From Gammaproteobacteria bacterium (GTDB taxonomy: Bacteria; Pseudomonadota; Gammaproteobacteria; UWMA-0217): a stretch of 36,132 nucleotides of DNA. The notes beneath the pieces were generated by a model. It did not search any database and had not been told where the DNA came from. It was given only the letters and a program-made list of their open reading frames with translations. Of this stretch, positions 1 to 36,132 are shown one piece after another. The DNA lies in assembly GCA_027081275.1 (NCBI GenBank), contig JALWKV010000236.1:1-36132 (forward strand), in the 5' to 3' direction. How positions within the stretch are numbered: the first letter of the stretch is position 1; each line of letters opens with the position of its first letter. A program made the translations under genes and the position numbers.

Positions 1-480
1 CCGCCCGTCGTGCGCATAATGCGCCTTGCAGGTGACGGCCAGCAGCGCCTCGCGCCCGTCGGCGTCGAGCATGCTGATCTCGCAATCGACCAGATTGCCG
101 GAGCGGATCTTTTCCGGAAAATCATCGACCATCGGCGCCGCCGAGGGCGGAAAGAGCGACGACAGCGGCCGGCCCTTCAGCTCGGCGCCGCTTTTTCCCA
201 CCAGCGCCTCCAGCGAGCGGTTGACGCGCTGGATGCGGCCGTCGATATCGGCCACGACGAGCACATCGTGCATCGACGACAGCACGCTCTCGATGAATTG
301 TTGCGCCTGCTCCAGCTCGGCATTCTTCTCCTCCAGCGCCACCTGATAGCCGACCAGATCGGCATAGATCGCATCCATCTGCTGGATGACCTCGATCCAC
401 GCCTCGTCGGTCATGGCCCGGGCGGCATGGCGACGATCGGGGGCGCCGACCGTCAGTGATGGTGGGGTGTGGGTATTCAT
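1..480 (-). CDS. PAS-domain sensor protein, N-terminal part (probable HoxJ/HupT-type histidine kinase)
   Basis: The reading frame opens with ATG at 480 and is still open at the window edge, so only the first 160 residues are visible. It begins MNTHTPPSLT, then has a helical stretch rich in E and Q (roughly residues 40-62, VALEEKNAELEQAQ), then a PAS-like domain (roughly 63-160) with MHDVLVVADIDGRIQRVNRS and LEALVGKSGAELKGRPLSSL. The start is 4 nt after the hoxA stop, so the two are very likely one transcript. In Ralstonia the NtrC-type hydrogenase regulator HoxA is paired with the PAS histidine kinase HoxJ, and in Rhodobacter HupR is paired with HupT. That makes a sensor kinase the best guess. 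The kinase domain lies outside the window, so a PAS protein with another output is possible. Confidence 0.7.
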   Translation of the reverse strand, partial: MNTHTPPSLTVGAPDRRHAARAMTDEAWIEVIQQMDAIYADLVGYQVALEEKNAELEQAQQFIESVLSSMHDVLVVADIDGRIQRVNRSLEALVGKSGAELKGRPLSSLFPPSAAPMVDDFPEKIRSGNLVDCEISMLDADGREALLAVTCKAHYAHDGR

Positions 481-484
481 TGCG

Positions 485-1993
<1,509 letters not shown>

Positions 1994-2403
1994 TCTGGGA
2001 ATGCGTGGGCGGTAATTTTCATTTCGCTTGGAAACACGGCGCTATCGATATTCCCGTAGGCCCGGTCGGTGCGTGGAACGCACCCTACCTGCCGAATCCC
2101 CCTCGGTCCCCCTTTGGAAGAGGTTACCGCAAAAGCCCTCTCCCCATAGGGGAGACGACTGCATGGATGCAGGAGGTAGGGCGACGCAGGAAGCCAAAGC
2201 CGAGGGTTTGGGAGAGGGGGTAAACCATTGTTTTTCACCCTCTCCCCGGCCCTCTCCCTCAAGGGAGAGGGAGATTTGCGACGCCCTTAGGAAAAGGGGG
2301 AAGACAGCCTCCCTCTCATAAAGGTTTGGAGGGATGAATGCCTCGGTATCAGCAGTAAATGTTGTCACGTGGTCAGCGTATCGAGTTCAAGTTATGTGGA
2401 AGC
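1994..2403. repeat. hypB-hoxA intergenic region made of dispersed repeats R2 and R3
   Basis: No gene was found in this 410-bp gap. Positions about 2122-2288 are a copy of repeat R2, with alternating CCCTCTCCC and GGGAGAGGG blocks. On the minus strand it matches the copy inside hupJ (5163-5312) closely, including the block that reads GAGGGTGAAAAAC then TTTACCCCCTCTCCCAAACC. It carries about 45 extra bases compared with that copy. Positions about 2291-2356 are module R3. Its 19 bases at 2328-2346 are identical, in reverse complement, to 18187-18205. The block separates hypB from hoxA and may weaken readthrough or add a processing site, which is inference. Confidence 0.7.
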
Positions 2404-3267
2404 TCAGCTTGCCTCGAGCAATTCCGGGCGATCGATCAACTGCATTTGCCGCGCCGTCCGAATCCACTGATACCAGCGCGCCATGCCCTCGCCGCTGGTC
2501 GCGGAAACCTGCAGCACCTGAATTTTGGGATTGATGCGTCGCGCGTAGTCGATGCATTTCTCCACGTCGAAGTCGAGATAGGGCAGCAGGTCGATCTTGT
2601 TCAGCAGCATCAGGTCGGCGGCGTGGAACATGTCAGGATATTTCAGCGGCTTGTCCTCGCCTTCGGTGACGGAAAGAATCGCGACCTTGTGCGCCTCGCC
2701 GAGATCGAACGCCGCCGGGCAAACGAGGTTGCCGACGTTTTCGATGAAGAGCACGCCGCCGGGCTTCGGTTTCAGTTTTTCCAGCGCATGGCCGACCATG
2801 TGGGCGTCGAGGTGGCACCCCTTGCCGGTATTGATCTGCAACGCAGCCACGCCGGTGGCGCGGATGCGCTCGGCATCGTTGCTGGTCTGCTGGTCGCCCT
2901 CGATGACGCTGAGCGGCAGTTCATCCTTGAGATCGGTGATGCTGCGCGTCAGCAACGTCGTCTTGCCGGAGCCGGGGCTGGAAACCAGATTCAGCGCCAG
3001 CACGCCGCGCGCCAGCAGCCAGCGTCGGTTCGCCGCGGCGTATTCGTCGTTCTTGCCGAGAATGTTCTGCTCGATCTCGATCATGCGCGACTGCGACAGC
3101 CCCGGCGCGTGCGCGCGGGCCGGCCCCTGGCCGAAATGCATGTCGTCGCCGTGAGCGTGATCGTGGTGGTGATGCGCATGATCGTGATGATGGTGGCCAT
3201 GGGCGTGGGAATGCGCCTCGCCTTCCACGCTCGTCTCGCCGTTGCCGCAACCGCATACCGTACACAT
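2404..3267 (-). CDS. hypB: HypB, nickel-binding GTPase for hydrogenase maturation
   Basis: 287 aa. HypB inserts Ni into the hydrogenase large subunit together with HypA. The N-terminus has the high-affinity Ni motif MCTVCGCG (C2, C5, C7). A His-rich Ni-storage stretch follows (14 His between residues 19 and 39). The G domain has Walker [10 protein letters not shown] (96-104), the metal-site residues C151-H152 (GKGCHLDA) and C183 (LVCPAAFD), and NKID (223-226). The start is 2 nt after the hypA stop. The rich His tract suggests a role in Ni storage as well as insertion, as in rhizobial HypB. Confidence 0.97.
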
Positions 3268-3269
3268 TG

Positions 3270-3611
3270 TCAGTCTACCTCCAGTTCCTTGATGCGCATT
3301 TCATCGCCGCTGCCGACCTGCAACTGGTAGCCGCCGCAGTTCGGACAGGGATCGTAACGCGCCTGAATTTCTACCGTCTCGGCACAGGCCATGCACCAGG
3401 CCTGTGCCTGCAATCGATTGATCTCGAGTATCGCCTGCTCGGCCAGCGAGCCGCGCATGACCACCTCGAACGCGAATTCCAGCGCCGGAATCTCGACCCC
3501 CGAGAACACGCCGATGTCGAGGATGACCCGGCGGACACGGGAAAAACCCTGTTTTTCCGCCTCGCTCTCCAGCACCTGCAGAATGCCTTCGCAAAGAGAC
3601 ATTTCATGCAT
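3270..3611 (-). CDS. hypA: HypA, Ni/Zn metallochaperone for hydrogenase maturation
   Basis: 113 aa, the usual length for the family. It starts [10 protein letters not shown], with the Ni ligand His2 directly after Met1. The zinc finger is made of C73/C76 (WCMAC) and C89/C92 (CPNC). HypA delivers Ni to HypB and the large-subunit precursor. The start codon lies inside the end of hupK: ATG at 3611 overlaps the hupK TGA (3606-3604) by 8 bp, so translation is probably coupled. Confidence 0.96.
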
Positions 3612-4791
3612 TGATCGGACTCCAGCGACTGTCGATGGTCAGGGCATAGTCGACACAAGGGTCGATGGCGTGGATCAGCAATTCCGCCTCCTTTTCCAGA
3701 CTGACGTCGCCATCGTCCCGCAGGTTTTCCAGCCCCCTGGCGGCAACGCCTTGCGGGTGGAAATTCCACTCCGTCGGCGCCAGCACCAGCAGTCGCTCGA
3801 TGCGTTCCCCCTCCAGCTCGACCAGATGCGTCAGCCGCCCTCGCGCCGCCTCGGTGTGCGCCATGCCGGGCACCATCGAAGCGGGTGGCGCCAACACTTC
3901 GCCGCGCAGAAAAAAATCGTCGAGTCTTGCCATGGTTTCCGCCAGCGCCACCAGCCGCGCCGCGCAACGGGTGAAAATGCCGTTACCGTAACGCCGCAAC
4001 AGCTCGGCCACCAGCGGCCGTGTCGCCACGCCACGGAACCAGCTCATGTCATACGGACTGCCGCGCCACTCCGGTTGCGCGGTAAATGCCTGCCCCTCGC
4101 GACACAGGCGCTGCGCCAGCGCCGCATCATCCACAGCCGGGGGTGGCGTGACCGCCGAGGCGCCGGCATGACGCCAAGGCTGCAGCCACAACCAGTCGAG
4201 AAACCGGGCCGCGACCGTATCGCTCTCGACGGTCCAGTGCCGCAGCGCCGCGATCGAAGCACCGTCGCGCGCCAGCCATGCCGTGGCGGCATTGGAAAAG
4301 AGCATTTCCTGCACCAGCTCCGCCAACGTCTGCCACTGCTCTGTGTGCCACGGCAAAAGGGCTTGCCGCGCGCCCCCGACCGCAAACAGCCTTTCCGGAT
4401 GCAGCGCATCGGCGAGCGCCACCGTCCGCCTGAGCACGGTGGCCAGCGGTTGCTGCATTGCGTCAGCGTCGTCGCCGAGCAGTCGCGGCCAGTCGAGCAG
4501 AATGCGCAGCAACTGCTCGCGCAGGCTTTCCAGCAGCACCAACGCCTCCCGCTGCGACGCCACGGTCACCGACACTTCGCGCATCTGCGCGCTTTCGACG
4601 GCGCGGACCAGAGACGAGGCCTGCGCCCGCGCGCAGACATTGAACAACAGCGGCACGGTGTTGATCGCCATCGCCACCGGCTTTCCGGAAAAAACGCCGG
4701 CGGCGGCCAGTGGCCGGGTGGAGACGATATTGCAGCGCAGGCCGGTTCGAGCACGCCGCAACGTTATTTGCAATTGTCCGGCCGGGATCAT
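3604..4791 (-). CDS. hupK: HupK/HoxV, hydrogenase large-subunit-like maturation scaffold
   Basis: 395 aa. HupK/HoxV proteins are shortened relatives of the hydrogenase large subunit and are thought to act as a scaffold or carrier for the Fe(CN)2CO group. Both cysteine motifs of the catalytic subunit appear in degenerate form: LLFNVCARAQ (C53) in place of RxCGxC, and AIDPCVDY (C379) in place of DPCxxCxxH, keeping the DPC but losing the second Cys and His. It cannot therefore hold a complete NiFe site. The start overlaps the hupJ stop in an ATGA. The order hupJ-hupK-hypA-hypB matches known uptake-hydrogenase clusters. Confidence 0.9.
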   Translation of the reverse strand: MIPAGQLQITLRRARTGLRCNIVSTRPLAAAGVFSGKPVAMAINTVPLLFNVCARAQASSLVRAVESAQMREVSVTVASQREALVLLESLREQLLRILLDWPRLLGDDADAMQQPLATVLRRTVALADALHPERLFAVGGARQALLPWHTEQWQTLAELVQEMLFSNAATAWLARDGASIAALRHWTVESDTVAARFLDWLWLQPWRHAGASAVTPPPAVDDAALAQRLCREGQAFTAQPEWRGSPYDMSWFRGVATRPLVAELLRRYGNGIFTRCAARLVALAETMARLDDFFLRGEVLAPPASMVPGMAHTEAARGRLTHLVELEGERIERLLVLAPTEWNFHPQGVAARGLENLRDDGDVSLEKEAELLIHAIDPCVDYALTIDSRWSPINA

Positions 4792-5513
4792 GGTTCGCGA
4801 TCCCGCCGCTCGGAGAAAACGCCGCCACGCAGAAATGCCCGCCGCGACATCGGCTCGGCCAGCCGTTGTTGCAGCGGCTTTTTCGCCTGCTCGCTCCCCT
4901 CTTCCGCCGGCGGCGTCTCTCCCTTCCAGATGGCTTCAACCTCGCGCTCGCGCCGCTGCGAGGCGGCGTCGAAATTCTCCTCGTCCATGATCGCGGCCAA
5001 CGCCGCTTCGGCTGTCCGCTCCGCCGCCTCCTGTGATTCGAATTCGAATACCGGCGAAAAGAGCGAGCAGGAATAGTAGTGGCCGACGCCTTCCTCATGC
5101 CCGGCAACGAAATCGTAGCTGCCCGACGGAAACACGAAGGTCCGCGCCGCGCCGACCGGCACCTCGTCACTTCCCCCCTCTCGCGGCTGTCGCAAAAGCG
5201 ATGATTGAGCTCCCTCTCCCTTGAGGGAGAAGGCTGGGGAGAGGGTGAAAAACGATTGTTTACCCCCTCTCCCAAACCCTCTCCCCGGTGGGGAGAGGGC
5301 TTTTGTGGGAGCCTCCTCTTGCGGCAGCAGCATCAGGTTCATGAACCAGGGCGTGAGGAGAATGCCGAGCCAGTGCTCGCGCCAGGGCCGAAAGCCGATG
5401 GCGCGGACAGCGAGCTTGTCATTGACGACGGGAACGCCGGTCATGCGCGTTCGCTCGATTTGGCGGAAGCGATGTTCCAGAGTGGTTGCGACGTCGCCGG
5501 CCGAGGAGAACAT
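4788..5513 (-). CDS. hupJ: HupJ/HoxT (HybE-family hydrogenase assembly chaperone) carrying an in-frame repeat insertion
   Basis: 241 aa from ATG 5513, which has GAGG about 10 nt upstream. HybE/HoxT family signatures are RFRQIERTRMTGVPVVND (15-32), GILLTPWFMNLMLLP (50-64), FVFPSGSYDFVAGHEEG (126-142) and YYSCSLFSPVFEFES (146-160). The family acts in maturation of the small and large subunits of membrane uptake hydrogenases. Between LLPQEEAPT and VPVGAARTF there are 47 residues (about 71-117) encoded by a copy of dispersed repeat R2; homologues normally run straight through here. The 141 nt is a multiple of three and has no stop. The C-terminal tail holds MSRRAFLRGG (222-231), which looks like a twin-arginine motif but is in the wrong place for a signal peptide. 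The inserted loop may or may not be tolerated. Confidence 0.85.
   Translation of the reverse strand: MFSSAGDVATTLEHRFRQIERTRMTGVPVVNDKLAVRAIGFRPWREHWLGILLTPWFMNLMLLPQEEAPTKALSPPGRGFGRGGKQSFFTLSPAFSLKGEGAQSSLLRQPREGGSDEVPVGAARTFVFPSGSYDFVAGHEEGVGHYYSCSLFSPVFEFESQEAAERTAEAALAAIMDEENFDAASQRREREVEAIWKGETPPAEEGSEQAKKPLQQRLAEPMSRRAFLRGGVFSERRDREP
5163..5312. repeat. Repeat R2, copy inside hupJ
   Basis: The element is made of alternating CCCTCTCCC and GGGAGAGGG blocks bounded by GGCTGTCGCAAAAGC on the left (about 5175) and GGGCTTTTGTGGGAGCC on the right (about 5312). It matches the R2 copy at 2122-2288 in reverse complement and partly matches 18250-18286. Its left edge resembles the terminal repeat of R1. 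On the hupJ coding strand one frame is free of stops, so the protein continues through it. Confidence 0.8.
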
Positions 5514-5517
5514 GGCA

Positions 5518-5754
5518 TCAGGCCTCGCGAATGACCATGAACTGCTCCTTGCTGCCGTCGCATTCCGGGCAGCGCCAATGCCCGGGCAGACGGGAAAACG
5601 GCGTGCCGGGCGGAATCTGCCAGTATTCGTCACCCTCGGCAGGGTCGTAGACATGCCAGCAGATCTTGCATTCCAGCCGGTCGTCGTCCCTGAGCCGATC
5701 CGCGTCGCCGCCGTAGGAACCCTCGAACGGGCTGAAAGCGCCGCTACTGCTCAC
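5518..5754 (-). CDS. hupI: HupI/HoxR rubredoxin
   Basis: 78 aa rubredoxin with Fe ligands C29/C32 (LECKICWHVYDP) and C62/C65 (WRCPECDG). The hydrogenase-linked rubredoxins protect or assemble the FeS small subunit, especially when O2 is present. The start is GTG at 5754, chosen because GGAGG lies 9 nt upstream and no in-frame ATG precedes the conserved region. The gene overlaps the end of hupH by 11 bp and ends 4 nt before the hupJ ATG. Confidence 0.95.
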   Translation of the reverse strand: MSSSGAFSPFEGSYGGDADRLRDDDRLECKICWHVYDPAEGDEYWQIPPGTPFSRLPGHWRCPECDGSKEQFMVIREA

Positions 5755-6619
5755 GCCGGTACACCTCCAGAATTTCCCGCAATCTTTTCGCGCTGTCGGC
5801 CAGATCCTCCGGCGCGGCGCGCGCCACTTCCGATACGTCGACCACCTCGATGGTGTTGAGAATCAGCGCATCATCGGAATTGTAGAATTTGACCCACCAG
5901 ACGTTTTTCCTTGCCGTGCTGCCGATGCGGCAGTTGCCATAGCCGCGGGAGAGAATCGTGATGGGGCCGACGCCCAGCTTCTCGCCGAGATAGAGCAGGT
6001 CTTCCGGTGACAGCGGCAACAGCGTCAGGTTGATGACGTGGGGCGATTGCCCCGGCGCCCACTCGACCATTTTCTCGGCCAGCTCCACCAGCAGCGGTGG
6101 CGCATTGATGACGCCCGGCGGCAGCGCGGAAAAATCGGTCGGCAGCGGCGTGGCGCCGGCAAAGGCATGATCACGCACCACCGATGGAATATCGGCCACC
6201 TCGATGACATCGCTGACGATGCCGGTGGGGTCGACGCCGCGAACGCGCCAGATGCCGGTGAGCACCGACTCCTGTATCTGCACCTTGCCGTCTCCATCGT
6301 AAACGACGCTGACCTCGCCCTCGTTCAATACCTGGTTGACCAGCGCGAGATTGTCGGGATCGAGATCGGAAATATCGAAACGCAGCGCCGGCTCGCCGGC
6401 CCGGTATTTCTCGATGCCGACAAGCAGTTCGGTCAGCACCGTCATCGCCGCGTCGAGACCCGACACCTCTTCCGGCTCGGGCAGCACCGGCGGTTCGAAG
6501 GTCGGCATCTCGCCCGGCGAACCGATAAAGTCGAAAACCGCGTCATCCTCGGCGACGGGCTGGGAGCCGGGGCCAACGGCGGGGATGTCGAGCAGGCGGG
6601 CGTGGATTTTGTCGGACAT
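5744..6619 (-). CDS. hupH: HupH/HoxQ/HyaF-family hydrogenase maturation protein
   Basis: 291 aa from ATG 6619 (MSDKIHARLLDIPAVGPG). Family features include IQESVLTGIWRV near residue 113, INAPPLLVELAEKM near 171 and the highly conserved SRGYGNCRIGSTARKNVWWV (about 225-244). HoxQ/HupH acts with HupG/HoxO on the small subunit before Tat export. The frame stays open 34 codons further upstream, but that extension is repeat R1. GAGGA about 9 nt upstream of 6619 supports the chosen start. R1 separates this gene from hupG. Confidence 0.93.
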   Translation of the reverse strand: MSDKIHARLLDIPAVGPGSQPVAEDDAVFDFIGSPGEMPTFEPPVLPEPEEVSGLDAAMTVLTELLVGIEKYRAGEPALRFDISDLDPDNLALVNQVLNEGEVSVVYDGDGKVQIQESVLTGIWRVRGVDPTGIVSDVIEVADIPSVVRDHAFAGATPLPTDFSALPPGVINAPPLLVELAEKMVEWAPGQSPHVINLTLLPLSPEDLLYLGEKLGVGPITILSRGYGNCRIGSTARKNVWWVKFYNSDDALILNTIEVVDVSEVARAAPEDLADSAKRLREILEVYRREQ

Positions 6620-6680
6620 TTGTTTTTTCCTCTGTTTCGGAGGGCATGAGCAAGGCCATTGCAAAAGCCCTTTCCCCACC

Positions 6681-6845
6681 GGAGGGTGTCGCAAAAGTCC
6701 GTCCAGGACTTTGCGACACACGAAAAGGAAAAAGTGCGATTTTTCCTTTTCTCACAGAAACAACGACTTATTGTCGTTGTTTCTGGCAGCACATCCTTGT
6801 GCTGCGCGAGGTTGCCGCAAAGCTACCGCTTTTGCGACAACCTCC
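6681..6845. repeat. Repeat R1 copy 1: MITE-like element with hairpins
   Basis: 165 bp bounded by terminal inverted repeats, GGAGGGTGTCGCAAAA at the left and TTTTGCGACAACCTCC at the right (15 of 16 pair). The inverted similarity extends outward through a CCC(T/C)TCCCC block. Inside are consecutive hairpins: GTCC/GGAC; AAAAGGAAAAA/TTTTTCCTTTT; a perfect 13-bp stem at 6755-6767/6773-6785 (CAGAAACAACGAC, loop TTATT); and a perfect 8-bp stem GCAGCACA/TGTGCTGC at 6786-6805. It carries no gene. It lies between hupG and hupH, so the hairpins fall inside the operon transcript. A second full copy is at 15482-15648. Confidence 0.88.
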
Positions 6846-6874
6846 ACCGGGGAGAGGGCGAAACAACGAGCCAT

Positions 6875-7306
6875 TTACTGGCTCACGACAGGAATGCCCA
6901 GCGTCGGCGGGCGCGATGGCTCGGCCTGCAATAGGCGCTGAATTTCCTGCAGATAGACCTGCCAGTCCTGGATGCCGGTAATAGCGCCGAGGTATTTCCC
7001 CTCGCGCAGAAAGACCAGCGCGGGCCACGAGGTGAAGCCGTATTGCCGCTGCATCTTCTTTTCATCGTGTCTGGCGACGACGGCGGGCGAGAGCCCGGAA
7101 AAGGCGGCGGCAAGTTCGGGCAGCACGACGGCAACGTCATTCGACTCGGGAAATCGCGCCGGGTCCTCGGTAAAGAAAAGCACAACGTGCTCGGCGCCGG
7201 CGACGATCTCGTCGAAGTTGTCGAGATCAACGACGGGATATCCCAGCTCGGAAACGAGACGGTCGATCAATTGGGTGGGCCGGGATGACAGGGCGGTATT
7301 GGTCAT
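6875..7306 (-). CDS. hupG: HupG/HoxO/HyaE-family thioredoxin-like hydrogenase chaperone
   Basis: 143 aa. The protein has a thioredoxin-like fold without the CxxC redox motif: VVLFFTEDPARFPE (41-54) followed by YGFTSWPALVFLREGKYLG (89-107), where Pro95 is the likely cis-proline. HyaE/HoxO proteins bind the Tat signal of the hydrogenase small subunit and act before export. The start overlaps the hupF stop in an ATGA (7303-7306). The C-terminus is followed by repeat R1. Confidence 0.92.
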   Translation of the reverse strand: MTNTALSSRPTQLIDRLVSELGYPVVDLDNFDEIVAGAEHVVLFFTEDPARFPESNDVAVVLPELAAAFSGLSPAVVARHDEKKMQRQYGFTSWPALVFLREGKYLGAITGIQDWQVYLQEIQRLLQAEPSRPPTLGIPVVSQ

Positions 7307-7632
7307 TGGCGTCGGTTGGATTTGGCCGCCAGCTGCGCTTGCAGATGGGCGGGCAGTTGCGGTTCACGGTCGACGAGGTCGGCGAAAAGGCGATCGACCG
7401 ACCCGGCCTCGCCCTGCATGACGCCCTCGACGGCAAGAATGGCGGCACGTATCTGTTCGGCCGCCTCGGCGCTGAGCACTTCACGGGCGACGCCGAGAAA
7501 ATTGAGTATCCATGCGCCTGGCGGCTGATCGCCCACCAGCAGCATGTCGACCAGCTCTTGGCGGCCATCGGCTTCGCAGAGCGCATGGGTGCCACGCATT
7601 TCGACCACCCGCATCGGCACGCCGATGCACAT
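7303..7632 (-). CDS. hupF: HupF/HoxL, HypC-family hydrogenase chaperone
   Basis: 109 aa starting MCIGVPMRVVEM. The N-terminal MC-IG-P motif with Cys2 is the HypC/HupF hallmark and carries the Fe(CN)2CO unit or binds the large-subunit precursor. The motif GAWILNFLGVAREVLSAEEA-like region (about 39-57) is also typical. The C-terminal extension compared with HypC (about 80 aa) is usual for HupF/HoxL. Its ATG overlaps the hupD stop in TGATG (7634-7630). Confidence 0.95.
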   Translation of the reverse strand: MCIGVPMRVVEMRGTHALCEADGRQELVDMLLVGDQPPGAWILNFLGVAREVLSAEAAEQIRAAILAVEGVMQGEAGSVDRLFADLVDREPQLPAHLQAQLAAKSNRRQ

Positions 7633-8336
7633 CAGTATTTTCCCCGGTGATCGACATCGACGCTCAGCGGCCGGTCGATCGGTGACGGCTTGGGGTCGAA
7701 GCGGACGGCATCGGACGCCAGCACGCGGGCGTCACCAATGCGGCAGGCCTCCTCCGCGGCGGGACGACCGGCTTCATACTGCTCCAGCGACAGTTGCGCC
7801 GGCGACAGGGTTTCGGCGGGCGGCAGCGGCGTGGCGCGACGTTCGGCATGGACGCCCAGCGCCGCCAGCCAGTCGATGGCGGCGTCGATGGCCGGCTGTA
7901 TCTGCGCTTTTACCGCAGGGCGCAGACTGCCGCCGAAATCTTCCAGCTCGACCGGCTGGACGCCGATCAACAGCAGCTTTTCGGGATAGTCGCCGAGCAG
8001 ATCGGCGGTCGCCAGCACTTCCTGAAAACCGGTCTGGTGCAGACTCATTTTCTTGGCGCCCATGAAGCTCGGCACATCGTCATCGTGGATGAGCTTCATC
8101 GTGCCGCCTTCCAGGCCATAGTCGATGGCGTCGAAAACCAGCAGACAGTCGGCCGCCTGCACATGCTGGACAAGATAGATGCCCTGGGTGCCGCCATCCA
8201 TCAGCGTGACATTTTCTGGAAAACGATACTGGCGGTGCAGCGCCTCGACGCAGCGGACGCCGAACCCCTCGTCGGCCCAGAGCACGTTGCCTATGCCGAG
8301 CACGAGTACGCGCGGTGATGACTCAGGTGATTGCAT
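7632..8336 (-). CDS. hupD: HupD/HoxM, hydrogenase large-subunit endopeptidase (peptidase M52)
   Basis: 234 aa from ATG 8336 (MQSPESSPRVLVLGIGNVLW). It cleaves the C-terminal tail of the large subunit after Ni insertion. Ni-sensing residues match HybD: E23 in GNVLWADEGFGVR, D69 in VFDAIDYG and H100 in MSLHQTGFQEVL. The C-terminal tail is somewhat longer than the usual roughly 200 residues. ATG 8372 would add 12 residues; 8336 was chosen because the family motif begins right after it, but neither start has a strong ribosome-binding site. Normally hupC or hupL lies just upstream; here no structural gene does. Confidence 0.94.
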   Translation of the reverse strand: MQSPESSPRVLVLGIGNVLWADEGFGVRCVEALHRQYRFPENVTLMDGGTQGIYLVQHVQAADCLLVFDAIDYGLEGGTMKLIHDDDVPSFMGAKKMSLHQTGFQEVLATADLLGDYPEKLLLIGVQPVELEDFGGSLRPAVKAQIQPAIDAAIDWLAALGVHAERRATPLPPAETLSPAQLSLEQYEAGRPAAEEACRIGDARVLASDAVRFDPKPSPIDRPLSVDVDHRGKY

Positions 8337-8389
8337 GAACGGTTGCGACGCCTGCTTTAGCTTCCGGAACATGCTATGCCAGTTTTTCG

Positions 8390-8418
8390 CCAAAGTGAAA
8401 CATTGCTTTCCACTTTGG
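8390..8418. promoter_or_regulatory. Inverted repeat upstream of hupD (possible operator)
   Basis: CCAAAGTG (8390-8397) and CACTTTGG (8411-8418) form a perfect 8-bp inverted repeat with a 13-nt spacer, 54-82 nt upstream of the hupD start. There is no poly-T, so a terminator is unlikely. It could be a protein-binding site or a leader hairpin. The rest of the 206 bp between hupD and the next gene shows nothing clear. Confidence 0.35.
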
Positions 8419-8542
8419 GAAATTCTCCGGTCGGGTGAGCTCGCGCATGGCATTCGGCCGCCGCAACAGCAGCGATGGGAATAAGCGTCCCATGATGCTG
8501 ACTCTACGGGTAATCGCAGTCCGCGCTTCCGTACAACGCGCT

Positions 8543-8812
8543 TCAGGCAAACAGCGCGATCACCAGGGTCAGCAGCAGATTCCCGGCCGCGATGTACCTG
8601 CCCGCTTTCGTCTTCCAGGCCAGCAGGGACGCCGCGGCGGCGGCGATCGCAAACGGCACCGGCGGGGGCAGCGGCTGTTGCCTGAAGGCTTTGAGCGGGA
8701 ACTCGAGCGAAGCAGTCTGGTGGATGGCTTCCGGCGTCTGGGCCAAAAGCAGAATGCTCATCATCAGGGTCAGACCACCCAGAATGATGGCGGACATGCT
8801 GAATGCGTTCAT
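8543..8812 (-). CDS. Small hydrophobic membrane protein, unknown function
   Basis: 89 aa with one N-terminal transmembrane helix (about 5-24, SMSAIILGGLTLMMSILLLA) and a C-terminal hydrophobic hairpin (about 53-88, with a short basic turn WKTKAGRY). The proline-rich middle is FRQQPLPPPVPF. The start has GGAG 8 nt upstream (CTGGAGCACGACATG), which supports a real gene. I do not recognise the family. It lies where hupC or hupL would be expected but resembles neither. It could be co-transcribed with hupD across a 206-bp gap. Confidence 0.6.
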   Translation of the reverse strand: MNAFSMSAIILGGLTLMMSILLLAQTPEAIHQTASLEFPLKAFRQQPLPPPVPFAIAAAAASLLAWKTKAGRYIAAGNLLLTLVIALFA

Positions 8813-8861
8813 GTCGTGCTCCAGTAGCGGGGACTCCCGTGGCCGGCGCGGTCTCTGCCGC

Positions 8862-8958
8862 CTAACAGGCTGTTGATATTCTACTCATGCGGCACGATAC
8901 CGCCTTGAAAACCGGCTTGTCTCATGCTCGCCTGAGCGAATTTCAACAGCCTGCTAAG
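8862..8958. repeat. Repeat R5: 97-bp element with terminal inverted repeats
   Basis: The left end CTAACAGGCTGTTGATATT (8862-8880) and the right end AATTTCAACAGCCTGCTAAG (8939-8958) are imperfect inverted repeats. A related single end, TTTTTCAGCCTGCTAGA, lies near 32444-32460. There is no coding capacity in between. This looks like a small non-autonomous transposon relic. From here to 9303 I see no gene, only the hairpin at 9190-9249. Confidence 0.55.
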
Positions 8959-9189
8959 CCAAGGGTTGACCCGAGAATAGGGAGCGGCCGCCGGGTGAAA
9001 AATGACAAATGTCATCGACCGATACGATGCCGACGGGAGCGGTCGCCGTTTCCCCCGGACCCGGCTCCGTGGCCACATTCCAACCGAACAGCATGATTCA
9101 GATCCGTCGCACACCGCGCACGCAGAACTGGCGTATCGTAGAAGCGGCCTATAGAATCCGCGACAACCATTTGTTTTCACGGAACTCAT

Positions 9190-9249
9190 GGTTGCCCGGC
9201 ATCGCTGGATTCCTTCCTCGCGGAAGGTGGACGGCCACGCCGGGCAACC
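9190..9249. repeat. Nested palindrome upstream of the UPF0104 gene
   Basis: GGTTGCCCGGC (9190-9200) and GCCGGGCAACC (9239-9249) form a perfect 11-bp outer stem. Inside, CCTTCC (9212-9217) and GGAAGG (9222-9227) form a second stem with a 4-nt loop. No T-run follows. It lies 55 nt before the start of the downstream membrane protein and could be a leader RNA structure or a REP-like palindrome. Confidence 0.5.
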
Positions 9250-9303
9250 GCTGAAACGCTTTGCAATGTCAGCCAGCCTCCCCACCAACGCGGAACCCCA
9301 GCG

Positions 9304-10302
9304 ATGAAACGCCCCTGGTGGCTGCTCACCGCGGCGCTGCCGTTGAGCCTGGCCATTCCCTTCGCCATCGGCGGCTGGGAGGGACTGCGGGAGCTGCGCC
9401 GCATTCCACTGTGGATCGTTGTCGCCGGCGTGGCGATGATTTCGCTCGGCTGGGTTGCGCAGGCGCTCAAGCTGAAGCTGATCATGCAGGGCGTCGGTGA
9501 ATCCATTTCGTCGGTCAAGGCGCTGGCAACGGTCCTTGCTTCCGAGTTCGCCAGCTCCGCCACGCCCGCCGGCACCGGCGCCGCGATCACCGAGACCTTT
9601 CTGCTGCATCGCCACGGGCTGAGTTCCGCGAAGGCGGCGTCGGTGTTCGCGCTCGAGCAGATTCTCGATCTCTTCTTTTTCGTGACCGCGCTGGTGGTGC
9701 TGGCGCTGGTGCTGCTGACCGGGCCCGAGGATTTCCATCTCGGCCTGCAGATCGTGACGATGGGACTGCTGCTGGGCGGCGGTTTCACCGGCCTCTGGTT
9801 CTTCGCCCGCCACTACCGTCCGGTTCTGCTGTGGACAGGCCGGTTGCTGGAGCGCTTCCACGTCGCGGCGCGTCGACGCAAGCAGATCGCCCGCTGGGTC
9901 ATCCGCTTTCGTCACGGCCTGAGTCTGATTCTGGGCTTTTCCCGCTGGCGGCTCTCCGCCATCTACATGCTCGCAGCCTGTCACTGGATGCTGCGCTATT
10001 CGGCGCTCTATCTGATCATCGAAGCGCTCGGTTTCCACGTGCCGTGGTCCTACCTCTTCTTCATTCAGATGTTCAGCCTCGGCATCGGCCAGATGACGCT
10101 GCTGCCCGGCGGCAGCGGCAGCGTCGAGGTGAGCTTCAGCATTCTTCTCGCCCCCTGGCTCGGCGCCGGCACCATCGCCGCGACGCTGATCGCCTGGCGT
10201 TTCGTCACCTACTACTGGTACTTCATTGTCGGTGGTCCGGTGTTTCTCGCCTTCGCCGGTCGGAGTCTCTGGCGGCGAATCAATGCGCCATCCGACGAAT
10301 GA
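9304..10302 (+). CDS. UPF0104 / lysylphosphatidylglycerol-synthase transmembrane-like protein (probable lipid flippase family)
   Basis: 332 aa, almost wholly hydrophobic with about eight predicted membrane segments. The family pattern is seen in EFASSATPAGTGAAITETFL (about 77-96), in QILDLFFF (about 119) and in the C-terminal GQMTLLPGGSGSVEVSFSIL (about 260-279). Family members resemble the membrane part of MprF and some are linked to lipid or glycolipid translocation, but the substrate cannot be read from the sequence. The conserved GGSGSVE supports the family call. The ribosome-binding site is weak. It is transcribed alone on the plus strand. Confidence 0.85.
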   Translation: MKRPWWLLTAALPLSLAIPFAIGGWEGLRELRRIPLWIVVAGVAMISLGWVAQALKLKLIMQGVGESISSVKALATVLASEFASSATPAGTGAAITETFLLHRHGLSSAKAASVFALEQILDLFFFVTALVVLALVLLTGPEDFHLGLQIVTMGLLLGGGFTGLWFFARHYRPVLLWTGRLLERFHVAARRRKQIARWVIRFRHGLSLILGFSRWRLSAIYMLAACHWMLRYSALYLIIEALGFHVPWSYLFFIQMFSLGIGQMTLLPGGSGSVEVSFSILLAPWLGAGTIAATLIAWRFVTYYWYFIVGGPVFLAFAGRSLWRRINAPSDE

Positions 10303-10564
10303 CCGACAAACAAATACTTAGAAAATATACCTAGAGTAACAGATAATCAAAACAGTGATACAATCCACATAATCGCCCTGCGCTTCTGACCTAGAATCAG
10401 AGGGTGTCGCAAAGGGGATCGCGAGCCCTTACAGGACGTTTCACCCATACTCGGTAGGCCCGGACCAGCGTTGTGCCCGCGATCGATGCAGGACGGAGAC
10501 GGGGGGCAACGCTGCAACAGCTCGCAAGCAGCTCCGCCGGGTCATTGCCAAACAGGATTGCTCA
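10303..10564 (+). promoter_or_regulatory. Promoter and long structured leader before the BON/coiled-coil cassette
   Basis: The stretch 10310-10370 is clearly AT-rich against its surroundings and holds an extended -10 box, TG-A-TACAAT (10356-10364), with no good -35 box. If it is used, the leader is about 190 nt. It contains an R1-like end, AGGGTGTCGCAAAG (10401-10414), and a stem AGCGTTG (10467-10473) with CAACGCT (10507-10513). AGGA about 8 nt before ATG 10565 is the ribosome-binding site. No known riboswitch motif was recognised. Confidence 0.4.
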
Positions 10565-10990
10565 ATGGCGCGTTGGATACTCAAACTCACCGGCTATACC
10601 CTTCTCGCGGCGGTCTTCGCACTTTGTCTCTACTCCATCCCGCCAACCATCGAGACCGAAGTCCTCGGCAACGCCAAACGAACACTGCAGGCACACGGCA
10701 TCGACTGGGCCCTGGTCAGCATCGACGGTCGCGATATCACCCTTTCCGGCTCACCGCCCAGCCGCGCCGCCGCGCTGGATGCCATCAGACTGCTCAGTGA
10801 GACAAGCGGCGTGCGAAGCGTACAGACCACCTGGCCCGATTCGCTGCCGGAGCAATCGGCGGCGACCGGCGCCAGCGTCGACATGGCCACCATCGTCGAG
10901 ACGCCGACTGCGGTACCGACTTCCGCCGGCCCCGACCAGCTCATCAACCTCCCCGTTCAACAGGCCCCGGATCAGGAGTTCAACAACTGA
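10565..10990 (+). CDS. Membrane-anchored BON-like periplasmic protein (cassette A, first gene)
   Basis: 141 aa. Residues 7-24 form a membrane anchor (KLTGYTLLAAVFALCLYSI). Residues 31-90 resemble a BON domain: GIDWALVSIDGRDITLSGSP then GVRSVQTTWPD. The same pattern (DWAVIAADGRDIVIRG then GVRSASL) occurs in the OmpA protein at 16556-17680, so the two are paralogues, and this one lacks the OmpA domain. The C-terminal 50 residues are low-complexity and rich in A, T and P. The stop overlaps the next start in TGATG, implying coupled translation with the coiled-coil protein. BON domains often bind membranes or phospholipid; the exact role here is unknown. Confidence 0.75.
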   Translation: MARWILKLTGYTLLAAVFALCLYSIPPTIETEVLGNAKRTLQAHGIDWALVSIDGRDITLSGSPPSRAAALDAIRLLSETSGVRSVQTTWPDSLPEQSAATGASVDMATIVETPTAVPTSAGPDQLINLPVQQAPDQEFNN

Positions 10991-11832
10991 TGCAATACCT
11001 GATATCCCAGATTCTGCTCTACCTCACTGCGGCCGCCGGCATCGGCTGGTTCATCGGCCGCTTCACCGCCCGCTCGCGCGAACGCGCCGCCATTCGCGAA
11101 CTGACCGAGTGGCAGGAGAAATATCACGCGCTGGAGCAGTACCGGAATCGCTTGAAAAAGGAGAACAAGGGGCTGGCGCAAGCCTATCGCAAGCAGCTCA
11201 AGGAACTGGCCGAATTCCGCATCCGCCTGACCGGCATGGAAGCGAAGGCGCAGACGCTGTCGCTGGAGAAGAGCATCAACAAGGCGCAGTTCACCGATCT
11301 CGGCGAGGAGATCCGGCAGCGCGACGAGCTGATCCGCTCCTACCAGCAACGGCTGCGCGAAAGCAACAGCAAGGTGAAGCAACTGCTCGAACGCGTCGCC
11401 GCCCTGTCTACGGCCAAGCGCGAACTCGAGGAGGAGCTGGAGGAAGCCACCGGCGAGAAGAACCTGCTCAACACCCAGCTCATCAATCTCTCCGAGGAAA
11501 CCCGCGAAGCGCAGAAGAGGCTGGTAGAAATCGTCTCCGAGCGCGAGTCGCTGTCATCCGAGATCGAAATGCTCGGCACCGAGAAGGAAGAGCATCAGGT
11601 CCGGGTCGATCTACTGCTGGCCGAGCAGGAATCACTGCTCGACAAGGTGGCGGAGCTGAAGCGGCAGAAGGAGGAGTACGAGGCGCGCGTCAACGAGCTG
11701 CGCGACAGCATGGAAGACCTCACCACGCAGATCATCGACATCCGCACCGAACGAGACGACTATCTGGACAAGCTCAAGGCGATCTCCGGCGTGCTGGAGA
11801 AGATTCCCGAGCAGGGTCGCGGCGCCGCCTGA
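10990..11832 (+). CDS. Membrane-anchored coiled-coil protein (cassette A, second gene)
   Basis: 280 aa. An N-terminal transmembrane helix (about 5-24, ending GIGWFIGR) is followed by nearly continuous coiled coil (about 35-260), dense in E, K, R, L and Q. The C-terminal motif EDLTTQIIDIRTERD (242-256) is 14 of 15 identical to the motif at residues 260-274 of the coiled-coil protein at 15678-16559, which also shares IGW-x-x-GR at the end of the helix. The two are paralogues. The topology predicted from the basic residues after the helix is cytoplasmic. The function is unknown; a structural or scaffold role linking membrane and a partner is plausible. Confidence 0.75.
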   Translation: MQYLISQILLYLTAAAGIGWFIGRFTARSRERAAIRELTEWQEKYHALEQYRNRLKKENKGLAQAYRKQLKELAEFRIRLTGMEAKAQTLSLEKSINKAQFTDLGEEIRQRDELIRSYQQRLRESNSKVKQLLERVAALSTAKRELEEELEEATGEKNLLNTQLINLSEETREAQKRLVEIVSERESLSSEIEMLGTEKEEHQVRVDLLLAEQESLLDKVAELKRQKEEYEARVNELRDSMEDLTTQIIDIRTERDDYLDKLKAISGVLEKIPEQGRGAA

Positions 11833-11914
11833 TTAAAGATTATTGCCGATTTTCCGGGAAGCATGAAATATTGTAAGCTCCCGTGTAACTACTCAGTGCC
11901 TTCAGGGAACGTCT

Positions 11915-12086
11915 GTAACTGCTCAGATTGCCTCTGAAATCCGTCAGTTCAAGGCACAATCGCATCGCCATCCATGGCTCCATGCGAAATACAGTCCATC
12001 CGTGGACATAAATGTGAGTTTACAAGTGTAAATGACCATTTTCGAACGCAGAAATGGCGGATTCCGGGGACGAGCTGAGTAGTTAC
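11915..12086. repeat. Repeat R4 copy A: 172-bp MITE-like element
   Basis: Bounded by GTAACTGCTCAG (11915-11926) and CTGAGTAGTTAC (12075-12086), 11 of 12 pairing. The interior matches 18638-18815 along its length, including TCAGTTCAAGGCA, the palindrome GTCCATCCGTGGAC, an AT-rich tract and a stem CCATTT/AAATGG. A further single end, GTAACTACTCAG, is at 11885-11896. The element ends 28 bp before the SPOR gene start, so it forms that gene's whole upstream region. The rest of 11833-12114 holds no gene. Confidence 0.85.
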
Positions 12087-12114
12087 GCTCCCGCCTCAAC
12101 CAGGACCGTTGAAC

Positions 12115-12579
12115 ATGACTACAAGCGCCACCACCCGCCTGCTCACCTTTCTCGCCACGCTGCTCCTCGTCACAGCCCTGCCCGCGCTGTCCGGCTGCTC
12201 GGCACAGCAGAAACTCTTCGGCAAGCCATCCAGCTCGACCGCCTGGCAGAGTGCCTACGAGGAGAAGGAAAAGTCCCCGGCCACCGATGTAGCCGGAACG
12301 GAAGCCGCCGCCGAAAAGTCGGATCGCCCCATCACCGGCGGCAATACCCGATATTATCTTCAGCTCGCCGCCTACACCTCGCGCGTCAACGCCGAGGCAC
12401 AGCAGAAAAAAATGAAGACGGCGCTGAAACACCCCGTCGTCATTTTCGGCGAACAGGACAACGGCCAGCAGTTCTACAAATTGCAAGTGGGGCCATTCGC
12501 CACGTTGCAGGAAGCCGTTCGCGCCGAACCGGGAATCCGCGCCGCCGGCTTCGACAAGATCCGCTATATCCGGCGTTAG
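12115..12579 (+). CDS. SPOR-domain lipoprotein
   Basis: 154 aa from ATG 12115, chosen because AGGA lies 9 nt upstream; the TTG at 12109 is too close to it. A signal peptide with a lipobox-like LSGC is followed by a linker and a SPOR domain (about 75-154): YYLQLAAYTSRVNAEAQQKK, then FYKLQVGPFATLQEAVRA. SPOR domains bind denuded septal peptidoglycan. The stop codon overlaps that of convergent rimI by 2 nt. The neighbouring OmpA and BON proteins suggest a shared theme of envelope attachment. Confidence 0.85.
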   Translation: MTTSATTRLLTFLATLLLVTALPALSGCSAQQKLFGKPSSSTAWQSAYEEKEKSPATDVAGTEAAAEKSDRPITGGNTRYYLQLAAYTSRVNAEAQQKKMKTALKHPVVIFGEQDNGQQFYKLQVGPFATLQEAVRAEPGIRAAGFDKIRYIRR

Positions 12580-13088
12580 ACAAGCAGCCGGGTCAGCACC
12601 ACGGCATCCTCGCGCTGGCCATCCGGGCCACGATAGTAGCGCTTGCGCAGGCCGATGCGGCGAAATCCGGCCTGCTCGTAGATCGCCGCCGCGCGATGGT
12701 TCGATGCCCGCACTTCCAGAAAGACACTTTCGGCCGCCATCCGCCGCGCCGCCAGCAGCAGCAATTCCAGCATCCTCCGCCCGAGGCCGCGCCGCTGCCA
12801 GTCGGGATCGACGCAGAGGTTGAGAATATGCGCCTCATTGGCGGCCACGGAAAGGATACCGTAGGCTACCACGCCTCCGGCCCGCTCCATGACCCAGGCC
12901 GGATAGCCCACCCGCAGACACTCGCGGAAGATTCCCCGCGTCCAGGGAAATTCATAGGCGCGTTTCTCTATGTCGAAGACGATATCGAGATCGTCCGGCG
13001 TCATGGGCCTGACACCCTCCGTCGCCCTGTCGCGCAATACGTCCGGCAAACATGATTCCACCCGCCGATTCTCCGGCTCCCGCTCCAT
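12576..13088 (-). CDS. rimI: RimI-like ribosomal protein bS18 alanine N-acetyltransferase
   Basis: 170 aa GNAT protein. The acetyl-CoA loop QRRGLG (98-103) sits in LCVDPDWQRRGLGRRML, and ASNHRAAAIYEQAGFRRIGLRKRYY (128-152) is typical of RimI, including the conserved N and Y. The start ATG 13088 lies 4 nt after the udg stop; ATG at residue 29 (MTPDDL) is an alternative that fits shorter homologues. RimI acetylates the N-terminal Ala of S18. It is the last gene of leuA-udg-rimI. Confidence 0.9.
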   Translation of the reverse strand: MEREPENRRVESCLPDVLRDRATEGVRPMTPDDLDIVFDIEKRAYEFPWTRGIFRECLRVGYPAWVMERAGGVVAYGILSVAANEAHILNLCVDPDWQRRGLGRRMLELLLLAARRMAAESVFLEVRASNHRAAAIYEQAGFRRIGLRKRYYRGPDGQREDAVVLTRLLV

Positions 13089-13092
13089 CCGC

Positions 13093-13809
13093 TTACCTGC
13101 CCCGCTGCGCCAGCGCGAGCTTGAGGTCCGCCCAGCTTTTCGCCTTTTCAATCGGGCGACGCAGCAGATAGGCCGGGTGATAGGTGACGACGACGGGTAT
13201 GCGGCGGCTACCGTAGTAGTGGACACGACCGCGCATGCGCCCGACAGGAGCGTCGGTGGCCAGTAGCGTCTGCGCGGCGACGCGACCAACGATGAGGATG
13301 AGATCGGGCTCGATCAGCGCGATCTGGCGTTCAAGGTAGCGGAGGCAGGCCGAGACCTCCTCGGTCTGCGGATCGCGGTTGCCCGGGGGACGGCACTTGA
13401 TGACATTGGCGATATAGACGCGCTCCCGCGTCAGCCCGGCGGCGACCAGCATGTTGTTCAGCAGTACCCCAGCGCGACCGACGAAGGGCTCGCCCTGCAG
13501 ATCTTCCTGCTCGCCCGGCGCTTCCCCGACGATGAGCCAGCTGGCCTGGCGATCGCCGGTACCGACGACCGCGTGATGCCGACCGGCGTGAAGTCCACAG
13601 GCAGTACAGGCACGGATGGTCGTTTCCAGCCGCGGCCAGTCCATTTGCTCGACCGGGCAGGCTTCGGGTTCGGGCGCGGGTGACTCGACTTCAAGCCGGC
13701 TCTGGTGCGATGCCGCAGGTTCGTCGGCAGCCACGGGCAGGTTGCGCCGCACCCAGCGCGGGATCCCGATCGCCTCCAGACACGCCCTCTGCCGACCGCT
13801 CAGGCTCAT
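13093..13809 (-). CDS. Family 4 uracil-DNA glycosylase (4Fe-4S)
   Basis: 238 aa. The four cluster cysteines are C68, C71, C139 and C155 ([23 protein letters not shown]). Motif 1 is GEAPGEQED (95-103), followed by GEPFVGRAG, and the C-terminal motif is HPAYLLR (211-217). Family 4 enzymes remove uracil from DNA. An N-terminal extension of about 55 residues precedes the core, as in many proteobacterial forms. ATG 13809 overlaps the leuA stop in an ATGA. The much longer open frame upstream is antisense-frame overlap with leuA and is not real. Confidence 0.93.
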
Positions 13810-15350
13810 ACGCTGCCGTGTTGCGGATGGGGCGTCAGCGCCGGCGCGGCGAGTTTGTTGAGGGCGTTCAAGTAAGCCTTGGCGGAGGCGATGACGATAT
13901 CGGTATCGGCGCCCTGACCGTTGACGATCCGCCCCTCCTTCTCCAGTCGCACCGTCACCTCGCCCTGCGCATCGGTGCCACTGGTGATGTTGTTGACCGA
14001 ATAGAGCTTGAGCTCGCTGTCGCTGCCGATGATCTCCTCGATCGCCTTGTAGGCCGCGTCGACCGGGCCGCCGCCGATCGCCTCGCTGGAGTGCTCTTCG
14101 CCATCGACATTGAGCGTCACGCGCGCCAGCGGCTTCTCGCCGGTTTCCGAGGTGACGCTCAGATAGACCAGCTTGTAGCGCTCCTCGGCATCGCTGGCCG
14201 TGGCGCTGACCAGCGCCTGCAGATCCTCGTCGTAGATTTCGTGCTTGCGGTCCGCCAGCTCCTTGAAGCGGATGAAGACCTCGTTCAGCGCCTCTTCCGA
14301 ATCGAACTCGATACCGAGATCGCGAAAGCGCGCGCGCAGGGCGTTGCGCCCCGAATGCTTGCCGAGCACGATGTGATTCTCGCTCCAGCCGACATCCTCG
14401 GCGCGCATGATCTCGTAGGTCTCGCGCGACTTGAGCACGCCATCCTGATGGATGCCCGATTCGTGCGCGAAGGCGTTGGCGCCGACGATCGCCTTGTTTG
14501 GCTGCACCGGAAAGCCGGTGATGCTGGAGACCAGCCGCGAGCACGGCACGATCTGCGTGGTATCGAGGCGGGTATCGCAGTCGAACACGTCCTGCCGCGT
14601 GCGCACCGCCATGACGACCTCCTCCAGCGCCGCGTTGCCGGCGCGCTCACCGAGGCCGTTGATGGTGCACTCCACCTGCCGCGCGCCGTTGCGCACCGCC
14701 GCCAGCGAGTTGGCCACGGCAAGACCGAGATCGTTGTGGCAGTGGACGGAAAAGATCGCCTTGTCGGCGTTCGGAATGCGCTCGATCAGCGTGCGGATGA
14801 GCTGGCCGAACTGATGCGGGATGTTGTAGCCGACGGTATCGGGGATATTGATGGTCGAGGCGCCGGCGTCGATGACCCTTTCGATGACGCGGCAGAGAAA
14901 ATCGACCTCGGATCGCCCCGCATCCTCCGGCGAAAATTCGACATCGTCGGTGAACTGGCGCGCCTTCTTCACCGCCTTGACCGCATTTTCCACCACCTCG
15001 TCCGGCGTCATCCGCAGCTTTTCGCGCATGTGGATCGGCGAGGTGGCGAGAAAGGTGTGGATGCGGGCGGAGCGGGCGGGCTTCAGCGCCTCGCCGGCGC
15101 GCTCGATGTCCTTGTCCAGCGCGCGCGCAAGTCCGCAGACAGTGCTGTCGGTAACGGCCTCGGCCACCGCCTTGACGGCCTCGAAATCACCCGGGCTGGC
15201 GATGGGAAAGCCCGCCTCGATGATGTCCACCCGCATCTTCTCCAGCGCCCTGGCGATGCGAACCTTCTCGTCCCGCGTCATCGACGCGCCAGGACTCTGC
15301 TCGCCGTCGCGCAGCGTCGTGTCGAAGATAATCAGGTGTTCCTTGCTCAT
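13806..15350 (-). CDS. leuA: 2-isopropylmalate synthase
   Basis: 514 aa, the long regulated form. It catalyses acetyl-CoA plus 2-oxoisovalerate to 2-isopropylmalate, the first step of leucine synthesis. The start is [20 protein letters not shown] with catalytic R14-D15; later motifs are [34 protein letters not shown] and [12 protein letters not shown]. The C-terminal leucine-binding regulatory domain is complete (about 390-510). The frame continues 81 codons upstream into repeat R1, so ATG 15350 was chosen at the family start. No clear ribosome-binding site precedes it. The gene heads leuA-udg-rimI and lies downstream of the OmpA/coiled-coil pair. Confidence 0.97.
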
Positions 15351-15481
15351 GGGAGGGTCTCGCGGCGGGTTGGGAAGACCGGCCAGCAGAGGGCCGGAGC
15401 GACCGGTTCGATGCGGCCGAATATAACCTTGCCACCCTGCTTTGCCAAGTATCCCGGACGGGGCTGGCGGGCCGCCTTGAA

Positions 15482-15648
15482 GGAGGCTGTCGCAAAGCCC
15501 ATCCAGGACCTTGCGACACACGAAAAAGGAAAAAGTGCGATTTTTTCTTTTCTTACAGAAACAACGACTTATCATCGTTGTTTCTGTCAGCATATCCTTG
15601 TGCTGCGCGAGGTTGCGGCAAAAGCTACCGCTTTTTGCGACAACCTCT
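15482..15648. repeat. Repeat R1 copy 2
   Basis: A full copy of the element at 6681-6845, in the same orientation, 167 bp. The ends are GGAGGCTGTCGCAAAG and TTTTGCGACAACCTCT. The central hairpin is kept as ACAGAAACAACGA / TCGTTGTTTCTGT with a changed loop. It again lies between co-directional genes, after the coiled-coil gene and before leuA. Differences from copy 1 are scattered and fall in loops as well as stems. Confidence 0.88.
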
Positions 15649-15677
15649 GAAGGGCGCGCGGCGCGCCGGTTTACGGG

Positions 15678-16559
15678 CTATTCGCCCTCTATCTTGCGGG
15701 CGATGGAAGCGATCGAGCGCAGCGTGCCGGAGAGGCCGTCGCGCTCGTTGCGGATATCGATGATCTGGGTGGTGAGATCTTCCAGGTCGTGATTGAGTAC
15801 ATCGAGCTGGTGGCGGTTTTCCTCGTTCTCCTTTTCCAGCATTGTGACGCGCTCCTGCAACCGTGTGTGCTCGTCCAGCAACTGCCGCTTGGCCGCCACC
15901 TCCTTTTCATGCAGTTTTTCCAGCGAGGTGAAGCGCGCCAGCAGCGCCTTCTGCTCGTCCAGCATCACCTCACGCCGCTCTTGCGCCTCCAGATTGTCGT
16001 GCCGCAGTCGCTCATTCTCCTCGGCCAGCTTTTGACTGCGCTGCCGCAGCATCTCGCCCTTCTCCTGCTGCACCTTCAACTGGCGTTCCAGCTCGGCGAT
16101 CCGGTTTTCCAGCACCTGCAGTTGCGATTCGCGCTCCGCCAGCTCGTCGGCAGTCTTTCTCCGCGCCGCCTCCAGCGCCCGTTTCTCTTCGAGGTATTTC
16201 TGCTTGTCCGCCTCCAGCGCCGCCTGCTCCTGCTCCAGTCCGGCCTCGATCGCGCGGAGCTTGCCGGCCAGTTGGTTGCGCTCGCTCTCCACGTCGCGCA
16301 GGATCTCCTCGAGTCGGGAGATCTCGGTTTTTTGCCTGGTGACCACTTGCACGCGCCTGGCCTTGTCGGCGCGCAGATCCTTGAACTCCGCCTCGGCGCG
16401 CTCGCGGTATTCCTCCAGCTCGCGGTTCTGCGCCCGCAGCGCCTCCAGCTCATCGACGGTGGCATTGTGTTTCAGGCGGCCGCCGATACGGCCCATCAGC
16501 CAGCCGATCAACGCCGCCACCAGCAGGCAGAGGACAATTTCGGCAATCAGAAAATTCAT
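15678..16559 (-). CDS. Membrane-anchored coiled-coil protein (cassette B, second gene)
   Basis: 293 aa. The N-terminal helix (about 4-23, LIAEIVLCLLVAALIGW then LMGR) is followed by coiled coil from about 33 to 270. The C-terminal motif EDLTTQIIDIRNERD (260-274) is almost identical to that of the cassette A protein, with a short basic tail after it. The start overlaps the OmpA/BON stop in an ATGA. The middle has drifted while both ends are kept, which suggests that the membrane segment and the C-terminal motif are the working parts and the coil a spacer. The function is unknown. Confidence 0.75.
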   Translation of the reverse strand: MNFLIAEIVLCLLVAALIGWLMGRIGGRLKHNATVDELEALRAQNRELEEYRERAEAEFKDLRADKARRVQVVTRQKTEISRLEEILRDVESERNQLAGKLRAIEAGLEQEQAALEADKQKYLEEKRALEAARRKTADELAERESQLQVLENRIAELERQLKVQQEKGEMLRQRSQKLAEENERLRHDNLEAQERREVMLDEQKALLARFTSLEKLHEKEVAAKRQLLDEHTRLQERVTMLEKENEENRHQLDVLNHDLEDLTTQIIDIRNERDGLSGTLRSIASIARKIEGE

Positions 16560-17680
16560 TGTTCGACTCTTTCCTCCAGCGTTATCTCTATTCTCCGGTT
16601 GCGCGCCCTGCCCTCTGCCGTGGCATTGTCGGCAACCGGCTCCATTTCACCCACGCCACGGGTCGTTATTCTGCGGCGCTCGACGCCATGCTCGGCAAGA
16701 TAGTCGCCAACGGCGGCCGCGCGACGCTCGCTCAGAACGAGATTGGCGTCAGCCGCGCCCCGTGAATCGGTATGTCCGGTAATGGTGATCGCGGTGGTGG
16801 GACAGGCCTTCAGCGTCGTCGCGATATCGTCGAGCAGCGCCCGCGAATCATGACGCAGGGCGGCGCTCCCGTTGCGAAAGCGAATGCCACGCCGCGCCAA
16901 CATCGCATCGAGGCGCTCCCGGCAGCCGGCAAGCGTGTCGTCGGACGGAATGGCGTCGACACCATTATCTTCCTCCGACATCGTCGTCGGTAGCGTCGTG
17001 GCGGCGGCTTCCGGATGGGACGAATCAGCGCCGACCATGACAAGGTTGTAGCCCAGCCCGAGGAAGGGGCTCAGCTTTTCGCGAATGGCGCTGGCGGTCG
17101 CGCCGTCAAGGTCCGTTCCCGATACCGTGATGTCAGCGGTGGTGAGTTCGATCTGGCCGCCATCGAGCAGCGCGGCTGCGCCCGTCACCGCGGCCAGCAG
17201 ATCCGGAGCGCCCTTCAGATGGGCGCTGGTGGACTCGAGACCGCCATTTTCGATGACGACGCCGTCGGACGGTGAGGCGGCGGTCAGCATCTCGAGGCCG
17301 ATACCATCGGGCAACGCCCCCATGACTACCACCGGCGCACCCGCCGCAGCGTGGCTGGCGACGAACTTCGGCTCGGCCGGCGCGACAGCGTCTGTCGCCT
17401 TGGCGCCGCCAGCGACGAGCGAAGCGGAACGAACGCCGGGAATCGATGCAATCGCTGCCTGAAGCCGCTCGCCGGCGTCAGCATCGGGCGCGACGCCCCG
17501 GATCACGATATCGCGCCCATCGGCCGCGATGACGGCCCAGTCGGCCTGCTGCTCCGCCGCCGCCTGTTGCGCCCGTGCCGCCAGCGCGGCCTCTATTCGC
17601 GGCGCATGAATCCGCACGCACAGCACCAACACGACCGCCAGCGCGGCCATTCCGATCAGCCTGGCCGTCACCGGCCTCAT
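16556..17680 (-). CDS. BON-OmpA envelope protein (cassette B, first gene)
   Basis: 374 aa from ATG 17680, with GAGGTG about 8 nt upstream; a GTG at 17686 is too close to it. A membrane anchor (about 7-22) is followed by a BON-like repeat (about 46-90, DWAVIAADGRDIVIRG), a second BON-like region (about 150-220) and an OmpA/MotB domain (about 264-368) with ITGHTDSRGAADANLVLSERR and ARNRRIEITL. The Asp of HTDSRG and the Arg of RNRRIEI are the peptidoglycan diaminopimelate contacts. It likely sits in the inner membrane and grips the cell wall. It is paralogous at its N-terminus to the 141-aa protein of cassette A. Confidence 0.85.
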   Translation of the reverse strand: MRPVTARLIGMAALAVVLVLCVRIHAPRIEAALAARAQQAAAEQQADWAVIAADGRDIVIRGVAPDADAGERLQAAIASIPGVRSASLVAGGAKATDAVAPAEPKFVASHAAAGAPVVVMGALPDGIGLEMLTAASPSDGVVIENGGLESTSAHLKGAPDLLAAVTGAAALLDGGQIELTTADITVSGTDLDGATASAIREKLSPFLGLGYNLVMVGADSSHPEAAATTLPTTMSEEDNGVDAIPSDDTLAGCRERLDAMLARRGIRFRNGSAALRHDSRALLDDIATTLKACPTTAITITGHTDSRGAADANLVLSERRAAAVGDYLAEHGVERRRITTRGVGEMEPVADNATAEGRARNRRIEITLEERVEQ

Positions 17681-17749
17681 TCCCACACCTCTGGCATCCG
17701 GGCTCTCCGGTCGATTTTCTCATCACTGCCTGGCAACCACCCCGGCTGC

Positions 17750-17889
17750 GCAAAATCAAGCGTTCCAGAATGAACGGCACCCTGAGCGTGCCACCCCACT
17801 GTCCGCATACGGTGCCTCCCCAAGGCAGCTTCCAATAGCCGCATTGCTCACGGGCGCACGCACTGACGGAACGCGTCAGTGCGTTTTTT
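17750..17889 (+). ncRNA. Possible small RNA ending at an intrinsic terminator
   Basis: The strong plus-strand terminator at 17858-17889 has no upstream plus-strand protein gene: everything from 12576 to 17680 is on the minus strand. An unannotated transcript ending here is therefore likely. The stretch before it contains C-rich segments such as CCACCCCACTG and TGCCTCCCCAAGG that could pair with ribosome-binding sites. No promoter was recognised and the 5' end is a guess. It does not look like 6S, SRP or tmRNA. Confidence 0.35.
17858..17889 (+). terminator. Strong intrinsic terminator, plus strand
   Basis: A perfect 11-bp stem ACGCACTGACG / CGTCAGTGCGT (17858-17868 and 17874-17884) has a 5-nt loop and runs directly into six T (17884-17889). 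It works only for plus-strand transcripts, as there is no T-run on the other side. Confidence 0.85.
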
Positions 17890-18186
17890 CGTATCGATCC
17901 CTGGATTTGTCGGCACCCCTTCGGGAAGAAGCGGGTTATGGCCGAAGCATCGAAATGCGTGACTACGCGATGTCCATGATGCCGAAGAAGCTCGAGAGCG
18001 GAAAAGATTCCGCGAAGGGCCAATCTATGCGCAAACGCCTCAACGTTCAAGCCATCAATGCAAACAGATGTTTCGCAAAACCACGCGATCAAAGGCGTTC
18101 CCCCGCGTTTTGCAGGCCGAAAACGTAACTACTTCCAAGCAACATATATCCTAGGTACATGACAAGACATACTGCCGACTCCAACG

Positions 18187-18286
18187 CCGAGGCATTCATC
18201 CCTCCAAGCCTCCCTTCGGGGAGGCTTTCTTCCCCCTTTTCCAGAAGGTGCGCAAAAGCCCTCTCCTCCGCCCTCTCCCTCAAGGA
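18187..18286. repeat. Repeat block with R3 and partial R2, including a UUCG hairpin
   Basis: Positions 18187-18205 are the reverse complement of 2328-2346 over 19 bases. AAGCCTCCC / GGGAGGCTT (18206-18214 and 18219-18227) closes a TTCG tetraloop and is followed by TCTTCCCCCTTTT, which could act as a weak plus-strand terminator. R2-like CCCTCTCC blocks follow to about 18286. The same order, R3 next to R2, occurs at 2122-2356. Confidence 0.7.
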
Positions 18287-18637
18287 CTGACCTTTACCCA
18301 TAAATCCGCTGGACACCGGGAGGGCTTCGACCGGTGAACACCAGGTAGGCTGCGGTGATGTCATCGAGCCGTTGCAGGCCCAGCAATAAAGAAGTAGGCC
18401 CGATCAAGCCGTAGCGGACCGGGCAACGGCGCGACTTCGTGGCAACACTGCTGCCGGTTCCGCTGCGCTTGAACCGGCCTCCAACGCCTTCTCCCTCGTG
18501 GGAGAGCGTTTTGCGACACCCTCCCAAGGGGGGATTGAGGGGGATGCAGCAACGGAACTTCGTGGCGATGCCGTTGCTTTTATGCTATGGACGCGCGGCA
18601 GCGGGCTGGGGCGCCGAGTAGTTTCGGAAATATGCCC

Positions 18638-18815
18638 GCAACTGCTCAGATTACCCCTGAAATGCGTCAGTTCAAGGCAGAATCGCACCGTCATCCATGG
18701 CTCCTTGCGCAATACAGTCCATCCATGGACATAAATGTGCGTTTACAAATGTAAATAAATAACCATTTTCAACCGCAGAAATGGTGCGGATTTCAAAGAT
18801 GAGCTGAGCAGTTGC
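18638..18815. repeat. Repeat R4 copy B
   Basis: 178 bp with perfect 12-bp terminal inverted repeats GCAACTGCTCAG (18638-18649) and CTGAGCAGTTGC (18804-18815). The interior matches copy A (11915-12086) along its length. An extra AAATAAAT tract gives the length difference. Stems ACCATTT/AAATGGT and GTCCATCCATGGAC are kept. It ends 66 bp before the deacetylase gene. Confidence 0.87.
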
Positions 18816-18881
18816 CCCGGAACTTCCCGCCACCGCATCTGACTAATCCCTAACCAACGACAGCAGAGCGCGGCAAACCAG

Positions 18882-19955
18882 ATGAGCCTTCTCACCAGCA
18901 GCACCCTGAAACCCCGCCTGATGAAAACGGCGCTCAACACGCTCTACTATTCTCGGCTCTACCGCTTTCTCGAACGCGACTGGCAGGGCGTCGGCGCAAT
19001 CTTCACGCTGCACCACATCAGCCTTCCCGGCGCCGGCGCGGCATTCGCGCCCAATCGCATTCTCGATGTCACCACCGATTTCCTCGACGACACGCTGACG
19101 CTGGTGCGCGAGGCCGGTTACGACATCGTCTCACTGGACGAGGTCCGGCGTCGTCTGCGCGAGCGCGATTTCTCTCGGCGTTTCGTCGCCTTTACGCTCG
19201 ACGACGGCTATCTCAACAACTACAAGTTGGCCTGGCCGATATTCCGCCGACACAACGCGCCATTCACGATTTATGTCGCCACCGCGCTTCCTGATGGGAA
19301 TGCCCTGCTGTGGTGGGAGATTCTCGAAAGGGTCATCGCCGGGCAGGCCGAGATCAGCGCCACCATCGACGGCCGCCAACAGACCTGGCCGACAGGGGAC
19401 ACCACCGAGAAATACGCCGCCTGGGACGCCATCTATCAGCAGCTGCGCCGTATGCCGGAGGTCGAGCAGCGACGCACCGTCGCCGACCTGGCCGAGGCCT
19501 GTGGCATCGACACCCGCGAGCACTGCATCGAGCAATCGATGAGCTGGGACATCATCCGCGAACTCGCCAGCGACGATCTCGTCACCATCGGTGCGCATAC
19601 CGTCAATCACTACGCGCTGGCGAAGCTGCCGGAAGCGGCGCTGATCGACGAAGTGACCCGCTCGCGCGCGCTGATCGAAGAACATACCGGCGTCCGTCCA
19701 CTGCATTTCTCCTACCCCTACGGAGATCCGTCGTCGGCGGCGGCGCGTGAGTTCCGGCTCATCGAATCGCTCGGATTCCACACCGCGACGACCACGCGCA
19801 AGGCCATGCTCTACCCGGAGCACGCCGACCACCTCACCGCGCTACCGCGCATCTCCCTCAACGGCGACTACCAGTCGAACCACTACACCCGGCTGTTCCT
19901 GACCGGCGCGCCGTTCGCGCTCAGCAACCGCTTTCGTCGCCTGGTCGTCGATTGA
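18882..19955 (+). CDS. Polysaccharide deacetylase (NodB/CE4 family)
   Basis: 357 aa. NodB motifs: FTLDDGYLNNY with the metal/catalytic Asp pair D107-D108 (Leu for the usual Phe), IGAHTVNH with metal ligands H239 and H243, and FSYPYGD (277-282). The N-terminal IFTLHHIS is also typical of exopolysaccharide-locus deacetylases. It likely removes acetyl groups from an N-acetylated sugar of the exopolysaccharide. No signal peptide is seen, which suggests action on a cytoplasmic or membrane intermediate. The start is uncertain; ATG 18921 (MKTALNTLYY) is an alternative. It heads the plus-strand half of the exopolysaccharide locus. Confidence 0.88.
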   Translation: MSLLTSSTLKPRLMKTALNTLYYSRLYRFLERDWQGVGAIFTLHHISLPGAGAAFAPNRILDVTTDFLDDTLTLVREAGYDIVSLDEVRRRLRERDFSRRFVAFTLDDGYLNNYKLAWPIFRRHNAPFTIYVATALPDGNALLWWEILERVIAGQAEISATIDGRQQTWPTGDTTEKYAAWDAIYQQLRRMPEVEQRRTVADLAEACGIDTREHCIEQSMSWDIIRELASDDLVTIGAHTVNHYALAKLPEAALIDEVTRSRALIEEHTGVRPLHFSYPYGDPSSAAAREFRLIESLGFHTATTTRKAMLYPEHADHLTALPRISLNGDYQSNHYTRLFLTGAPFALSNRFRRLVVD

Positions 19956-20155
19956 CCTCCGAAATCCCGAAAAGCGCAAAAACTTTGAACTCCATCACAA
20001 CTTGTATGTCTGACGCTTATAAGCCACTGGCCGCGATCGGAAGTCGGGGATGCATGACGCCTTTCGCCGCGGCCCGTCCATCGGCCATTCGCGCCGCTCG
20101 GGCGCTGGTAATAGATCCAAATGACAAGCGTTCACGATTACTCAGGAGGTTATCG

Positions 20156-21607
20156 ATGCAACATGGACTTCTCCACAAGGCGAATGATCAAGCCAGCAGA
20201 CTCCGCATCCAGGAGGCCCACCTCACGGGCATCATCGGCGTTCTCGATTTTCTGCTGATCACCAGCTTCGGTCTGATCACCTTTGCCCTCTATCCCGGCT
20301 GGCAGAACGAGGCCGGCCATCTCTATCTGGCCGCCATTTTCTTCACCGCCCTCGTCATTGTGACCAGTCTCAAGGCGACCCACTGCTATACGCTGGAGAA
20401 CCTACGCTTTCGCGGCCGGGAACTGAAACGCGCGATCGGCATCTTCGCTCTCGTGTTTCTCGTCACGATATCGCTCGGCTTCGTGTTCAAGATCTCCGAC
20501 GAGTTTTCCCGGATCTGGGTGCTGGCCTGGCTGATCAGCTCGGTCACGGCATTCGCCCTCTCCCGCGCGCTGATGCGGCCCGTCATCACCAAGATGGTCG
20601 ACAACGGCCATCTCATCCGCAATGTCGCCATCGTCGGCGGCGGCGAACACGCCGAAGCCTTTCTCGACAGTCTGAAACACAACGCCTATCCGTGGATCAA
20701 CCTGGTCGGCATCTACGACGATCGTCAGTCGCGCCTCTCCGACCGGCTCAAGCGCACGCTCGGCATCAGCGGCGACACCAACAAGCTGATCGACGACGCG
20801 CGCAATGGACAGATCGACGACATCGTCATCGCCCTGCCGTCGCACAGCGTCGAACGCATCCAGCAGATCGTCGACAAGCTCGACGTGCTGCCGGCAAACA
20901 TCAACCTCAGTCCGGACATCTCCGAGCTGGCATTCGGCACCTCGATGCGCACCAGCTATGGCGACCTGCACCTGCTCAATCTGCGCAAGCGGCCGATGGA
21001 GGGCTGGCGCCAGTTCGTCAAGTTTCTCGAAGACCGCATCATCGCCGGCCTCATCTTCGTGATGATTCTGCCGCTGATGGCCGTCATCGCCATCCTGATC
21101 AAGCTCGACAGCCCCGGCCCCGTCCTGTTTACGCAAAACCGCTACGGCTTCAACAACAAGCTGATCAAGGTCTACAAGTTCCGCTCGATGTACAGCGACC
21201 AGACCGATGCCAACGCCGAAAAGCTCGTGACACGCAACGATTCGCGCATCACGCGCATCGGCGGCTTTCTGCGCCGCACCAGCCTCGACGAACTGCCGCA
21301 GTTCATCAACGTGCTCAAGGGGGAGATGTCGATCGTCGGTCCCCGTCCACATGCGCTCAAGGCCAGCGCGGCTGGTCGTCTCTACGATGACATCGTCGAC
21401 GACTACGCCAAGCGCCACCGCGTCAAGCCGGGCATCACCGGCTGGGCGCAGATCAACGGCTGGCGCGGCGAGACCGACACCGAAGAAAAAATCCTCAAGC
21501 GCGTCGAGTACGACCTCGAATACATCGAGAACTGGTCGCTGCTGCTCGACCTGAAAATCATCTTCAGAACGATCTTCGGCGGTTTCTCCGGAAAGAACGC
21601 CTACTGA
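20156..21607 (+). CDS. Undecaprenyl-phosphate sugar phosphotransferase (WcaJ/GumD-type initiating transferase)
   Basis: 483 aa from ATG 20156, which has a perfect AGGAGG 6 nt upstream; the frame runs 68 codons further up but without support. Four N-terminal transmembrane helices (about 25-140), a nucleotide-binding-like domain ([13 protein letters not shown], 157-169), a further helix (about 294-315) and the C-terminal catalytic domain: [47 protein letters not shown] and [20 protein letters not shown]. It transfers a hexose-1-phosphate to undecaprenyl phosphate, starting repeat-unit assembly at the inner membrane. The 200 bp between it and the deacetylase has no recognised gene. Confidence 0.95.
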
Positions 21608-21617
21608 CACAGGATAG

Positions 21618-21840
21618 CAGCAGAAGAACTTCTGTCTGACACGCAACGAGAACGGCGAGTACGCCATCCTCGCCTGGGATTTCGACATCACTTACGGCAT
21701 GTCCTGGAACGGTTCGCCGAGCGACAGCGCCGAGTGGTTCTTCCCGACCAACGACAACCGGCTGTTCCAGCGTCTGACCAACCTGCCAGCCACCGGCTTC
21801 AACGCCAGACTGACGGGCAGCCAACCCCGAGAGCGCGCCT
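21618..21840 (+). pseudogene. CotH-like protein remnant
   Basis: In the frame starting at 21618 a protein-like stretch reads NFCLTRNENGEYAILAWDFD, then ITYGMSWNGSPSDSAEWFFP and TNDNRLFQRL. This resembles the CotH kinase-like family (the AWDFDITYG region corresponds to the family's W-D-x-D-x-T-x-G). It is preceded by an in-frame TAG at 21615 and lacks both ends, so about 70 codons of a gene of several hundred remain. CotH-like proteins occur in some exopolysaccharide or surface loci. The frame is the same as that of the next gene, so naive gene callers would fuse the two. Confidence 0.6.
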
Positions 21841-21875
21841 GCCGTTGCCGGTGGACCAGTACCACCGGCAACGGC
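21841..21875. repeat. 14-bp perfect hairpin before the polymerase gene
   Basis: GCCGTTGCCGGTGG (21841-21854) and CCACCGGCAACGGC (21862-21875) pair perfectly around a 7-nt loop. No T-run follows, so it is not a standard terminator. It sits between the CotH remnant and the polymerase start, 100 nt upstream of ATG 21975, and could be an RNA processing or stability site. Confidence 0.65.
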
Positions 21876-21974
21876 CATAGCGCCGTCTGTTCACTCCCCA
21901 CGGTCACGCTCTGTCCCCATACTTGCAATGTTCGCCGGCCTGCCGCGCACCTCTTTCGGGACGATGCCAGAAAC

Positions 21975-23228
21975 ATGACAGCCAACAAAAACACGCTCCC
22001 GCTCGACCACAGCATCGATCTTGGCCGCTATCTACCGCTGGTGATGTTCACACTCATGGCCAGCAGCTCGATCGTCGTGATCGAGCCGGCGCCATTCGAT
22101 CTGCTGACCGTCCTGTTCCTCGGAATCCTCGTGCCAATGGGGCTGAGAATCCCCGCCGGAATGGGGATGGTGCTGTTCTATGCCGGACTGTTCATTCTCG
22201 GCAACATCCTCTCCTTCACCGATGTCGAAAACTTTCCCGCCGCCTTCCGCTACATGGCGATCACCATCTTCATGTTCGCGATATTCCTGTTGACGGCCTG
22301 CCTGGTCTACCACGACCCCGACCGCGTCATGTCCGCTTTCTGGAAAGGTTATCTCTTCGCCGCGCTGCTGGCCTCGCTCACCGGCGTACTGGCCTATTTC
22401 GACCTCATTCCGAACGCCGAGGCATTCCTCAAGTTCGGTCGCGCCAAAGGACTGTTCAAGGATCCCAATGTCTACGCGCCGTTTCTGATCGCCCCCCTCT
22501 TCTATCTCGCGGCACGCTTCATCGCCGACACGGGCTGGAAGAAACTGTCCGCAATGGCAGGTTTCACGATTCTCGTACTCGGCACACTGGTGGGATTCTC
22601 GCGCGGCGCAATCGGCAATCTCGTCCTCGCCGCGCTCATCTTTCTGACGATAAAATTCGCGGTCAAACCCTCGCTGCAACTGTTCGTCCGCTACGTCGTC
22701 TACGGTTCCGGCATCCTGCTGCTGACCGTCGCCCTGCTGATCGGCGCGCTGCAGACGGACAAGGTTTCCAGCATGCTGGCCGAACGCGCCAAGCTGGTGC
22801 AGAGTTACGACGTGGAATCGGGCAGCGGACGCTTCGTGGTACAGAAGAAGAACCTCATCCATGGTCTCAGCGATCCGTTCGGACTCGGACCGGGCGAAGA
22901 AGTACTGGAATACTTCATCGAGCCACACAACGTCTATCTCTACATCCTCGCGGAAAACGGCTGGCTCGGCTTCTTCGGCTTCGTCGCATTCATCGTCTCC
23001 GGCATCCGGCTCGGCATATCCTGGATACGCCGCCATCGCGATATCAGTGACGAATACCTGATCATTTTCGCCGTCACCACCTCCACCGCCCTGCAGAGCC
23101 TGTTGATCGACTCGATCCACTGGCGCCACCTCTTCATCCTCAACGGCGTGCTGTGGGGACTGACGCTGGCGCAGAGACGAAGGGAATCTGCAACGACTGT
23201 GGTGCTGCAAAATGCGCGGAAACCATAA
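21975..23228 (+). CDS. O-antigen ligase/polymerase family membrane protein (Wzy-like)
   Basis: 417 aa from ATG 21975 (MTANKNTLPL). About ten to twelve transmembrane helices. The conserved periplasmic segment DPFGLGPGEEVLEYF then PHNVYLYILAENGWLGFFG (H318) is the Wzy_C signature. In this locus the likely role is polymerisation of the exopolysaccharide repeat unit on undecaprenyl carrier in the periplasm, but ligase activity cannot be excluded. The frame is open upstream into the CotH remnant. Immediately after the stop is a short stem AATGCC/GGCATT (23227-23248) at the convergent junction with the glycosyltransferase. Confidence 0.88.
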   Translation: MTANKNTLPLDHSIDLGRYLPLVMFTLMASSSIVVIEPAPFDLLTVLFLGILVPMGLRIPAGMGMVLFYAGLFILGNILSFTDVENFPAAFRYMAITIFMFAIFLLTACLVYHDPDRVMSAFWKGYLFAALLASLTGVLAYFDLIPNAEAFLKFGRAKGLFKDPNVYAPFLIAPLFYLAARFIADTGWKKLSAMAGFTILVLGTLVGFSRGAIGNLVLAALIFLTIKFAVKPSLQLFVRYVVYGSGILLLTVALLIGALQTDKVSSMLAERAKLVQSYDVESGSGRFVVQKKNLIHGLSDPFGLGPGEEVLEYFIEPHNVYLYILAENGWLGFFGFVAFIVSGIRLGISWIRRHRDISDEYLIIFAVTTSTALQSLLIDSIHWRHLFILNGVLWGLTLAQRRRESATTVVLQNARKP

Positions 23229-23335
23229 TGCCGGCGACCGCTGGCATTGTCTGACGCCTGCAAAAAGGGCTTCGCAACGGTGATTCGGCTCCATCCCGCG
23301 CGAGGACTATTGCGGCAACCTTCGGACAGGCTGCT

Positions 23336-24493
23336 TCAGGTCACGAACCCGACCCGTTCGGCCAATGCCGCGCGATAGACATCCAGCGTGGCGTCGACCA
23401 TCGCATCCAGGGTGAAATCGCGTGCCTTGCGGTACGACGCTTCCGACATGCTCTTTCGCAGTTGGGGGTCTCGCAGCAGCAGCAATACCTTTTCCGCCAT
23501 TTCGGAAACGTCGTCCTGCTGCGGGACGACAAAGCCGTTCTTGCCATGATCGATGACGGTGCGACTGCCACCAACGTCGGTGGCGACGATCGGCCGACCG
23601 GCGGCCAGCGCTTCCAGCAGCACATAGGGCATGGCTTCATAGCGGCTGGTCAGGGTATAGACATCGAACGCCGGCATGAATTCTTCGCCGGACTCGTCGG
23701 GAAGGACCGTCAGGCAGTCATCGAGGCCATAGCTGGAAATGCGTCGGGCGATATCGCTGGCCCCGCGACCGGAGCCGAGGAGAATGAATCGCGCTTCCTG
23801 CCCCGCTTCACGCACCTTGCGCGCCAGTTCGACAAAACGCTCGGCCGCCTTGGCGATACAGAAGCGACCGACGAAGCCAACGACGGGCAGGTGATCGGAA
23901 ATTCCCAGACGCTCGCGCACGCGCCGGCGCGTCTCGGCCAGTTCTGTCGGCAACCGAGGGTCGACCCCGTTTCCCACCAGAAACATCCGCCCGGCCGGAA
24001 AACCCAGCGACACGGCATGGTCGAATTCGCGGTCCGAAACGGCAATGATGGCGTCGCTGACCGTCCGCGCAAGCAGCGTTTCGATGACGCCATAGACACC
24101 CTTTTTCAGCGGCGACAGCACCGGATTGAGTGTATAGAGGCCATGCGGCGTATAGATTTTCGCCGCGCCGGTGGTCAGCGCGGCAATCCGGCCCAGCGCC
24201 CCACCTTTTGAGCTGTGGCCATGTATGACGTCGAAGGGCCCCTGCTCGCGAACATAGCGGCGAAGCTGGCGGAAGGCCTCGATGTCATGCAGACCAACAT
24301 CCTTGCGGATATCGATCGACACGATCTCGGCGCCCGGCAACGCCATCAGCCGCTGCTCGAAAACCGGTTCGGCGCGTAGCGGCGAGTGAACGATGTGAAC
24401 CTCATGCCCCCTCGCGATCAGCCCTCTTGTCAGATCAAGTATATGCCGGCCCGACCCACCTCCACCGGTCTCGATGATTTTCAGAATCTTCAT
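23336..24493 (-). CDS. GT4-family glycosyltransferase
   Basis: 385 aa from ATG 24493, with GGGAG close upstream. The N-terminal GGGGSGRHILDLTRGL and IHGHSSKGGALGRIAA and the C-terminal VGFVGRFCIAKAAERF, then YEAMPYVLLEALAAGRPIVATD (an E-x7-E motif), are typical of retaining GT-B family 4 enzymes. It adds a sugar to the growing exopolysaccharide repeat unit on the cytoplasmic face. It is the only non-initiating glycosyltransferase in the window, which suggests that a very simple repeat unit is built here or that others lie elsewhere. It is convergent with the polymerase gene and 106 bp after the Wzz gene. Confidence 0.9.
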   Translation of the reverse strand: MKILKIIETGGGGSGRHILDLTRGLIARGHEVHIVHSPLRAEPVFEQRLMALPGAEIVSIDIRKDVGLHDIEAFRQLRRYVREQGPFDVIHGHSSKGGALGRIAALTTGAAKIYTPHGLYTLNPVLSPLKKGVYGVIETLLARTVSDAIIAVSDREFDHAVSLGFPAGRMFLVGNGVDPRLPTELAETRRRVRERLGISDHLPVVGFVGRFCIAKAAERFVELARKVREAGQEARFILLGSGRGASDIARRISSYGLDDCLTVLPDESGEEFMPAFDVYTLTSRYEAMPYVLLEALAAGRPIVATDVGGSRTVIDHGKNGFVVPQQDDVSEMAEKVLLLLRDPQLRKSMSEASYRKARDFTLDAMVDATLDVYRAALAERVGFVT

Positions 24494-24599
24494 TGTTCTC
24501 CCTGCCGTAGGCGGCATGTCGCTACTTTCGACGTTTTGCAGCCCGGCCAGCATCGTCCCGGTTTGCGACGGTCGTCGGATGCAACGGACAACGTAGCCA

Positions 24600-26831
24600 C
24601 TACGCATGTTCAACCGGCAATCCTTGGCGCTCGACATAGACCGGCAGGATTCTCTCCCTGACCGGGCGCAGCAACGAGCGCAACAGCATCGACGTGAGTT
24701 TGACATGGTCGCCGCGGTTTTGTTCCACCACCAGCAGAATCTGGTCGGCGTAGTCGGCAAACAGTTGTGAATCCTCGCCGTGATTGATGTTACGGACGAC
24801 AACGTAGATCTGGTCGAAATAGCGCTTGAGCAGGCTCATCAGCGCCGGCGCGGCATCGAGCAGCTTTCTCGCCTCGTCGCCGCTGATCGGCGCGCCGCGG
24901 GTGAACAGGCTGACATGGGTACGGAAGTCGGTCTGAAAGGCCTTGAGCAGGGAGAGCTTCTTGCGCATCACCTCGGTCATGCCGGGTGTCGGCTCCAGCG
25001 CAAAGGCGCGATGCAGCTCCGCCTCGCCCAGGGACAGGTCGACCAGAATCACTTTTTTCCCCTCGGCGGCATTCAGCGCCGCCAGCGCCGCGGCCACCGA
25101 GACCTTGTCGCCGGCATCGCCGACCGAGGTAACGACGGTAACGGTCGGCTCGCGGCCGCCCAGGCGCACGCGCAGACGCTCGTTCAGCCGGGCGATGGCC
25201 CGGGAGAAGCGCGACTGCATCTTCCCCAGCATCTCGGTGGCGGGAACGATCGTAGATCCATCCCCCGGAATCGGAATGACCGGATCGCGGGCGTCATTCG
25301 GGGCCGGGCCACCGTCAATGAAGCGGACATCGGCCCCATCGCCAGCGGGATCGGCTGCTCCGGTATCATCTATGGCTCGCTGCGACGACTCTGCCTCGGC
25401 AGCGGCTGCCAGCGCCCGCAGCTTCCGCCGTCTCACCCGCGGATTGAGATGTTCCGCAAAGAAGACCACCATCGTCGCCAGTATCAGCGCCGCCAATGCG
25501 CTCAATACCATGATATGGCGACTGTTGGGAAAGACGGACTCGACCGGAACAAAGCCCTTCGAGATGACCGTGATCGGATTGGAGAGCGCAATCTGGTTCC
25601 TCGCGCTCATGCTGTGCTGTTTCTCGGCGAGCAGGAATTTTTCCAGTACGCGGCGGCTCGACTCGGCGTCACGCTCCAGATCCTTGAGCCTGACCAGCGC
25701 CTCCTGCCCGACCAGCACCTCCCTTTCGAGGCGTGCGATATCGGAGTTGAGCGTGGCCACCTTCGTTCGCAGCGACTTGACATCGTTGCCGACATTCCCG
25801 ACCAGCAAAGCGATCTCGCGACGTATGTTGTCATCAACCTCCTTCAGCTGGGCCCGCGCATCGGCCATGATCGGATGACGCTTGCCGTATTCCTGCTCCA
25901 GCTCGCGAATCTTTGCTTTCAAACTGGCCTGGCGGTCACGCAACGACTGGATCAGCGGCGACTCCAGAATCGTCGCCACGGCAGCGATATTCCCGGCCCG
26001 GGAAAGTGACGAAACCTGTTTCCACAGCGTCTCCGCATCACGCAGATCGGATCGGACCTGACGCAGTTCCGCGTTGAGATCGCCAATCTGGCGAATTTTC
26101 AGCGAAATGCCGATGCTGTCCGACAGTCCGTTCGCCTTCTTGTATTCGGCGACCTTCTCCTCCGCCTTCCTCACCTCGGCGCGAAGCCGCTCGGCCTCCT
26201 GATTGATCGACCGACGCACGACTTCGTAGCGTTGCCCGAGCAGCTCGCTCTTCATCTTGCGAAATTCCTCGACGACGATATTGACGACCCGAGCGGCATT
26301 TTCCGGCTCCGTGTCCTTGTAGGTAATCGCGTAGACCGAAGAGCCGGGCGTATGCTCGACGCGCAGGCGCTTGCGGAACTGCCTGATCTGCCTGGCGGGA
26401 ATCGAATCGATGGTATGGCCGGTCGGCTCCACCGCCGCGGGCAGGCGCTGCTCGGCGCGCAGGCGCTTGAGCACGCGGATCGCCAGCGGCAGCGACTCGA
26501 GAATCGACGAATCGCGCGACAGACCCGGAATCTCGCCGCCCAGCATCTTGTCCGTTTCGACGAAGGAGGTACGGTCCTCGAGGTTGATGACCGCTGTCGA
26601 TTCGTAGGACGGCGGCGTCATCAGGGCGATGACGAACCCGAGCCCGAGAACCAGCAACAAGGTGCCGAGAAACAGCGGCAGATGCGCCCTGAACACCGCG
26701 ACGATATCGCGCAGGCTGAAGTCATCCGGCGGAATTTCCGGCATGGCCAGCACCGGTACGGGCTCGCGCAGCGCCAGTGAGCCATTTGCCGCCGGTTCGG
26801 GTGTCGTCGCCCTGAGATTGTTCTTTTTCAT
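24600..26831 (-). CDS. Wzz chain-length determinant fused to a degenerate tyrosine-kinase-like domain
   Basis: 743 aa from ATG 26831 (MKKNNLRATT). Wzz/GNVR domain with transmembrane helices at about 52-71 and 439-459 and a long coiled coil between them (about 200-400). The C-terminal domain (about 560-743) has the fold order of a bacterial tyrosine kinase (BY-kinase) but a changed Walker A: TSVGDAGDKVS (568-578) instead of a GEGKS/T loop. A' is VILVDLSLGEAELHRAF (594-610) and Walker B is FDQIYVVVRN, lacking its Asp. No tyrosine cluster is present at the end. It is probably a non-catalytic partner controlling polymer length and export at the inner membrane. Confidence 0.88.
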   Translation of the reverse strand: MKKNNLRATTPEPAANGSLALREPVPVLAMPEIPPDDFSLRDIVAVFRAHLPLFLGTLLLVLGLGFVIALMTPPSYESTAVINLEDRTSFVETDKMLGGEIPGLSRDSSILESLPLAIRVLKRLRAEQRLPAAVEPTGHTIDSIPARQIRQFRKRLRVEHTPGSSVYAITYKDTEPENAARVVNIVVEEFRKMKSELLGQRYEVVRRSINQEAERLRAEVRKAEEKVAEYKKANGLSDSIGISLKIRQIGDLNAELRQVRSDLRDAETLWKQVSSLSRAGNIAAVATILESPLIQSLRDRQASLKAKIRELEQEYGKRHPIMADARAQLKEVDDNIRREIALLVGNVGNDVKSLRTKVATLNSDIARLEREVLVGQEALVRLKDLERDAESSRRVLEKFLLAEKQHSMSARNQIALSNPITVISKGFVPVESVFPNSRHIMVLSALAALILATMVVFFAEHLNPRVRRRKLRALAAAAEAESSQRAIDDTGAADPAGDGADVRFIDGGPAPNDARDPVIPIPGDGSTIVPATEMLGKMQSRFSRAIARLNERLRVRLGGREPTVTVVTSVGDAGDKVSVAAALAALNAAEGKKVILVDLSLGEAELHRAFALEPTPGMTEVMRKKLSLLKAFQTDFRTHVSLFTRGAPISGDEARKLLDAAPALMSLLKRYFDQIYVVVRNINHGEDSQLFADYADQILLVVEQNRGDHVKLTSMLLRSLLRPVRERILPVYVERQGLPVEHA

Positions 26832-26907
26832 TGTTATTGTTCCCGGTAACTGCCCAGCAAAAGAGCGTGTCACGATACCCTATGTTGCGGCACGCAAATT
26901 CGCTGCA

Positions 26908-27459
26908 TCAGAAAAACCGTTGCTTAACAAAGACGATGTCGCCCGGTTCGACGCGACTGGACTGCGTGGCGCGGATCTTTTTTCTCGTCTTGCCGAATTT
27001 GCGCTCGATCGTGATCTTCCTGCGATTGGCCCGCTCGGTGAAGCCGCCCGCCAGCGCAACGGCGTTCAGCACCGTCATCCCCTCGACATAGGGATAGCTG
27101 CCGGCGTTCTGGACTTCCCCGAGAATGTAGTAGGGGCGGTAACTCAGCAGCGCCACCGTCACGCGCGGATTGACCAGATAGTCCGGCTTGAGCTTCCAGG
27201 TAATGCGCTCCGCCAACTCGTAGATGGTCAGGCCGACGGCACTGACCTCGTTGATCAGCGGCAGCACGATGTTGCCGCCGCCATTGACGACAAGCTCGCC
27301 GGACAGTTCGGGGTGGCCGAACACGGCTACTTTCACCTTGTCTCCGACACCCAGCCGATAGTCGCGGTCGGCATCGGCCAGCAGCGGACCGATCGCCAGC
27401 CCCCAAACCAGCAGGACTCTCAAGAATTTTTCGAACATCTTCCATCTCATGCATTTCAT
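26908..27459 (-). CDS. Polysaccharide export protein (Wza-like, PES and SLBB domains)
   Basis: 183 aa from ATG 27459; ATG 27438 (MFEKFLRVLL) is a good alternative. Signal peptide to about residue 30 (LLADA), then the PES domain DYRLGVGDKVKVAVFGHPEL (33-52) and an SLBB domain (about 108-160) with YILGEVQNAGSYPYVEGMTV and AGGFTERANRRK. There is no lipobox Cys and the length is half that of Wza, as in many EpsE/PEP-CTERM-type loci. It would guide polymer through the periplasm to the barrel gene just upstream. Confidence 0.9.
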   Translation of the reverse strand: MKCMRWKMFEKFLRVLLVWGLAIGPLLADADRDYRLGVGDKVKVAVFGHPELSGELVVNGGGNIVLPLINEVSAVGLTIYELAERITWKLKPDYLVNPRVTVALLSYRPYYILGEVQNAGSYPYVEGMTVLNAVALAGGFTERANRRKITIERKFGKTRKKIRATQSSRVEPGDIVFVKQRFF

Positions 27460-27607
27460 GGCGTTGACACCCGGATTCCGGCGCCGAGCGGTGAGCCGGA
27501 GCGAGCCTTTCCGGCCCGGCGCTTGCTGACCAGGCTCCTTTTTGACAGCACGACCGCCGAAACGATCGCCCCGGTGCCCGCATGCGCCAGCCATGTTGCG
27601 AGCGGCA

Positions 27608-28810
27608 TCACATCTTCGCCTCGACGCCAACGCTGAGAAGCCGTCGCGTCACCGTGGTCTCTTCGGCCGTTTGCAGCGACACCCGGCTACGGGTCCGCTC
27701 CTTCCCGCTCACGCCGGCGAAGATCCTGAGATGGCGGCCAAGACGCCAACCGCCGCTGATGCCGTAGTCGGTCGTGCGATCCTCGACCTCGCTCTGCAGG
27801 AACGTGTCGGAGCCCCGTGAAAAGTGGATCCGCAGGTCGATCCGCCGGCCCAGCGCCTGCTCCAGCGCCAGCCTGTTGTTCAACGACTGGTACCCCGGGC
27901 TGCCCTTGAGACGGGTCATCTCGAAGCGCTTGCGACTGTCGAAGGAGAGCGTGGTCAGCGGCGACAGCGGGAAGTCCAGCCGCAGCGCATGCACCGGCTC
28001 GTCCACATCGTCGAACGGGGCGTCTTCGTAGGCCAGCGAATAGAGGCCGAAATTTGCTTCGAGCCGGATCAGCTCCGGCGTGCGATAGCGAAAGCCGAGC
28101 AGCCACTCGGCCGACGTGGCGTCACGGGAGGCAACGCCGGACAGATCGGCCTTGTCGATGACCTCGCCGTGGGTGAATTGCAGATAGACACCACGATCCC
28201 CCGCCGGCGCATAGCCGGCCCGGATCGACGCCAGCACCTCGTCGCGGTCGCGCGGGTCGGCGCCGCCGCGGTTGTCGGCGTCCAGACTCTCATACCGATA
28301 GCCGTCGCGGCCGAACGTGAGCCGCAACGGCACGGCGCCGGCCTGATAGTGGTAGCCGAGGCCCAGCGCGCGGGTCTCGACCATATCCGGCGTATCGCCG
28401 AAGTTGTTGGCGCCGTTGTCGGCGCCATCGACGCTCTTCGAGGCATCGACCGACAGCGTCAGCCGCTGGCTGCGCCCGAGCTGCTTGACGCCGTCGAAGA
28501 CGGCCTTGTATTCGTCGTTGTCCAGCGCCGTCTCGGCGGTGTAGCTCTCCTGGCTGTAGTCGAGCTCGAGCGCCACGCTGTCCCCCCTGCCGCCGAGATC
28601 GCTGGACAGCGCCAGCCGCGGGCTGACGATGACGCTGCTGTCACCCGCCACATCCTCCTCGCGATAGTAGACGTTGTCGTCGTCGAGATAGGAGATCGCC
28701 ACGCCGGCATCGACGACCAGCCCGGTGCCGGGCACCTGCGCGGCTATCGCCTGGAGCGGGAGCAACAGCAGCGCACCCAGCGCTGCCGGAAACTTCGGTT
28801 GAATCGACAT
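27608..28810 (-). CDS. Outer-membrane beta-barrel protein of the exopolysaccharide locus
   Basis: 400 aa. Signal peptide (MSIQPKFPAALGALLLLPLQ, cleaved around AIAA), then alternating beta strands throughout, such as LALSSDLGGRGDSVALELDY, and a typical barrel end, LLSVGVEAKM. It resembles the EpsL-type (BBP2) outer-membrane proteins of exopolysaccharide loci, with no close match claimed. AGGGAG 8 nt before ATG 28810 supports the start. It heads the minus-strand half of the locus (barrel, Wza-like, Wzz, glycosyltransferase). Confidence 0.82.
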   Translation of the reverse strand: MSIQPKFPAALGALLLLPLQAIAAQVPGTGLVVDAGVAISYLDDDNVYYREEDVAGDSSVIVSPRLALSSDLGGRGDSVALELDYSQESYTAETALDNDEYKAVFDGVKQLGRSQRLTLSVDASKSVDGADNGANNFGDTPDMVETRALGLGYHYQAGAVPLRLTFGRDGYRYESLDADNRGGADPRDRDEVLASIRAGYAPAGDRGVYLQFTHGEVIDKADLSGVASRDATSAEWLLGFRYRTPELIRLEANFGLYSLAYEDAPFDDVDEPVHALRLDFPLSPLTTLSFDSRKRFEMTRLKGSPGYQSLNNRLALEQALGRRIDLRIHFSRGSDTFLQSEVEDRTTDYGISGGWRLGRHLRIFAGVSGKERTRSRVSLQTAEETTVTRRLLSVGVEAKM

Positions 28811-29081
28811 CTGCAGATCTCCCTGGAACTGGAGGCGCCGCCGCTATCGGCGGCCGCCCGAAAACGATCGGTGGACCGGCAAGCCTATCGCGCGCTTGCC
28901 GCGGAACGGGATGAACCAGAGGCCATCCCGCCTGTCGTCCGACACGACAAGGCCGTCAAAGCTCCAGGGCAACGACCAAAACGGGTACCGTATCTCAACG
29001 CATCCGAAGCCCCGCCGGGAACCAACCCCGGAGCCCGCTGTCCCATTGAATTGTTATCGCAGAGGACGATCCCTCCCCCAC
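28811..29081. promoter_or_regulatory. Divergent promoter region between the barrel and the glycosidase
   Basis: 271 bp separating divergent genes, with no coding support. It should hold promoters for both halves of the locus. I see no clear -35/-10 pair. The stretch near 29048-29060 (TTGAATTGTTATC) is AT-rich, and GCCGCCGCTATCGGCGGC near 28835-28855 is a short inverted repeat. Confidence 0.4.
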
Positions 29082-30683
29082 ATGCGTCTCTTTTCCCTGC
29101 TTCTATCGATATCCGGTCGGCAGCGCGCCAGCTCGCATCTGAGCGGACTGCTCGGCGCGGCATTGCTGGCGGCCACCACCGGCTGCTCGGCCTCGTCGCC
29201 CGAGGACGACTTTCCCGCGGGCGCGAACCAGCCGGTTCAGACGCCCGGCAAGCCCTTTGCCGCCAAGCTCCGCTTCGATACCGCGCACGACTGCGCGATG
29301 CGTTACCACTGGCAGGATTTCAGGGGCGAAACGCTCTCCGAGCCCGCCACGCTGCCGCTCAATCGCGACGTGACGCTGAACTCGGTCGAAGGCGCTTCCG
29401 GCTATCTGGGACTGGTGCTGACCACCGACTGCCCCGATCTCGACGATGAGGCAGGTTTCGCCGCCGGACGGCGCGAGCTGGGCTTTGCGATGCTGTCATC
29501 GCCGCCACGATCATTGCGGGCCCATGGTGCCGATTCGCCATTCGGCATGGTCCACGGCCTGCTCGATGACGAGTGGCTCGGTCCCTGGATCAAGACGCTG
29601 ACCTGGCACACCACCGATGCGAAATGGTGGCGCTTCGAAATGGAGCGACGCCGGGCCAGCGGTTTTATCGAACTGCCGATGATCAGCGGCCAATTCTGGG
29701 ACAGCGACGACAGCAGGCCGATTACCGAGGCCAAACTCGATGCGCTGGCAAGCCGCGCTGCCGACTATTTCAAGGCCTGGCCCGATGGTCGCTACTGGGA
29801 ACTGGGGCTGGAAGAGAATCTGGAACCGCGTTTCCGCCAGCCCTACTACTGGAAGAATCTGGAGGCAAAAGCGGCCGCGCTGCGCAAGGCCGCGAACAAG
29901 CATGCGCCGGGGACGAAATTCATCTACCAGATCGCCAACCTGGAGATCAGCGATATCGAGGCTTTCGCCGCCAGCGATGCCGCCCGGCAGTTCGATATCC
30001 TGTCGCTGCACCCCTATGCCTGGCCCGATTTCCCATCCCCCGACCAGTGGCTCGAGGATTATCTCGCGCAGGTTCGCAGCGTGCTGCAAAGCCACGGGCT
30101 GACGCTGCCGATCTGGTTCACGGAGGTCGGCGCGCCGCACCACGGCAACGGTCCCGGCCTCTTTTTCGGCTACCCCGACACCCAGGCCCATGTCACCGGC
30201 CTGACGCGCTACCAGGCCGTCAACTACATGCTGAAGATCCATGCGATCGCGCTGCATGCCGGGGTGCAAAAGCTGTTCTGGTACAACTACCGCGACCGTG
30301 GCGTCGGCAACGACTATGCCGAAAACTTCTTCGGCACGATCGACTACTGGGGCTATCCCAGACCCGTCAGGGTCGCCTATGCGCGAATGCTCTCCTGCCT
30401 GGATGGCTTCCACGCCAGCGACAGGCTCACGCCAGGCAGAGATGTTGTCGCCTACCGTTTCAGCAGGAACGGCGGCAGTGCCATGCTGGTCTGGAAGCGA
30501 TCGGCGGGCGCATCCCGCGTCAGGCTGTCCCGACTGGGTATCGACAATGCGGATGAGGTCTGGATCGGCGATCCGATGGGAGGACGCTTCATCGCCGACG
30601 GCGGGCGGCTGCGGATCGGCGAGGAGCCGGTCTGGATCGCGACCGGCTCCGCCATCGCTGATTGCCGCCTCGATGGCCGATGA
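29082..30683 (+). CDS. Secreted lipoprotein-like glycosidase (clan GH-A, PslG/GH39-like)
   Basis: 533 aa from ATG 29082. A signal sequence with a lipobox-like AATTGC (C35) gives probable membrane attachment. The catalytic domain (about 150-450) follows the clan GH-A plan: YWELGLEENLEPRF (238-251) at strand 4, with E244 or E245 as acid/base, and LPIWFTEVGAPHHG (342-355) at strand 7, with nucleophile E348. The middle YQIANLEISDIEAF and DILSLHPYAWPDF are further typical elements. PslG of Pseudomonas is a comparable exopolysaccharide-locus hydrolase that trims the polymer. Substrate cannot be told. Confidence 0.75.
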   Translation: MRLFSLLLSISGRQRASSHLSGLLGAALLAATTGCSASSPEDDFPAGANQPVQTPGKPFAAKLRFDTAHDCAMRYHWQDFRGETLSEPATLPLNRDVTLNSVEGASGYLGLVLTTDCPDLDDEAGFAAGRRELGFAMLSSPPRSLRAHGADSPFGMVHGLLDDEWLGPWIKTLTWHTTDAKWWRFEMERRRASGFIELPMISGQFWDSDDSRPITEAKLDALASRAADYFKAWPDGRYWELGLEENLEPRFRQPYYWKNLEAKAAALRKAANKHAPGTKFIYQIANLEISDIEAFAASDAARQFDILSLHPYAWPDFPSPDQWLEDYLAQVRSVLQSHGLTLPIWFTEVGAPHHGNGPGLFFGYPDTQAHVTGLTRYQAVNYMLKIHAIALHAGVQKLFWYNYRDRGVGNDYAENFFGTIDYWGYPRPVRVAYARMLSCLDGFHASDRLTPGRDVVAYRFSRNGGSAMLVWKRSAGASRVRLSRLGIDNADEVWIGDPMGGRFIADGGRLRIGEEPVWIATGSAIADCRLDGR

Positions 30684-30713
30684 CAGCCGCGGCGACGAGT
30701 CGCGAACGCAGAC

Positions 30714-32216
30714 TCAGAACGCGACGAGAATGGCGGCGATGCTGATACCGCTGAGAACGATGGTATAGGGCAGCGCCATGATCAGCATGCGCATGTAGGA
30801 GAGCCGGATCAGCGGTGCCAGCGCCGAGGTCAGCAGGAAGAGGAAGGCCGCCTGCCCGTTCGGCGTCGCCACGCTGGGCAGATTGGTGCCGGTGTTGACG
30901 GCAACGGCCAGCACCTCGAATTGCTCCCGACTGATGATGCCCTGCTCCATCGCCGCCAGCATCTCGTTGATATAGACGGTGGCGACGAAGACGTTGTCGG
31001 AGATCATCGACAGCACGCCGTTGGCGATGAACAGCATGACCGGCTGGATGGCCGGATCGAGATGCAGCACCGCATCGGTGACCGGCGTGAACAGATGCTG
31101 CTCGTGGATGACGGCGACGATGGCGAAGAACACCACCAGCAACGCGGTGAATGGCAGCGCCTCCTCGAAGGCATGGCCGATCTGGTGCTCCTCGATCACG
31201 CCGTTGAAGGCGGTCAGCAGGACAATGACCATCAGGCCGATCAGCCCCACGGCGGCGAGATGGAACGCCAGCGAGACGATCAGCAGGACAGCGACGCCAG
31301 CCTGCACGATGAGCGAGGCGACATCCTCCCTGGTCATCTTCTGCTCCTGCTCGGCCTGGAAATCACCGAGAATGCCGCGAACCTCCTCGGGAAGCTCCGC
31401 CCCATAGCCGAACCACCCCGTCTTTTCCAGCAAGGCGCAGGTCGCCAGTCCGGCAATGAACGTCGGAACGCTGACCGGCGCCACCTTGACGAAGAAGGTG
31501 GCGAAATCCCAGCCGGCCTTCTCGGCGATCAGCAGGTTCTGCGGCTCGCCCACCAGCGTGGCGACGCCACCCAGCGCCGTGCCGATGGCGCCGTGCATGA
31601 TCAGGCTGCGCAGAAAGGCGCGGAATGTTTCGAGATCCTCGCGGTGATATTCGTGTACGGCATGATCGCCCGAATGATCGTGCTCGTCGTGGAACTTCTT
31701 GCCCGAGGCCACCTTGTGGTAGACCCCGTAGAAACCGACCGCGATGGAAATCAGCACGGCGGTCACCGTCAGCGCATCGAGGAAGGCTGACAGCACGGCC
31801 GCGGCGAAACAGAACAGCAGCGACAGCGCCATTTTCGACTTCACGCCGAGCAGCAGCTTGGTAAAGGTATAGAGCAGCAGTTGCCGCATGAAATAGATGC
31901 CGGCCACCATGAACACCAGCAGCAGGATGACCTCGAGATTGGACTCCACCTCGTGCATGACGCTGTGCGTACTCGTCATGCCGATCAGGATCGCCTCGAT
32001 CGCCAGCAGACCGCCGGGCTGCAGCGGATAACACTTGAGCGCCATCGCCAGCACGAAGATGAACTCGCCGATCAGCAGCCAGCCGGCGGCGAAGTGAAAG
32101 CCCGCATACCAGATCACCGGATTGATGACGAGAAAGGCGAGAATCGTCGCCTTGTACCAATGCGCCGAATTGCCGAGAAAATTCTTGCCGAAGGCGTGGA
32201 ATAGCGAGGTGGTCAT
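30714..32216 (-). CDS. nhaB: Na+/H+ antiporter NhaB
   Basis: 500 aa, near the E. coli length, with about twelve transmembrane helices. Family segments are [36 protein letters not shown] with the conserved D147, [40 protein letters not shown] and [20 protein letters not shown]. It exports Na+ in exchange for H+. A loop at about 173-192 is His-rich ([20 protein letters not shown]), more so than in E. coli, and could sense pH or bind metal. AAGGAAG about 7 nt upstream of ATG supports the start. NhaB is mainly gammaproteobacterial, which supports the placement. Confidence 0.97.
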
Positions 32217-32455
32217 TTTTTCTTCCTTGGTGATTAACCTGTTGAGCCTGGATGACTGCCTGAGTACGACCCTAAACTTGACGCGTCGATCGGGCAGAAG
32301 ATCTGCTGGCTATCTGCGTTCAGCCGTTGCCGAGCGAACCGGAGCATGGCCATTGCCGGGCACCGAGGCCACCCGCCTTCGGCCAAAATCATCCACAAGC
32401 GCCATAAGCGCTCCGGATGACGATCGGGCTGTGATTCAGCTCCTTTTTCAGCCTG
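32217..32455. other. nhaB-prep intergenic gap, no gene
   Basis: 239 bp between the prep stop and the nhaB start, both on the minus strand. The right edge (about 32444-32460) holds TTTTTCAGCCTGCTAGA, related to the end of repeat R5, and the prep stop codon falls within it. No terminator or promoter was recognised. Confidence 0.45.
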
Positions 32456-35428
32456 CTAGAGCTGCACGATCTGAAGCCCCAGGCGCTCGGCCTCCGCCTC
32501 GTTGCCGGCATGGGAGATGACGGCGGTGCTGGCGCGCTCGGGCTTGAGCCAGGCTTCGCCGACCCGCTTGAGATCGTCCAGCGTGACGGCGAGGATGCGC
32601 GCCCGATAGCGGCGACGCTGCTCGGCGGTGCGGCCGAAGAGTTCGCCGTAGAACGCCTTCTGCGCCTCGCCGGCCGGCGACCCGGGCTTGTCGATGCTGC
32701 TGACGACGCCGAGGATCGCCTCCTCCAGCGCCTGATACTCGTGCGGATGCGAGAGCAGCCACTCGATGGCGCGGTCGAAGTCCTCCAGCGTCTCGGAAAA
32801 GCGCGGATCGCGATAGGAGTAGAAGCGGAACGCGCCGATATCGGCGTCGAAACTGGCGCCGCCACCATAGGCGCCGCCCTGCTCGCGGACCCTGGAGTGA
32901 AGGAAGCCGTTGCGCAGAAAGCCGCCCAGCACCTCGAACGCGGCCGCATCCGGATGCTCCGCCGGCACCGCCGGATAGGCCCGGGCGCAGAAATTCACCT
33001 GCGTATTGGTCAGCCAGCACTGCTGCACCGTTTCGCTGACCGGCGTCAGCGAGAACGGCGTCCCGGCGCTGCCGCCCGGCGCGTCACGCCAGTGGGCGAC
33101 GATATCCTCCTCCAGCGCCGGCAGGCGCTCCTCCTCACCGATCAGCAGGAATTGCCTGCCTCCGGCCGACAGCGTCTCGTGCAGCCGCGCCATGTCGGCG
33201 GCGAAGGCTTCGAGCCGATCGGCGTCGTCGAGCGAATCGTCCAGCGCCTTGAGACGACGAATGCCCTCGAGGCCGTGCATCACGTGCGACAGCCGCGCGC
33301 GACCGGAGAGCCCGCTGGAGGCGGCCCGCATCGCCAGCACATGACCGTTGCCGGTGACGCTGTTCTCGCGACGGATGCGCGACTGCGCCACCAGCTCGCG
33401 GATCTTCGGCAGCTCGTCGAAACGCGGATGCAGCAGCGTCTCCCGCAGCAGCTCGGTCAACGGACCGTGGTTGCGCACCAGCGCCTTGCCGGAGATGACA
33501 TACTTGCCCTGCACCTGCTGCACGTCATCGAGCCCGGCGCGGATCAGCGCCGAGACATTGACGCCGCCGCTGACGGCGTCCTGCCACGCCTGCGTCTCGG
33601 TATAGCTGCGATCGCCGACGCCCAGCTCGGTCAGCGCATTGAGGTATTGCGGCAGCATATCGATCTGCTCGTCGTCGAGCTGAGGCAGGTCGAGCACGAT
33701 CTGCTGGTAGGCCAGACCATTGGTGCCACGGGCGTAGAGCGTCGCCGGCACGCCCGCCAGCGGCCGCCGCTGCCCCTGCGGGATATGGATATCGGCCGGC
33801 ACATCGTCCAGCGTCACCTTCGGCAGGATCTCGGGATCGTCCTCCTGCGCCTGACGCGCGGCCAGCCGCTCGGCCAGATCGATGACGGCCCTGACGTCAT
33901 CGTCGCTCATGCCGGCGCGAATCGCATCGAGGCGGTCGCGCTCGCGCTGCGCCTTGACCCGCGCCAGATCGGTATCCGGCTTCATCGTCAGGCGGATGCG
34001 GTGGCGATTGTCGAGCAGCAGGCGACGCACCATGTTCTGGATGAAATCCGGCTGGCTGGCCTCCGCGCGCAGCTGCTCCAGCGCGGCGTCGAGATTGAGC
34101 GCCGCCACCGGGTCGCCGCGATGGATGGCGGCGGGCAAGCCGCCGAGAATCAGTTGCAGGCCATAGGGATAGTGATCGCCCTTGATCTCGCGCTGGTGCA
34201 GTTCGAGCTGGTGCAGCGCGGCGTCGATGCGCTCCTGCGGCACGCCCTTCTGGGCCACCTCCTCCAGCGTGTCGAGGATCAGCTTCTCCAGTGCCTCGGC
34301 ATGCTCGGGACGCGAACCCTCGATGCCGGCCATGAAGGCCATCTCGCGATTGCTGTCCTCGGTACCGCAAAGCGGCGACGGCGCGCTGCCGAGATCGGTG
34401 GTCTCCAGCGCATGCAGCAGCGGCGAGGCGCTGTTGTCGAGCAGCACCGACGTCATCAGATTGGTGCGCAGCGCCTCCATCGTGTCGATGCTGCGCCCCA
34501 GCAGCCAGGCCATGACGATATGGGTGCGATCTCCCGTCTCGGCCTCGTCCGCCGCATAGACGCTCTCGAACACCCGGGGGCTTTCGTAGCGCTTCTCGTC
34601 ACTGACGTCGATGATCTCATCCAGCCTGTCGAACTCGCGCAGCGCCCTGTCGTGGAACCGCTGCTGCAGCTCGGCCACCGGAATGTTGCCGAAGGTCATG
34701 AACACGGCGTTGGACGGGTGGTAGTGCTTGCGGTAGAACGCCACCAGCGCCTCGTAGCTCAGATCGGGGATGTGCTCCGGATCGCCGCCGCTGTTGTAGT
34801 GGTAGGTCGTGGTCGGAAAGAGATTGCTCGTCAGCTCCTGCCACAGCACCGACACCGGCGAACTCATCGCCCCCTTCATCTCGTTGTAGACCACCCCCTT
34901 GAACTCCAGCGGCGTCTCCGGGTCGTCACGCTCGGCGAACTCCAGCCGCCACCCCTCCTGACGGAAGTCCAGCTCGTGCAGGTTCGAGTAGAACACCGCA
35001 TCGAGATAGACATCGAGCAGATTGAAGAAGTCCTTGCGGTTCTGACTGGCGAAGGGATAGGCGGTCCAGTCGCTGCTGGTGAAGGCGTTCATGAAGGTGT
35101 TGAGCGAACGCCGGATCATCATGAAGAAGGGATCCCGCACCGGATAGTGCTTCGAGCCGCAGAGCGCCGTGTGCTCGAGAATGTGCGCGACGCCGGTATC
35201 GTCCATCGGCATCGTCCGCAGCGCCACGAGAAAGACGTTCTCGTCGCTGTCCGAATCGAGATGGTAGTGCACCGCGCCGGTGGCGACATGCCGATACTCC
35301 TCCACCACCAGATTCAGTGACTCGATCGGCTCACTGCGCAACCACTCAAAGCTGTCGTGGTGCCTGGGCTTTGCTGCGGACAACGCGGTTTCAACGGCGG
35401 TTTGGCTGGCTGACATAGAGGTACTCAT
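32456..35428 (-). CDS. PreP-like M16C zinc metallopeptidase
   Basis: 990 aa, matching the family length. The inverted zinc motif HILEH (H82, E85, H86) lies in GVAHILEHTALCGSKHYPVRDP. The following SLNTFMNAFTSSDWTAYPFA and GVVYNEMKGAMSSP are strongly conserved. The four M16 half-domains fill the rest. PreP/falcilysin enzymes degrade free peptides in a closed chamber. The start at 35428 (MSTSMSASQT) has no clear ribosome-binding site; 35416 is possible. The upstream open frame to 35584 has no support. No signal peptide, so it is probably cytoplasmic. Confidence 0.94.
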   Translation of the reverse strand: MSTSMSASQTAVETALSAAKPRHHDSFEWLRSEPIESLNLVVEEYRHVATGAVHYHLDSDSDENVFLVALRTMPMDDTGVAHILEHTALCGSKHYPVRDPFFMMIRRSLNTFMNAFTSSDWTAYPFASQNRKDFFNLLDVYLDAVFYSNLHELDFRQEGWRLEFAERDDPETPLEFKGVVYNEMKGAMSSPVSVLWQELTSNLFPTTTYHYNSGGDPEHIPDLSYEALVAFYRKHYHPSNAVFMTFGNIPVAELQQRFHDRALREFDRLDEIIDVSDEKRYESPRVFESVYAADEAETGDRTHIVMAWLLGRSIDTMEALRTNLMTSVLLDNSASPLLHALETTDLGSAPSPLCGTEDSNREMAFMAGIEGSRPEHAEALEKLILDTLEEVAQKGVPQERIDAALHQLELHQREIKGDHYPYGLQLILGGLPAAIHRGDPVAALNLDAALEQLRAEASQPDFIQNMVRRLLLDNRHRIRLTMKPDTDLARVKAQRERDRLDAIRAGMSDDDVRAVIDLAERLAARQAQEDDPEILPKVTLDDVPADIHIPQGQRRPLAGVPATLYARGTNGLAYQQIVLDLPQLDDEQIDMLPQYLNALTELGVGDRSYTETQAWQDAVSGGVNVSALIRAGLDDVQQVQGKYVISGKALVRNHGPLTELLRETLLHPRFDELPKIRELVAQSRIRRENSVTGNGHVLAMRAASSGLSGRARLSHVMHGLEGIRRLKALDDSLDDADRLEAFAADMARLHETLSAGGRQFLLIGEEERLPALEEDIVAHWRDAPGGSAGTPFSLTPVSETVQQCWLTNTQVNFCARAYPAVPAEHPDAAAFEVLGGFLRNGFLHSRVREQGGAYGGGASFDADIGAFRFYSYRDPRFSETLEDFDRAIEWLLSHPHEYQALEEAILGVVSSIDKPGSPAGEAQKAFYGELFGRTAEQRRRYRARILAVTLDDLKRVGEAWLKPERASTAVISHAGNEAEAERLGLQIVQL

Positions 35429-35673
35429 TTTCGATGGTTGGGGAGAGTATGAATCAGGGCCGGTATTTTTCCAGTTTTCACGCTGAAGTGCAGGTTGTTT
35501 CACGCAAAAACGGCATTTGAGCAAGTCAATCCGGTCGCAGTCCGGTTCGCGGCTTCCGGCAACAGACTGAAACAGTTTGTGCATGCCGTGACATATCTCT
35601 GAAACATTCTCGGCGCATGCTGCTCGCCATCAACCGAGCAATCCGCGCTTCAACACGTCAGAAGGAGATCATC

Positions 35674-36027
35674 ATGAAACCGCATTCCGTTCGAATCGCC
35701 ATCATCACGCTCATCACCGGCCTGTCCGGAACGCTCTACGGCGTCGAGCCGGACCCGAACCAGTTGCCCGACCTCGGTGGCCCGCAGGCTGCGGAGGTGC
35801 GGGGAAGTGAACTGATGTCTGCCGAGGAACGTCGCGCCTTTCGAGCACGCATGCAGGCAGCCGACAGCCCCGAGGCGCGTCAGGCCATTCGCGCCGAGCA
35901 GCATGAAAAGATGCAACAGCGCGCCAGGGAAAAAGGCCTGAAGCTGTCCGATAAACCCGCCGCCGACCGGGGTGCCGGACAGCGCCGCCGGATGGGTATT
36001 GGACGCGGCATGGGCATGAACCGTTAA
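35674..36027 (+). CDS. Small secreted protein, unknown function
   Basis: 117 aa from ATG 35674, with AAGGAG 6 nt upstream; the frame opens earlier at 35617 without support. Signal peptide (about 1-24, RIAIITLITGLSGTLYGV). The mature part has a charged helical segment LMSAEERRAFRARMQAADSP and then EARQAIRAEQHEKMQQRARE, a pattern seen in small periplasmic proteins of many proteobacteria, and a basic Gly/Met-rich tail (GQRRRMGIGRGMGMNR). It is loosely like Spy/CpxP-type helical proteins, but I cannot place it. From 36028 to the end there is no gene. Confidence 0.75.
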   Translation: MKPHSVRIAIITLITGLSGTLYGVEPDPNQLPDLGGPQAAEVRGSELMSAEERRAFRARMQAADSPEARQAIRAEQHEKMQQRAREKGLKLSDKPAADRGAGQRRRMGIGRGMGMNR

Positions 36028-36132
36028 CCCGCATTTCTCACCACCGTCCGTAGCGAGACGGATCAAGGGTGCGGCATGGGTGGCTTTCGCGACCGAGGAG
36101 CGCGCAGGCATAGCCGACACTATGTCGAGCAC

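Follow-up and report, generated by a model that had tools for sequence, protein, structure and literature searches.

How a conserved hydrogenase assembly gene can hold a dispersed repeat and still present an open reading frame is the question raised by hupJ, which lies at 4788..5513 on the minus strand of the window (the whole stretch of 36,132 nucleotides analysed here). Rickettsia is the best-known source of in-frame mobile repeats in conserved genes, and other organisms provide scattered examples. The gene encodes a HybE-family [NiFe]-hydrogenase assembly chaperone of 241 amino acids, including a 46-residue insert, and belongs to a minus-strand hup/hyp operon in which Pfam identifies HupH_C, rubredoxin, HybE, NiFeSe_Hases-like, HypA and CobW/HypB. 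HybE homology was detected on both flanks of the insert, in two stretches (PF11939, E=4e-46), and the only significant PDB fold match of HupJ was E. coli HybE (2kc5, E=6.6e-6, TM 0.62 on the target). The preliminary description of this DNA had proposed that a dispersed repeat, R2, sits in frame within hupJ, and this was confirmed by 52 BLAST matches genome-wide and by relatives lacking the insert.

The repeat had been recognised correctly but positioned at 5163-5312; the element itself spans 5183..5315 on the minus strand, measures 133 bp and differs from the R2 consensus by ~14%. It is bounded by a left terminal inverted repeat, GAGGCTCCCACAAAA (5301..5315, minus strand, three changes relative to GAGGNTGTCGCAAAA), and a right terminal inverted repeat, TTTTGCGACAGCCGC (5183..5197, minus strand, one change). 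Adjoining these ends on the same strand are the two copies of a 5-bp target duplication, the 5′ copy reading AAGAG on the coding strand (5316..5320) and the 3′ copy GAGAG (5178..5182), identical at four of five positions. The 133-bp element and one 5-mer lengthen hupJ by 138 bp net, corresponding to 46 codons (~47 residues had been estimated), a multiple of three that leaves the frame open, as had been claimed. The insert comprises residues 67-112 of HupJ, with predicted junction peptides LLPQEEAPTK and EGGSDEVPVGAAR, and removal of the 133+5 bp yields an uninterrupted frame, LLPQEGGSDEVPVG, with a normal HybE loop. Compared with the intergenic copy in the window, the hupJ copy is 94% identical over 72 nt and 85% identical over 39 nt; its right arm carries a 12-bp extra segment that is absent from the other R2 copies aligned.

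Aligned genome copies of R2 gave a consensus of the form GAGGNTGTCGCAAAAGCCCTCTCCCC...GGGAGAGGG..., ending in TTTTGCGACANCCTC, with a usual length of 121 bp; among about 46 copies examined, those in which both ends are clear range from 109 to 178 bp. The element has the 15-bp terminal inverted repeat GAGGNTGTCGCAAAA at both ends, two CCCTCTCCC hairpins and no transposase. Its core motif was found at 53 places in the genome and its end motif GAGGNTGTCGCAAAA at 158, compared with two for a reversed-pattern control, while perfect hairpins of the form CCCTCTCCC-N(3-6)-GGGAGAGGG numbered 78 genome-wide and zero in the control. In the fetched stretches, exact 5-bp duplications flanked 32 pairs of terminal inverted repeats, compared with an expectation of 0.6 when the flanks were shifted as a control. 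Being short, in the MITE range of about 50-400 bp, multi-copy and dispersed, with terminal inverted repeats and a target-site duplication, R2 displays hallmarks of MITEs and is a MITE-like non-autonomous element. A search of the assembly for DDE_Tnp_1 proteins, the one transposase family searched, returned none, and pairs of terminal inverted repeats spaced 0.7-2.4 kb apart gave no convincing insertion sequence that could be an autonomous partner; draft assemblies frequently lose full-length transposable elements, which bears on the missing R2 transposase. In genomes G002 and G003, many contig ends have R2-hairpin-like repeats no more than tens of bases away, which suggests that larger repeats break these two assemblies there.

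The preliminary description had also asked how often R2 falls inside genes in frame. Genes were called with a home-made three-periodic Markov caller trained on the genome's own long frames. Of the ~46 R2 copies placed, four lie within genes, in frame and stop-free, one extends a C-terminus and the rest are intergenic, a count in which R2 copies that break a gene would appear among the intergenic ones, since the caller requires an open frame, and in which same-strand neighbour pairs were only partly compared with homologues. Because called coding density is 81% in the fetched, repeat-rich stretches and most copies are intergenic, R2 is strongly depleted from genes. Besides hupJ, the R2-bearing genes encode a DEAD-box helicase (Pfam DEAD 3.6e-45, Helicase_C 2.7e-27), a DUF4347 protein (2.9e-48) and a GH123-like protein, whose Pfam matches fall slightly under the curated cut-offs. 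Exact target duplications flank the elements in the GH123-like gene (TTGTA, net insertion 126 bp) and in the DUF4347 gene (TCGGA, net insertion 165 bp, element 160 bp); the helicase insert amounts to ~55 codons and its target duplication is not recognisable. R2 is read in three different reading frames among the four genes, and the copies within them are 14-16% off the consensus, yet open in the frame used. At L158:2445-4061, a 538-amino acid protein without a Pfam match apparently ends in R2-encoded residues, the frame running through the element to a stop codon directly past it.

The orthologues of all four R2-bearing genes in G001, a genome of the same genus whose hupJ locus matches JALSHZ010000118.1 (Gammaproteobacteria MAG) without a difference in the stretch compared, were without the insert. 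The G001 hupJ shows a 3-nt gap opposite ~45 extra residues of the R2-bearing genome and the helicase a 3-nt gap opposite 56 unmatched query residues, while the DUF4347 protein has 10 residues at the insertion site compared with 70, and the GH123-like protein is shorter at the corresponding position. An alignment of HybE homologues, proposed earlier as a check on the repeat, extended this comparison for hupJ: the insert was absent from all 11 homologues compared, and an equally long loop was present at the site in 0/11, and a native long HybE loop was rejected on these grounds. With four in-frame cases in a genome unrelated to Rickettsia, each paired with an empty same-genus orthologue, how well proteins tolerate selfish loops can be tested directly.

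We next consider what the insert may mean for the protein. In the AlphaFold model of HupJ (12 aligned sequences), the mean pLDDT of 10-residue blocks is mostly 91-98 before the insert and ~88-97 directly after it, and residues 79-113 fall below 50, between strands 58-64 and 123-128. In the helicase model, residues 293-344 fall below 50, with helix 277-288 on one side and strand 349-352 on the other. AlphaFold places both inserts as disordered loops within confidently folded cores. It had been suggested that the chaperone may still fold, the loop lying between conserved strands; the location of the loop stands, and folding is supported by structure prediction. The conserved HybE residues are retained on both sides of the insert, and comparison of hupJ with its G001 orthologue gave a dN of 0.38 and a dS of 2.17, a ratio that integrates time before the insertion. 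Sequence conservation and modelled structure together suggest that the R2-bearing HupJ is likely functional.

Taken together, these observations are very probably explained by transposition of a selfish MITE, R2, into hupJ, where it was frame-neutral, became a tolerated loop and passed a passive filter imposed by selection. A transposase acting in trans, which would recognise GAGGNTGTCGCAAAA and generate the 5-bp target duplication, presumably mobilised R2, and one copy would have entered hupJ, the simplest timing being after divergence from the insert-free sister species. Because element and duplication add 138 bp and the frame entered is stop-free, the ribosome should read through R2, and HupJ would thereby gain a 46-residue disordered loop between two core strands. 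The insertion was probably kept as a frame-neutral event in a tolerant loop; one that broke the frame would harm hupJ itself and probably the genes downstream of it. The same kind of insertion would have happened at least three more times in the R2-bearing genome. R2 has common lengths of 121, 130 and 163 bp, which with the 5-bp duplication are multiples of three, and its consensus is open in ~4/6 frames when one right-end base is set to match the more frequent end motif TTTTGCGACA. Owing to these two properties, rare insertions in tolerant loops may survive selection, while most insertions within genes would be lost. That the R2 segment is translated, that the chaperone still works and that selection acted as the filter are what we infer from this pattern. 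Counting against this explanation are the imperfect duplication at hupJ (4/5), the lack of a recognisable one in the helicase gene and the failure to find a transposase.

Two other accounts of the hupJ locus were weighed against transposition into a tolerant loop. In the first, the insertion crippled HupJ: hupJ would be a weak allele or a pseudogene in slow decay, its frame open by recent accident. The predicted disorder of the insert fits this account, and for a young insertion an open frame would be weak evidence of function, a simulated neutral gene of 723 bp remaining stop-free with a probability of 0.27 at 5% divergence. At 10-14% neutral divergence, however, this probability falls to 0.04-0.08, and the hupJ copy looks old, being 14% off the consensus with a target duplication that has already changed, although part of the 14% predates the insertion and the age is thus an upper bound. 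The conserved HybE residues on either side and the intact neighbouring hup/hyp genes also speak against a decaying gene, and we regard crippling of HupJ as improbable. The second account, that the repeat was misjoined into hupJ in a draft metagenome bin, draws on the state of the whole-genome assembly, a draft of 297 contigs in which repeats are prone to misassembly. Nevertheless, the HybE halves flank R2 in the correct order, frame and spacing, a target duplication is recognisable, none of the other aligned copies showed the 12-bp extra segment of the right arm, and the in-frame pattern recurs in three further genes; the chance that the locus is an artefact appears very slim, and a misjoin at hupJ unlikely from the sequence itself.

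A further possibility concerns the family as a whole: R2 and its sister families may have been selected for frame neutrality (lengths of 1 mod 3, stop-free frames) and so represent a second, independently evolved group of RPE-like coding MITEs. The main length classes (121, 130, 163, 169 and 178 bp) all become multiples of three on addition of the 5-bp duplication, and this would also accommodate a consensus open in most frames. Yet only 4 of ~46 R2 copies are in genes, the 163-bp family is equally frame-neutral in length with 0 examined copies in genes, and the 152-bp spacing of the common paired ends in G001 is not frame-neutral. Nor did a strict rule of three bases hold for the length of the elements: outside the 163-bp class, 12 of 22 elements with exact duplications are 1 mod 3, a weak excess that was counted post hoc. 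Selection of the family for residence in genes is therefore doubtful, and we retain passive filtering of a selfish element as the preferred explanation.

Several known repeat families invite comparison with R2. The preliminary description likened it to the Rickettsia elements. These RPEs are described as dispersed palindromic repeats of ~150 bp found in frame in unrelated genes (Ogata 2000, 2002, summarised in PMC10969869), with nearly half of those in R. conorii reported within genes (PMC10969869). Both kinds of element lie in frame in unrelated genes and add a peptide of some tens of residues, whereas R2 has 4/~46 copies in genes, 15-bp terminal inverted repeats, 5-bp duplications and a gammaproteobacterial host. 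Thus the in-frame outcome of the likeness was upheld, R2 residing in frame in four genes, and the share of copies within genes was not, nor is the host a Rickettsia; by this analogy the resemblance is one of outcome, with R2 set apart by host and ends. The enterobacterial ERIC/RU-1, YPAL/RU-2 and RU-3 elements are MITE-like, 103-168 bp long and mostly intergenic, with open frames and some in-frame fusions (PMC2759123). By their descriptions, they and R2 are both MITE-like and mostly intergenic but differ in host group and lengths, and among the R2 cases are conserved single-domain genes that each have an insert-free orthologue in the same genus. In-frame copies in genes are less striking in the enterobacterial repeats and the Coxiella QMITEs than in Rickettsia. 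QMITE1 and QMITE2 of Coxiella burnetii, present in ~50 copies each with some overlapping genes, are likewise gammaproteobacterial MITE families, but measure 300-400 and 150-190 bp and have duplications of 2-3 or 7-11 nt (PMC5896051).

Hairpins of the CCCTCTCCC type also occur in many copies in other bacteria (e.g. on Azospirillum plasmids), where they are ~40 bp long and mostly 87-93% identical to the R2 hairpin. None of the plasmid records covers 80% of R2, the terminal inverted repeats being largely uncovered, and the two Azospirillum hairpin overlaps with annotated genes that were inspected are both near gene ends. No description of the R2 family or its in-frame cases was found in the literature searched, and a query with the repeat sequence listed papers that were all unrelated. 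R2 behaves much as RPEs and ERIC copies in genes do, but on the basis of host and ends we treat it as a MITE family of its own, of a kind already known. For annotation, these cases advise caution, as an annotated protein segment like SPPGRGFGRGG or PSPLRERAGERV can stem from mobile DNA that is read through.

Finally, R2-type sequences were located elsewhere in the window. The non-coding copy previously noted at 2122-2288 was found at 2120..2288 on the plus strand, between hypB and a sigma-54 regulator gene; it is 169 bp long and contains a 48-bp insert in its left hairpin. This 48-bp segment, CGACTGCATGGATGCAGGAGGTAGGGCGACGCAGGAAGCCAAAGCCGA (2156-2203), recurs in several other R2 copies (L027 and L028; reversed in L029) and is apparently a nested sub-element. 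The partial copy reported near 18250 was also recovered, the interval 18209-18523 holding an R2 copy that is both truncated and degenerate, together with a single isolated R2-type end. In addition, a second MITE family of 163 bp shares the 15-bp ends of R2 and its 5-bp duplication and has many further copies in the genome. In the window it is represented by two intergenic elements on the plus strand, one of 163 bp at 6682..6844 with the exact target duplication CACCG and one of 165 bp at 15483..15647 with the exact target duplication TGAAG. Other genomes also hold such end pairs, spaced 163 bp in G003 and 152 bp in G001. Known RNA families gave no match in the window at gathering thresholds. 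A 117-bp direct repeat without R2 ends is present at 11917-12033 and 18640-18756, its two copies being 91% identical.
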